64,000 nucleotides of DNA, taken from assembly GCF_000011745.1 (NCBI RefSeq), contig NC_007292.1, positions 124,001 through 188,000 on the forward strand. The letters are read 5' to 3'. The stretch is from Candidatus Blochmanniella pennsylvanica str. BPEN. GTDB lineage: Bacteria; Pseudomonadota; Gammaproteobacteria; Enterobacterales; Enterobacteriaceae. Under the pieces are notes generated by a model. That model saw only the letters and a list, made by a program, of their open reading frames with translations. It did not search any database and had not been told where the DNA came from. This document shows positions 1-64,000 of the stretch, piece after piece; within the stretch, counting starts at the first letter, position 1, and every line of letters starts with the position of its first letter. A program made the position numbers and the translations under genes.

Positions 1-37
1 TATACACATAATAGCTATTAAGGAAATAGCATTTTGA
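1..37 (+). CDS. rimP: Ribosome maturation factor RimP, C-terminal tail (partial)
   Basis: The reading frame open from base 2 ends at TGA 35-37 and encodes IHIIAIKEIAF, just before nusA. In E. coli the gene directly upstream of nusA is rimP (30S subunit maturation), whose protein also ends in a short segment finishing with Phe. The call rests mainly on synteny and the terminal residues; only 11 codons are in the window, so it is tentative. The 9-bp gap to nusA suggests co-transcription. Confidence 0.5.
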   Translation, partial: IHIIAIKEIAF

Positions 38-46
38 GAAACTGGG

Positions 47-1564
47 ATGAATAAAGAGATTTTGGCTGTTATAGAAGCAGTTTCTAATGAAAAAGCTGTA
101 CCTCAAGAAAAAATTTTTGAAGCATTAGAAACAGCATTGGCTGCCGCTACAAAAAAGAAATATGAACAAGATGTTGAAGTTCGTGTTGTAATTGATCGTA
201 AATCAGGTCAGATTAATACATTTCGGAGGTGGGTTGTAGTGGAACAAGTAACTCAACCTACTAAAGAAATTACATTAGATGCAGCTCGATTTGAGAATCC
301 AAAAGTACAAATTTGTGATTACGTTGAAGATGTCATTGAATCTATTAGTTTCGATCGTATTACAACTCAAACCGCAAAACAAGTTATTGTTCAAAAGGTG
401 CGTGAAGCTGAACGTGCAATTATTATAGAACAGTTTTTAAATCGACAGGGTGATATTGTTACAGGTATAGTAAAAAAAATTAATAGAGATAGTATAAGTA
501 TAGATTTAGGAAATAATGCTGAAGGTATGATTAATAGAGAAGAAATGTTACCGCGTGAAAATTTTAGATTAGGAGATAGAATTCGTGGTATTCTTTATTT
601 GGTGCGACCGGATTTTAAAGGTCCTCAATTACTTATCAGTCGTACTAGGACTGAAATGTTGATTGAATTATTTCGTATTGAGGTACCTGAAATTGGAGAA
701 GAATTAATCACAATTAAAGCCGCAGCGCGAGATCCTGGTTCACGGGCAAAAATTGCCGTCAAAACAAATGATAAGCGTATTGATCCAGTAGGAGCATGTG
801 TAGGAATGAGAGGAGCACGTGTTCAGGCTGTGTCTGGTGAATTAGGAGGAGAACGAGTAGATGTTATATTATGGGATGATAATCCTGTTCAATTTGTTAT
901 CAATGCTATGTCTCCTGCTGATGTTGCGTCTATTGTGATAGATGAAGATAAACATACAATGGATATTTCAGTAGAGGAAACTAATTTACCTCAGGCTATT
1001 GGAAGGAATGGACAAAACATTCGTTTAGTATCTCAATTAAGCGGCTGGGAACTCAATATTATGACTGTAGATGAGTTGGAAAAGAAACGTCAAGTTGAAA
1101 TATGTACTATCACAAACATTTTTATTCATTCCTTAAATATCAGTGAGCAATTTGCTAAAATTTTAATTGATTCAGGGTTTTCTTCTCTTGAGGAGTTAGC
1201 TTATGTACCTATGACAGAATTATTATCAATAAAAGAATTTGATAGAAAAACAGTAGAAATAATTAGGGATCGCGCAAAAAGTGCTTTAAAGAATTTTTCT
1301 GTGATTCATAATGAAAAAAATATTAAGGAAGATAATTATACTGCGGCGGTTATTCATCCCGTTACAGGATTATTGAGATTGCCTAATATTGAATATAAAT
1401 TAGCACTAACATTAGTTGAACGTGGTATTTCTACATTAGAAGAGTTAGCTGAACAAGATATTTCGGATCTTTCCGATATTGAAGGATTAACTAAAGAAAA
1501 AATTGGAGAATTAATTATGGAAGCCCGCAATATTTGTTGGTTTAATAATGATAACAAACATTAA
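47..1564 (+). CDS. nusA: Transcription termination/antitermination factor NusA
   Basis: NusA binds RNA polymerase and nascent RNA and modulates pausing, termination and antitermination. The 505-aa product is close to the E. coli length (495) and begins [17 protein letters not shown], so the ATG at 47 is the start. Domains in order are an N-terminal RNAP-binding domain (about 1-125), S1 (about 135-200), and two KH domains with [14 protein letters not shown] and [15 protein letters not shown] (about 260-345). Two acidic helix-hairpin repeats follow (about 350-500), ending in ARNICWF as in enterics. The second repeat linker is longer and more basic than in E. coli. It is followed 30 bp later by infB, the classic rimP-nusA-infB operon. 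Confidence 0.98.
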
Positions 1565-1594
1565 TATTATTATTAGTAATAATTAAGGAAAGCC

Positions 1595-4270
1595 ATGACA
1601 GATACCACCATACAATCGTTTGCTGCGGAAATGAAAATGTCAGTAGATCAATTAATACAATGGTTTTCATATATTGGCATTTTAAAAACAGAAATAGGTA
1701 TTGTAACTCAAAGAGAAAAAGAAATTTTATTTAAGTATATGAATGATAATAAAAGCGACATATCTAAAAAATTAATATTACAACGAAAAACACGTAGTAT
1801 TTTAAGTGTATCTAGTGTCGGTGGTAAAAATAAAAAAGTACAAATAGAGATACGAAAGAAGCTTACATATGTACAATCTACTTTACAAGAGACAGAGTTT
1901 ATTGATGTAAAAAACAAAATGGTTTTAGATGCTAATCGCGAAGCATCTAGTCTAATTGTAAGGAATAATAGATTGGTCAACAAAAAAATAAGTAATACTC
2001 TCGGTCCGTCATCATTAACAAAAATTTCCAAAAAAAATCATCGTTATTCTGAATTAATAGAGCACAAAGAGAAAGTCATAGGAAAAATCTCCCGTAAATT
2101 TGAAGATAAGTCTTTACAAGACTCAGATGAAACACAGTTGCTTAAAAAAAAGACTAAAAATTGTTGGGACATTGAATTAAATAATACAAATGCAATTTCT
2201 TCTAATTTAGGAGATAGCTCCAGTAATAGTAAATTGTATTGTATGCCTGAATTGTTAGAGAAGAATAATAACCAAAAATTAGAAAATGAAAGAAGAAATC
2301 GCTCTCGTGTGCGTACACGATATCGAAATGGCGGGAAATTGACTAAACAACATAAAAGGGGTAATCATCATCGTTTATATGAGGCAACATCTGATGAATT
2401 CGGTATGGAAGAAGAGTTATATATTCCGAATCGTGTTAATAAAAGTAAGCGTAAACAAAGTGCATTAGTGCAAGTTTTTAATAAACCTGTTCAAACAATT
2501 ACTCGTGATATTATTATTGGACAAACTATAAGTGTAGCTGAATTAGCGAATAAGATGTCCATAAAAAGCTCTCGTGTCATTAAAACGATGATGCAATTGG
2601 GTATAATCGCAACGATTAATCAAATTATCGATCAAGATACTGCTCAACTGGTGGCAGAAGAAATGGGCCATAATGTTATTTTACGTCGTGAAAACGAACT
2701 AGAAGAGTTAATTATGAATGATCGTGATATTGATATAACAAGTTCTGATACTACTCTCGCAAATAGAGCGCCAATAGTTACTATTATGGGTCACGTAGAT
2801 CACGGAAAAACATCCCTTCTTGACAGAATTCGTTCAACTAAAATAGCTTCTTCTGAGGTAGGAGGTATTACTCAAAGTATAGGCGCATATCATGTGAGTA
2901 CTGATAATGGTATGATTACTTTTCTTGATACTCCAGGACATGCAGCATTTACTGCTATGCGTGCTCGTGGGGTTCAGATAACGGATATCGTTGTTTTAGT
3001 AGTAGCCGCTGATGATGGAGTTATGCCTCAGACTATTGAAGCAATAGAGCATATTAAGGCTGCCAATGTTCCCGTGGTTGTAGCAATAAACAAGATTGAC
3101 AAATCAGAAGCCAATCCTGAAAGAATAAAAAATGATCTTAATAACCATGGTCTTATTCCAGAAGAATGGGGTGGCGATACACAATTTATACATGTTTCTG
3201 CTACTTCAGGAAATGGAATAGACAATTTATTAGATGCTATTTTATTGCAATCAGATATGTTGGAGTTGAAAGTTGTGCATCATGGTATGGCAAGGGCCAT
3301 AGTCATTGAATCTTTTTTAGATAAAGGACGTGGTCCTGTAGTTGCTGTTCTGGTGCGTGAAGGTACATTAAAATGTGGTGATATAATTTTATGCGGAACA
3401 GAATATGGACGTGTTCGCGCCATGCGTAATGAATTCGGACATGAGATTACTTCAGCTGGTCCGTCAATCCCGGTTGAATTATTGGGTTTATCGGGATCAC
3501 CTGCTTCTGGGGAGAGTGTAATTGTAGTTCGTAACGAAAAAAAAGCTCGGGAGGTAGCTTTGTATCGTCAAGGAAAATCTCGTGAAATAAAATTGGCTCG
3601 TCAAAAAGAACCTAACATAGAAAATATATTTTCCAGTATTAAGAATACTAGTGTGGTTTCTGAATTAAATTTAATTGTTAAATCTGACACGAAAGGTTCT
3701 TCTGAAGCTATTCGTGAATCCTTAGAAAATTTATCAACTGGTGGTGATGTAACAATAAAAATTTTGTCTTCGTCTATTGGTGGTATTACTGAAACTGATG
3801 TTGCATTAGCAGCAGCTTCTAATGCGGTTATTGTAGGATTTAATGTTCGAGCAGACCCCACTGCTCGGCGTATAATTGAAGCGGATCAGTTAGATGTGCG
3901 CTATTATTCGGTAATTTATGATTTGATAGATGAAGTAAAACAAGCAGTACATGGTATGCTAGCGCCACGCTATAAACATGAAATTATTGGTTTAGCAAAA
4001 GTACGTAATGTATTTCGTTCTCCAAAATATGGAAACGTTGCTGGTTGCATGGTTGTTGAGGGAATGATAAAACGTTATAAAAAAATTAGAGTTATACGAG
4101 ATAATATAGTAGTGCATGAAGGCGAGTTAGAGTCGCTTCGTCGTTTTAAAGATGATGTTAATGAAGTACGCAGTGGAATAGAATGTGGTATTGGTATAAA
4201 AAATTATAAGAATATTCATTCTGGAGATATGATTGAAGTGTTTGATATGGTAAAAATATCTCATGTATAA
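1595..4270 (+). CDS. infB: Translation initiation factor IF-2
   Basis: IF-2 is a GTPase that brings fMet-tRNA to the 30S subunit and promotes subunit joining. The product has 891 aa against 890 in E. coli. It has a short IF2N motif ([20 protein letters not shown]), a long, charged, poorly conserved linker (about 50-300), and a second IF2N-like segment (about 310-360). The G domain has GHVDHGKT at about 399-406, DTPGHAAF, and NKID near 499. Domains II to IV end in [12 protein letters not shown]-like AAGGAAAG lies just before ATG 1595. The linker is Lys/Asn rich, as expected for an AT-biased genome, and contains an 8-A run near 2030. Confidence 0.98.
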
Positions 4271-4360
4271 CTGAGATTAGGTATGTTCATTATTAGATTA
4301 TTCAATTGGGTGTTTATTTGTATGTGATATACATGTTTATTTTTTACGGAAGGTAGACAG

Positions 4361-4720
4361 ATGTACTTTCAACATAGTTATCGTACTCAGCGTATTGCTA
4401 ATGAAATACATAAAAAAGTTTCTATTATCTTGCAACATAAGATCGATGATATTCGAATAGGTATACCTACTATTTCAGGAGTGCAAGTATCTAAAGATTT
4501 AAAAAATGCTAATATTTTTGTGACTTTTATTAATAAAGAAGGTCCCGAGGAAATAGATACTGCTGTTATGATATTACAACGTGCTTCACGGTTTATTCGT
4601 TTTTTATTAGCTAATACTATGTGTATACGTGTAGCGCCTATATTATTCTTTAAGTATGATTCTTCATTAATTGAAGGAGCAAAAGTATGTAGTTTAATTT
4701 CTACTACAGAGAAATTATGA
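4361..4720 (+). CDS. rbfA: 30S ribosome-binding factor RbfA
   Basis: RbfA is a small KH-type protein that matures the 5' end of 16S rRNA and supports growth in the cold. The product has 119 aa against 133 in E. coli. Conserved blocks are [36 protein letters not shown] and the tail segment [14 protein letters not shown]. The E. coli acidic C-terminal tail is missing, which is common in reduced genomes. The upstream GGAAGG sequence (4349-4354) is a good SD for ATG 4361. Its place between infB and truB is the conserved order. Confidence 0.95.
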
Positions 4721-4756
4721 TATAAAAGTTAAATTAATAATGCATTAAGGTTTCTA

Positions 4757-5539
4757 GTGAAGCGATATAAGAATGTAAGAAATAGAGATATTAATGGCAT
4801 TTTATTATTAGATAAACCTAAAGGAATATCTTCTGGTTTATTCTTAAATAAGATCAAAAAATTGTTTAATGCTAAAAAAATAGGACATACTGGTACTTTG
4901 GATCCTTTAGCCACAGGAATGCTGCCTGTTTGTTTTGGTAAAGCGACTAAGCTTGCTAAATACTTGTTACATTCTGATAAACGATATAAAGTCAGCGCTC
5001 AGCTGGGAGTAAGTACTGATACTTTTGATTCAGATGGGACGATTATTAGTGTGTCGCCTGTACAGTCAAATGATTATATATTAGAACAATGTTTGGAATC
5101 ATTTATAGGAATAAGAAATCAAATTCCTCCTATGTTTTCATCATTAAAATATCGTGGAGTACCTTTATATAAATACGCCAGAAAAGGAATCTATTTTCCT
5201 AGAAAACCCAGGTCGATTCATATATACAATCTGAGTCTTATTAAAAAAACAGAAAATATTATCGAGTTAGATGTCCATTGTTCTACGGGTACTTATATTC
5301 GTAGTATAGTGAATGATATTGGAGAGTATTTAGGTTGCGGAGCACATGTCATAGAATTACGTCGTTTATCAGTAGGACAGTACATTTCTTCTTCTATGAT
5401 AAATCCAGCAACTTTAGAAGCTATTTTTTACAATGATTCTTTTGATGATGTACAAGTGTTTTGCAAATTGGATGCATTCTTGACACCAATGAATATGATC
5501 ATGCTTGAGCTTGCGAATATATCCAATGAAAAATGTTGA
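4757..5539 (+). CDS. truB: tRNA pseudouridine(55) synthase TruB, lacking PUA domain
   Basis: TruB makes pseudouridine 55 in the T-loop of tRNAs. The start is GTG 4757, followed by KRYKNVRNRDINGILLLDKP, which aligns with the E. coli N-terminus. The catalytic block GHTGTLDPLATGMLP with its essential Asp is intact, as are KYRGVPLYKYARKG and STGTYIRSIVNDIGEYLGCG. The product is 260 aa against 314 in E. coli. It stops where the C-terminal PUA RNA-binding domain should begin, after TPMNMIMLELANIS. No PUA-like continuation is convincing in any frame of the 329 bp before rpsO. The catalytic domain alone probably functions; the loss may be shared by related symbionts. Confidence 0.95.
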   Translation: MKRYKNVRNRDINGILLLDKPKGISSGLFLNKIKKLFNAKKIGHTGTLDPLATGMLPVCFGKATKLAKYLLHSDKRYKVSAQLGVSTDTFDSDGTIISVSPVQSNDYILEQCLESFIGIRNQIPPMFSSLKYRGVPLYKYARKGIYFPRKPRSIHIYNLSLIKKTENIIELDVHCSTGTYIRSIVNDIGEYLGCGAHVIELRRLSVGQYISSSMINPATLEAIFYNDSFDDVQVFCKLDAFLTPMNMIMLELANISNEKC

Positions 5540-5555
5540 CATTTTCTATATATGT

Positions 5556-5574
5556 TATTCTTGCGTCAAGAATA
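5556..5574 (+). terminator. Perfect 8-bp hairpin just after truB
   Basis: TATTCTTG (5556-5563), loop CGT, CAAGAATA (5567-5574) starts 17 nt after the truB stop. There is no U-tract, so it may be a 3'-end stabilising or processing stem rather than a true intrinsic terminator. Confidence 0.4.
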
Positions 5575-5664
5575 TAAAATGGATGCATTTTGATAATTGA
5601 TACAGTCAAATTACGTGAACGTATGAGTGTTGATTATATGTGTTATTTGTGGTGTTTATAAGGG

Positions 5665-5693
5665 TTAGACAGTTTTTATTGTATTTTTATGAT
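5665..5693 (+). promoter_or_regulatory. Candidate sigma-70 promoter for rpsO
   Basis: TTAGAC (5665-5670) and TATGAT (5688-5693) are separated by exactly 17 bp, about 175 bp before the rpsO start. In E. coli rpsO also has its own promoter between truB and rpsO. In AT-rich DNA such matches arise easily, so this is moderate support only. Confidence 0.4.
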
Positions 5694-5868
5694 AGATACA
5701 GATAATATATAAAATCAAAGAAGTATATTCTCTATTTTTATCTAATGTATTTTTTAATTAAATAGAGGAATACAATAAAAAATTGAATATTGATTTCAAT
5801 TTTATTTAATTTATTAAATATCATTTACCTTCAAATTAAATATAGTTTTTACATAAAAGGTGTTGTCC

Positions 5869-6138
5869 ATGTCTTGGAGTGTTGAAAAAAAAAGAGAAAT
5901 AATTTCTACATTTGGTCGTAACGTTAAAGATACTGGTTCTACTGAGGTACAAGTTGCTCTGTTAACTGAACGCATTGATCATTTGAAGCATCATTTTTTA
6001 AAACACAAAAAAGATCATCATAGTCGTCGAGGATTACTTAAGATGGTCGCTCATCGGAGAAGATTATTGAAATATTTAAAAGAAAATAACATGTTACATT
6101 ATACTAATTTAATACGAAATTTAGGATTACGTCATTAA
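5869..6138 (+). CDS. rpsO: 30S ribosomal protein S15
   Basis: S15 is a primary 16S rRNA-binding protein of the 30S platform. With ATG 5869 as start ([13 protein letters not shown]) the protein is 89 aa, exactly the E. coli length. An in-frame GTG at 5860 would add three residues, but it overlaps the SD AAAAGG (5855-5860), so 5869 is preferred. The conserved core [16 protein letters not shown] and [15 protein letters not shown] is intact, as is the ending IRNLGLRH. It lies before pnp as in E. coli. Confidence 0.98.
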
Positions 6139-6315
6139 TATAATTTGGTTTGTGAAGAATATACATGTTTTGATGATATTTTTTATTTATTCAGGAGTTT
6201 TTAAAATAAATTAGAAAATGAAATTTTTTTAATTTTATATTTAAGATCATGATGTTCTTATGATTGTTTAGACATATTAAAAAATTATATATTAAATTAT
6301 AAAAAGGATATTATT

Positions 6316-8415
6316 TTGTTAGATCCGATTATTCATAAATTTAAATATGGACAGCATACTGTAATTTTAGATATTGGAACCATAGCTCGTCAAGCAAATG
6401 CTGCAGTCATGGTGAGTATGAGTGATACTACAGTATTAGTTACAGTAGTTAGTTCTAATCAAGTCAGATTAGAACAAGATTTTTTTCCTCTTGTTGTAAA
6501 TTATCAAGAACGCACTTATGCTGCTGGAAAATTTCCAGGAGGTTTTTTTCGTCGAGAAGGTCGACCAAGTGAAAACGAAACATTAACGTCTCGCTTGATT
6601 GATCGCCCTATTCGGCCGTTATTCCCTAAGGGATTTATTAATGATGTACAAGTAGTTGCTACGGTAGTATCAGTAAATCCGCAAGTAAATCCAGATATTG
6701 TAGCAATAATAGGAGTATCTGCTGCATTGAGTTTGTCTGATATTCCATTTTTTGGACCCATTGGAGCAGCTAGAGTTGGTTATATTAAAAATCAATATGT
6801 ATTAAATCCAACAACAACAGAGTTATCTAATAGTAAGTTAGATTTGGTGATTTCAGGGACTGAATCTAATATCTTGATGGTGGAATCAGAATCGTGTTTA
6901 CTAAGTGAAAAAGAAATTTTAGACGCTATTATATTTGGTCACGAACAACAACAAATAGTGATTCATAATATTAATAAATTAGTTAAAAAAGTTGGAAAAA
7001 CTAAGTATTCTTGGAACGAAAAGGAAGTGAACATATCTTTAAAAACGTATTTATCTGAATTGTATGAGTCTCGTGCGCAAGATATATATTGTTTTTTTGA
7101 TAAAAAAGAGCGTCATGCTCAAGTTGATAGTATTAAGAAAGATATAGTAAAAACCGTTCTTAATAGCTACCAGCATGCTGCTGTAGATGAAAAAGAAATA
7201 ATGTATCTTTTAAATTATTTAGAAGCGCAATCAATTCGTTATCGTATTTTAACGAACAAATTACGTATTGATGGACGTTCACAAGATACAATTCGGAAAA
7301 TAGATATAAAAACAGGCATATTACCACGTACTCATGGATCAGCATTATTTACTAGAGGAGATACTCAAGCGCTGGTTGCTGTTACGCTTGGCACAGAACG
7401 TGATGCACAGAATATTGATGGATTAACTGGTATTCGTGTGGATAGATTTTTATTACATTATAATTTTCCACCATATTGTGTAGGTGAAATAGGTGTCATA
7501 GGAGCTCCAAAAAGGAGAGAAATAGGACATGGACGTTTAGCCAAACGGGGTATGTTAGCAGTTATGCCTAATGCTAATGAGTTTCCGTATACAATACGTG
7601 TAGTATCAGAAATTACTGAATCTAATGGATCGTCCTCCATGGCATCTATTTGTGGTACATCATTAGCGTTGATGGATGCTGGAGTACCGATTAAAGCAGC
7701 AGTTGCTGGTGTTGCTATGGGTCTGATTAAGGAAGGAAACGATTTCGTGGTATTATCTGATATTGTTAGCGATGAAGATCATATTGGAGATATGGATTTT
7801 AAAGTATCTGGTAGTCGTCAAGGCATAACAGCATTGCAAATGGATATTAAAACGGACGGGATTACGTATGATATAATAAATATTGCGTTAAAAAAAGCAA
7901 AAAATGCTCGACTGCAAATATTAGATGTTATGGAACAAATTATTAAGTTTCCTAATCAGGAAATCTCTAAATTTGCTCCCAGGATATATAGCATTAAAGT
8001 TAATCCAGATAAAATTAAAGATGTTATAGGAAAGGGAGGGTCAGTTATTCGCTCATTGACTGAAGAAACTAATACTATTATTGATATTGAAGATAATGGT
8101 ATCATAAAAATAGTTGCTTTAGATTATGATAAAGCAAAACAAGCTATTCGTAGAATTAATGATATCACTGCAAACGTTGAAATAGGAGCCGTTTATACTG
8201 GAAAAGTTAGTCACATTGTGGAATTTGGGGCATTCGTTACTATCCTTTCTGGAAAAGAAGGGTTAGTTCATATTTCCCAGATTTCTGAAAGAAGAATAAA
8301 TAAAGTAACTGATTATTTGAAATTAGGGCAAAAAGTATTAGTAAAAGTGTTAGAAATAGATCGTCAGGGACGAATTCGTTTGAGTATGAAAGGAGTACAT
8401 CAAGTGAGTGCATAG
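6316..8415 (+). CDS. pnp: Polyribonucleotide nucleotidyltransferase (PNPase)
   Basis: PNPase is a trimeric 3'-5' phosphorolytic exoribonuclease and a core degradosome enzyme. The product has 699 aa against 711 in E. coli. It starts at TTG 6316 ([17 protein letters not shown]), 10 bases after the SD AAAAAGG. Domains are RNase PH 1 (about 1-145, with [10 protein letters not shown] and [12 protein letters not shown]), an all-helical linker, and RNase PH 2 (about 310-545, [19 protein letters not shown] and [13 protein letters not shown]). A KH domain with [15 protein letters not shown] and an S1 domain with [19 protein letters not shown] follow. The short Ala/Glu-rich E. coli tail that follows S1 is missing. 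That tail includes the RNase E-binding end in some enterics, so degradosome contact may differ. Confidence 0.98.
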
Positions 8416-9040
8416 CACATAGTATTTTACTGTGATAAAATTTTATATGTTTGCGTATGTGAGATAATTGTAGTTGCACGGAGGATTACATAAAAAAGAT
8501 TGGTGACAATTCAAGGTAGTTAGGTTGGGCGTTGAAATGTATAACAATAAAAATCATTAATAATATTAAGCATATATTCGGGTAAATATAAGGCAACAAT
8601 ACAATTATGTAAGATAATTCATATTATAATTTTAGAATAAAGCAAATTAAATCATTTGATACTTAATAGAATAAATTATAATACAAGATAAATGTGGGTA
8701 CTCAGGAAATAAATTAATTGAATTAGTGATACACTATTATTATAACTTATAAAAAGTATATATATGGTTAATATTTCATAGTATTTCAAGAATTAGTTTT
8801 TTCTTCTTTATGAAAAGGAATTTATACTCGTATTCATGAAGTTATAATCAATATTGTTAATTTTGTTTTTAATTGTAGTTATTGCAAACGCAGTATATGT
8901 ATGACGAGAGCGTTGTTATTGAAATAACTTTAATCCCTCTGTATGCATTCATTGTATGCATGTGTATTTTTTGTGTTTTTAAAAGGGTTTTGATATGTAT
9001 TTTATACAGTTAATTGTTTATTAAAATGAGGTAATCACAA
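8416..9040 (+). other. pnp-deaD spacer, site of lost nlpI
   Basis: This 625-bp spacer has no credible ORF. E. coli carries nlpI here. An isolated strong SD-like GGAGG (8480-8484) has only ATT-ACA-TAA behind it. Near deaD there is a 9-bp direct repeat TGTATGCAT at 8940-8948 and 8953-8961. Part of the region is probably the 5' leader of deaD, which is long in E. coli. Confidence 0.55.
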
Positions 9041-10750
9041 ATGTCGAAAACTGTAGACTCTTTTATAGATTTAGGATTAAATCGTTATATTGTCAATGTT
9101 TTACATGATGTTGGGTATACAAAACCTCTACCTATTCAAATTCAATGCATTCCATATTTATTAGCTGGATATGATGTGTTAGGAATGGCGCATACAGGTA
9201 GCGGAAAAACTGCGGCATTTGTCTTACCATTATTACATAATGTTGATATTAACAATTCTTGTTCTCAAGGTTTAATTATAACGCCTACTCGAGAGTTGGC
9301 GATACAAATTGGGAGAGTGTGTTCTAATTTTGCAAAATATATGAAAAAAATAAATGTTGTTACTTTATATGGAGGGCAAAGTTATGGCATTCAATTAAGT
9401 GCTTTAAATAAGAGACCTCATATTATAGTAAGTACTCCAGGTAGACTAATAGATCATTTAAACCGTGGAACTGCTAATTTATCTCAATTAAAAACTTTAG
9501 TAATAGATGAAGCTGATGAAATGTTGCGCATGGGATTTCTTGAAGATGTAGAGCGTATCATTAAAAATATTCCAGTTAAACGTCAAACAGCATTATTTTC
9601 TGCTACTTTACCTATGGGTATTCGTCGTATAAGTTATCGATTTATGAACAATCCAAAAGAAGTATTTATCCATTCTAATACTAGCATGTGTGCTAATATT
9701 AGACAAAGTTATTGGTTAGTACATTCAGGAATCGCTAAACATGAGGCTTTAATGCGTTTTTTAGAAACAGAAGATTTTGACGCAGCTATTGTTTTTGTTC
9801 GTACTAAATATGCAACGTTGGAGATTTCCGAAATATTAGAGAGATTTGGTTATAATAGTGCAGCTTTGAATGGAGATATGAATCAAACAGTACGACATCA
9901 GACATTAGATCGATTAAGGCATGGTAAGTTAGATATTCTTATAGCTACTGATGTTGCTGCACGTGGATTAGATGTTCATCGTATTAGTTTAGTAATAAAT
10001 TATGATATACCAATAAATTCTGATGCTTATATACATCGTATAGGTAGAACTGGTAGAGCAGGATGCATGGGAAAATCCTTATTATTTGTAGAGCATAAAG
10101 AATATCGTTTGTTGCGTCATATTGAACGTAAAATAAAACTAAAAATTCCAGAGGTTCAGTATCCTACCTCTGAAACTTTATTTGATTGTCGATTATCGAG
10201 ATTTACGAATAAAGTAGAATATCAATTAAGTACCGAGAATGATGATTTGGATGTATATCGATCTCTATTACCTCAAATAAAACCTAGAAGAGATTTGACA
10301 ACGGAAAATTTAGCAGCTGTTTTGCTGAAAATAGCGCAAGGCAATCGTCCATTGGTATTCCCTCCAGATCCGATTATTAAAAATAAATCAGTTTCTAAAA
10401 TACGTATAAATAGTAATCGTCAAAATTGTTTTCGTGTTGAAAATAGAGTTATTAAAACTAGGTTGCAATCTAAAATTTCTGATAATATGGATGCTTATCA
10501 CATATCAGTAGGGCGTAATGATGGAGTTAAAATACGTCATATTATTAGAGTGCTTTCGAATAATATTGCTAATATTCGCTATCACGAAATAGGTAATATT
10601 AAATTATTTTCCTTTCATGCTATTATTGAGTTAGACAAAGGGTTATCTAGCAACAAAATATTAACGCAGTTGTCTCATGCACGTATTTTAAATAAACCAA
10701 TAAATATGAAATTTTTAGGTAATATGTCCTCATGTAATGATGTACATTGA
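9041..10750 (+). CDS. deaD: ATP-dependent RNA helicase DeaD (CsdA)
   Basis: DeaD is a DEAD-box helicase for 50S assembly and mRNA unwinding, chiefly in the cold. The product is 569 aa against 629 in E. coli. Motifs are the Q-motif region PLPIQIQCIP, motif I AHTGSGKT (50-57), TPTRELA, DEAD (156-159), SAT in LFSATLP, and motif VI HRIGRTGRAG. An RBD-type C-terminal domain follows (about 465-560, VGRNDGVKIRHIIRVL). The Arg/Gly-rich E. coli tail is missing. SD-like GAGGTAAT precedes ATG 9041. Its position behind pnp matches E. coli once nlpI is removed. Confidence 0.97.
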   Translation: MSKTVDSFIDLGLNRYIVNVLHDVGYTKPLPIQIQCIPYLLAGYDVLGMAHTGSGKTAAFVLPLLHNVDINNSCSQGLIITPTRELAIQIGRVCSNFAKYMKKINVVTLYGGQSYGIQLSALNKRPHIIVSTPGRLIDHLNRGTANLSQLKTLVIDEADEMLRMGFLEDVERIIKNIPVKRQTALFSATLPMGIRRISYRFMNNPKEVFIHSNTSMCANIRQSYWLVHSGIAKHEALMRFLETEDFDAAIVFVRTKYATLEISEILERFGYNSAALNGDMNQTVRHQTLDRLRHGKLDILIATDVAARGLDVHRISLVINYDIPINSDAYIHRIGRTGRAGCMGKSLLFVEHKEYRLLRHIERKIKLKIPEVQYPTSETLFDCRLSRFTNKVEYQLSTENDDLDVYRSLLPQIKPRRDLTTENLAAVLLKIAQGNRPLVFPPDPIIKNKSVSKIRINSNRQNCFRVENRVIKTRLQSKISDNMDAYHISVGRNDGVKIRHIIRVLSNNIANIRYHEIGNIKLFSFHAIIELDKGLSSNKILTQLSHARILNKPINMKFLGNMSSCNDVH

Positions 10751-10905
10751 CAACAAAACGTTTAATTGGAAATGTATATAATTCAGATGAAGTAACATCA
10801 TTTTAAATTAATTATTTTTTAGTACATATGTTAAATGTATGAACATTATTATCAGAATAAATTATTTATATTATTTTCTACTAAATAATGATATGTGAAG
10901 TATGA

Positions 10906-11334
10906 ATGACTATGCTTACTAATAATAGAAATAAACCACATACGTTTATTTTTCAGGAATTAGGTATTACACTTTGGAAATTACGATATCCTGTAGTTTT
11001 AGACAGCATAAACCCGATTAAGTTATGGCCATCTCTTCGTTTAGTATTAATATCACCGGATGTTCCGATATCATTAAATGATCCTTTTATTAAAGATGTT
11101 ATACGTGCCATGCAGATTAACCCTAGAGAAGTATGCGCGTTGACCACTAACCAAATTAAAATTTTAATTATTCCATCAGAGTTTTCTTATTATTGTTGGT
11201 GGATTGGTACTAAAGTATCAAATAATTTGAATAGTATATGTCTAACTACTCCTGCGTTGTCAATATTAAAATGTGATATTCACGCAAAGCGTGATTTATG
11301 GCGACAAATTAGTGATATTAGACTGAATATTTAA
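10906..11334 (+). CDS. holD: DNA polymerase III psi subunit (HolD), divergent
   Basis: This 142-aa protein matches E. coli HolD (137 aa) in collinear blocks: FQELGITLWKLRYPVVL near the N-terminus, WPSLRLVLISPDVP, DPFIKDVIRAMQINP, and LTTPALSILK, with LWRQIS near the C-terminus. Psi links the chi subunit and SSB to the DnaX clamp loader. The N-terminal segment that contacts DnaX/chi is the best conserved. Alternative start ATG 10912 is possible; no strong SD is visible. The neighbours differ from E. coli, where rimI follows holD, but holD and thrA lie close together on the E. coli map as they do here. Overall divergence is high, so some pipelines would call it hypothetical. Confidence 0.88.
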   Translation: MTMLTNNRNKPHTFIFQELGITLWKLRYPVVLDSINPIKLWPSLRLVLISPDVPISLNDPFIKDVIRAMQINPREVCALTTNQIKILIIPSEFSYYCWWIGTKVSNNLNSICLTTPALSILKCDIHAKRDLWRQISDIRLNI

Positions 11335-11349
11335 GTTATTTAATCAATA

Positions 11350-11366
11350 TTTTATCGGTGATAAAA
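11350..11366 (+). terminator. Hairpin after holD
   Basis: TTTTATC (11350-11356), loop GGT, GATAAAA (11360-11366) begins 16 nt after the holD stop. The T-run expected on the transcribed side is absent, so it is only a weak terminator candidate. Confidence 0.3.
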
Positions 11367-11643
11367 AATATATAAAAAATAATACAGTGATATTATCTCG
11401 ATTTTTTAATTTTTAAAATTATATGCATACAACTTATTCTACAACATACTGATGATTTGACGTAATGTAAATAAAAATTTATTAGATAAATAGAATTTAT
11501 ATCCTGATTCTATTGAATTATATCAATTTTAAAATTAACAATAGTTATTAACTGTTAGAGTATTTATAATATGAATGTAACTATATGCGTGGTTTTTACT
11601 AAAAACGTCGAAAATTATTTCCAATAAAAAAATTAATGTTAAA

Positions 11644-11662
11644 TGTGGTTCAACAAACCACA
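11644..11662. other. GC-containing inverted repeat in the desert
   Basis: TGTGGTT (11644-11650), loop CAACA, AACCACA (11656-11662) is a perfect 7-bp stem. It stands out because three of seven pairs are G-C in a region almost free of G and C. No U-tract follows. Function is unknown. Confidence 0.4.
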
Positions 11663-12299
11663 CGATGCTTAAACGTGAATTATAAAATATGTTATTTTAA
11701 TTAATCTATTTACTCCTACTTTAATTTTTGATTTGATCAATATTAAGTATTTTGATATCAAAAAATATAAGAATATCTTTTTTATAGAATATAAATATCT
11801 CATTGAGAATGAGTAATTTTATTTTTTATTGCTATTTTTATTAAAATAAATTGGTGTATTTTATGGGCAAACATAAGAATATTTAAGTATATAAATATAT
11901 TAATATTACTGAAACCGTTCTATTATGAATAGATGATCTATTTTTAATTAAATGTATATGATATGTATTGTATGTATATATAAAAAAGTATTTGCGTATA
12001 TGTAGGTATATATATTTTGATAATTTTTTTCAAAACAGATATTACTACATTAGTACAGCTTTTATATACTCAAATAATAATTGATTATTTTTAAAAATTT
12101 TTATTGTAGATAGTACTACATTAATTAATATAATGATATAATTAGATATAATGTGTGTTTGTTATAATTTTTAACTATTTATTATAATTATTTATCTAAT
12201 AAAACATAGTAGTAAGATGGATAAATATTACGTGATCTTTGCTGTTTATTTTTATTAATGAAAATTCAGGATATTAGAGTCATATTTAGGAGATAAAAT

Positions 12300-14750
12300 A
12301 TGCGAGTATTGAAATTTGGCGGCACTGCACTTTCTAATGCAAATCAGTTTATCCATGTCGCCAATATTCTTGAAAAAAACGCGCAAGAAGAACAAATAGC
12401 AGCGGTGTTATCGGCGCCTGCAATGATTACTAATTATCTAGTATCAGTTATTGATTGCACATTAAGTGGTAGTTCTGTATGTGAACATATTCACAATATA
12501 GAAACTATTTTTAATACTTTGTTGGAAGATATAGCACAAATTCAACCAGGATTTAATCATATAACTTTGCGTCTTATATTAGAACAAGAGTTTATTCATT
12601 TAAAAAATTTACTGCATGGAATTTCATTGTTAAAATTTTGTCCAGATAATATAAATGCTAATATTATTTGTTTGGGGGAAAAGTTGTCCATTATTTTAAT
12701 GGAAAGGCTTTTAAATGCGAGGAATCTCCAAATAACTGTTATTAATCCAGTAGATAATATTATAGCACAAGGAAGAGAAGAATATCTGACCTCCATGGTA
12801 AATATTGAAGAATCTGCTCGGCGTATTAAAAATATACCTATTTCTCATTTAGATATTATATTAATGGCCGGATTTACTGCGGGAAATGAGCAGGGTGAAT
12901 TAGTTGCTTTAGGTCGAAATGGTTCTGATTATTCAGCTGCGATTTTAGCGGCTTGTTTAGGTGCTAGTCGTTGTGAAATTTGGACAGATGTAGACGGGAT
13001 TTATACGTGTGATCCGCGTCAAGTACCTAATGCAAAATTATTAAATTCATTATCTTATCAAGAGGCTATGGAGCTGTCTTATTTTGGAGCTAAAATTTTA
13101 CATCCACGTACTATTGTGCCGATTGCTCAATTTCATATACCTTGTTTAATAAAAAATGTTTTCAAACCTGATGCTCCTGGAACATTAATTGGATCAATTA
13201 ATAATGATGCTACTAATATAGTTAAAGGAATTACATATTTAAATGATATGGTAATGTTAAATATTTCTGGACCGGGAATGAAAGGCATGATTGGAATGGC
13301 CGCTCGTGTGTTTTCTGCAATGTCTCAAGCCATATGTTCAGTAGTGTTAATCACTCAATCATCTTCTGAGTATAGCATAAGTTTTTGCGTGCCTTATCAA
13401 GAGTTATCAAAAGCTTGCACTGCATTAAATGAAGAATTTAATTTAGAATTAAAAAATGGACTTTTGGAACCAATAGATGTCATACGAGATCTCGCAATTA
13501 TTTCAGTTGTGGGCGATGGCATGCGTACGCAACTTGGTTTGTCTAGCAAATTGTTTGAGTCATTAGCTCGTGCTAATATTAATATTATTGCAATTGCTCA
13601 AGGATCTTCAGAGCGTTCTATTTCGGTGGTGGTAAAAAACAATGTTACTGCTATTGGAATTAGAGTAGCTCATCAAATGTTATTTAGTACTGATCAATTA
13701 ATAGAAGTATTTATTATTGGATCTGGCGGCGTTGGTACTGCTTTAATAGAACAAATTCGACGTCAAAGACATTGGTTAAAAAATAAACATGTTGACTTAC
13801 GAGTATGTGGTATTATTAATTCCCGAATGATGTGTATCGACATAAATGGGATTGATTTAAATAACTGGGAATCTTCTCTAAAGAAAACTCATGAACCTTG
13901 TAATTTAAAAAAATTAATGGAAATTATACAAGAAAATCATTTATTAAATCCAGTTATCGCTGATTGCACTAGTAGTATTGACGTAGTTAATTATTATGTA
14001 GATTTTTTGTCAAATGGTTGTCATGTGATTACACCAAATAAAAAAGCTAATACCGGATCTATGGAGCAGTATAGAAGACTTAGGGATATCGTGATAAAAT
14101 CACGAAGGAAATTTTTATATGATACTAATGTCGGAGCTGGATTACCAGTTATAGAAAATTTGCAAAATTTATTAAATGCTGGAGATGAATTAATTAGTTT
14201 TTCAGGTATTTTATCTGGATCTTTATCATTTATTTTTGGAAAATTAGATGAAGGATTATCATTATCTGCTGCAACTTTATTAGCTCAGCAGAAAGGCTAT
14301 ACTGAACCGGATCCCCGAGATGATCTTTCTGGTATAGACGTAGCTAGAAAATTATTAATTTTAGCACGAGAAGTTGGGTATGAATTAGAATTGAATGATA
14401 TTCAAGTCGATCCAGTAATACCACATAATTTTATAAATAAAAATGATACGGATAGTTTTTTTAAAAAATTGTCTTTATTAGATGATATTATTTATGATAA
14501 AGCTCAAAGGGCGTATAAATTAGGACATGTATTGCGTTATGTTGGGAATATACAGGAAGGACAGTGTCGCGTGAAAATCGAATCTATAAATAATAATCAT
14601 CCATTATTTAAAGTAAAAGATGGAGAAAATGCTCTTGCATTTTTTACTCGGTATTATCAACCATTACCATTGGTATTACGTGGCTATGGAGCAGGTAATG
14701 ATGTTACAGCAGCCGGAGTATTTGCAGATTTATTACGCACTTTATCATAA
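12300..14750 (+). CDS. thrA: Bifunctional aspartokinase I / homoserine dehydrogenase I
   Basis: ThrA catalyses the first and third steps from aspartate to threonine. The product has 816 aa against 820 in E. coli. The aspartokinase domain (about 1-290) has [30 protein letters not shown] and [13 protein letters not shown]. Two ACT regulatory segments follow (about 310-460, [16 protein letters not shown] and [16 protein letters not shown]). The homoserine dehydrogenase domain (about 463-816) has [20 protein letters not shown] and [13 protein letters not shown]. The usual KFGGTS motif reads KFGGTA here. SD AGGAG (12288-12292) fits ATG 12300. It is the first gene of thrABC, and no thrL attenuator is visible upstream. 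Confidence 0.98.
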
Positions 14751-14773
14751 TAAAAGTAAGGATGTGTGTGGAT

Positions 14774-15712
14774 ATGGTCAGAGTTTATGCGCCAGCGTCT
14801 ATCGCTAATATTGGAGTGGGGTTTGATACGTTAGGTATGGCAATTGCTCCAATAAATGGTAGCTTACTTGGAGATTGCATTAGCATCGAGCATGCTAATG
14901 CATTTAGTTTAAGAAGTACAGGATTTTTTCATAGTCAATTACCAATACAATTAGAAGAAAATATCGTATTCCAATGTTGGAGAAAGTTTTGTGAAATTTT
15001 AGGACAAACATATTTTTTAAGTATTAAATTGGAAAAAAATATTCCTGTTGCTTCTGGTTTGGGTTCTAGCGCTTGTTCCATAGTAGCTGTATTGGTAGCA
15101 ATGAATTATCATTGTGGATGTCCACTTAATACAGATCAATTGCTCATGTTAATGGGGGAAATGGAAGGTAAAATTTCTGGTTCAATTCATTTTGATAATG
15201 TGTCTCCTTGCTTTTTAGGAGGTATGCGTTTAATATTGCAGAATTGTAATATTGTTAACCAGGTAATACCTAGCTTTGATGATTGGTTGTGGATTGTAGC
15301 GTATCCAGGTATTAAAATATCTACAGCAGTATCTCGATCAGTATTACCAAATAAATATGATCGTGAAGATTGTATTAATCATAGTCAATATCTATCCGGA
15401 TTTGTACATGCTTGCCATACTAAACAAGAATATTTAGCAATTAGATGTATGAAGGACATCATTGCAGAACCTTATCGATCACGATTGTTTCCGATTGAAT
15501 TATCTTGTATACGGCATAATATTATGAAGAGAGGTGCTATATCTTGCGGTATTTCAGGATCTGGTCCAACAGTTTTTGTATTATGTAACAATCACGATGT
15601 AATAGGAGATATTTCTGATTGGTTATCACGTTTTTATTTACAAAATAATTCAGGTTTTATTCGAATCTGTTCTTTAGATAATCTTGGAGCGCGTATTATG
15701 GTGAATAATTAA
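14774..15712 (+). CDS. thrB: Homoserine kinase
   Basis: ThrB phosphorylates homoserine (GHMP kinase family). Starting at ATG 14774 ([21 protein letters not shown]) gives 312 aa against 310 in E. coli. An upstream in-frame ATG at 14762 directly abuts the SD AAGG (14758-14761), so it has no usable spacing. The ATP-binding loop [15 protein letters not shown] and the C-terminal motif [13 protein letters not shown] are intact. The stop TAA overlaps the thrC start by one base (TAATG), so the two are translationally coupled. Confidence 0.97.
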
Positions 15713-17013
15713 TGAAACTATATAATATTAAGCAACCTAGTGAACAAGTCACGTTTACTCAAGCTCTCTTACAAGGATTAGGAAAAAATCAGGGGTTATT
15801 TTTCCCAAAAGATCTTCCAAAATTCTCTATATTTGAAATAAATTCTCTCTTAGAAATGAGTTTTATAGAACGTAGTACGCATATTTTGTCTACATATATT
15901 GGCTCTGAATTATCAAAAAATAGTATATTAACTTGTGTTAAAAATGCTTTTAATTTTCCAGTCCCATTAGTGTGTATAAATAATAATGTTGCAATTTTAG
16001 AACTTTTTCATGGCCCAACTTTGGCTTTTAAAGATTTTGGAAGCCGATTAATGGCGCAAATGTTAAATCAGACTAACCATTGTTCTGATAAACCAATGGT
16101 TATTCTGACTGCTACTTCTGGAGATACAGGTGCTGCTGTAGCCCATGCTTTTTTTAATTTAAGCAATATACATGTTATAATTCTTTACCCTAGAGGCAAG
16201 ATTAGTGCATTACAAGAAAAATTATTTTGCACTTTAGGAGGCAATATTTCTACAATATCAGTAAATGGAGATTTTGATTCATGTCAACGTTTAGTTAAGA
16301 AAGCTTTTGATGACAGTGTACTGCGACAGAAATTAAATTTAAATTCTGCGAATTCCATTAACATTGGCCGATTATTAGCTCAAATTTGTTACTATTTTGA
16401 AGGGGTATCACAATTACCGCATCAAATGCGTAATAAATTAGTTATTGCGGTTCCTAGCGGTAATTTTGGAAATTTAACAGCAGGACTATTAGCTCAATCT
16501 TGTGGATTACCAGTAAAGAAGTTTATTGCTGCTACTAATATTAATGATACTGTGCCTAGATTTTTAGAGTTTGGTTATTGGGAACCTCGCCCTACTCTTT
16601 CAACGTTTTCTAATGCTATGGATGTAAGCTCTCCAAATAATTGGTCTAGAATAGAAGAATTGTTTCGTCGAGAAAATAAATCTATTAAAGAATTGGAATA
16701 TGGTTGTGTTAATGATTTTCTCACCGAGAAAACAGTCCAAGAAATTGCAGATTTGGGATATCTTTCCGAACCTCATACCGCTGTAGCATATCGATTACTG
16801 TGTGATAAATTACATTCTGATGAATTTGGTATATGTCTTGGTACTGCTCATCCTGTTAAATTTAAAGAGTTAGTAGAGGATTTTTTAAAAAAAAAGATAC
16901 AATTAATATTACCAATTGTATTAAAAGAACGTATGAAATTACCTGTTTTATCGTTTAAAATACCTAAATGTTTCTCTTCATTACGTAACCTAATTTTAAG
17001 CATAATGTCTTAA
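15712..17013 (+). CDS. thrC: Threonine synthase
   Basis: ThrC is a PLP enzyme that converts O-phosphohomoserine to threonine. The product has 433 aa against 428 in E. coli. It begins [15 protein letters not shown]; the PLP lysine lies in LAFKDFGSRL, and TATSGDTGAAV and AVPSGNFGNLTAG are intact. Its ATG overlaps the thrB stop by one base. A run of nine A at about 16887-16895 encodes Lys codons near the C-terminus. It is the last gene of the thr operon and is followed by a spacer with the dnaK promoter. Confidence 0.97.
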   Translation: MKLYNIKQPSEQVTFTQALLQGLGKNQGLFFPKDLPKFSIFEINSLLEMSFIERSTHILSTYIGSELSKNSILTCVKNAFNFPVPLVCINNNVAILELFHGPTLAFKDFGSRLMAQMLNQTNHCSDKPMVILTATSGDTGAAVAHAFFNLSNIHVIILYPRGKISALQEKLFCTLGGNISTISVNGDFDSCQRLVKKAFDDSVLRQKLNLNSANSINIGRLLAQICYYFEGVSQLPHQMRNKLVIAVPSGNFGNLTAGLLAQSCGLPVKKFIAATNINDTVPRFLEFGYWEPRPTLSTFSNAMDVSSPNNWSRIEELFRRENKSIKELEYGCVNDFLTEKTVQEIADLGYLSEPHTAVAYRLLCDKLHSDEFGICLGTAHPVKFKELVEDFLKKKIQLILPIVLKERMKLPVLSFKIPKCFSSLRNLILSIMS

Positions 17014-17289
17014 AATATTATGCATATCATATACTACAAACATATATGTGTTATATTAAAATCTAGTATTTTTTATATTTTGCGTTCGTTAATGCATTTA
17101 ATAAGATTATAAATAATTATATAAAATATATATAACAAGGTGATGTTTTGTGAAGAGTAGTGATGAATAAAATTAAATAATTATATGAATAATCCGTTTG
17201 CTATATATGGGTATTTTATAATTTTATTAGTGATCTTTACAAAATAATTAATTATCTTAAATTCATATAATGTTTTTTGAAAAGTTTTG

Positions 17290-17305
17290 AAAACAAATTT
17301 GTTTT
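17290..17305. repeat. 16-bp perfect palindrome before the dnaK promoter
   Basis: AAAACAAATTTGTTTT is self-complementary over all 16 bp and ends three bases before the -35 element of the dnaK promoter. It could be an operator or an UP-like element; AT-rich composition makes chance possible. Confidence 0.45.
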
Positions 17306-17307
17306 AA

Positions 17308-17336
17308 GGTTGAAAAGTACAGTTTCGACCGCATAT
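17308..17336 (+). promoter_or_regulatory. Sigma-32 type heat-shock promoter of dnaKJ
   Basis: GGTTGAAA (17308-17315), a 13-bp spacer, and CCGCATAT (17329-17336) closely match the sigma-32 consensus CTTGAAA-N13/15-CCCCATNT. The run of C and G in the -10 region is unusual for this AT-rich spacer, which suggests selection. It lies 46 bp before the dnaK ATG. Confidence 0.75.
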
Positions 17337-17382
17337 CAGGTGCATGGTGTGGTTAAATTGATTTTTCAGTGGAGATGTATAG

Positions 17383-19296
17383 ATGGGAAAAATTATTGGC
17401 ATAGATTTGGGGACAACCAATTCTTGTGTTGCAATTATTGAAGGGAATAAACCTCGTGTATTAGAAAATAGTGAAGGTGATCGTACAACTCCTTCCATTA
17501 TTGCTTATACACAAGATGGAGAAATTTTAGTTGGTCAACCAGCTAAGCGGCAGTCTGTTACTAATCCTAAAAATACTTTATTTGCTATTAAGCGATTGAT
17601 TGGTCGTCGCTTCCAAGATACAGAAGTGCAGCGTGATGTGAATATCATGCCGTATAAAATAATTTCTGCTGACAACGGAGATGCTTGGTTAGATGTTAAA
17701 GGTCAAAAGATGGCGCCGCCTCAGGTTTCCGCTGAAATTTTAAAAAAGATGAAGAAGACCGCAGAAGATTATCTTGGAGAACAAATTTCTGAAGCAGTTA
17801 TTACAGTTCCGGCTTATTTTAATGATGCTCAACGTCAAGCTACTAAAGATTCTGGGCGTATTGCTGGTTTAGAGGTTAAAAGAATTATAAATGAACCGAC
17901 TGCTGCAGCATTAGCTTATGGTTTAGATAAAGAAACTAGAGGGAATCGCACAATTGCAGTATATGATTTAGGCGGGGGAACTTTTGATATTTCAATTATT
18001 GAAATTGATGATGTTGATGGGGAAAAAACTTTTGAAGTGCTGTCTACTAATGGAGATACTCATTTAGGGGGCGAAGATTTTGATAGCCTTTTAATAAATT
18101 ATTTAGCAGATGAATTCAAAAAAGATCAACGTATTAATTTGTATAATGATCCGTTAGCAATGCAACGACTGAAAGAAGCAGCAGAGAAAGCAAAAATAGA
18201 ATTATCTGCTTCACATCAAACTGATGTGAATTTACCGTATATTACAGCAGATAATACTGGACCGAAGCATATGAATATTAGAGTAACCCGTGCTAAATTA
18301 GAATCCTTAGTAGAAGATTTAGTTAATCGTACTATGGAGCCTCTAAAAGTAGCGCTCAAAGATGCTAACTTGTCTGTGTCTAATATAAATGATGTTATTT
18401 TAGTAGGCGGGCAGACTCGCATGCCTCTTGTTCAAAAAAAAGTATCTGAATTTTTTCGAAAAGAGCCTCGCAGAGATGTCAATCCTGATGAAGCTGTTGC
18501 TATCGGAGCGGCAGTGCAAGGAGGGGTATTGTCTGGAGATGTAAAAGACGTGTTGTTGTTGGATGTGACCCCATTATCTTTAGGGATTGAAACGATGGGG
18601 GGAGTTATGACTTCATTAATCGCTAAAAATACCACTATTCCTACTAAACATAGTCAGATTTTCTCTACCGCTGAAGATAATCAATCTGCTGTCACTATTC
18701 ATGTCTTACAAGGAGAAAGAAAGAGAGCAAGTGATAATAAATCGTTGGGACAATTTAATTTAGATGGAATAGCAGCGGCGATGCGTGGTATACCTCAGAT
18801 TGAAGTGACTTTTGATATTGATGCCGATGGTATTTTACATGTATCTGCTAAAGATAAAAATAGCGGACGTGAACAAAAAATTACTATTAAAGCTTCTTCT
18901 GGTTTAAATGAAGAAGAAATTAATAAAATGGTTCAAGAAGCAGAGGCTAATGCTGAATCAGATCGTAAATTTGAAGAGTTAGTACAAATTCGAAATCAAG
19001 CTGATCATTTGTTGCATAGCACCAAGAAACAATTAACGGAAGTTGGTGATAATATATCATTAGATGATAAATCTGCTATAGAAGGAGCATTAAAAGAATT
19101 GGAATCAGTCATAAAAAAAGAAGATAAAAATGAAATTGAATCCAAAATTCAGTCTTTAATTAAAGTTTCTGGAAAATTATTAGAAGCCAGTCAAAAACAT
19201 CAAGAACAATCTAAGTCTCAGTCTTCTAATAGTACTTCTGATCCGAATGGAGAAGTAGTAGACGCAGAATTTGAAGAAATAAAGAACAAAAAATAA
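17383..19296 (+). CDS. dnaK: Molecular chaperone DnaK (Hsp70)
   Basis: DnaK is the ATP-driven Hsp70 chaperone that works with DnaJ and GrpE. The product has 637 aa against 638 in E. coli. The nucleotide-binding domain (1-385) has [27 protein letters not shown] and [10 protein letters not shown]. The substrate domain and helical lid follow, with a degenerate Ser/Gln-rich stretch before the conserved tail [17 protein letters not shown] precedes ATG 17383. Codon choice and conservation are higher than in the neighbours, as for a highly expressed gene; endosymbionts typically overproduce chaperones. dnaJ follows after 123 bp, the usual operon. Confidence 0.99.
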
Positions 19297-19419
19297 TATT
19301 TTTAAAAAAATAAATTTAGAGCAGGAGAAGAGTAATTATTAAAATTATAAACAAGAAAATATTGAATCTATAAATGTATTACTAAATTAATAGGTATACA
19401 AAGGGACATAAAGAAAACC

Positions 19420-20547
19420 ATGGCTAAATCAGACTATTATGAGATTTTGGGCATTTCCAAAAATGCGGATGAGCGTGAAATCAAAAAGTCCTATAAACGC
19501 CTGGCAATGAAATTTCATCCAGATCGTAATCCAGGGAATACTACAGCTGAAACAAAATTTAAAGAAATTAAAGAAGCATATGAAGTGTTAAGTAATTCAG
19601 AAAAACGTGCAGCTTATGATCAGTATGGTCATGCAGCGTTTGAATCAGGAAGTATGGGGGCAACATCAAATTCAGGAGGAGCGGATTTTAGCGATATTTT
19701 TGGTGATGTGTTCGGAGATATATTTGGAGGAAATAGAAGGAGTCGTGCAGGTAGAGGATCGGACTTGCGTTATAATATAGAGTTAAGTTTAGAAGATGCA
19801 GTGCGTGGGATTATTAAAGAAATATGCATACCAACTTTATCGACATGCGAGAAATGTCGTGGAACTGGCGCGAGATCAAATGCAGCTATAATTACTTGTA
19901 TGACATGTCATGGTCAAGGGCAAGTTCAAATACGCCAAGGTTTTTTTTCTGTACAACAATCCTGCCCTACATGCCATGGACATGGCAAAATTATTAAAGA
20001 GGCTTGTAATAAGTGTCATGGAAATGGACGAGTAGAACGGTCCAAGACTCTTTCTGTTAAAATTCCATCTGGTGTAAACACAGGAGATCGTATACGTTTA
20101 TCAGGTGAAGGTGAATCTGGGAAAAATGGTGCACCTTCAGGAGATTTATATGTTCAAATTCAAATTAGAAAACATCCAATTTTTGATAGAGAAGAAAAAA
20201 ATCTTTATTGTGAGGTACCAATTAGTTTTTCTATGGCAGCCTTGGGAGGAGAAATTGAGGTGCCAACCTTAGATGGAAGGGTAAAATTAAAAATTCCTCC
20301 TGAAACCCAAACTGGAAAACTATTTCGTATGAGAGGAAAAGGAGTAAAATCAGTTCGAAGCGGTGGTAATGGTGATTTGTTATGTAGAGTAGTGGTAGAA
20401 ACTCCAGTGAAGTTAAATGATATACAAAAAAGATTACTTCAAGATTTGTCAGATAGTTTTGAGGGACCTCATGGAAACCGAAACAGCCCTAGATCTAAAA
20501 GTTTTTTTGATGGTGTAAAAAAATTCTTCGATGATCTTACTCGTTAA
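19420..20547 (+). CDS. dnaJ: Chaperone DnaJ (Hsp40)
   Basis: DnaJ delivers clients to DnaK and stimulates its ATPase. The product has 375 aa against 376 in E. coli. The J domain has the HPD motif at 33-35, followed by a Gly/Phe-rich linker (about 75-110). Four zinc-binding CXXCXGXG repeats follow ([32 protein letters not shown]), then the C-terminal substrate domains. It starts at ATG 19420. It is convergent with rpsT, 69 bp downstream. Confidence 0.98.
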
Positions 20548-20567
20548 TTGCTTACAATGATGTTATC

Positions 20568-20597
20568 AACAACAGTATATGATTTTTAAATGTTGTT
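20568..20597. terminator. Weak inverted repeat between dnaJ and rpsT
   Basis: AACAACA (20568-20574) and TGTTGTT (20591-20597) are separated by 16 nt in the short space between two convergent genes. It is a possible bidirectional terminator, but there is no clear U-tract on either side. Confidence 0.3.
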
Positions 20598-20616
20598 ATA
20601 TTTCCTTTTGCTTCAG

Positions 20617-20883
20617 TCAAAAACCCATGGATCTAATACGCGCAAATGTTCTAGATTTACATCTAGCGGCTTTATTTTTATGAATTAAACCTTTACAAGC
20701 CTGATGATCTATTTTTTTCTGCATAAAAACGAACGCAGTCATTGCAGCTGTCTTATCTTTAGTTTCGATTGCTGTATATACCTTTTTTATAAAGGTACGC
20801 AACATGGATCTCCGGCTTGCATTACACTTACGTTGCTGTTTTGATTTTATAAGAGACTTTCGAGCTGATTTAGTGTTAGCCAA
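20617..20883 (-). CDS. rpsT: 30S ribosomal protein S20
   Basis: S20 is a primary 16S rRNA-binding protein. The 88-aa product (87 in E. coli) begins [25 protein letters not shown] and has the typical Lys/Arg-rich helical composition. It ends [18 protein letters not shown]. The gene lies on the minus strand between dnaJ and ribF, as in E. coli, and is divergent from ribF. It has three cysteines, unusual for S20 but consistent with drift. Confidence 0.97.
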
Positions 20884-20978
20884 TATGAAGTACCTTTAAA
20901 AAATTTAAAATTTTAATTACACATATGTCTTATGTTATATTTTTATATTATAAATTACAATTATTATTTGTTATTTTC

Positions 20979-20998
20979 AACATGATTACTATCATGTT
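20979..20998. repeat. Inverted repeat between rpsT and ribF
   Basis: AACATGA (20979-20985), 6-nt loop TTACTA, TCATGTT (20992-20998) lies in the 252-bp divergent promoter region of rpsT and ribF. It could be an operator or a leader hairpin of rpsT. Nothing else is recognisable in this spacer. Confidence 0.35.
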
Positions 20999-21135
20999 TG
21001 TAAATTTTTTTATAAATCTATTTTAATAATTATATTATTTGTATGATTTTTGAATTAATTTTATAAAATAAGTTAGCACTTTTAAAAATATATGAATAAA
21101 TATAAATATCTTTTAAGAATTTATTTGAATTTAAG

Positions 21136-22110
21136 ATGGAATTTGTTAGAGGATTACATAACATAAAATCCCGTCATAAAGGTTGCATACTTACTATCGG
21201 TAATTTTGATGGGTTTCATCGCGGGCATCAGGCATTACTTGAAAAGTTACAAAAAAAACGAAACATTTTGAAATTACCTGTTGTAGTCATGATCTTTGAG
21301 CCACAACCTAAAGAATATCTATCTAATATAATAGCAATACGATTAACTAGATTGAGAGATAAAGTGAATTATTTATGTACAGCAGGAGTAGATGTTATTC
21401 TATGTATTACTTTTAATAAAAAATTTGCTGCTATTGAAGCATACAATTTTATTAAAAATATATTAATATCTAAATTAGACGTTCGGTTTGTTTATATCGG
21501 AGATGATTTTAAGTTTGGTGCTTTTAGAAAAGGGGATTTTGTTTTATTGAAAAAAATAGGTAAAAATGCAGGTTTTAAAGTAATACGCATCGCCACTTAT
21601 TTTGATGAAAATAATCGAAGAATAAGTAGTACTGCAATACGTGTTGCTTTAGTAGAAAATAGAATATTGGATGCTGAGTTATTACTTGGGCATTCTTATT
21701 GTATTTCTGGTCGTGTAGTGCACGGAGATGAATTAGGTCGTAGGATTGGATTTCCTACGGCAAACGTATCATTACAGGGAAAACGATTACCCATACATGG
21801 TGTATACGCGGTGGAAGTGTATGGTATTTCTAATTATCCATTACCGGGCATAGCCAATGTGGGAATTTGCCCGACAGTTACTGGAAAAAATCAACAAAAA
21901 TTAGAAGTACATTTGTTAAATGTATCTACAAATTTATATACTTATCATATTAAAGTAGTTTTTTTAGCTAAAATACGTGATGAACAATATTTTAGTTCCG
22001 TGAAAAAATTACAGCGTCAAATTAAAAGAGATATAATAAAAGTACGTAGTTATTTTAATAAAACTAATAATATCAACAAAATTTATAAAAACGGAATAAT
22101 TTATAAATGA
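21136..22110 (+). CDS. ribF: Bifunctional riboflavin kinase / FAD synthetase
   Basis: RibF makes FMN and FAD from riboflavin. The product has 324 aa against 313 in E. coli. The N-terminal FAD synthetase domain has LTIGNFDGFHRGHQALL (nucleotidyltransferase HxGH-like motif), FEPQPKEYL and ISSTAIR. The C-terminal riboflavin kinase domain has GRVVHGDELGRRIGFPTAN and KLEVHLLNVSTNLY. The C-terminal end is Asn/Lys-rich and longer than in E. coli. It overlaps ileS by ATGA (22107-22110). The start MEFVRGLHNI aligns with the E. coli MKLIRGIHNL. Confidence 0.97.
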   Translation: MEFVRGLHNIKSRHKGCILTIGNFDGFHRGHQALLEKLQKKRNILKLPVVVMIFEPQPKEYLSNIIAIRLTRLRDKVNYLCTAGVDVILCITFNKKFAAIEAYNFIKNILISKLDVRFVYIGDDFKFGAFRKGDFVLLKKIGKNAGFKVIRIATYFDENNRRISSTAIRVALVENRILDAELLLGHSYCISGRVVHGDELGRRIGFPTANVSLQGKRLPIHGVYAVEVYGISNYPLPGIANVGICPTVTGKNQQKLEVHLLNVSTNLYTYHIKVVFLAKIRDEQYFSSVKKLQRQIKRDIIKVRSYFNKTNNINKIYKNGIIYK

Positions 22111-24935
22111 TTAACTATAAAAATACTTTGAATTTACCATACACATTATTTCCAATGCGTGCTAATTTACCTGTATGCGAGCCTACTATCTTAGAGCGTT
22201 GGTATAAAGATAATTTATACGAAGCAATTCGTCATAAAAAAAGTAAAAAAAAATTGTTTATACTACATGATGGCCCGCCTTATGTAAACGGCAGTATTCA
22301 TTTAGGTCATGCAGTAAATAAAGTACTTAAAGATATTATTCTGAAATATAAAACCTTAACGGGGTATAATGCTCCTTATATTCCCGGTTGGGATTGCCAT
22401 GGGTTGCCTATCGAATTACAAGTGGAACGATTAATAGGGCAACTAGGAGTTAATGTTGATCCAAATGAATTTCGAAGTATTTGTCGTAATTATGTTTTAG
22501 ATCAAATAGAAATACAAAAAAAAGATTTTGTAAGGTTAGGTGTCTTAGGAGATTGGTCCCGACCTTATTTGACAATGGATTTTAAGACTGAAGCGAATAT
22601 TATTCGTACCTTAAGCAAAGTTATATCTAATGGTTATTTCTATAAAGGAACGAAACCTGTACATTGGTGTTTTCAATGTTGTTCTGTATTAGCTGAATCA
22701 GAAGTGGAATACAATAATCATTGTTCTCCGGCTATTGATGTTGCTTTTTTTGCAGTAGATAATATTCGTATTTCTAAAATATTCAATATTGATTTATGTC
22801 AACGTGTTATTGAATTAGTAATTTGGACTACTACTCCTTGGACATTACCTTCTAATCAAGCTATTTCTGTACATCCAGATTATAGTTATCAATTAATTGC
22901 GATAAATAATAGTAAATATATAATTATTGCAGCTAATTTAGTGAATACTGTGATGCAACGCATACAATGTTTTTCTTGGAGAATTTTAGGTGAAACTTCA
23001 GGTAATTCCTTAGAATCGTTAAAATTTCGTCATCCGTTTATGTCGTTTGATGTCCCTGTTGTCTTAAGCGGTCATGTGGCACTAGATTCTGGAACAGGAG
23101 TAGTACATATCGCGCCAAATCATGGCGTTGATGATTATATTATAGCTCGAAAATATAATTTTAAAATAGTTAATATAATAAATGAAACAGGTCATTATGT
23201 ATCTAATGTGCACCCTATGTTAGATGGCGTACAAGTATTTCAATCCAATGAAATCATAATAAAGTTATTAAATCAATCCGGTTCTTTATTACACGTAAAT
23301 CATAACTATAAACATAATTATCCATATTGTTGGCGTCATGCAGTTCCAGTCATTTTCAAAGCTACTGCACAGTGGTTTTTAAGTATGGATAAATATAATT
23401 TAAGAAATAAATTGTTGCAAACAATACACCAGGTAGATTGGATTCCAAATAAAGGAGAATATAGTATTGAAACAATGATTGTTAATAGACCTGATTGGTG
23501 TCTTTCAAGGCAACGTGTTTGGGGTGTACCAATACCTCTTTTCATTCATAAAAAAACTTCAATTTTACATCCGCGTACAATTGCATTAATGGAAGTAATT
23601 GCCCAACATGTAGAACAGAACGGAATACAGGCGTGGTGGGATTTAAAAACTGAAGATATCATAGACAATGAAGAAGCAGATCAATATGAAAAAGTGTTAG
23701 ATACGCTGGATGTATGGTTTGACTCTGGTTCTACTCATTATTCAGTGATACCAGAAAGATTAGAATATAGAAAGCAGTCACCAGATTTATATTTAGAAGG
23801 TTCAGATCAATATCGAGGTTGGTTTATGTCGTCTTTAATTATATCAACTGTAATTACAGGTCAAGCGCCTTATAGAGAAGTATTAACTCATGGATTTACT
23901 GTAGATGCTCAGGGGCGTAAGATGTCTAAATCTCTTGGTAATGTCATCAGTCCTCAGGAGATAATAAAAGATTTCGGAGCAGATATCTTACGATTATGGA
24001 TAGCTTCTTCTGATTATTCTAAAGAAATGGCAATTTCAAATGCTATTTTAAAGCATACAATTGATGTGTATCGACGTATTCGGAATACTGCCCGGTTTTG
24101 TTTAGCTAATATTAGTGATTTTGATCCAGAAAAAGATTCTGTACATCCAGAAAATATGATTGAATTGGATTGTTGGGCAATAGATCGCGCTTTATCTGTA
24201 CAGTTAGAAGTAATATCAGATTACAATAAATATAATTTTCATAATGTAATACAACGGATTATGCAGTTTTGTTCAGTAGAAATGGGTTCGTTTTATTTGG
24301 ATGTTATTAAAGATCGACAATATACTACAAAAAAAAATAGCAAAGAACGTCGTAGCTGTCAGACTGCATTGTATCATATTATTGAATCTATGGTGCGTTG
24401 GATTGCTCCAGTTTTATCTTTTACTGCTGATGAAATTTGGAGGCATATTCCAGGAAATAGATCAAAATATGTATTTACTGAAGAATGGTATAATGGCTTA
24501 TTTAGCATAAGTTCAAAACAAATCATGAATAGTCATGATTGGAATACTTTTTTAAATGTTAGAAGTGAAGTCAATAAAATAGTTGAACAAACTCGTCTTA
24601 ATGGTATTATTGGCGGATCCTTAGATGCCAGTGTAGTTTTGTACGCTACTCCAGAACTGGCAAATACATTACGTATCTTAGGCAATGAACTTTCTTTTGG
24701 ATTAATAACATCATCAGCTATAGTTTCCGATTATTGCAATGGATTTAATGTCACCCAATATACACAAGAGGGCATTCCTGGACTGAAAATCTTTTTAGAA
24801 AAAGCTAAGGGTAAGAAGTGTTTGCGTTGTTGGCATTATAGATTAGATATTGGTCAATATAAAAATTATTCAAATATTTGTGCACGTTGTGTCAACAACA
24901 TAGTTGGACCAGGGGAAAAACGTAGGTTTTTTTAA
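22107..24935 (+). CDS. ileS: Isoleucyl-tRNA synthetase
   Basis: IleS charges tRNA-Ile. The product has 942 aa against 938 in E. coli. It is a class I synthetase with HLGH at 65-68 in PYVNGSIHLGHA, the CP1 editing domain (about 180-400, with WTTTPWTLPSNQA), and KMSKS at 605-609. A C-terminal zinc finger has CLRCWHY and CARCV. Its start overlaps the end of ribF and its stop overlaps the start of lspA (TAATG at 24933-24937). The ribF-ileS-lspA operon is therefore kept with translational coupling. Confidence 0.98.
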   Translation: MINYKNTLNLPYTLFPMRANLPVCEPTILERWYKDNLYEAIRHKKSKKKLFILHDGPPYVNGSIHLGHAVNKVLKDIILKYKTLTGYNAPYIPGWDCHGLPIELQVERLIGQLGVNVDPNEFRSICRNYVLDQIEIQKKDFVRLGVLGDWSRPYLTMDFKTEANIIRTLSKVISNGYFYKGTKPVHWCFQCCSVLAESEVEYNNHCSPAIDVAFFAVDNIRISKIFNIDLCQRVIELVIWTTTPWTLPSNQAISVHPDYSYQLIAINNSKYIIIAANLVNTVMQRIQCFSWRILGETSGNSLESLKFRHPFMSFDVPVVLSGHVALDSGTGVVHIAPNHGVDDYIIARKYNFKIVNIINETGHYVSNVHPMLDGVQVFQSNEIIIKLLNQSGSLLHVNHNYKHNYPYCWRHAVPVIFKATAQWFLSMDKYNLRNKLLQTIHQVDWIPNKGEYSIETMIVNRPDWCLSRQRVWGVPIPLFIHKKTSILHPRTIALMEVIAQHVEQNGIQAWWDLKTEDIIDNEEADQYEKVLDTLDVWFDSGSTHYSVIPERLEYRKQSPDLYLEGSDQYRGWFMSSLIISTVITGQAPYREVLTHGFTVDAQGRKMSKSLGNVISPQEIIKDFGADILRLWIASSDYSKEMAISNAILKHTIDVYRRIRNTARFCLANISDFDPEKDSVHPENMIELDCWAIDRALSVQLEVISDYNKYNFHNVIQRIMQFCSVEMGSFYLDVIKDRQYTTKKNSKERRSCQTALYHIIESMVRWIAPVLSFTADEIWRHIPGNRSKYVFTEEWYNGLFSISSKQIMNSHDWNTFLNVRSEVNKIVEQTRLNGIIGGSLDASVVLYATPELANTLRILGNELSFGLITSSAIVSDYCNGFNVTQYTQEGIPGLKIFLEKAKGKKCLRCWHYRLDIGQYKNYSNICARCVNNIVGPGEKRRFF

Positions 24936-25432
24936 TGAATAATAAATATAATTATAAAAATTTAAAATGGTTATGGTTGTCTATATTAATAATGTTATTA
25001 GACATAGGAACAAAGTATTGGGTAAAGACTCATTTTTGGATTGGTGAGGTATTATCAGTATTACCTGGAATTAATTGTTATTATGTTTGTAATCCAGGAT
25101 TAGCTTTTGGGTTATTTACTAATGCTAGTTTATATTATCGTTGGCTATTTGTGTGGATAATAACATTAGTAATTGTAGCGTTTATCATAGCTTTATATAA
25201 ATTGATTGAACGCCCAAAATGTTATAGTATATCCTACTCTATGGTTATTGGAGGGGCATTAGGAAATTTATTGGATCGAATATTATACGGAGCAGTAGTT
25301 GATTTTATTGATGTTCACATTAAAAATTGGCATTGGCCAACTTTTAATGTTGCAGATATAGCAATTTGTATAGGAATTACTATTGTAACAATAAGATTCT
25401 ATTATGATTTTATTAAAAATAATTTATATTAG
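24935..25432 (+). CDS. lspA: Lipoprotein signal peptidase
   Basis: LspA is an inner-membrane aspartyl protease that removes signal peptides from prolipoproteins. The product has 165 aa against 164 in E. coli. Four hydrophobic segments are visible at about 14-30, 68-88, 97-115 and 135-158. The catalytic Asp motifs are GGALGNLLDRILYGAVVDF and FNVADIAI. The conserved VCNPGLAFGLF is also present. fkpB, which follows lspA in E. coli, is missing, so ispH is next after a 154-bp spacer. Confidence 0.97.
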   Translation: MNNKYNYKNLKWLWLSILIMLLDIGTKYWVKTHFWIGEVLSVLPGINCYYVCNPGLAFGLFTNASLYYRWLFVWIITLVIVAFIIALYKLIERPKCYSISYSMVIGGALGNLLDRILYGAVVDFIDVHIKNWHWPTFNVADIAICIGITIVTIRFYYDFIKNNLY

Positions 25433-25586
25433 AATCGTGATATGTATAATGATTATTATCAATATAATATGCACTATTATGTTTATTAATCTAATTACAA
25501 AATTACTAAAAATTAATTGTCACATTTTATGTGAGCAATAAATATAGCAATTTTGTTTACCATGAAAATACAAAAGGGTATAAATA

Positions 25587-26522
25587 ATTAAAGTTGTATT
25601 AGCTAGTCCGCGTGGGTTCTGCGCAGGGGTAAATCGAGCGATTAATATTGTAGAGAAAACGATACAAGTATATGGTACTCCAATTTATGTGCGACATGAG
25701 TTAGTACATAACGATTATGTGGTAACTCAGTTATCTAAGAAAGGTGTTATTTTTATTGAGCGGCTAAATGAAGTACCAAATGGATCGGTTCTGATTTTTT
25801 CTGCTCACGGAGTGTCAAAAAAGATACAGGAGCAATCAAAAATTAAAAATTTAATAATAATTGATGCTACTTGCCCATTGGTAACTAAAGTACATAAGGA
25901 AGTCTCCCGAGCTAATCGTAATGACATGGAAGTAATCTTAATAGGTCATTCTGGTCATCCAGAAGTAGAAGGAACTATGGGACAATATATTTCTGTGAAT
26001 TCTAGACAAAAAATATATTTAGTTGAGTCGCAAGCAGACGCTTGGTCCGTTCAGGTTAATCAGCCAAATCATTTATTTTTTGTAACACAAACAACTTTAT
26101 CTATAGATGATACTGCAGAGATTATAGCAATTTTAAATAAAAGATTTCCTAACATTATGGGTCCTAGAAAAAATGATATTTGTTACGCAACATTTAATAG
26201 ACAAAATGCCCTTAAAAATTTAGCTCCAATGGTAGAGATGATATTTGTTGTAGGGTCAATAACATCATCTAATTCGGTAAGATTAATGGAGCTAGGACGT
26301 CGTATTGGGAAAATTACGTATTTAATTAGTCATGCTAATGATATTCAAAAAAATTGGTTGCGCGGGGTAAATAACATTGGTATTACTGCCGGTGCGTCAG
26401 CCCCAGACATTTTAGTACTTCAAGTTATTGAAAAATTACGTGTATTAAGCACAGATCATGTTGTTGTTGAAGAAATGATCGGAGAGGAAGAAAATATATT
26501 TTTTGATACACCTAAAATTTAG
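25587..26522 (+). CDS. ispH: 4-hydroxy-3-methylbut-2-enyl diphosphate reductase, ATT start proposed
   Basis: IspH makes IPP and DMAPP in the MEP pathway using a [4Fe-4S] cluster. Homology extends upstream of the first standard start in frame (GTG 25689): [18 protein letters not shown] is encoded from 25590. The frame is closed by TAA at 25581, leaving only ATA 25584 and ATT 25587 as initiation codons. Starting at ATT 25587 gives 311 aa (E. coli 316) and puts the first cluster ligand at Cys12, as in E. coli. SD-like AAAAGGG (25571-25577) sits nine bases upstream. The other two ligands are in [11 protein letters not shown] and NDICYAT. A start at GTG 25689 would delete Cys12 and inactivate the enzyme. 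Confidence 0.93.
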
Positions 26523-26561
26523 CGTATTTATAATAATGGATTTGTTGATTTTATTGTAACA

Positions 26562-26632
26562 GTAACATTACGTATTAAATACAAAGAAGCTGATTATAAA
26601 AAATTAAAAACGATATGTAACATTACTTATTA
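26562..26632 (+). repeat. Pair of near-identical 16-bp direct repeats upstream of dapB
   Basis: GTAACATTACGTATTA (26562-26577) and GTAACATTACTTATTA (26617-26632) differ at one base and lie 55 bp apart in the ispH-dapB spacer. They may be binding sites or a local duplication. No known operator is recognised. Confidence 0.45.
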
Positions 26633-26725
26633 TACTTTATTGTACTTAGTATTATATAGGAACAAATTAGAGTCATAAATTTTTTGTATGTAAAGAATAA
26701 ACATTATTAATAAGGTTATAAAATT

Positions 26726-27574
26726 ATGAGTGATACACCTCTCCGTATTGCCGTTACGGGAGTAACTGGTCGCATGGGAAAAGAAATAGTAACGTGTATT
26801 GTTAAAGAAGAAAAACAATTTAGTCAAGAAATTGTTTTAGGAGCTGCTATAACACGTTTAAATACTAACATTTGTGGAATGGATGCTGGAATATTAATAA
26901 ACACTGATGCTTTAGGTATAGAAATTACTGATAATTTGGAATCAATTAAAGATAATTTTGATGTTTTGGTTGATTTCACTGCCCCTGATATATCTATAGA
27001 ATATTTAAAATTTTGTGTTAATAATAATAAAAATATAGTTATTGGTACTACTGGATTTAATCAGATACATAAGAATATTATTCTAAATGCGTCTCATAAA
27101 ATAGGAATTGTTTTTTCCTCCAATTTTAGTATAGGTGTAGCGTTAATATCTAAATTATTGCATAAGATTACACAAGTTATAGGTAATACTTCAGATATCA
27201 GTATTATTGAAACTCATCATAACAGGAAACGTGATATACCGTCTGGAACTTCTTTAACAATGCAAAATATTATTGTAAATGCATTGCGATCTATTCATTC
27301 TAATAGAATTATAGATTCTAATCTTGATTCTACAACGTATTCACCAGCGTCTTCTTATAAAGATATATTAATTCATTCGATACGTGCTGGAGATGTCGTT
27401 GGAGAACATACTGTTTTATTTGCAGGACCAGGAGAACGTTTAGAAATCACGCATAAAGCATCGGATCGTTTAATATTTGCTCATGGGGCATTACGTGCCG
27501 CTTTTTGGGTAGGGCGCGATAAAATAGGATTATTTGATATAAGCGATATTTTAGAAATGGATACATTATTATGA
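26726..27574 (+). CDS. dapB: 4-hydroxy-tetrahydrodipicolinate reductase
   Basis: DapB carries out the NAD(P)H-dependent reduction on the way to meso-diaminopimelate, needed for both lysine and murein. The product has 282 aa against 273 in E. coli. The Rossmann motif is VTGVTGRMGKEIV. The active-site stretch ETHHNRKRDIPSG keeps the two His and the Lys, and GDVVGEHTVLF and FAHGALRAAFW are conserved. SD-like AAGG (26712-26715) precedes ATG 26726. Its supply of DAP feeds MurE (48499) in the same window. Confidence 0.97.
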   Translation: MSDTPLRIAVTGVTGRMGKEIVTCIVKEEKQFSQEIVLGAAITRLNTNICGMDAGILINTDALGIEITDNLESIKDNFDVLVDFTAPDISIEYLKFCVNNNKNIVIGTTGFNQIHKNIILNASHKIGIVFSSNFSIGVALISKLLHKITQVIGNTSDISIIETHHNRKRDIPSGTSLTMQNIIVNALRSIHSNRIIDSNLDSTTYSPASSYKDILIHSIRAGDVVGEHTVLFAGPGERLEITHKASDRLIFAHGALRAAFWVGRDKIGLFDISDILEMDTLL

Positions 27575-27664
27575 TAGCTAAATGCAAGTAAATAATTATA
27601 TAGTTATATAATCATATATATGATATATAATTTATGTTATTTAAAGAATTTTGAGACTAATAAT

Positions 27665-27705
27665 AAATAAAACATGTATAAATTTTATTTACACATGTTT
27701 TATTT
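27665..27705 (+). terminator. 13-bp perfect hairpin between dapB and carA
   Basis: AAATAAAACATGT (27665-27677) and ACATGTTTTATTT (27693-27705) form an uninterrupted 13-bp stem with a 15-nt loop, 90 bp after the dapB stop. The 3' arm ends in a T-rich stretch. Best explained as the dapB terminator, possibly working in both directions; a carA leader structure is the alternative. Confidence 0.5.
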
Positions 27706-27821
27706 TAATCTAAAATAATAGTATTATTAATTTAATATTTGACTTATCAATTTCTTCTAATAAATTAAATGTAAGTTATATACTTAATGATTTATTTATC
27801 TATTAAGATAGAGTTATTTTA

Positions 27822-28961
27822 ATGAAATCAGCATTGTTAGTACTAGAAGATGGTAATCAATTTTATGGTTATGCAATAGGCGCAGAAGGAGAAACAGTAG
27901 GAGAAGTAGTGTTTAACACATCAATGACTGGATATCAAGAAATAATTACTGACCCTTCTTATGCTTATCAAATAGTCATATTAACTTGTCCTCATATTGG
28001 AAATGTGGGTACTAATGAATTTGATAATGAATCTTCTTGTATTCAGGTAAGAGGACTAATTATTCGTGACCTAGCAATGGTTGTTAGTAATTTTCGTTAT
28101 ACATTGAGCCTTTCAGATTATTTAGTGCAACAAAATATTGTTGGAATTGCTGGAGTAGATACTCGTAAGTTAACTCGTTTAATACGAGAAAAAGGAATAC
28201 AACACGGCTGTATCATTGCTTGTGATATGCCTGATGCTACATTAGCATTGCGTAAGGCTCGTGAATTTACTGGATTGAGTGGACTTAATCTTGTTCATGA
28301 AGTAAGTACTTCTCAACGGTATATTTGGAATCAAGGTACTTGGAATATTAAATCTGGAGTATTCTGCACTCCATTGTACTTACCTTATCGTGTTGTAGTA
28401 TATGATTTTGGTGTTAAACGAAATATAATGCGTATATTAGTAGATTATGGTTGTTTATTAACTGTGGTTCCGGCACATACTACAGCGCAAGAAATAATTG
28501 ATATGCAACCAGATGGTATCTTTCTGGCCAATGGGCCCGGAGATCCAAATGCATATGAATACGCCATTAATTCTATACAAACTTTTTTAAATACAACTAC
28601 AATCCCATTGTTTGGAATTTGTTTAGGACATCAGTTACTTGCGTTAGCTAGCGGAGCTAAAACGGTAAAAATGAAATTTGGACATCATGGTTCCAATCAT
28701 CCAGTTAAAGATATAGAAACAAACAAGGTTATAATTACCGCGCAAAATCATAATTTTGTAGTAGACAAACAAACTTTACCTGATACGTTGAAAATAACGC
28801 ATATTTCATTATTTGATGGTACTCTCCAAGGTATTCATCATACTAATAAACCTGCTTTTAGTTTTCAAGGACATCCAGAGGCTAGTCCTGGCCCTCATGA
28901 TGCTGCATCATCGTTATTTGGTCATTTCATTAAATTAATTAAAAATTACCGTAATAAATAA
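27822..28961 (+). CDS. carA: Carbamoyl-phosphate synthase small subunit
   Basis: CarA is the glutaminase subunit that feeds ammonia to CarB for carbamoyl phosphate, a precursor of arginine and pyrimidines. The product has 379 aa against 382 in E. coli. The N-terminal domain starts [16 protein letters not shown]. The class I amidotransferase domain has catalytic Cys267 in [13 protein letters not shown] and the His351/Glu353 pair in [10 protein letters not shown]. carB follows after 21 bp. No ArgR or PurR operator is evident upstream. Confidence 0.98.
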
Positions 28962-28982
28962 TAAGTTTGAGAGTATAATAAT

Positions 28983-31900
28983 ATGCCAAAAAGAACCGAT
29001 ATACACAGCATCTTACTATTGGGAGCTGGACCAATAGTTATTGGTCAAGCCTGTGAATTTGATTATTCTGGCGCACAAGCTTGTAAAGCGTTACGTGAAG
29101 AAGGATATCGTATTATTTTAGTAAATTCTAATCCTGCTACAATTATGACGGATCCTGATATGGCTGATGTCACTTATATCGAAGCGATTCAATGGAAAAT
29201 AATACATAAGATTATTGAAAAAGAACATCCGGATGCACTGCTCTCAACTATGGGCGGACAAACTGCTTTGAATTGCACTTTAGATTTAGAACGTCACGGA
29301 ATTTTAAAAAAATTTAATATAATAACAATTGGAGCAACGATAGATTCTATTTGTAAGGCAGAAGATCGTCAAAAATTTAGAGAATCTATGAAAAAAATTA
29401 GCTTAGAAACAGCACGATCTGGTGTTGCACGCGATATAGATGAAGCTATGATGGTTTTGGAAAAAATCGGTCTACCCTGCATTATTCGTCCTTCTTTTAC
29501 TTTAGGAGGAACCGGAGGCGGTGTTGCTTATACTCAAGAAGAATTTGAAAAACTTTGTAGATATAGATTAGATTCATATCCCCATCATGAACTTTTAATT
29601 GATGAATCTTTAATTGGTTGGAAGGAGTATGAAATGGAAGTAATACGTGATATTAAAGACAATTGTATAATTGTGTGTTCTATAGAAAACGTTGATCCCA
29701 TGGGTATTCATACTGGTGATTCCATTACCGTGGCGCCAGCTCAAACTTTGACCGATAAGGAATATCAAATAATGAGAAATGCTTCAATAATGGTATTACG
29801 TGAAATTGGAGTAGAGACTGGAGGAGCTAATGTACAATTTGCGGTCAATCCAAATAATGGAAGACTTATCGTTGTTGAAATGAATCCGAGAGTATCGAGG
29901 TCATCGGCGTTAGCTTCGAAAGCAACTGGATTTCCTATAGCAAAAATAGCTTCTAAGTTAGCAGTGGGGTATGCTCTGGATGAATTATCAAATGATATTA
30001 CCAATGGTTGTATTCCTGCATCTTTTGAACCATCAATCGATTATGTAGTAACTAAAATTCCGCGTTTTAATTTTGAAAAATTTCCAGAGCGACACAATAA
30101 ATTGACAACTCAAATGAAATCAGTGGGTGAAGTGATGGCAATCGGTCGTAGTCAACAAGAATCTTTACAGAAAGCAATACGCGGATTAGAAATAGGAGTA
30201 ATGGGACTAGATTCTCAAATTGATTTAAATCACCCTAAAGCATTTAGTATTATTGTATATGAATTAAAAAATGCTAGCAGTAATCGAATATGGTATATTG
30301 CCGATGCTTTTCGCTACGGCATATCTTTGGAACAAGTTTTTTATTTAACTAATATCGACCGTTGGTTTTTAGTTCAAATTCAAGAATTAGTACAATTAGA
30401 GAATGATATAATGTTGGAAGGTATATCATGTCTTGACAAGAATCGGTTATATTGTCTTAAAAAGAAAGGGTTTTCTGATGCAAGATTGGGGAAATTGACA
30501 GGAGTATCAGAAAATAAGATTCGTACATTAAGATTTATATATGATATACATCCTGTGTATAAACATGTAGATGCATGCGCGGCAGAATTTTCTACTAATA
30601 CTTCTTATATGTATTCTACTTACGATGGTGAATGTGAATTTCAATTTAATCACACAAATAAAACTATAATGATATTAGGAGGGGGACCCAATCGCATTGG
30701 TCAGGGTATTGAATTTGATTATTGTTGCGTTCATGCAGCAATAACGTTACGTGAAAGCGGATATCATGTAATTATGGTGAATTGCAATCCTGAAACTGTA
30801 TCCACTGATTATGATATATCGGATATTCTTTATTTTGAACCAATTACATTAGAAGATATCTTAGAAATTATACGTATAAATAAACCAACAGGCGTGATTG
30901 TTCAATATGGAGGTCAAACTCCATTAAAATTGGTGAAAGAAATGGAAGCATCTGGGATATCTATTATAGGCACGAGTCCGGACGCAATTGACCAAGCTGA
31001 AAACAGGGAACGATTTCAACGATCAATAAAATGTTTAGGTTTACAGCAACCAGATAATGCTACTGTTATATCTATACAATCAGCTTTAAAAAAAGCTAAA
31101 AATATAGGGTACCCCATAGTAGTCAGGCCTTCTTATGTTTTGGGAGGTAGGGCCATGGAAATAGTATACAATGAAAAAGAATTATTATTCTATTTTAAAA
31201 ATGCCATATTAGTATCTAATAATGCACCAGTTTTGTTAGATAGTTTTTTAGAAAATGCGATAGAAGTAGATGTAGATGCAATTTGTGATGGAAAACAGGT
31301 GTTTATCGGGGGAATTATGGAGCATATCGAATACGCAGGAATACATTCCGGGGACTCAGCGTGTTCTTTGCCAGCTCATACGTTAAGTAAAAATATTCAG
31401 GATAGAATACGTTGTCAAGTAAAAGAACTAGCATTTAAATTTAATATAAAAGGTTTGGTAAATATACAATTTGCAATACAAAAAGATGAAATTTATATAA
31501 TTGAGATTAATCCAAGAGCATCACGTACAATTCCTTTTGTATCTAAAGCCACTGGTATGGAGTTAGCAAAAATTGGAACCCGAGTAATGATTGGACAATC
31601 TTTGTTGGATCAAGGTATTTTAAAAGAAGTAATTCCTCCTTATTTTTCAGTGAAGGAGGTAGTATTACCATTTAACAAATTTATCGGCATGAACCCAAAG
31701 TTAGGCCCAGAAATGAGATCTACAGGAGAAGTAATGGGTATTGGACGTACTTTTGAAGAAGCATTTGCTAAAGCAACATTAAGTAGTCAGTTGTATATGA
31801 AAAAACATGGCGATGTATTATTGTCATTATCTAATAAAGATACGGATAAAGCAGTGGATTTAGTTACTAAATTTATTAAAAATGGTTTTATGTTGGATGT

Positions 31901-32210
31901 TACATGTGAAACAGCGAATATACTAAAAAGTGTTGGTCTTGTTTCTCAGATGATTAGACCAGTGCATGTAACTCATCCATATATTCATAAAAAAATTAAG
32001 AATGGTGGATATAGTTATATTGTGGATACTACTTTAACAGACAATATTAGTAATGATTATGCGGCATTATTATGCCGAATTGCATTGCGACATAACGTCT
32101 ATTATATTACTACAATAAATGGAAGTTTTGCTGCAGCTATGTCATTAGCTGTTGATACTACAGAACATGTGGTATCACTTCAAGATATGCATTCTAAAAT
32201 AGTACATTAA
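28983..32210 (+). CDS. carB: Carbamoyl-phosphate synthase large subunit
   Basis: CarB uses two ATP-grasp halves to make carboxyphosphate/carbamate and then carbamoyl phosphate. The product has 1075 aa against 1073 in E. coli. It begins [20 protein letters not shown]. The first half has [13 protein letters not shown] and [17 protein letters not shown]; the second has [28 protein letters not shown] and [17 protein letters not shown]. The C-terminal allosteric domain (about 935-1075) is present but diverged. It is co-transcribed with carA. Confidence 0.98.
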
Positions 32211-32319
32211 AACTATAATTAGTATATATTGCAGAATTACACTTGGTATGTTTCTGTCATTATAGATTTTATTAAAAAGTATTTTATAATTTTACATACA
32301 CGTTGAACGTTATGCCATA

Positions 32320-32814
32320 ATGATTATTAGCTTAATTGCTGCGTTGACTACCAATCATATAATTGGAAAAAAAAATGTTATTCCTTGGTATTTACCTATA
32401 GATATTAAGTGGTTTAAGTATCATACTTTATATAAGCCAATTATTATGGGACGCAAAACATTCGAGTCTATAGGTAAGAAACCATTATTAAATAGATTGA
32501 ATATTGTGTTAAGTCGTAATTTATTAAATAATTATAATGGTGTTTTTATAGCGGAAAATATAGATGAAGCTTTATCTTTAATACAGGACGCATATGAAGT
32601 TATGGTAATTGGAGGCAGTGAAATATACAATGTTTTTTTACCTCGTGCGCAACGCTTATATTTAACATATATTCATAACATGGTTGAAATTGATGGTGAC
32701 ATTTTGTTTCCTGATTATGATATAAGAGAATGGAAATCTATTTTCAATAGTTTCTATAAAGTTAGAGAGGATTGTTTTTGTTATTTGCATTTTTCTATTT
32801 TAGAACGCTACTAA
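32320..32814 (+). CDS. folA: Dihydrofolate reductase
   Basis: FolA reduces dihydrofolate to tetrahydrofolate. The product has 164 aa against 159 in E. coli and starts MIISLIAALTTNHIIGKK. The catalytic acid is Asp28 in WYLPIDIKWF, equivalent to Asp27 of E. coli. KPIIMGRKTFESIG binds NADPH, and VIGGSEIYNVFLP and the C-terminal beta strands are intact. It is convergent with apaH, as in E. coli, with 159 bp between them. Confidence 0.96.
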   Translation: MIISLIAALTTNHIIGKKNVIPWYLPIDIKWFKYHTLYKPIIMGRKTFESIGKKPLLNRLNIVLSRNLLNNYNGVFIAENIDEALSLIQDAYEVMVIGGSEIYNVFLPRAQRLYLTYIHNMVEIDGDILFPDYDIREWKSIFNSFYKVREDCFCYLHFSILERY

Positions 32815-32973
32815 TAAAAATTAGTATGATTAATAATAAACATTATGTTAATGAAACCAATCTTGCATATTAATAAATTATTTTTAAAAGAGTGATAATT
32901 ACAATATGGTACTAATTTATTTCTATTTGTATAGAATATGTATAAATAATCATCAAATTTAATTATTTTTAAG

Positions 32974-33795
32974 TTAAGTAGATGGGTCACAAGGTATGCA
33001 TACAATCTTTTTGTCTTCCCATCGCAATAAGGTCAGCGCCCCTCCCCAACAACAACCAGAATCTAATCCATAAATACCATCTGGTATTTCTATTTCTCCT
33101 AAAGATGCCCAATGACCAAAAATTATATTATATGTGGGATCAACTAATTTGTTTAAAGAAAACCATGGATATATATTTTTTGGGGCATCCTTAGGAGCTC
33201 CTTTGTATTTTAAATCTAATTGACCATTTAGATAAATATAACGCATTCGTGTGAATACATTTATGTTTTCTTGTATTTGTTTTAATTTATTATTATGTAT
33301 CTGATATGTATCAGATACATTGTCATGTATGCTTTTTTTAAAAAGCAGAAAATAATGGTCGCTAACTAAAATTTCTTCTATTTCTTGGGCATATTTTTTA
33401 GTATTGTTAATATTCCAATTAGGACTAATGCCTGCATGGGTCATTAATATCTTTTTATTTTCATCTATGAATAACATAGGTTGATGACGTAACCAATTAA
33501 TTAATTCTTCTAGATCTGGAGCATTGAATATCGCATCAAAATAATCTTTACGTTTTCTACTATTTATTCCAAAATATGTTTTTAATAAATGTAGCTCATG
33601 ATTACCTAACACTATGGAAGCACTTTTTTTAAATGCATAGACTAAACGCAATACCTCTAATGAATTTGGTCCTCTGGCGATTAAATCTCCGGTAAAATGC
33701 AGAGTATCAACTTTAGGATTAAAGCATACATGATCTAGTATAGTTTGTAAGTGTTTGTAACATCCGTGGACATCTCCAATAAAATAAGTAGACAT
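32974..33795 (-). CDS. apaH: Bis(5'-nucleosyl)-tetraphosphatase, symmetrical
   Basis: ApaH hydrolyses Ap4A and related dinucleotides and also decaps Np4-capped RNA. The product has 273 aa against 280 in E. coli. The calcineurin-type metallophosphatase motifs are GDVHGC (near residue 7), GDLIARGP, and GNHELH. It starts MSTYFIGDVHGCYKHLQ. It is the last gene of the minus-strand surA-pdxA-rsmA-apaH series. apaG, which lies between rsmA and apaH in E. coli, has been lost. Confidence 0.97.
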   Translation of the reverse strand: MSTYFIGDVHGCYKHLQTILDHVCFNPKVDTLHFTGDLIARGPNSLEVLRLVYAFKKSASIVLGNHELHLLKTYFGINSRKRKDYFDAIFNAPDLEELINWLRHQPMLFIDENKKILMTHAGISPNWNINNTKKYAQEIEEILVSDHYFLLFKKSIHDNVSDTYQIHNNKLKQIQENINVFTRMRYIYLNGQLDLKYKGAPKDAPKNIYPWFSLNKLVDPTYNIIFGHWASLGEIEIPDGIYGLDSGCCWGGALTLLRWEDKKIVCIPCDPST

Positions 33796-34187
33796 TTGGG
33801 TGATTATAGATTTTTTTTACAATAAAAATTAATCAAATACATAATATATCATAATATTTTTAATATTTTGTATTAAGATAAACTTTCCTTTTTTAGAAAA
33901 AGATTGTTTGTATAATAAAAATATATTTTATAAAAATATGAAAATATGCGACTGTTAGTAAACAATTTTTTCATTATAATAGAAACTGATTTTATTTTAA
34001 ATATTTTTTGTGTTAAAAAAAAGAGTTTTATGCTATTGCGGTATTGATTTACAGTACTGTTTAAATAAACATATCATAATTCAATGGTATATGATTTTTT
34101 AATAAAAATAGATTTATAACATTTTTTTAGTTGAAATACAATTATAAAATAATGATACCAGTTATGATAACACATCATATAGCAAGT
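33796..34187 (-). other. rsmA-apaH spacer, site of lost apaG
   Basis: The 392-bp spacer is close to the size of an apaG gene, which occupies this place in E. coli. No ApaG-like peptide is recognisable in any frame, and the DNA is almost pure A/T with long homopolymer runs. ACAGTACTGT (34051-34060) is a short palindrome. Erosion of apaG is the simplest explanation. Confidence 0.6.
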
Positions 34188-34991
34188 TTATTTGTTATTT
34201 AACATATTTGCTAATGTACAGTATTGATTAATAGTAATGTTTTCTGCTCGCAGTGCCGGATTTATTCCTTTTTGTGTTATTTCTGTTTCGTTAAAAAATG
34301 TAGATAAGCTGTTTCGAAGAGTTTTTCGTCTTTGTCTAAAAGCTAATTTTGTTAGCGAAGATAATTTTCCAATATTAACTATTGGATAGGGAGTGTTTGT
34401 GTGGGGGAGGAGACGCATTACCATAGATTCTACTTTTGGGATAGGAAAAAAAGAAGTTGCTGGTATAGTTAACAATGGAACAACTTTACAATGATATTGT
34501 GTTATTATGCTTAGTCTTCCATATTCTTTTTTATTAGGATTTGCGTAAAGTCGTGTAGCTACTTCTTTTTGAAACATGAAATGCATATCGTAAATTACAT
34601 TAGTGTATTGGAATAAATACACAATTAATTCTGTGGCTATGTTATAGGGTAAATTTCCTATTAATCGTAGTTTTTGACCAACTTTATGTGATAAATCAAA
34701 AAAATTTGTTGTCATTATATCTTGGTGCAGAATATTAATTTTTTTGTTGAACATTTGAACTAGTCGATTGACTAAGTTTGAATCACGTTCTATTAATATT
34801 AAAGAATCGAGATCTGCAATATTTAGAATTTGTTTAGTTAACGCACCTAATCCGGGTCCAATTTCTAGTATTTTTTGATGTTTTTTAGGATTAATAGTTT
34901 TAACAATAGTATCAATAACATTTTGATCTTTAAGGAATACTTGGCTCCATTTTTTTTTTATAAGATGATTTTTATAGTATATTTTTTTCAT
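34188..34991 (-). CDS. rsmA: 16S rRNA (adenine1518/1519-N6) dimethyltransferase
   Basis: RsmA (KsgA) dimethylates two adenines near the 3' end of 16S rRNA. The product has 267 aa against 273 in E. coli. Motifs are LEIGPGLGALTKQIL (SAM binding), the catalytic NLPYN motif, MHFMFQKEVATRL, and LAFRQRRKTLRNSL. The start overlaps the end of pdxA by 20 bp (34972-34991). A homopolymer of ten T on the + strand (34950-34959), that is ten A in sense, encodes Ile-Lys-Lys-Lys near the N-terminus. It is the longest such run I saw in a gene here. Confidence 0.97.
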   Translation of the reverse strand: MKKIYYKNHLIKKKWSQVFLKDQNVIDTIVKTINPKKHQKILEIGPGLGALTKQILNIADLDSLILIERDSNLVNRLVQMFNKKINILHQDIMTTNFFDLSHKVGQKLRLIGNLPYNIATELIVYLFQYTNVIYDMHFMFQKEVATRLYANPNKKEYGRLSIITQYHCKVVPLLTIPATSFFPIPKVESMVMRLLPHTNTPYPIVNIGKLSSLTKLAFRQRRKTLRNSLSTFFNETEITQKGINPALRAENITINQYCTLANMLNNK

Positions 34992-35991
34992 AATGATGAC
35001 TCAACATTTTAATTGCAACTGTAATAGCCATAATCATACTATCAGGTAGCGCTGTTCCTGTTCCAGATAGTTCAAGAGCAGTACCGTGATCTACAGAGGT
35101 TCTAATAAAAGGTAATCCTAAAGTAATATTTACTGATTGACCAAATCCAGAATATTTTAAAACAGGTAAACCTTGATCATGATACATAGCTAATATTACG
35201 TCTGCATGTTGAATATATTTTTTCTGAAATATTGTATCAGCTGACAAAGGACCTATTAGTTCACAATTAATTTTTTTCTTTAAAATATTTAAAGCAGGTA
35301 TAATGATATTAATCTCTTCTTTTCCTATATAGCCGGATTCTCCGGAATGTGGATTTAAGCCGCATATATAAATTTTAGGGTGTGGAACACCAAAGTATTT
35401 TTTTAATCCTTTCGCGAGAGTGGAAATAGTGTCGCAAAGAGATTTTTGAGTAATCATTTTTGGAACAGATAATATAGGTATATGGGTAGTGGCTAAAGCA
35501 ACACGTAATTTTCTATTACTTAGCATCATTACAGTTGTTTTACATTTGTTGATTTGAGATAAAAATTCAGTGTGCCCACTGAATGCTATGTTTCCTTTAT
35601 TAAGAATAGCTTTATGTATAGGACCGGTCACTAATGCTGAAAATTCTCCATTTAAACATCCTTGTGATGCTCTTGTTAGAGTATGAACAACATAATTATT
35701 GTTATTAACATTTAATTGACCAGGTATAGTTTTTTGTGGAAGTAACATTTTTAATACAGATAATTCTCCGGGCATACAAGGAGATGCTATTTTTTTAGAA
35801 TGATAAGAACGTAATCTTAGAGGCAGATTTATTTGCTTTGCTCTATCTAATAGTAAATTAGGGTCTGCACACACAACCAACTCTACAGGCCATTTCTTTT
35901 GTGCGCTCATAATAATTATGTCAGGACCGATCCCAGCCGGTTCTCCCGTAGTAAGCACAATGCGTTGAAATTGTTTATTTTTTTTTATCAT
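34972..35991 (-). CDS. pdxA: 4-hydroxythreonine-4-phosphate dehydrogenase
   Basis: PdxA oxidises 4-phosphohydroxy-L-threonine in pyridoxal phosphate synthesis. The product has 339 aa against 329 in E. coli. Conserved stretches are TTGEPAGIGPDI, LVTGPIHKAILNKG, FSGHTEFLSQ, CGLNPHSGESG and MYHDQGLPVLKYSGFG. The final block has RTSVDHGTALELSGTG. The start at 35991 is followed by a nine-A run. The surA stop lies directly upstream (1 bp apart). PLP supports ThrC in this window. Confidence 0.97.
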   Translation of the reverse strand: MIKKNKQFQRIVLTTGEPAGIGPDIIIMSAQKKWPVELVVCADPNLLLDRAKQINLPLRLRSYHSKKIASPCMPGELSVLKMLLPQKTIPGQLNVNNNNYVVHTLTRASQGCLNGEFSALVTGPIHKAILNKGNIAFSGHTEFLSQINKCKTTVMMLSNRKLRVALATTHIPILSVPKMITQKSLCDTISTLAKGLKKYFGVPHPKIYICGLNPHSGESGYIGKEEINIIIPALNILKKKINCELIGPLSADTIFQKKYIQHADVILAMYHDQGLPVLKYSGFGQSVNITLGLPFIRTSVDHGTALELSGTGTALPDSMIMAITVAIKMLSHHYEKNIL

Positions 35992-35992
35992 T

Positions 35993-37270
35993 TTAGTTAA
36001 TGATCTTAATATATGATTCGGATCGTAATTCTTGAATCCAATTTTTCATAATTTCATCAAATTTGTTATTTAATAAATATAAATAAGCACGTTCATACAT
36101 TATTTCATTATATTCTAATATAGATATATCTATTAATTGAATTAAACGCCATCCGCAAGAGGTGTGTACTGGTATGCTAATTTCATTGCTTTTTAAAGAA
36201 CTCAAAGCTTTTCGGATTGATGGCTCGAAATCATCTAAATCCTTGCATATTGTATTTTCTTCGTAATGATTAAAACATATATCTTTGGATTTTTCTTTAA
36301 TCATCATGTTAAAAGCAGTATTACTTTTTTCCATGTTTTCTTTAATTTGTAACAATTGTTCCACTATGCTTATATTTTCACATGAATTTTGTATACCAAA
36401 TATTTTTGCTGTAACTTTAGTTACAGGTAGCATAATTTGTTTATAACGTATATCTTGTATTTCTACAATATGTATTCCGTCGCAAGATATAATTGGACCG
36501 ATAACATCGCCTTTGTTTATTGTTTGTAAATATTTATCAAAAATAATTGGTATGTCTTTCCATGAAACCCATTCTGTTTCGTGTACTTTAATTATTTGAA
36601 TAATATTTTTATTAGAATATGTGCGTATAAGTTCCTTAATATTATTGTTAAATTCTTTTTTTTTAATTAATAATCTTGCAAAATATTCTATTCTATCTAT
36701 TTGGCTTGGAGTGGGTTGTATTGGTAATGAAAATGTAATATGCCTTAATTTAAATTGCTTATTAATATCGATAATATTTGATTTTTTGACAATTTTATTT
36801 ATTTCATTTGTTAATATATGAGCACGATCATGCATAACATGATCACATATCTGCTTTTTAAGCATATGCTGATATTGTTGGAAATAAAATTTTTCGTAAT
36901 TTAAGCCAATATCATATAGGTATGCACGAAACTTATCGAATGTCATATCATATAAATTTAAAATACAATTAATCATTTGATTAAGTTGAGTGTGGTCAAT
37001 ATTGATTTTTTGTTGATCAGAAATTTGGAAAATGAGGTTATCTATGATTAATTGATCTAATATTTTTTGATAATGTGAAATATCTTGTAATATATTGTCA
37101 TTGCCATTTAAGATATTATCTTGAATCATATAAATATTATGTCTGATATCACTATCTAATATGATATTGTGATTCACTAATGCTACAATTTTGTCTACCG
37201 TTTTTAATGCCCCAAGAACAATATTTGTTTTTAACGTAAATATTAGAATGAATATTTTCCAAAATTTCAT
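35993..37270 (-). CDS. surA: Periplasmic chaperone / peptidyl-prolyl isomerase SurA
   Basis: SurA escorts unfolded outer-membrane proteins such as LptD through the periplasm. The product has 425 aa against 428 in E. coli. An N-terminal hydrophobic signal peptide (about 1-20, [20 protein letters not shown]) precedes [20 protein letters not shown]. The chaperone domain spans about 20-165. Two parvulin-like domains follow (about 165-275 and 280-385); the second retains [13 protein letters not shown]. The parvulin cores are heavily diverged, so isomerase activity is uncertain while the chaperone part is clearer. It is followed by lptD, its best known client, encoded just upstream. Confidence 0.93.
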
Positions 37271-37320
37271 ATTATTAACAATATTATAAGCACGAATTTG
37301 ACTTCATGTGATATTTAAGG

Positions 37321-39669
37321 TTAAAATGTACGTTGGTAAGGAAATATGCCTATGTCCAACATTTTATATGGGTTTGCTTTAAAATCTGATGTAGAGCTAT
37401 ATATTTTGATATCTAATCGTATTTTATTATCATATGTATTACGGTTCAATTGTTTGTTCCAATCAATTATTTTTCGCTCACAAGATACATTAATCCCCCA
37501 ACATGGCGTATAATACTCTATTCCTATTGCTTGATCAATGAGTTGATTAGTTTTTATGTTATGGTAATATGCGCAACTTATTTTCCAATTATTAATTAAA
37601 GGATAACAAGCGAGTGCGCCTAATTGAGCAATTGTGTTGTGGTATATTGGTGCTTTAATATCTGGTAGTATTTTTTCAAGATATCGTTCGTTGGTATATC
37701 TATAATGTGTTTGTAAAACTTGATTGTTTTTACCTGTGTATTCTAATATTATAGTTCCAAATGATAATGTATGACGTTGCATATCATATTGCGTTTCGGT
37801 GTTCATATGCCAATAATCGTTAATATTCCAATGACTTATTCCTGAAAATAACAGAATATTAGGAGTGTTTTGTGTGCATTTAGATATTTTTATATATTCG
37901 GAATTAAGTTTTCTTAAATTCAAAATTTGACCTATAGATGCATAAAATAATTCTTTTTTTTTCTTAAAACATCGTATGGTTATATCTCCTGTAATTTGAT
38001 TAACAGGTAAAATACGATCCAATCCACTATATGTAGTGTCACGAAATAAATTTTTATGATCTATATGAATCATATCAGTATCATAGATACCAATGTTTTC
38101 TTGAAAACGATATGGTACATATAAATATTGTAATTTTGGTTCTAAAAAACGTTTATATTTTTTTGAAATATGCGCGTTTTTTTTTAAAATCATTTTTCCG
38201 TTGATTTTTAATTGCGGGACGATACGATTAACTATATTTTCTAAATGATAGTTTGGATATTGTGTTCTGTTATAATGATTTATATTTTTTTGTCGATAAT
38301 GTGTTATTTTTAATTTGGCTTCAGTATTAAAACGGCCATAATAATTATTTATTGAGAAATTTAAAGTTGGTTCCGTGTGTATTCTGATTGTTTTTGGATA
38401 ATGATGATTTACAGGTATAAATTGGGTTATTTGACTAAATAACTTTAAATTTAATGGTTTATGCTTGATGTTATCATAATATGAATTTAATTCTAGTTGG
38501 AACGATTCGTTGTAATTATAATAGTCTTTAATTGTCGTAATATTAATATTTGTGATACCAAAATAAGATAAATTAGCGTTCCAATTTTTATCAGTATAAT
38601 TGCACAGTATTTTTTGGTTCATACAATTATTATTAGAGTGTGTATATGTTGGTATATTGATATTTTCAATATAATTATTGGAACCTATAGTTGAGATATA
38701 ATTCGAATTAAAATGCCATTTTTTATTCATAATACCATTATGTTTCCAGTATAATTGCCAATATCTGTTATGGTAATTGTTGGAAAATTTTTTATTACAC
38801 ATTTTATTATTTTCTACGAGATCTAAAATTAATAATCCAGTTCCTGGTTTAATTGAGTAACGTATTTCTGTTTCTAATTTTGTTCCTAGGTTAGATGTAT
38901 AACATGGAGAGATGCTGCCTGAGTAGTGTTTTGAGAAATTAATAGGACAAGGTATTTTAAAAATCAACCCATGCTTGCTACTGTATTTAATATTAGGTAT
39001 GTAGTGTCTTAAGACATTATTTTGATGTAAAGATAGTGATAAATAAGGGCTATAGAATATTGGTATTTTTTTTATTTTAAGACAAGCATTCCATACATCT
39101 ATGTTATGTTTATGATGATCATAAAGCATTTCTGATCCTGTTATGTTCCAATAATTTTTGTTTGAAACACAAGAAGTACACTTTCCTTGCTTGACAATAG
39201 TATAACGATTTTTCCCTCTCTGCATTATAGAATTTGCTGTTCCATGAATAGGAGGTTCCGAGAAATGATATGTACCTTCATGAATATCTATATTTTTATT
39301 ATAAAAATTAATCCAAGCATGGGATCCAGTTAATATAATATAGTTGTTGTTATAGCTAACATGGCCACATGCATACAGCGTATTGTATAATAATTCATTT
39401 TTTTCATTAAGTGATATTATTAATTTGTCGGACATGAAAATGTTATTATCTTGTTTCATATTGACATCTCCAGAAAATTGAATTTTATTAGGATAATAAA
39501 TATCTATTTCATCAGATGACACATAGATGGGTTGATCAATAGAAAAGAGATTATTGGCTACAGGAATTTGCAGACAATTAGATGCATGAGCCAAAAAATA
39601 AAATTGAGTATAAAATATTATAAAAATTGAATTAATGATAGTGTTTTTAAAAAAAAACTTAATAATCAT
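37321..39669 (-). CDS. lptD: LPS-assembly outer-membrane protein LptD
   Basis: LptD is the outer-membrane barrel that inserts lipopolysaccharide, with LptE. The product has 782 aa against 784 in E. coli. It has a signal peptide (about 1-29, ending AHA), then an OstA/LptA-like periplasmic jellyroll (about 45-200, VYVSSDEIDIYYPNKIQFSG). A long beta-barrel runs to the C-terminus, ending in DIGIFPYQRTF. Sequence divergence is high but collinear. Cysteines follow the signal peptide (SNC) and lie in GKCTSCVSNKNYW. The paired Cys-Cys of E. coli near the C-terminus reads TPCWGINVSC here. The position upstream of surA matches E. coli. Confidence 0.95.
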   Translation of the reverse strand: MIIKFFFKNTIINSIFIIFYTQFYFLAHASNCLQIPVANNLFSIDQPIYVSSDEIDIYYPNKIQFSGDVNMKQDNNIFMSDKLIISLNEKNELLYNTLYACGHVSYNNNYIILTGSHAWINFYNKNIDIHEGTYHFSEPPIHGTANSIMQRGKNRYTIVKQGKCTSCVSNKNYWNITGSEMLYDHHKHNIDVWNACLKIKKIPIFYSPYLSLSLHQNNVLRHYIPNIKYSSKHGLIFKIPCPINFSKHYSGSISPCYTSNLGTKLETEIRYSIKPGTGLLILDLVENNKMCNKKFSNNYHNRYWQLYWKHNGIMNKKWHFNSNYISTIGSNNYIENINIPTYTHSNNNCMNQKILCNYTDKNWNANLSYFGITNINITTIKDYYNYNESFQLELNSYYDNIKHKPLNLKLFSQITQFIPVNHHYPKTIRIHTEPTLNFSINNYYGRFNTEAKLKITHYRQKNINHYNRTQYPNYHLENIVNRIVPQLKINGKMILKKNAHISKKYKRFLEPKLQYLYVPYRFQENIGIYDTDMIHIDHKNLFRDTTYSGLDRILPVNQITGDITIRCFKKKKELFYASIGQILNLRKLNSEYIKISKCTQNTPNILLFSGISHWNINDYWHMNTETQYDMQRHTLSFGTIILEYTGKNNQVLQTHYRYTNERYLEKILPDIKAPIYHNTIAQLGALACYPLINNWKISCAYYHNIKTNQLIDQAIGIEYYTPCWGINVSCERKIIDWNKQLNRNTYDNKIRLDIKIYSSTSDFKANPYKMLDIGIFPYQRTF

Positions 39670-40258
39670 TGGTTAAACTATTTTGATACATGTTATTCAA
39701 AAAAGAATATGAACTCTTTATTCTTGGATAAATAAGTATATTATATAGTATATTTATTACTGAATATTATCTTATTAATTAATTATCATGATTTTTAAAT
39801 ATTTTTTTATAGATTAATGAGTAGTGAATTTTATGTTTTGTATCTATGTAGGTATTGGTTTATTTAGATGTGAAAAAACATACTAATACGTTTTTCTTGG
39901 GGTAACATTAAATTCGAGTTATTTTGTAATTTTTACTGGTTTACATACGCCATGTTTTTAGTATTTAATATTAATTTCCAATAATAGACTTCATTTATTG
40001 AAATATTTATATGAATCATTTTTTAATTAAGTGATATAAAAATAAAAGCAGATAATAGTCAATGTCTATTATTTTATATTATGTTTATATTTTTGCATTT
40101 ACATATAATATAAGAGTATTTCAATATTTGATTCGTATTATTTTAATATATATTTCCTGGTCATTTTGATACAAATTTTTAATTATTTTAATCCATACTA
40201 TTGTGAAATTTTTTCATATATATGCGTTCCAATGCGTTCGTATTTTTATTATTGCAAT
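39670..40258 (-). other. leuD-lptD spacer, deletion scar
   Basis: This 589-bp AT-rich spacer has no credible ORF. In E. coli many genes (djlA, rluA, rapA, polB, araBADC and others) lie between lptD and leuD, and none remains. The only structure noted is the minus-strand hairpin at 39703-39725. A 7-bp direct repeat ATGCGTT lies near 40221-40238. Confidence 0.6.
39703..39725 (-). terminator. Candidate minus-strand terminator upstream of lptD
   Basis: On the minus strand AAGAATA pairs with TATTCTT (39719-39725 and 39703-39709) across a 9-nt loop and is followed by a run of T. It could end transcripts read through from leuABCD, but it lies only about 35 bp before the lptD start. Support is modest. 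Confidence 0.35.
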
Positions 40259-40867
40259 TTATTTTAAATATGATGGTTGGTTATTTTCATATTTTTTAAT
40301 AGCAACATCGTATTGCAAAGTTAAGCTAATATTGTCTATATTATTAAGCATACAACGTTTATGGAAGTCATTTATTTCAAAAAAACACTTTTTTTTATTA
40401 TGTACATAAATAATTTGTTCGTGTAAATTTACAGTAAAAGATATACCTTTTTTTTGTGTTGCAATTTCTTTAAATAAATCATTTATTTTTAATTCTGATA
40501 AAGTTATAAGCAATAAGCGATTATTAAAACTATTTTTATGAAAAATATCTGCAAAACTTGGAGCTATGATAACTTTGAATCCATAATCCATGAGTGCCCA
40601 TACTGCATGTTCGCGAGATGATCCACATCCAAAATTTCTTTGGGTTAGCAAAATGCTAGCATGTTTATAATACGGATCATTTAATACGAAATTTGGATTT
40701 AAGATTTTAGGTGTATTTTCAAGAAAGCGCCAATTAAAAAACAAGTATAACCCAAAATTAGAGCGAGTAGTAGCTTTTAAAAATTGTTTTGGGATTATAG
40801 TATCAGTATCAATATCAGAAATATCAAGTGGTAAAACTATACCAGTATGTTGAATAAATTGAATCAT
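40259..40867 (-). CDS. leuD: 3-isopropylmalate dehydratase small subunit
   Basis: LeuD pairs with LeuC to isomerise 2- to 3-isopropylmalate. The product has 202 aa against 201 in E. coli. Conserved stretches are [17 protein letters not shown], the signature [15 protein letters not shown], and [17 protein letters not shown]. The start at 40867 follows leuC by 24 bp, with AGGA upstream. It is the last gene of leuABCD. Confidence 0.97.
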
Positions 40868-40891
40868 ATGTACGCATATGTCCTATATATA

Positions 40892-42292
40892 TCATTTAAA
40901 TTTTCGAATATCTACAAAGCGTCCAGCAATGGCGGCGGCGGCCGCCATTGCTGGACTAACTAAATGAGTACGACTCCCACGCCCTTGGCGACCTTCAAAG
41001 TTTCGGTTACTAGTAGAAGCACATCGCTCACCTGGTTCGAGTCTGTCATTATTCATAGCTAGACACATAGAACAACCAGGTAAACGCCACTCGAATCCTG
41101 CTTGTATGAAGATCTTATTTAATCCTTCTTTTTCTGCTTGATTTTTTACTAACTTAGATCCGGGTACTACAATTGCTTGTGTATTTTTGGAAATATGATG
41201 TCCTTTAATTGTTTGTGCCGCTACACGTAAATCTTCAATACGTGAGTTAGTGCATGACCCTATGAATACTTTATCGATAGAAACATCTGTTAAATAAGTA
41301 TTGGATTGAAGTTTCATGTAAATTAAAGCACGTTCAGCAGAATTGCGTTCTATAGGATCTATAAAAGATTCTAGAGATGGGATTGGTTGGTCAATAGAGA
41401 TAACTTGACTAGGATTAGTTCCCCAGGTTACTTGTGGATTAACATTAGACACGTCAAAATCAAATTTTTTATCGAAGTGAGCATCATGGTCGGAATATAA
41501 AGTTTTCCAATATAATAATGCTTGTTCCCAATTCTTTCCGGTTGGAGAAAATTTACGGTTTTTTAAATAATCGTAAGTAGTTCTATCTGGCGCTATTAAA
41601 GCAGAAGTTGCTCCCATTTCAATAGCCATATTACACAGGGTCATGCGTTCTTCCATGCTTAAGAGAGTGATAATAGGTCCACAAAACTCTACTACATGAC
41701 CGGATCCTCCTCCATGTCCAATTTTTCCAATAATTGCTAAAATTATATCTTTGGCTGTAATTTGAGGAGCGATAATACCGGAAAGGTTAATTTGCATTGA
41801 TTTATATCGAATTTGTTGTAAAGTTTGTGTTGCTAATACATGTTCTATCTCTGATGTTCCTATTCCAAAAGCTAAAGCACCAAAAGCTCCATGAGTAGCA
41901 GTATGAGAATCTCCGCACACGATAGTCATACCGGGTAATGTGATACCTTGTTCTGGCGCTAAAACATGAACTATTCCTTGATAAGGATGATTTAAACCAA
42001 ATAACGTAATTCCAAAATCTTTACAATTTTTTGTTAATCTATCTAATTGTTCTTTAGCCATACTTCCAGAATGATTAATATTTTTTGTTGTAGTAGGGAC
42101 GTTATGATCCATAGTGGCAAATGTTTTATTTGGTTGTCTAACTATACGTTTTCTTAGACGTAGTGCTTCAAAAGCTTGGGGTGATGTAACCTCATGCAAC
42201 AAATGTCTATCAATATATAATATTGGAACATCATCTTTATTCTTATGAACTATATGTGCATCGTATAACTTCTGGTATAAGGATTTTCCCAT
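40892..42292 (-). CDS. leuC: 3-isopropylmalate dehydratase large subunit
   Basis: LeuC is the aconitase-type [4Fe-4S] subunit of isopropylmalate isomerase. The product has 466 aa, the same as in E. coli. Cluster ligands lie in [13 protein letters not shown] and [32 protein letters not shown] and the C-terminal [17 protein letters not shown] are intact. It begins one base after the leuB stop. A short GC-rich stretch of Ala codons near 40930-40945 stands out in this AT-rich gene. Confidence 0.98.
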
Positions 42293-42293
42293 A

Positions 42294-43394
42294 TTATTTT
42301 TCTCTTTCGTTTTTAATTAACGCAGCTATAATATCACCCATTTCATTAGTGCTTATGCTTTTTTCGTGTTTTTTTGCTATATCAATAGTTCGATATCCTA
42401 ACATTAATGCTTGAGAAACTGCTTTTTCAATTTTAATTGCAATATGATCTAATTTTAAACTATATCTAAATAATAACGCAATAGAGAGAATATGTGCGAT
42501 AGGATTAGCGATATTTTTTTCTGCAATATCCGGAGCTGATCCTCCGGCAGGTTCATACAAACCAAAATTGTGTTCATTAATACTAGCAGAAGGTAACATT
42601 CCAATGGATCCACTTATCATAGCACATTCATCAGATAGAATGTCCCCAAATAAATTTGGACATAGAATAATATCGAATTTAGAAGGATTGTTTATTAATT
42701 GCATGCTAGCATTGTCAATGTATAAGTGTTCTAATTCAACATCTGGATAATTTTTTGCAAGATGTGATACCACTTCTCTCCATAACATAGAAGTATGTAG
42801 CACGTTAGCTTTGTCTATAGAAGACACACGTTTACGTCTTTTTTGAGCTAATTTAAAAGCAATGTTGGCAATACGTTCTATTTCAAAGCGATGATAAACT
42901 GCAGTATCAAAAGCATATTCGTTTAAACCTGTCCCTGAACGTCCTTTTGGTTGGCCAAAATAAATACCTCCGGTTAATTCACGTACGAATATAATGTCAA
43001 TTCCATTTGGAATCATATTTATATTTAAAGGAGATAATTCTTTTAATTCATCAGCAAGGTATATAGGTCTTAAATTAGCGAATAAATTAAAGTGTTTGCG
43101 TAAAGCTAATAAAGCTCCTTGTTCCGGGCTTTCTGATCCTTTTAAATGTGTCCACTGTGGTCCTCCTACTGCTCCAAATAATATAGCATTTGATTGTTCG
43201 CAATATTTTAAAGTACTTTTCGGAAAAGGAGTGCCTTCACTATTAATTGCATCTCCTCCTATTTTATGTTCTGTGGTGACAATATTGATTTGAAATTGTT
43301 TTTTTATTACATTTAATATTTTATAAACTTGTCTTGTAGTTTCCGGTCCGATACCATCCCCTGGTAATACTGCAATATGATAATTATTATTCAT
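42294..43394 (-). CDS. leuB: 3-isopropylmalate dehydrogenase
   Basis: LeuB oxidatively decarboxylates 3-isopropylmalate with NAD. The product has 366 aa against 363 in E. coli. It starts [53 protein letters not shown] and [18 protein letters not shown] are typical of the family. It lies 23 bp downstream of leuA and 1 bp upstream of leuC. Confidence 0.98.
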
Positions 43395-43417
43395 AAGTAT
43401 TTAGATTTTCCAAATTA

Positions 43418-44971
43418 CTAGTTATTATTTTTTTTTATATATTTGCGTTGAATTATCACTTGTTTCGCGCGCCAAATATTATTTAAAACATGAATCATGG
43501 CTTTTACTGAAGATTTTATTACATCTGTATCTAATCCAACTCCATGAAAATTGCGTCCTTCATACGATACAACAATATCCACTTGTCCTAACGCGTTACG
43601 ACCATGTCCTTTTGCATTCAGTTGATATCTTTCTAAATTTATAGATAACTTAGAAATGTGAGTTAACGCTTCATAAATTGCATCTATTGGCCCATTACCA
43701 CTCGACGAATGAGTGTATGTGTTGTTTCCACAATATAATTTTACTGAGGCGTGAGCAACTTCAGAAGAGCTAGAATCTACATGAAAACATTTTAATCTGA
43801 AGAATTCTGATTGTTCTTGTTGATTGTTAATGAATGCTAATGCTTCTAGATCATAATCAAATACCTGTCCTTTTTTATCTGCTAATTCTAAAAAAACATC
43901 ATATAATTTATCCATGTCATAATCACTTTCTTGATAACCCATTGTTTTCATATGATGTTTTACTGCCGCTCTTCCAGATCGAGATGTGAGATTTAATTTA
44001 ACATCTTTTAAACCAATAGTTTCAGGAGTCATAATTTCATAATTTTTTCTATTTTTCAATATACCATCTTGATGAATACCTGCAGAATGAGAGAAAGCAT
44101 TGGAGCCAACTATTGCTTTATTAGCCGGGATAGGGATATTACATAATTGACTAACTACTTGACTGGCTCTATAAATCTCTTGACAACGAACATTAGTATG
44201 TACGTTCAGTAAATCTTCTCGTACTTTGATGGCCATAATTATTTCTTCTAGAGCAGTATTTCCTGCTCGTTCACCAATACCATTTATAGTACCTTCAATT
44301 TGACGAGCTCCTGCCTGTATAGCTGAAATAGAATTACCAACTGCCATTCCTAAATCATCATGACAATGAACAGAAATGATAGCTTTATCAATAATAGGGA
44401 CACGATTATATAAAGAAGTAATAATTTGCCCAAACTGATATGGAGTGGTGTAGCCCACTGTGTCAGGAATATTAATTGTGCTTGCTCCGGATTGAATAGC
44501 AATTTCAACAATACGACATAAATTATCGATATTGGTGCGTCCAGCATCTTCGCAAGAAAACTCTATGTCATCAGTGTATTTTCTTGCATAACGTATCGCA
44601 TGAACGGTCATGTCTATAATCTGATCAAAGTTTTTTTTCAATTTAGATTGAATATGTACATTTGAAGTGGGTAAGAATATATGAATACGAAAATTTTTTG
44701 CAACTTTTAACGCTTCAGCTGCAACATCAATATCGTTATCAATACATCTAGCCAAGGCGCATACTAAACTATTTTTTATTTTTTGAGCTATTGTATGAAC
44801 CGATTCAAAATCTCCTGGAGAGGATATTGGAAATCCAACTTCCATAATATCTACCCCTAATCGTTCTAAAGCAAAAGCAATCTGCAATTTTTCCTTTACG
44901 TTTAAACTCGCTTGTAAAGCCTGTTCACCGTCCCGTAAAGTTGTATCGAAAATAATGACTTGTTGACTCAT
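43418..44971 (-). CDS. leuA: 2-isopropylmalate synthase
   Basis: LeuA condenses acetyl-CoA and 2-oxoisovalerate, the committed leucine step. The product has 517 aa against 523 in E. coli. The catalytic TIM barrel begins [19 protein letters not shown] and includes [27 protein letters not shown] and the linker region [13 protein letters not shown]. The C-terminal regulatory domain (about 390-517) that binds leucine is kept ([26 protein letters not shown]), so feedback inhibition may remain. It is the first gene of chromosomal leuABCD, with a promoter-like element upstream (45089-45118). Confidence 0.98.
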
Positions 44972-44993
44972 GATTATCTACATCTCATGAATG

Positions 44994-45032
44994 TTAGGAT
45001 GGATATGTATATAATATTTTAATTAATAACAT
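44994..45032 (-). CDS. Possible vestigial leucine leader peptide
   Basis: Between the candidate leuA promoter and leuA a 12-codon minus-strand ORF reads MLLIKILYTYPS, with three TTA leucine codons. E. coli leuL sits in this position and has four adjacent Leu codons. There is no good SD and no attenuator hairpin between this ORF and leuA. In AT-rich DNA TTA codons are frequent, so chance is likely. Confidence 0.2.
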   Translation of the reverse strand: MLLIKILYTYPS

Positions 45033-45088
45033 ACTAATTGTGAACCAATAATATCAGATTTTAAATAATAATTTATTACATTAAATCT

Positions 45089-45118
45089 ATTTTAAGTCTA
45101 TTAAATATCGTTTGTCAA
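45089..45118 (-). promoter_or_regulatory. Candidate leuABCD promoter
   Basis: On the minus strand TTGACA (45118-45113) and TAAAAT (45094-45089) are separated by 18 bp, about 120 bp upstream of leuA. The -35 box is a perfect consensus, and the E. coli leu promoter also has TTGACA. A leader of about 110 nt would follow. Confidence 0.55.
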
Positions 45119-45188
45119 CTATTAATACTATTGAAAGTAAAATGTTAATATAATAGCGTTATAATATTTTTAAGATTGATTTTTTGTG

Positions 45189-45207
45189 TTATCATCATCG
45201 ATGATAA
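45189..45207. repeat. Hairpin/palindrome between leuA and rsmH
   Basis: TTATCATC (45189-45196), ATC, GATGATAA (45200-45207) forms an 8-bp stem; an alternative 12-bp perfect palindrome ATCATCGATGAT spans 45194-45205. It is followed on the + strand by AATAAAATTTTTT. It may be an operator between the two divergent promoters or a terminator blocking read-through. Confidence 0.4.
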
Positions 45208-45410
45208 TAAAATTTTTTATGAGTTGTTAGATTGTAACCATACAAATTCTATTTTTTGAATATAAGGTATGAAATATATTTCAATTGCAGTTCATATAAA
45301 CACTTAGTAGTATGAAACATAGAAAGTTGCGTGTCTGATATTTTTTATTATTAAGTATTTTGTTCATAAAATAACAAATGTGTGCATCTGTATTTTTTAT
45401 TATTATATAC

Positions 45411-46367
45411 ATGTTCTATATTCACTACAGTCATAAAAGTGTATTGCTAAATGAAGCGATACAATCATTGAATATTAAAGCAACAGGAATGTATATTGAC
45501 GGAACGTTTGGTTCAGGAGGTCATTCTAAATTAATTTTATCTCAATTAAATAAACGAGGTCGTTTGTTAGCAATAGATAAAGATTTATTGGCTGTCAAAA
45601 TTGGAAAGCACATTGCTGAACAAGATGATAGATTTACTATAATACATAGTTCATTTTCCAAAATGATCAACCATGTTAAAAATATAGGATTAATTGGATC
45701 AGTGGATGGTATTTTACTAGATTTAGGGATCAGTACATTTCAGATAAATGATTGTAGCAGAGGATTTTCGTTTATGCAAGATGGTCTACTAGATATGCGG
45801 ATGGACATTAGTAGCGGAATATCTGCTGCTGAATGGTTATCGAAGGCATCTCAAGAAAATATTACTTGGGTTTTAAAAAATTTTGGAGAAGAACGATTTG
45901 CAAAAAATATCGCTAAGATTTTAGTGTCTAAAAGACGATACACGCCTATTATACGCTCGATTGTTTTATCGAAATTAATCTGCGATGCTATTCCGCATCG
46001 CAATATGAATAAACATCCTGCAACTAAAAGTTTTCTGGCAATTAGAATGTTCATTAATAATGAACTAGAAGAAATAATGCAAGTATTAAAAGATGCATTG
46101 ATTATATTGTCTCCACGAGGCAGATTGGTGGTAATTAGTTTTAATTCTCTAGAAGATCGATTGGTAAAATACTTCATTCGTGAACATAGTTGTGCTTTAT
46201 CTATTCCTCCCAAGCTTCCATTAACAAATAATCAAATATTTAGTAAATATAAAAATAAGTGTCAATTAAAAAATATAGGAAAATTAACACCTTCAAAACA
46301 AGAAATTAAAAGAAATATACGTGCTCGTAGCGCGATATTACGTTGCGCTGAAAAATTGGCTATCTAA
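45411..46367 (+). CDS. rsmH: 16S rRNA (cytosine1402-N4)-methyltransferase RsmH
   Basis: RsmH (MraW) methylates C1402 in the ribosomal P site and opens the dcw cluster. From ATG 45411 (MFYIHYSHKSVLLNEAIQSL) the protein is 318 aa against 313 in E. coli. An in-frame ATG at 45378 would add a hydrophobic 11-residue extension not seen in the family. Neither start has a clear SD. Motifs are YIDGTFGSGGHSKLILSQL, GILLDLGIS, CSRGFSFMQDGLLDMRMD and HPATKSFLAIRMFIN. mraZ, normally upstream, is missing. ftsL starts two bases after the stop. Confidence 0.95.
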   Translation: MFYIHYSHKSVLLNEAIQSLNIKATGMYIDGTFGSGGHSKLILSQLNKRGRLLAIDKDLLAVKIGKHIAEQDDRFTIIHSSFSKMINHVKNIGLIGSVDGILLDLGISTFQINDCSRGFSFMQDGLLDMRMDISSGISAAEWLSKASQENITWVLKNFGEERFAKNIAKILVSKRRYTPIIRSIVLSKLICDAIPHRNMNKHPATKSFLAIRMFINNELEEIMQVLKDALIILSPRGRLVVISFNSLEDRLVKYFIREHSCALSIPPKLPLTNNQIFSKYKNKCQLKNIGKLTPSKQEIKRNIRARSAILRCAEKLAI

Positions 46368-46369
46368 AT

Positions 46370-46684
46370 ATGACGGAAAAGAAACAATATAACCTTGTTA
46401 GTATTATTTATGATGATTTGTGCTTATATGGTAAGTGGCAGTTGCTTTTATTGTTGTTAGTGTTAATAACAGCAATGTTAGTTGTTCTCGTAACTTATCA
46501 AACTAGATCTATGATTATAGATCGCGAAAAACTTGTGTTAGAGAAAAATAATTTGGATACTGAATGGAGAAGTTTAATTCTTGAAGAAAAAATATTATCT
46601 CATCATAATCGTATTGAACGTATCGCAATGGATAAATTACAAATGCACTACACGGAACTAACTCAAGATAATACATTGTACTAA
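46370..46684 (+). CDS. ftsL: Cell division protein FtsL
   Basis: FtsL is a bitopic septal protein that works with FtsB and FtsQ to activate FtsWI. The product has 104 aa against 121 in E. coli, with a shorter cytoplasmic N-terminus. A transmembrane segment (about 22-43, LLLLLVLITAMLVVLVTY) is followed by a coiled coil. That coil has LVLEKNNLDTEWRSLILEE and HNRIERIAMDKLQM, matching E. coli closely. It lies between rsmH and ftsI as usual. Confidence 0.95.
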   Translation: MTEKKQYNLVSIIYDDLCLYGKWQLLLLLLVLITAMLVVLVTYQTRSMIIDREKLVLEKNNLDTEWRSLILEEKILSHHNRIERIAMDKLQMHYTELTQDNTLY

Positions 46685-46768
46685 TCTATAAAATTTATTT
46701 ATGTGATAAATAAAAATATTATTTGAAAATAGTTATAGCTCCTCCTGTGATGATACAATTTATGTTAT

Positions 46769-48463
46769 ATGAAGTTTGAACCTTACAATTTTAAAATAAT
46801 TTTAAATAACAAACGTTTTAATTTATTGTATAGCGGTATTTTTTTTGTATTAATTATTTTGCTATTGAGATTAGCTTTTTTGCAGATTATTTATTCTGAC
46901 CAGCTAATTAATGAAGGTAACATGCGTTCGTTACGCGTGCAAAGCACACTCTCTACTCGGGGTATTATTACTGATAGAATGGGTCAACTATTGGCAATTA
47001 GTATACCGGCTGATTCGGTTTGGATTGATCCTCAAGAAATTAGCAAGAGTGGCGGTATTACTGCTGATATACGTCGTTGGACAGAATTATCTGAGGTATT
47101 ATCTATATCATCAGATAAACTATCATCTCTCATCAATAATCATACTACAGATCATTTTTTGTATTTAGCACGACAGATTGATCCTACTATTTCTAAATAC
47201 ATTAGTCAACTTAAATTACCAGGAGTATATTTGCAACAAGGATCAAAAAGATATTACCCTGCTGGGTGTGCAACTGCACATTTGATAGGAGTAACAGATG
47301 TAGATAGCCAAGGGATTGAAGGTATAGAAAAAAGTTTTGATTCTTGGTTGACTGGTCAACCCAAAACAAGAGTAATACGCAAAGATAGATTTGGTCGAAC
47401 AATTGAAGAAATTACTTTGAATAACGGTCAATCTTCTCAGAATATTATTCTCAGTATCGACGAACGCCTGCAAGATTTAGCATACCGTGAATTAAATAAT
47501 GCTGTACATATGAATAAAGCAGAATCCGGTAGTATAGTATTGATAGATATCAATACTGGAGAAATTCTAGCTATGACAAACAGTCCATCATATAATCCAA
47601 ACAATTTTTTGTCCATTGTTAATAAATCTGTTATGCGTAACCGTGCTATTACTGATGCATTTGAACCAGGTTCTACCGTGAAACCTATTGTGATTATGGC
47701 TGCATTAAAACATAAGATAATCACAAAAGACACTATTATGAATACATCACCCTATATACTTAATGGGCATCAAATTAAGGATGTACTATATCGTAGAAAA
47801 TTGACTATTAGAGAAATATTACAAAAGTCTAGTAATGTTGGTGTTTCTAAATTAGCATTAGCTATGCCTGCAGCAGTTTTAGTCAATACATATTCAAATT
47901 TTGGAATGGGTAAATCAACAAATATAGGCTTAGTGGGAGAAAGTAACGGGATATATCCATATAATAGATGTTGGTCAGACATAGAACGCGCCACCTTTTC
48001 TTATGGATATGGTTTGATGATTACTCCGTTACAATTAGCTAAAGTTTATGCTACTATTGGTGGAATGGGAATATCTCGACCACTTTCTATTATACGAGTT
48101 GATTCTTCCTCGGTATTAGGAAATCAAGTTTTTCCAAGATCTTTAGTGCGAACTGTTTTAGACATGATGGAAAATGTGTCATTGCCGAGTGGTGGTTGTC
48201 AATCTGCAATTAAAGGATATAGGGTTGCTGTAAAAACTGGGACTGTTAAGATAGTTGGATCACATGGGAAATATATTAATAAGTATATTGCATGTACTGC
48301 TGGAGTAGCTCCAGCGAGTAATCCCAGATTTGCTTTAGCAGTAGTAATAAATGATCCTAAAAATGGTCATTATTATGGAAGTATGGTATCAGCGCCAGTT
48401 TTTAGCGCAGTGATGGGCAATGCATTAAAAATCATGAATGTAGTGCCAGATTTTTTGCAGTAA
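46769..48463 (+). CDS. ftsI: Peptidoglycan transpeptidase FtsI (PBP3)
   Basis: FtsI cross-links septal murein. The product has 564 aa against 588 in E. coli. It has one N-terminal transmembrane helix (about 20-40), then the pedestal domain (MRSLRVQSTLSTRGIITDR). The transpeptidase domain has active-site Ser302 in GSTVKP, SSN in QKSSNVGVSKLALAM, and KTG in AVKTGTVKI. The C-terminal tail that is processed in E. coli is missing. The start ATG 46769 gives a shorter cytoplasmic N-terminus than in E. coli. Confidence 0.98.
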   Translation: MKFEPYNFKIILNNKRFNLLYSGIFFVLIILLLRLAFLQIIYSDQLINEGNMRSLRVQSTLSTRGIITDRMGQLLAISIPADSVWIDPQEISKSGGITADIRRWTELSEVLSISSDKLSSLINNHTTDHFLYLARQIDPTISKYISQLKLPGVYLQQGSKRYYPAGCATAHLIGVTDVDSQGIEGIEKSFDSWLTGQPKTRVIRKDRFGRTIEEITLNNGQSSQNIILSIDERLQDLAYRELNNAVHMNKAESGSIVLIDINTGEILAMTNSPSYNPNNFLSIVNKSVMRNRAITDAFEPGSTVKPIVIMAALKHKIITKDTIMNTSPYILNGHQIKDVLYRRKLTIREILQKSSNVGVSKLALAMPAAVLVNTYSNFGMGKSTNIGLVGESNGIYPYNRCWSDIERATFSYGYGLMITPLQLAKVYATIGGMGISRPLSIIRVDSSSVLGNQVFPRSLVRTVLDMMENVSLPSGGCQSAIKGYRVAVKTGTVKIVGSHGKYINKYIACTAGVAPASNPRFALAVVINDPKNGHYYGSMVSAPVFSAVMGNALKIMNVVPDFLQ

Positions 48464-48498
48464 TTTTATAAGCAATCAGGTCTCTTTGAGAAAATTAT

Positions 48499-50010
48499 AT
48501 GTATGATTCACGTAATTTATATAAATTATTTATTCCATATGTTTTTAATAATCCTACTAGTCCTGCATTGACGGGGATGGAATTGGATAGTCGTAACATT
48601 GTATTGGGAAATTTATTTGTAGCAGTTAAAGGTTCTAAGACTGATGGAAGATTATATATTGACTATGCGATCAAAAAGGGAGCTTCGGCAGTTTTATTAG
48701 AATCTTGGAGCGATATAACAATATCTAAAAAATATAGTTATCATTTAAATAAAATACCTGTGGTCCATGTTAACTATTTACCACGGTATTTGTCCGATAT
48801 AGCAGGTAGTTTTTATAATCATCCGTCACGTTTTTTGGATTTAATTGGTGTTACTGGCACCAATGGGAAAACTACTATAACGCATTTGTTAGCTCGTTGG
48901 GTCCAATTATTAGGAAAAAAAAGCGCTGTGATGGGTACTTTAGGTAACGGAATGTTAAATAATATGTGTTTGTCTAATAATACAACATGCTCTTCCATTG
49001 ATGCTCAAAAAATATTATCTCAGTTTGTTAAAGATAAGATTACGTTTGTTGCTATGGAGGTGTCATCACATGGATTAAATCAATATCGCGTGGATGCTTT
49101 ATATTTTAAAGCAGCTATATTTACTAATTTAAGCCATGATCACTTAGATTATCATGGTAACGTTATGCAATACTCTATGTCTAAGTGGCGGTTATTTGAT
49201 GAATTATGTGTAGAAAAATATATAATTAATGCTGATGATCCCGTTGGTTGTAGATGGTTATATTATTTGCCTCAAGCGATCGCAGTGACAATAACAAGGA
49301 ATTTACCATTTTTTTGGAAAGGTAAATGGATATGTGCGCTTAAGGTCAATTATCATATTCATGGCACGGATATAACTTTTGATTCAAGTTGGGGGCATGG
49401 AGTAATTCATAGTCAATTATTAGGAGAATTCAACGTTAGTAATTTGTTATTAGCTTTAGGTACGTTATTAATATTAGGATATCCTCTATCATTATTGGTA
49501 CACACATCATCTCAATTACAACCGGTAGCTGGTAGAATGGAAGTATTTCGTTCTCATGGATATCCGACGGTTATAGTAGATTATGCACATACCCCGGATG
49601 CGTTAGAAAAAGTTCTAATTTCAATTAGACAATTTTATTATTGGGGTCAACTATGGTGTGTTTTTGGTTGCGGAGGAGATAGAGATCCAAGTAAACGTGC
49701 TTTAATGGGTTGTATTGTAAGCCGGTATGCTGATTATATAATTATTACCAATGATAATCCACGCACGGAAGAACCACAATCGATTATAAATGATATTACT
49801 CGTGGTATAACACACCGAAAAAAAATCATCAAAATTATTCAAAATCGTTGCTGTGCGATACAGACTGCTATTTTAAAGGCATCTTTAGAAGATGTGATAT
49901 TAATTTCTGGAAAAGGTCATGAAAAATACCAAATTATCGGAAATAATCGCATATATCATTCTGATAAAGACATAGTAGAAAATTTTTTAAAGAACGATGT
50001 TATTTTATGA
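48499..50010 (+). CDS. murE: UDP-MurNAc-tripeptide synthetase MurE (meso-DAP adding)
   Basis: MurE adds meso-diaminopimelate to UDP-MurNAc-Ala-Glu. The product has 503 aa against 495 in E. coli. The ATP loop is GVTGTNGKTTITHLLARW. The DNPR motif (TNDNPRTEEPQSI) marks meso-DAP specificity rather than lysine. SSHGLNQYRVDAL and ISGKGHEKYQIIG are also conserved. It overlaps murF by four bases (ATGA at 50007-50010). It depends on the DAP route that includes DapB in this window. Confidence 0.98.
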   Translation: MYDSRNLYKLFIPYVFNNPTSPALTGMELDSRNIVLGNLFVAVKGSKTDGRLYIDYAIKKGASAVLLESWSDITISKKYSYHLNKIPVVHVNYLPRYLSDIAGSFYNHPSRFLDLIGVTGTNGKTTITHLLARWVQLLGKKSAVMGTLGNGMLNNMCLSNNTTCSSIDAQKILSQFVKDKITFVAMEVSSHGLNQYRVDALYFKAAIFTNLSHDHLDYHGNVMQYSMSKWRLFDELCVEKYIINADDPVGCRWLYYLPQAIAVTITRNLPFFWKGKWICALKVNYHIHGTDITFDSSWGHGVIHSQLLGEFNVSNLLLALGTLLILGYPLSLLVHTSSQLQPVAGRMEVFRSHGYPTVIVDYAHTPDALEKVLISIRQFYYWGQLWCVFGCGGDRDPSKRALMGCIVSRYADYIIITNDNPRTEEPQSIINDITRGITHRKKIIKIIQNRCCAIQTAILKASLEDVILISGKGHEKYQIIGNNRIYHSDKDIVENFLKNDVIL

Positions 50011-51380
50011 TTCCATTTAGTTTGCATGAAATAGCGCCAGTTTTAAACGCTAAATACATTGGTATGGATTTGATTATTCATGAGATTACTATTAATTCAA
50101 ATATTATTCATAAACAATGTATGTTTATAGCATTAATAGGTAAACGTTTTGATGGTCATGATTTTACAAGTCAAGCAATTGCTGCTGGAGCTCAGGCATT
50201 GCTAGTAAATCATCATATATTATTAGATGTTCCTCAATTAATAGTTCCTGATACTCGTTGTGCTTTAATAATGTTGGCACGTTGGGTGCGCCAAAAAGTC
50301 TCATCAAAAGTTATTGCTATAACTGGATCAAGCGGTAAAACATCAGTAAAAGAAATGACCACGTCTATATTAAAAGAGTGTGGACATACAATAGCCACAC
50401 AAGGTAACTTTAATAATATGATTGGAGTGCCGATTACTTTATTACGTTTAACGAAAAAAAACAATTTTGCAATTATCGAATTAGGAACAAGTTCTCCTGG
50501 AGAACTTGTTCAATTAAGTAAGATAGTTGCTGCTAATGTAGCTTTAGTAAATAATGTTTACCCTGCACATCTATCAGGTTTTAAATCGTTATCTAAAATA
50601 GGAAAAGAAAAAGGGAAAATTTTTTCTGAATTAGATTTAAATGGAACAGGTATTATAAATGCTGATAGTCATGCTTTGTCTTTATGGCGTAAACCATTGA
50701 AGGGAAAATCTATGTGGTTTTTTTCTTTACGTACTAACGTAGGCATAGATTTTTTTGCAAGTAATATTATTTCTGAAAAAAATAGAATACGGTTTATTTT
50801 ACATACTCCATATGGAACTTCTCCAGTGGTTTTATCAATGTTAGGCACGCATAATGTGGCTAATGCTTTAGCTGCTAGCGCGCTTGCATTTTCTGTAGGA
50901 GCAAATTTATCAGAAGTAGTTTATGGATTAGAAAATATAAAAACGTTACCTGGTAGATTATTTCCAATTATTTTAGGTGAAGGTAAATTATTATTAGATG
51001 ATACTTATAATTCAAACGTTGGTTCTATGATATCTGCTATTCATGTACTAACTACAATGCCAGGTTATCGTATATTGGTGGTCAGTGATATGTTAGAATT
51101 AGGAAAATATAAATCAATCAAATATCATTGTTATATTGGGAAATTAATCGCAACGACAAATATCAATAAAATTCTTACCATAGGTAGTGTTAGTTGTTGC
51201 ATTTCTAAAATATGTGGAAAAGGAAAACATTTTCGAAATAAAAATAAATTAATTATTTATATCAAGCAGATGTTATCTATCCATAATTCAATTAGTGTAT
51301 TAGTAAAAGGATCACGAGGCTTTAAAATGGAGCAAATAATAAATGCTATTCGAGATGAATCAAAATGTTATTTTGGCTAA
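50007..51380 (+). CDS. murF: UDP-MurNAc-pentapeptide synthetase MurF
   Basis: MurF ligates D-Ala-D-Ala to the UDP-MurNAc-tripeptide. The product has 457 aa against 452 in E. coli. ATP binding is at [44 protein letters not shown] and [14 protein letters not shown] are also conserved. It overlaps mraY by 16 bp. Its substrate needs a D-Ala-D-Ala ligase, whose usual gene in this cluster (ddlB) is missing. Confidence 0.98.
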
Positions 51381-52453
51381 CAGAGAATGTATTAGCACTA
51401 TATTCATCCAGATTTAATATTGTTTGTCATTTAACTTTCAGAGCTATTATTAGTTTTTTATCAGCATTGTTTATTTCTTTAGGGATAGGTCATTGTGTAA
51501 TTACATGGTTTCATAATTTGTGTTTTTTTCAAATAGTGCGTTGTGATGGACCAAAATCACATACTCAAAAGCAAAGTACACCTACTATGGGTGGAATTGT
51601 GCTGATTCTTTCTATTGTCATATCAGTAATGGTGTGCGCTGATTTATCAAATATATATGTATGGTATGTATTTTTCATACTAATAACATACGGAATATTG
51701 GGTTTAACTGACGACATTTTAAAAATTAAAAAGAAAAGTTCTAAGGGTTTGAGTGTGTTACATAAATACTTTTGGCAATCCTTAATTGCTTTAACATTAG
51801 TCATTATTATCTTTATGTCAGATCGCAGTCTTACATCTACACAATTAATAGTGCCATTTTTTAAAAATTTTATGCCTCAATTGGGTATTTGGTATATTTT
51901 TTTAGCATATTTCGTTGTTGTTGGGACAAGTAATGCCGTGAATTTATCTGATGGTTTAGATGGGTTAGCGATTATGCCTATAATGTTCGTTGCAGCTGGA
52001 TTGGCTGTAGTTGCATGGATAAGCAATGATATTCACTTTGCTAGTCATCTAAATATTCCTTATATTTGCTTTTCTGGAGAATTAATAATTATATGTTCTG
52101 CTATTATTGGAGCTGGTCTTGGGTTTTTATGGTTTAACACTTATCCTGCTCAGATATTTATGGGCGATGTAGGTTCTTTATCACTTGGAGGTACACTTGG
52201 GATAATTGCAGTGTTGTTACATCAAGAATGTTTATTATTAATTATGGGCGGTATGTTTGTAATAGAAACTTTATCTGTGATCTTACAAGTAATTTATTTT
52301 AGATTATTTGGGCAACGGATATTTAAAATGGCACCAATTCATCATCATTTTGAACTAAAAGGTTGTCCAGAACCCCGTATTATAGTGCGATTTTGGATCA
52401 TATCTTTAATGTTAGTTTTTGTAGGATTAATTACTTTAAAGATACGGCAATAA
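51365..52453 (+). CDS. mraY: Phospho-MurNAc-pentapeptide translocase MraY
   Basis: MraY makes lipid I in the inner membrane. The product has 362 aa against 360 in E. coli, with about ten hydrophobic segments. Hallmarks are [11 protein letters not shown], the acidic [11 protein letters not shown] (DD motif), [28 protein letters not shown] and [12 protein letters not shown]. The start overlaps the murF 3' end by 16 bp, and murD follows after four bases. Confidence 0.98.
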
Positions 52454-52457
52454 AAAT

Positions 52458-53780
52458 ATGCGTAATTACCGAGGATCAAAAGTTGTAATTATCGGTTTGG
52501 GGATTACGGGTTTATCTTGTGTTAATTTTTTTTTAGATCGTGGCGTAATACCGAAAGTAATAGATACTCGTATATATCCTCCCGGAATAAAAAAAATACC
52601 TCATGTTGTACAGTGTTATTTGGGGGCATTTAATGATATATGGTTGTTGAGTGCTACGCTGATTGTAGTTAGCCCTGGAGTACGGTTAGATCATCCAGTT
52701 TTAATTGAAGCTTTAAAATTAGGAATAGAAATTATTGGTGATATTGAATTATTTACTCGTGAAGCAACTGCACCGATAATAGCTATTACTGGATCTAATG
52801 GAAAAAGTACAGTAACCCAATTGGTCTCCAGAATGGCTAGGATCGCTGGATGGCATGTTGGTGTAGCAGGAAATATAGGTGTACCTGTGCTTTCTTTATT
52901 AAATAAATCGTATCAACTCTATATACTGGAGATTTCAAGTTTTCAGTTAGATACAACCTATAGTTTACGTGCAATAGCAGCTGCAATTTTAAATGTTAGT
53001 GAAGATCATATGGATCATTATCCTGGAGGATTAAAGCAATATTGGTTTTCTAAGCAAAGGATTTATAAAAATGCTAAAATTTGCGTGATGAACGCTTTAG
53101 ATTTTTTAACGATACCTATATATCATGAATATGATTATTGTATAAGTTTTGGTGAAAACGAAGATTCTGCAGATTATTATCTGAAATATTATAAAGGACA
53201 CACCTGGATAGTTGCATACAATGAATATGTGCTTAATTGTTCTGAAATGAGAATTAATAATCGTATTAACTATATAAATGCATTATCTGCTTTAGCATTA
53301 TCGGATATCATCAAGATTCCTCGTTCTGTTTCTTTAAAAGTATTGTGCCAATTTTCTGGTTTAGCGCATCGTTGTCAATTGATTTATAAAAATCATGGAG
53401 TGAGTTGGATTAATGATTCCAAAGCTACTAATGTCAGCGCTACCAAAGAAGCGATCAACAATTTAAAGTTATGCGGTACGTTACATTTAATATTAGGAGG
53501 TGATGGTAAATTAGCTGATTTTTCTTCTTTAAAACATTTGATTAAACAACATGAGATACATCTTTATTGTTTTGGAAAAGATGGATTATTATTGACGACA
53601 TTAGGATTTAGTGATGTTATTTTAACAAATACAATGATTCAAGCAATGCGTATTATTAATCGTCGTATAAAAGCGAAGGATATCGTTTTATTATCTCCGG
53701 CTTGTTCTAGTTTAGATCAATTTAAATCATTTGAAATGCGTGGACTGATATTTACTTGTTTTGCGCGAGAATTTAGATAA
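52458..53780 (+). CDS. murD: UDP-MurNAc-L-alanine:D-glutamate ligase MurD
   Basis: MurD adds D-glutamate. The product has 440 aa against 438 in E. coli. Motifs are [55 protein letters not shown] and [36 protein letters not shown] closes the protein. Its stop shares a base with the ftsW start (TAATG). Confidence 0.98.
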
Positions 53781-54976
53781 TGAGGCTCTTTAAAACAAAA
53801 ATTATTAATCGTCCATTAAAATTGGGTAAAAAAAAATCATCAAACATTCATGTATTATATGATCGTATATTTTTTTGGTTGCTGTTGGGATTAATTGGAA
53901 TTGGGTTTGTTATTATTAGTTCCGGATCAATCCCTACTGGTATGCGATTAGCGAATGATCCATGTTATTTCATAAAACGTGTCATTGTTTATTACAGCGT
54001 GACATTTTTATTATCTGTAATTATTTTAAAGATACCCATAATAGTTTGGCAGAATTATAGTGCTATAATGTTGCTGTGTAGCTGTATCATGTTGATAACC
54101 GCATTAATCTTAAATAATTCTACTAATGGAGCATCGCGTTGGATAATGTGGGGTACATTGTGTATTCAGCCTGCGGAATTATCAAAATTATCTTTTATTT
54201 GCTATCTTGCTAACTATTTAGAACGTAAATCAAAAGAAGTATGTACCAAATTTTGGAGTATATGTAAACCTATAGTAATAATGATTATATTAGCTGTATT
54301 ATTGCTAGCGCAACCTGATTTTGGTAGCATTATTATTCTTTTTATTACTACTCTGTCTATATTATTTCTTTTTGGCGCTAAGTTATGTCAATTAATATTG
54401 GTTTTTGTATTCAATATATTTTTAATTATACCTTTAATTGTGATTAAACCTTATCGCATACAACGTATACTTACTTTTTGGGACCCATGGAAAGATCCAT
54501 TTGGCAATGGTTATCAATTAACTCAATCATTAATAGCTTTTGGTCGTGGAAAATGTTTTGGAGAGGGGCTAGGAAATTCTGTGCTGAAATTAGAATATTT
54601 ACCTGAAGCTCATACTGATTTTATTTTTTCTATTCTTGCGGAAGAATTAGGATATTTTGGAGCGATTTTAGTGTTATTTATGTTATTTATAATTGTGCTT
54701 CGCGCTATGATTATTGGTCATCGTGCTTTGAATATTAATCACAGATTTTCTGGTATTTTAGCCTGTTCTATTAGCATGTGGTTTGGATTGCAAATTTTTA
54801 TTAATGTGGGCACTGTTAGCGGAATATTACCTACAAAAGGATTAACATTGCCATTTATTAGTTATGGAGGGTCTAGTTTTTTGATTACAGTAATGGCAAG
54901 CATGCAGTTGCTACGAATAGATTTCGAGACACGTTTATCTAAAAATCAAGCTTTTTTGAAGTGCACAAAAATATGA
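53780..54976 (+). CDS. ftsW: Septal peptidoglycan glycosyltransferase FtsW
   Basis: FtsW is the SEDS-family polymerase that works with FtsI at the septum. The product has 398 aa against 414 in E. coli, with about ten transmembrane segments. Hallmarks are [69 protein letters not shown] and [14 protein letters not shown] nine-A run near 53828 codes for Lys3. The stop overlaps murG as ATGA. Confidence 0.97.
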
Positions 54977-56040
54977 ATCAAAAAAAGAAAATTATGATTG
55001 TAGCGGGTGGTAGTGGGGGGCATGTGTTTCCAGGGTTGTCGGTGGCTCATTATTTAATTAATCATGGGTATCAAGTTGTTTGGCTAGGTACTGCAGATCG
55101 CATTGAATCGAAGTTAGTTCCTCAATATGGAATCGATATTAAATTTATTCGTATTAACGGATGGAATGGTGAAAAATTACATATTAAGTGTATTATGCCA
55201 TTGTTTATTTGTTTAGCAATATATCAAGCACGAAAAATTATAAAATATTGGAAACCTGATATAGTATTAGGTATGGGTGGATATGTTTCCGGACCCGGTG
55301 GATTAGCAGCATGGACATGCGGTGTTCCATTGATAATACACGAACAAAATAGAATTATCGGTTTAACTAATCGGTATTTATCAATTTTTTCTAAAAAAGT
55401 ATTGCAAGGATTTCCTGGTACTTTTCCTAATGCTAAAATGGTAGGAAACCCAATACGACGAGCAATATTAGCTGTTCCAAATCCATCTAGACGATGGAAA
55501 GGTCGTGTTGGTCCTATTCGTGTTTTAGTGATTGGAGGCAGTCAAGGCGCGCATATATTAAATAAAACTATCCCAAATATGGCTGAGAAATTGTCTGATA
55601 AATTGATCATATGGCACCAAGTTGGAGAACAAGATTTCAAAAAAGTAATATGGGCTTATCAAAAAATAAAACAAAGCTATCATAGAATTGTAAAATTTAT
55701 TGATGATATAGCCCAAGCATATGCTTGGGCAGATATATTGATATCCCGTGCTGGAGCATTAACAGTAAGCGAAGTATCTATTGTAGGGTTACCAGCAATA
55801 TTTGTACCTTTTATACATCATAAAGATCGTCAGCAATATTGGAATGCCGTGCCATTAGTGCAAGCAGGAGCAGCAAAAATTATTGAACAAAAAAATTTTA
55901 CAAGTGATGTTGTTAGCGCAATGTTAGAATCTTGGGATCGAAAAACATTATGTAGTATGGCTCAACGTGCTAGAAGCATAGCTGCGCCTAATGCAACTCA
56001 ACAAGTTTCCCAAGTAATCATTGAATACTTAAAAAAATAA
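54973..56040 (+). CDS. murG: UDP-GlcNAc:lipid I transferase MurG
   Basis: MurG converts lipid I to lipid II on the inner face of the membrane. Starting at ATG 54973, which overlaps the ftsW stop (ATGA), gives 355 aa, the E. coli length. An in-frame GTG at 54961 is less likely. Motifs are [47 protein letters not shown], and [18 protein letters not shown] followed by [14 protein letters not shown]. murC follows after 58 bp. Confidence 0.98.
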
Positions 56041-56098
56041 ATATATTAATAATGTCATCTTTATAAATAGAAAAATATTGAAAGTATATTGAATAGAT

Positions 56099-57541
56099 AT
56101 GTCAGGCATACTATTATCTAACCCGGTCAATGCTATACCATTGATGAATCGTATTAGGAAAATACATTTTGTTGGTATAGGCGGAACCGGAATGTGTGGA
56201 ATTGCAGAAATATTGGCACATGAAGGTTATTGTATTACTGGGTCTGATATTGTATATAGTAGCACGACACGGCACTTATTTGAATTAGGGGTGAAAATCT
56301 TTATTGGACATAAATATAGTAATATAAACAACGCCAATGTTATTGTTGTATCCAGCGCTATTCACCCAAATAATCCTGAAATTTTAGCTGCTAAACAAGC
56401 TCGTATTCCCGTTATTAAGCGTGCGGAAATGTTATCCGAACTAATGAGATTTAGACATGGAATAGCTATTTCTGGAACGCATGGGAAAACTACTACTACT
56501 ACAATGATAGTTAATATCTATACTGCAGCAGGATTAGATCCAACGTTTATAAACGGAGGCATAGTCAAATCAGAAGGTGTGCATGCTCGGCTTGGATATA
56601 GTCGTTATTTAATCGTAGAAGCAGATGAAAGTGATAATTCATTTTTGCATTTGCATCCTATGGTGGAGGTGATTACCAATATTGATACTGACCATATACA
56701 TGAGTATCAAGGAAATTTTGAATATCTTAAAAAAGCATTTATTGATTTTTTACACAACCTACCATTTTATGGGTATGCTATAGTGTGTATTGATGATCCA
56801 GTAATTTGTGAGATTTTACCTAAAATTAAAAGGAAGATAATCACTTATGGTTTTAATAAAAATGCTAATTTGCATATTTTTAATTATCGTCAACATATAG
56901 AAAAAAGTAGTTTTACCGTATCGCGTTTCAATCAAACAAAACTACAGGTTACTTTAAATGCCCCTGGTTGTCATAATGCGTTGAATGCTACAGCTGCTAT
57001 TGCAGTAGCAACTGAAGAAGGAATCAGTGATAAAATTATTCTCAAAACTATGTTGGATTTTCAAGGAACACATCGCCGTTTTGAAAATTTAGGTTATTAT
57101 TCTTTAAATAAAATAAATGACCAAACAGGAGAAATTCTGTTGATAGATGATTATGGACATCATCCGGCTGAGTTACATGCTACTATTGTAGCGATCCGGA
57201 CCGGATGGCCTGATAGACGGTTGGTTATGGTATTTCAACCTCATCGATATACGCGTATAAAAGAATTGTATTATGATTTTATTGATGTACTTTCTAATGT
57301 AGATATTCTTTTGATATTACATGTTTATTCCGCTGGGGAACCACCTATTTTAGGAGCAGATAGTCAATCCTTATGTCATGCAATTCGTGAATTTGGTAAG
57401 ATTAATCCAACATTTATATCAAATACGAAAATGTTATCAGGAGCGTTATTCAGACTCTTAAGAAATAACGATTTGCTCTTAATTCAAGGAGCTGGTACAA
57501 TAGGGGAGGTTGTGCGTAGATTAATTGTTAAAAACGATTAA
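56099..57541 (+). CDS. murC: UDP-MurNAc:L-alanine ligase MurC
   Basis: MurC attaches L-Ala to UDP-MurNAc. The product has 480 aa against 491 in E. coli. It has [17 protein letters not shown], the ATP loop [44 protein letters not shown] and [12 protein letters not shown]. In E. coli ddlB follows directly; here the gene ends at an inverted repeat and ftsQ begins after about 135 bp. Confidence 0.98.
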
Positions 57542-57566
57542 TCATAAATATATGATAATTATGATT
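57540..57566 (+). terminator. Inverted repeat straddling the murC stop
   Basis: AATCATAA (57540-57547) and TTATGATT (57559-57566) form an 8-bp perfect stem with an 11-nt loop, beginning inside the murC stop codon. A short C-TTA follows, with no real U-tract. It may weakly end murC transcripts where ddlB has been deleted. Confidence 0.35.
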
Positions 57567-57657
57567 CTTAATGATACGAAATGACAGAATGTAAAAACGA
57601 AACACAATAATAAATTTTTATGAAAATAAGAATACGCAAAGAGTGGGTTTACTAATA

Positions 57658-57679
57658 CACCTCAATTAGGATTGAGGTG
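57658..57679 (+). promoter_or_regulatory. SD-sequestering hairpin at the ftsQ start
   Basis: CACCTCAAT (57658-57666), loop TAGG, ATTGAGGTG (57671-57679) is a perfect 9-bp stem with four G-C pairs in very AT-rich surroundings. The 3' arm contains GAGGTG, a good Shine-Dalgarno sequence for GTG 57689. The 5' arm CACCTC mimics the 16S anti-SD. The upstream GTG 57677 also lies in the stem. Confidence 0.6.
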
Positions 57680-57688
57680 CATAACCGA

Positions 57689-58471
57689 GTGATAATTAAA
57701 TATGTTTTAAAAAAAAGGTATAGATTGCAGCATCAATTATTAGATTGGATACTAATATTTGTTGCTACAATTAGTATTGTTTGGAGTTCTTATAAAATAA
57801 GAGAATGGATTCATAATGTTTGTTGTAACCCTGTATCTTACATGATAGTAACTGGGAAACGGCATTATACTACTGACACTGATATCCATCAGCTTATAGT
57901 AAAACTAGGAGTATTAGGTACATTTATAACACAGGATGTTAACATTATCCAAAAACAAATTGAAAGTTTGCCATGGATTCAGCAAGTTAGTGTTAGGAAA
58001 CAATGGCCGGACACATTAAAAATTCATATAATAGAATATATTCCTTTAACATATTGGAATGATTTTCACATAATTAGTACAACAGGAATTATATTTAAAG
58101 TACCTAAAGAATATCAAGATAACGACAAAAAAGTGATGCCATCTTTGTATGGACCAGAAGGCAGCGAGCGGGCAGTATTGGCTAATTATTATGCGTTTAA
58201 TGAGATATTAAAATCTATCAAATTTCAAATAAAATCAGTACAAATGGATACACGCTACTCATGGCAACTGATTTTGCAGGATAATATCCATCTAAAATTA
58301 GGTAGAAATAATATAATCGAACGATTATATTATTTCATTAGAATTTATCCTATTCTTTTTCAGAAAATTAACAACAATAATACATGTATTGATTATATAG
58401 ATTTACGTTATCGTTCAGGATTTGCTGTAAGATGGAGCTCAAATTCGGTCACTCCTGTAACTTCGTGGTAA
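57689..58471 (+). CDS. ftsQ: Cell division protein FtsQ
   Basis: FtsQ is a bitopic membrane protein that links the early Z-ring to FtsL/FtsB. Starting at GTG 57689 gives 260 aa; GTG 57677 would add four residues (E. coli 276). The first is preferred because GAGGTG (57674-57679) lies nine bases upstream. A transmembrane helix (about 19-38) is followed by the POTRA domain with GKRHYTTDTDIHQLI, FITQDVNIIQKQI, LPWIQQVSVRKQWPDTLKIH and MPSLYGPEGSE. The end IDYIDLRYRSGFAVRW matches E. coli, and the Gln-rich tail is missing. ddlB is absent upstream; ftsA follows after 34 bp. Confidence 0.95.
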   Translation: MIIKYVLKKRYRLQHQLLDWILIFVATISIVWSSYKIREWIHNVCCNPVSYMIVTGKRHYTTDTDIHQLIVKLGVLGTFITQDVNIIQKQIESLPWIQQVSVRKQWPDTLKIHIIEYIPLTYWNDFHIISTTGIIFKVPKEYQDNDKKVMPSLYGPEGSERAVLANYYAFNEILKSIKFQIKSVQMDTRYSWQLILQDNIHLKLGRNNIIERLYYFIRIYPILFQKINNNNTCIDYIDLRYRSGFAVRWSSNSVTPVTSW

Positions 58472-58505
58472 ATAGAAGAAAAAATAAATAAAGGCAATCA
58501 CAAAT

Positions 58506-59762
58506 ATGATCAAAGCTTCAGATAAAAAATTATTAGTAGGATTGGAAATTGGAACAGCTAAAGTTGCTACGATGATAGGTGAAATTTTGCCTGATGGAAT
58601 AGTAAATGTTATTGGGTTAGGGTATTGCCCGTCACGAGGCATGGACAAGGGAGGAGTGAACAATTTAGAATCAGTAATAAAATGTGTACAATATTCTATT
58701 AATCAAGCAGAGCTAATGGCAGGTTGTCAAATTTCATCTGTTTACCTTTCTTTGTCTGGCAAACATATTAGTTGTAAAAATGAAATAGGTATGGTACCTA
58801 TTTCAGAAGAGGAAGTGACACAATCAGATGTGGATAATGTAGTACACATAGCTAAATCAGTTAGAGTACGTGATGAACATCGAATATTACATGTCATTCC
58901 GCAGGATTATGCTATCGATTATCAAGAGGGCATTAAGAATCCAGTTGGATTATCTGGAGTTAGAATGCAAGCCAAAGTCCATTTAATTACTTGCCATAAT
59001 GATATGGCTAAAAATATCGTCAAAGCAGTAGAGCGATGTGGATTACAAGTAGATCAATTGATATTTTCTGGATTAGCTTCAAGCCATGCTGTGTTAACAG
59101 AAGATGAACGTGAATTGGGTGTTTGTGTGGTAGATCTTGGTGGTGGTACCATGGATATAGCAATATATACTGCTGGAGCTTTACGTCATACCAAAGTTAT
59201 TCCATATGCTGGAAATGTAGTCACTAGTGATATTGCCTATGCTTTTGGAACACCATTATCGGATGCAGAAATAATTAAAGTTCGTTATGGTTGTGCTTTA
59301 GAATCATTAATTAGTAAAGGAGAAAATATTGAAGTTCCAAGCGTCGGAGGCAGGCCTCCTCGTATTTTGCAACGTCATATGTTGGCAGAAATCATTGAAC
59401 CTCGATATATTGAATTGATGATGTTGGTTAATAAAGAAATATTACAGTTACAATCACAACTTCGTCAACTTAATATTAAACATCATCTTGCAGCAGGAAT
59501 TGTGTTAACAGGAGGTGCATCTCTTATAGATGGATTATCAGCTTGTGCACAAAAAGTGTTTCATACACAAGTTCGTATCGCATCTTCTATAAATACAAAC
59601 GGGGTAACAGATGATATAAAAAGGCCTCATTATTCTACTGTTATTGGATTATTACATTATGGGAAAGAATCTCATTTGAATAATGAGGTAGATATAGAAA
59701 AAGGAATAACAATTAAAGGTTGGATAAGAAAAGTAAACAATTGGTTAAAAAAAGAATTTTAG
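58506..59762 (+). CDS. ftsA: Cell division protein FtsA
   Basis: FtsA is the actin-like membrane anchor of the Z-ring. The product has 418 aa against 420 in E. coli and is highly conserved. It has LLVGLEIGTAKVATMIGEI, SLSGKHISCKNEIG, GVCVVDLGGGTMDIAIYT and VLTGGASLIDGL. The C-terminal amphipathic membrane-targeting helix VNNWLKKEF is intact. The order ftsQ-ftsA-ftsZ is kept. Confidence 0.98.
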   Translation: MIKASDKKLLVGLEIGTAKVATMIGEILPDGIVNVIGLGYCPSRGMDKGGVNNLESVIKCVQYSINQAELMAGCQISSVYLSLSGKHISCKNEIGMVPISEEEVTQSDVDNVVHIAKSVRVRDEHRILHVIPQDYAIDYQEGIKNPVGLSGVRMQAKVHLITCHNDMAKNIVKAVERCGLQVDQLIFSGLASSHAVLTEDERELGVCVVDLGGGTMDIAIYTAGALRHTKVIPYAGNVVTSDIAYAFGTPLSDAEIIKVRYGCALESLISKGENIEVPSVGGRPPRILQRHMLAEIIEPRYIELMMLVNKEILQLQSQLRQLNIKHHLAAGIVLTGGASLIDGLSACAQKVFHTQVRIASSINTNGVTDDIKRPHYSTVIGLLHYGKESHLNNEVDIEKGITIKGWIRKVNNWLKKEF

Positions 59763-59837
59763 TTGCTATGAGTACAAAATATGCTGAATCCGTTAAAATT
59801 AATTTTTTAAAATAACTGAAGTAATATGGAGAAAACT

Positions 59838-61004
59838 ATGTTTGAACCAATGGAATTAACTAGTGATGCAGTAATTAAAGTTGTTGGTATTGGCGGAGGC
59901 GGTAGTAATGCAGTTGAACATATGTTACGTGAGCGTATCGAAGGTGTAGATTTTTTTGCTGTTAATACTGATGCCCAAGCTTTAAGAAAAATGACAGTAG
60001 GTCAAACTATTCAAATTGGTAGTTCTATTACTAAAGGATTAGGAGCGGGTGCTAATCCAGAAATTGGTCGTAATTCTGCAGAAGAAGATCGTGATGTATT
60101 AAGGGCTACTATAGAAGGTGCAGATATGGTATTTATTGCTGCAGGTATGGGTGGAGGCACTGGAACCGGTGCTGCCCCGATAATAGCAGAGGTGGCCAAA
60201 GATTTAGGTATTTTGACTGTGGCTGTAGTTACTAAACCTTTTAATTTTGAAGGAAAAAAACGTATGACATTTGCTGAACAAGGAATTTCTGAATTATCTA
60301 AATATGTAGATTCATTAATAACAATTCCAAATGATAAGTTATTAAAAGTTTTAGGGCGCGGGGTGTCATTACTAGATGCTTTTAGCGCTGCTAATGACGT
60401 GTTAAAAGGTGCCGTGCAAGGTATTGCGGAATTAATTACTCGACCGGGCTTAATGAATGTAGATTTTGCGGACGTACGCACAGTAATGTCAGAAATGGGA
60501 TATGCTATGATGGGAGCTGGAGTAGGATGTGGTGATGATAGAGCAGAGGAAGCATCAGAGTTAGCTATCGCGAGCCCTTTATTAGAAGATATTGATTTAT
60601 CTGGAGCTCGTGGTGTTTTGGTGAATATCACTTCTGGTTTAGATTTACGGTTAGATGAATTTGAAACTGTAGGCAATACTATACGTTCTTTTGCTTCTGA
60701 TAACGCTACAGTAGTAATCGGGACTGCTTTAGATCCAGATATAAATAATGAACTACGTGTTACTGTAGTAGCAACAGGAATTGGTATCGATAAACGTTCG
60801 GATGTTATGTTATCTAATACTAAAGAAGAAAAAAAGGTAGTACGAGATAATCATTATCATAATCATTCCCCCCAAAGAGCATCTACATTTTTTAAAGAAT
60901 CAAGACATGCATCATCTAATACGGTAGATCATCAAAGTACAACTCTTGATAAAGATGTAGATTATTTAGATATCCCTGCTTTTCTAAGAAAACAAGCAGA
61001 CTAA
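59838..61004 (+). CDS. ftsZ: Cell division GTPase FtsZ
   Basis: FtsZ is the tubulin-like protein that forms the division ring. ATG 59838 (MFEPMELTSDAVIKVVGIGG) is chosen over the in-frame ATG 59826 because it matches the family start and has SD GGAG (59829-59832) at good distance. The length is 388 aa against 383 in E. coli. The GTP-binding GMGGGTGTGAAP and the T7 loop NVDFADVRTVM are intact. The variable linker is shorter and His/Ser-rich. The C-terminal peptide DYLDIPAFLRKQAD that binds FtsA/ZipA is identical in character to E. coli. Confidence 0.99.
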   Translation: MFEPMELTSDAVIKVVGIGGGGSNAVEHMLRERIEGVDFFAVNTDAQALRKMTVGQTIQIGSSITKGLGAGANPEIGRNSAEEDRDVLRATIEGADMVFIAAGMGGGTGTGAAPIIAEVAKDLGILTVAVVTKPFNFEGKKRMTFAEQGISELSKYVDSLITIPNDKLLKVLGRGVSLLDAFSAANDVLKGAVQGIAELITRPGLMNVDFADVRTVMSEMGYAMMGAGVGCGDDRAEEASELAIASPLLEDIDLSGARGVLVNITSGLDLRLDEFETVGNTIRSFASDNATVVIGTALDPDINNELRVTVVATGIGIDKRSDVMLSNTKEEKKVVRDNHYHNHSPQRASTFFKESRHASSNTVDHQSTTLDKDVDYLDIPAFLRKQAD

Positions 61005-61107
61005 CTAGAGATAATAGTGTAAATGAGTAATTTGTATAACAAATGCAATATACATATAGTGATTTACTAATAAAGTAAATATTACAATAATTGCATGAGA
61101 TGATATA

Positions 61108-62001
61108 ATGATAAAACAACGAACATTGAAACGCGTTGTGCAAACTACTGGTGTAGGTTTACACACCGGTAAAAAAGTTACGTTAACTTTACGTCCTACT
61201 TCAGCAAATACTGGAATTATTTATCGTCGTACTGACTTATATCCTCCTGTAGATCTTCAAGTTAATGTGAAATCAGTAGGAAACACCGTGTTATGTACAT
61301 GTTTGATTAATGAATATGGTGTTCAGATTTTTACTGTTGAACATTTAAGTGCTGCTCAAGCAGGATTGGGTATTGACAATATTATTATAGAACTCAATGC
61401 TCCTGAGGTTCCAATAATGGATGGTAGCGCTAGTCCTTTTGTGTGTTTGTTATTGGATGCTGGTATAGAAGAACTTAATAGTGCAAAAAAATTTCTTCGA
61501 TTAAAACAAACAGTACGTGTTGAAGATGGAGAAAAATGGGCTGAATTAAGGCCGTTTAATGGTTTTACGCTTGATTTTACTATTGATTTCAATCATCCAG
61601 CTATCAATGTGGATACACAACATTGTTTTTTTAATTTTTCTTCAGCATCTTTTGTTCATAATATTAGTAGAGCACGTACTTTTGGTTTTATGCGCGATAT
61701 TAAAGATTTACAATCTCGTGGATTTGCTTTAGGAGGAAGTTTTAATTCTGCTATAATAATTGATGATTATCGTGTACTTAATGAAGATGGTTTACGTTTT
61801 GATGATGAATTTGTCCGTCATAAAATGCTTGATGCTATTGGGGATTTATTTATGTGTGGACATAATCTTATTGGTTCTTTTATTGCTTTTAAATCGGGAC
61901 ATACCTTAAATAATAAATTATTAAAAACTGTTTTGTCATGCCAAGAAGCATGGGAACTTGCTACTTTTTCTAACGCATCTGACTTACCTTTAGTATTTTA
62001 A
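61108..62001 (+). CDS. lpxC: UDP-3-O-acyl-N-acetylglucosamine deacetylase
   Basis: LpxC is the zinc deacetylase that commits to lipid A synthesis. The product has 297 aa against 305 in E. coli. Zinc ligands are His79 in VEHL and His238/Asp242 in [28 protein letters not shown] and [10 protein letters not shown] are conserved. The C-terminal tail is shortened relative to E. coli, where its end targets LpxC for FtsH proteolysis; regulation by FtsH may be altered. With LptD it shows that LPS is made and exported. Confidence 0.98.
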
Positions 62002-62648
62002 GATTTAATCGTATCTTTGAATATAGAATATAATAATAATCATTCTAAATTTTAGCATACAAATTTACCTAGATTTATTTATAGATATTATGTATTTTGA
62101 TCGAGGTTCTTTTTTATATAAATATATGCAACTGTATGTTTATTTACATATTTTATCTATAGTTTTTTAGATTAAAAATATTAAAGATTACTTAGGTAAA
62201 TGTATAATAAATACTGTAATAAAGAATTTAGATTATAATTTATTTTCAATTTTACTGAGTTTATTAATCGTTTAATACATCATATATTGTTACGATTATA
62301 ATAAGTGTTACATGTATATAACATGTATTATACAAATTAGAAAACTAATATTTTTGATATTGTAATTTCCTTTATTTGTATTTATAGAAATTTTTGGTAT
62401 CGTCAGATTAAGATATTTTTTGATACTCATCATATATCTTTATATATCTGTACAATACAATGACAATTGTAATAATTAATTAGTAATTGCTTTAAAATTT
62501 TTTAAATTTGTATAATATATTTCAGTCTTAGAATAATAGAACTATTCTAATCAACTATTAATAATAGTATCATGTTTGTAATATGTTTAAGAAAAGATAT
62601 GCACATGGATTTTAAATAAATAAAAATTTATATTTATCATGTATTTTA

Positions 62649-62705
62649 TTACAATTTATTAACATTTATTTTGATAAATTGTAAATTAGTATTATTTTAC
62701 AATTT
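62649..62705 (+). promoter_or_regulatory. Attenuator-like three-arm structure upstream of secA
   Basis: Arm 1 (62649-62662) pairs with arm 2 (62671-62684) over 14 bp with one G-U pair. Arm 2 (62676-62685, AAATTGTAAA) can instead pair with arm 3 (62696-62705, TTTACAATTT) over 10 bp, and a T-rich stretch runs from 62703. The two folds exclude each other. This resembles an antiterminator/terminator switch, but stems are almost purely A-U. Confidence 0.4.
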
Positions 62706-62761
62706 TTATTAAAATTTTCCTTGTAGTCGTATGTATTATGAACGGAAAATATGTAATTGTT

Positions 62762-62783
62762 GCACATTATTTAAATAATGTGC
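62762..62783. promoter_or_regulatory. 22-bp perfect palindrome upstream of secA
   Basis: The half-site GCACATTATTT (62762-62772) is followed directly by its exact reverse complement (62773-62783), 27 bp before the secA ATG. It could be an operator for a dimeric regulator or, as RNA, a hairpin close to the ribosome-binding region. No match to a known operator is recognised. Confidence 0.5.
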
Positions 62784-62810
62784 TGCCATTGTAATGAGAT
62801 ATAAATTGTC

Positions 62811-64000
62811 ATGTTAACACCATTTAAATTATTTACTAAAATTTTTAAAAATAGAAATGATCGCGTGTTACTTCGTATGAAGAAAGTGGTGGATATGATA
62901 AATTATATGGAAAAAGATATACAAAAGTTAAATGATAGTCAACTTGCTTCTAAAACGAATGAGTTTCGCAAATCTATTGAATCAGGTGTAAAAAACCTCG
63001 AGAATTTATTACCACAAGCATTTGCTGTAGTACGAGAATCTATTAAGAGAATATTTAATATACGTCTTTTTGATGTCCAATTGTTGGGAGGAATAGTTCT
63101 TAACAGTCGATGTATTGCGGAAATGAAAACTGGAGAAGGAAAAACTTTAACTGCTACTTTACCTGCTTATTTGAATGCATTAAGTGGTCAAGGAGTACAT
63201 ATTGTTACAGTTAATAATTATTTAGCACATAGAGATGCAATAAATAATAAACCGTTATTTGAATTTTTAGGATTGACTGTTGGAATTAATTTACCGGGAC
63301 TATCAGCATCTATGAAACGTGCAGCGTATACAGCAGATATTACCTACGGCACAAACAATGAATACGGTTTCGATTATTTACGCGATAATATGGTTTTTGT
63401 CCCAGAAGAACGGGTACAACGAGGATTGCATTATGCGTTAATAGATGAAGTAGATTCTATTTTGATTGATGAAGCTCGTACTCCATTAGTTATTTCTGGA
63501 CCATCAGATGATACTTCTTTATTATATTCAAAAATCAATGAATTAGTCTTTAGCATAATTCAAAAAAATAAAAGAAATATAGATAATTTACAAAAAGAAG
63601 AATATTTCACAGTTGATGAAAAATCCAGACAAGTTATTCTGACTGAGAATGGATTAGTATTAATAGAGCAATTATTAATTAAATCTGGAATCATGAACCA
63701 AGGGGAATCGTTGTATTCATCAGATAATATTATATTGATGCATCATGTTAATGCAGCATTTCGTGCTCACATTTTATTTACGTGTGAAGTGGATTATCTT
63801 GTTAAAAATGGCGAAATACTTATTATTGATGAACACACAGGACGAGTTATGCCTGGTCGTCGATGGTCAGATGGATTGCACCAAGCAATCGAAGCGAAAG
63901 AACATGTAACTATTCAAAATGAAAATCAAACATTAGCTTCAATTACATTTCAAAATTATTTTCGTTTATATGAAAAATTATCTGGTATGACCGGCACCGC
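62811..64000 (+). CDS. secA: Protein translocase ATPase SecA (5' part)
   Basis: SecA is the motor that pushes preproteins through SecYEG. The gene runs off the window; 396 codons of an expected roughly 900 are present. It starts [20 protein letters not shown], matching E. coli. Walker A is [20 protein letters not shown], then [36 protein letters not shown] (DEAD-like motif) and [14 protein letters not shown]. The window closes on [20 protein letters not shown] just before the second nucleotide-binding domain. No strong SD is visible before the ATG. Needed for export of LptD and SurA. Confidence 0.98.

Follow-up and report, generated by a model that had tools for sequence, protein, structure and literature searches.

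Does the hairpin at the start of ftsQ in Candidatus Blochmanniella pennsylvanica str. BPEN exist because it controls FtsQ, or is it the product of a mutation that happened to build a ribosome-binding site and its complement side by side? The genome under study, designated G000, is a single contig of 791,654 bp, and positions are given for a 64,000-nt window, the whole stretch of DNA that was analysed. The hairpin CACCTCAAT-TAGG-ATTGAGGTG, located at 57658-57679, consists of nine Watson-Crick pairs, four of which are G-C, and is joined to GTG 57689 by a linker (57680-57688), confirming a first-pass annotation that had described a perfect 9-bp stem with a TAGG tetraloop, and with GAGGTG in the 3′ arm opposite CACCTC (Table 1). 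The sequence GGATCACCTCCTT, which contains CACCTC and which we take to be the 3′ end of 16S, occurs once in the G000 genome. A literature search covering titles and abstract openings, with few subscription papers among them, returned nothing on this hairpin and no paper in which Blochmannia and ftsQ appeared together.

Table 1 Features of the murC-ftsQ junction of G000 (window positions)
Feature	Position	Strand	Basis or occurrence
murC, upstream gene	56099..57541	+	ORF; Pfam Mur ligase domains; adjoins ftsQ in 14/14 genus genomes
murC-ftsQ spacer, remnant of ddlB loss	57542..57688	+	
Relic of ancestral ftsQ codons 1-10 (as read from the profile)	57657..57685	+	Codon-register profile test
5′ arm CACCTCAAT, containing anti-SD-like CACCTC; older than 3′ arm	57658..57666	+	Identical in G007, G013, G004; CAACTCAAT in G002
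Loop TAGG	57667..57670	+	
3′ arm ATTGAGGTG with SD GAGGTG	57671..57679	+	
Derived GTG; CACG in G007, G013 and G002	57677..57679	+	One deletion and two substitutions private to G000
GTG, most likely ftsQ start codon	57689..57691	+	Common to G000, G007, G002, G013, G004, G005 (6/9 alignable genomes)
ftsQ	57689..58471	+	Pfam FtsQ_DivIB_C and POTRA_1 (scan from 57677)

The genus was sampled with 14 genomes (G000 and 13 further genomes), in which the G000 branch is represented by one isolate and one assembly. As murC adjoins ftsQ in all 14, the loss of ddlB upstream of ftsQ, which had been annotated for G000, is genus-wide; the missing function is presumably covered from another locus, since every one of these genomes has, elsewhere, a domain of D-Ala-D-Ala ligase type (covering profile positions 1-203 or 1-204 of 204). 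Outside the genus, 14 of 16 loci were used for a profile, with L018 (start not found) and L026 (divergent N-terminus) excluded, and three Pelagibacteraceae loci found in the scan were not used. At the 14 loci the frame preceding ftsQ ends 1 nt 5′ of the ftsQ ATG in 13 cases and 4 nt 5′ of it in L032, is long (309-356 aa) in 12, and is a D-Ala-D-Ala ligase in all 10 that were scanned, and the FtsQ N-terminus is typically MSQAA, followed by Leu, Ile or Arg and then by Asn.

The hairpin region was aligned across nine genomes (G000, G007, G002, G013, G004, G005, G006, G009 and G011); five others (G001, G003, G010, G008 and G012) were excluded as no homologous junction was recognised. GTG 57689 is most likely the codon at which ftsQ starts. 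In G004, an in-frame TGA stands immediately 5′ of the counterpart of this GTG, and there can therefore be no earlier initiation in that frame in G004. A second in-frame GTG is present in G000 at 57677-57679, within the 3′ arm, and is absent from the other eight alignable genomes. In G011, G009 and G006 (loci L009, L010 and L011), another GTG, the former codon 5, appears to be the ftsQ start, and this likely start lies in the 3′ arm of a different short stem, AACACT/AGTGTT, whose arms are identical in the three genomes and whose loop is variable.

The DNA that forms the hairpin is read here as eroded ftsQ codons 1-8, with the ATG lost. The former ATG is now ACA at 57657-57659 (ATA in G005), and a profile of ftsQ residues 2-10 found its best spacer position in one codon register, just past the ACA, in eight of the nine alignable genomes. 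Taken alone, the match reached significance in G006 only (LQAVLNTRK, equalled by 0 of 200 shuffles); it was marginal in G009 (P 0.035) and fell short of significance in each of the six other genomes of the eight. G000 itself gave no score at this register because a 1-nt deletion breaks the relic frame. A whole-junction DNA alignment of G000 with the ddlB-ftsQ junctions of the 14 outside loci gave a P of the sum of 0.30, and the same alignment was significant in only two of nine genomes, G005 (0.005) and G006 (0.045).

Folded alone, the hairpin has an energy of -10.8 kcal/mol, and RNAfold of 57600-57720 forms it within a structure of -20.6 kcal/mol (z -2.75, with 2 of 200 shuffles as good). Among 20,000 shuffled spacers, a stem of at least 9 bp with at least four G-C pairs occurred at a frequency of 0.0002 and any 9-bp stem at a frequency of 0.00725, in line with the annotation's argument that chance is an unlikely source of such a stem; its description of the spacer as almost devoid of G and C was too strong, as the G+C content 5′ of the hairpin is low, yet amounts to 22% (26 of 116 bases). 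Among 40 genes of the window whose starts are conserved in three relatives, ftsQ ranks first for predicted SD strength at GTG 57689 (-9.3, median -3.4) and second for the energy needed to open its initiation region (11.4 kcal/mol, median 5.35). The SD is paired within the stem in the predicted folds, so that a locked start holds as a prediction.

These energies and the fold z-score are what would be expected of a functional translational lock, in which the stem hides the SD and either lowers FtsQ or awaits an opener such as temperature, an upstream ribosome or a helicase. The rough energy balance nevertheless resembles that of the relatives, the sum of SD and opening energy being +2.1 in G000 and +1.9, +1.6, +0.2, +2.4 and +4.5 in G007, G002, G013, G004 and G005, respectively. 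On these predictions, the gain in SD strength and the cost of opening in G000 roughly cancel; the offset is rough because the SD-like stretch summed for G007, G002, G013 and G004 is separated from the start by 14-17 nt, a wider spacing than a usual SD has, and if these stretches are inactive (sums without them of 5.8, 5.2, 3.8 and 6.5, respectively) G000 would be the better initiator. An Rfam scan of 57400-57900 gave nothing over the gathering score, its two matches (E 0.17 and 0.98) both falling short of it, which also speaks against a lock.

Comparison with the relatives also speaks against a lock. Neither GAGGTG nor the full set of nine Watson-Crick pairs was found in any of the eight other alignable genomes; CACCTC of the 5′ arm is present also in G007, G013 and G004. 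Across the alignment, 71.6% of the cells of the named structure pair, compared with 68.4% in shuffles, of which 22 of 500 reached the observed share, and with 19-38% in slid controls. The covariation score is 0.287 compared with 0.227 (attained by 8 of 500 shuffles, unconditioned), and for the six core pairs 46 of 54 cells are paired. When neutral drift was simulated without conditioning, P was 0.071 at the fitted rate, 0.418, 0.171 and 0.011 at 0.5, 0.75 and 1.5 times that rate, and 0.009-0.026 in runs of matched divergence. Such values, together with the different start-covering stem of G011, G009 and G006, would suit a short hairpin core that is conserved near the ftsQ start in the clade and was merely strengthened in G000. 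The stem was, however, chosen from G000, and when the neutral simulation was conditioned by running it outward from this genome, where the stem was noticed, the raw covariation excess was lost: the core paired in 40 of 48 cells against a neutral mean of 35.3 (P 0.20), and in 24 of 30 cells of the five distant genomes (P 0.17), while the outer three pairs formed in 9 of 24 cells against a neutral mean of 16.8 (P(≤) 0.02), below the drift expectation. The fold z-score of the start region, -2.77 in G000, is unremarkable in the eight relatives (-1.56 to +0.69) and ranges from -1.10 to +1.78 in the 14 loci outside the genus, and the hairpin is absent from the predicted folds of G007, G002, G013 and G004 and present in that of G005. 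We consider a conserved core very improbable. The annotation's proposal that the stem evolved, or has been kept, for control of FtsQ is likewise not supported by the relatives, with core pairing no better than neutral where compensatory changes had been looked for and with the stem missing from close relatives, the outcome that the annotation itself had named as refuting, and a functional lock is judged quite unlikely; regulation of FtsQ by the hairpin in G000 today is possible, and has no comparative support.

The explanation that we favour, with moderate confidence and from the aligned sequences, is that the perfect stem is a recent, lineage-specific product of quasipalindrome-templated (template-switch) mutation. 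Between 57641 and 57720, only three edits are private to G000 relative to G007, G013 and G002 (an A-to-G change, a C-to-T change and a one-base deletion), and these are adjacent, lie in the 3′ arm and convert CACG to GTG. The corresponding sequence of G007 is an imperfect inverted repeat, CTCAAT-TAGG-ATTGAG, followed by CACG. In the 5′ arm, CTC is preceded by CAC, to which the new GTG is complementary, and the uninterrupted stem is therefore 9 bp in place of the 6 bp of G007. In the proposed event, the nascent strand would have folded back onto CTCAAT, copied the CAC of the 5′ arm as GTG, and then returned to its own template. Because the copied arm holds the anti-SD-like CACCTC, resembling the 16S tail, a single event would have created a strong SD and simultaneously paired it, and since the predicted SD gain is close to the opening cost, the change probably had little effect on fitness and reached fixation by drift. 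The inverted repeat available in the ancestor is ambiguous, as G013 and G002 have ATTAAG, which introduces a C-A mismatch into the 6-bp stem seen in G007; the grouping of G000 with G013 in the tree has a support of 80%.

The same three edits might instead be independent ordinary mutations in eroding non-coding DNA that completed the palindrome by chance. With just three bases in the templated tract, three ordinary mutations could suffice, two of the edits are transitions, and private edits are common in G000, with 5,695 found at the 262,591 sites of a genome scan (~22 per kb). Set against this, the surrounding 80 bp contain no further private edit, and inverted repeats of 7-8 bp are in excess at the clusters of private edits. 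The genome scan identified 20 multi-edit clusters, of which three had the G000 allele within a perfect inverted repeat of at least 7 bp, compared with 0.50 for random alleles of one fixed base composition (0 of 100 replicates as many); at a threshold of at least 8 bp there were two clusters (0.22 random, 1 of 100 replicates), and at one of at least 9 bp the ftsQ hairpin was the one cluster (0.09 random, 9 of 100 replicates). The other two clusters behind the excess at 7-8 bp are A+T-only stems. A scan of the window, with loops of up to 40, comprised 38, 41 and 63 clusters relative to G007, G013 and G002, respectively. For the 38 clusters, it gave no excess of G000 alleles over G007 alleles at 7 bp (1 versus 3) or at 8 bp (1 versus 2), as ordinary mutation would predict, and one against none at 9 bp; random alleles produced at least one 9-bp stem among these clusters in 0.09 of trials, or 0.0025 per cluster. 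Besides the ftsQ hairpin, the window scan had three cases of at least 8 bp: a 13-bp one at 16081 in G013, with one base there different in each relative; a T-rich one at 11408 in G007; and one at 56105, in the allele of the relatives. At 56105-56107, near the murC start, G000 carries three adjacent private substitutions (AAT to GGC). The chance-based support for a template switch is thus moderate and not decisive, and completion of the stem by three ordinary mutations is regarded as unlikely. Two further readings, an intrinsic terminator and an error made at the palindrome in sequencing or assembly, would fit a relatively G+C-rich hairpin that lies between genes and is represented by a single assembly; a terminator scan of 57450-57760 (stem plus T tract) found 0 sites, however, and an exact complement of the other arm is not expected from error, making either of these extremely improbable.

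Perfect stems are frequent in the window as a whole, with 14 of at least 9 bp compared with a Markov mean of 4.55 (20 runs), and four with at least four G-C pairs compared with a mean of 0.15. Pervasive perfection of palindromes in G000 was considered and rejected, as 10 of the 14 stems lie within ORFs and 10 have a perfect counterpart in one or more of four relatives; the ftsQ hairpin belongs to neither set. Relative to these four genomes, the stems at 46694, 47536, 57658 and 62762 are perfect in G000 only. The last of these is a nine-bp hairpin (62762-62783) located 27 nt 5′ of ATG 62811 of a SecA protein (Pfam). Relative to G002 it shows a two-sided change (G-C to A-T) and a change of U-G to C-G, with pairing retained, and there is one mismatch each in G007 and G013. 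The secA gene of E. coli is controlled by an upstream hairpin, and the SecA hairpin may have a better claim than that of ftsQ to be a leader structure that has been kept. Two longer inverted repeats were also observed. One, of 14 bp, is perfect and lies inside ftsQ (58305-58336), with all 14 pairs in G007, G013 and G002 and 13 of 14 in G004; the other, a G+C-rich perfect palindrome of 16 bp in a minus-strand ORF (40921-40956), retains 16 of 16 pairs in G007, G013, G002 and G004, with changes on both arms.

A further proposal combines origin and function: a single template switch, spanning a sequence upstream of a start codon that resembles the anti-SD, made a bistable ribosome-binding site, which has since become a working control of FtsQ in G000. 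We regard this as quite unlikely. If it were true, FtsQ would be under a control opened, for example, by heat or by leader ribosomes, the SD and its lock would have been acquired in one step at little net cost, and the locus would illustrate the way in which a translational switch can arise. A template-switch origin would also mean that a striking, chance-defying SD/anti-SD hairpin can be mutational and not selective in origin, which calls for caution when regulation is read from single genomes, above all from the drifting genomes of symbionts. Should template switching at anti-SD-like sequences be general, locked ribosome-binding sites could arise by it in a single step and be counted across genomes.

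RNA thermometers and translational riboswitches are leader hairpins that sequester the SD, and the ftsQ hairpin is like them in having its SD in the 3′ arm with an anti-SD-like 5′ arm opposite. It is unlike them in that the stem is not conserved, that its pairing does not exceed the neutral expectation once conditioned on G000, and that it has no Rfam match over threshold and no known opening condition. In Buchnera, according to a study of intergenic spacers, these combine relic sequence with functional elements, and SDs and hairpins in the cases considered are conserved across taxa (PMC3164680). The murC-ftsQ spacer is similar in being the spacer of a reduced symbiont derived from a lost gene, to which the eroded 5′ end of ftsQ itself would here be added, and differs from the Buchnera cases so described in that its hairpin is not conserved. 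Quasipalindrome-associated template-switch mutation has been described for E. coli (PMC7202029), and template switching has been proposed as a source of RNA hairpins (PMC8794818). As in the cases considered from these two papers, the edits at ftsQ are clustered on one branch and match a copy of the other arm, giving a perfect inverted repeat longer than that of G007; unlike them, the ftsQ case is drawn from species comparison alone and concerns a three-base tract. What sets the ftsQ case apart from those outlined there is that the arm proposed to have been copied is anti-SD-like, so that the product would be a ribosome-binding site together with its own lock.
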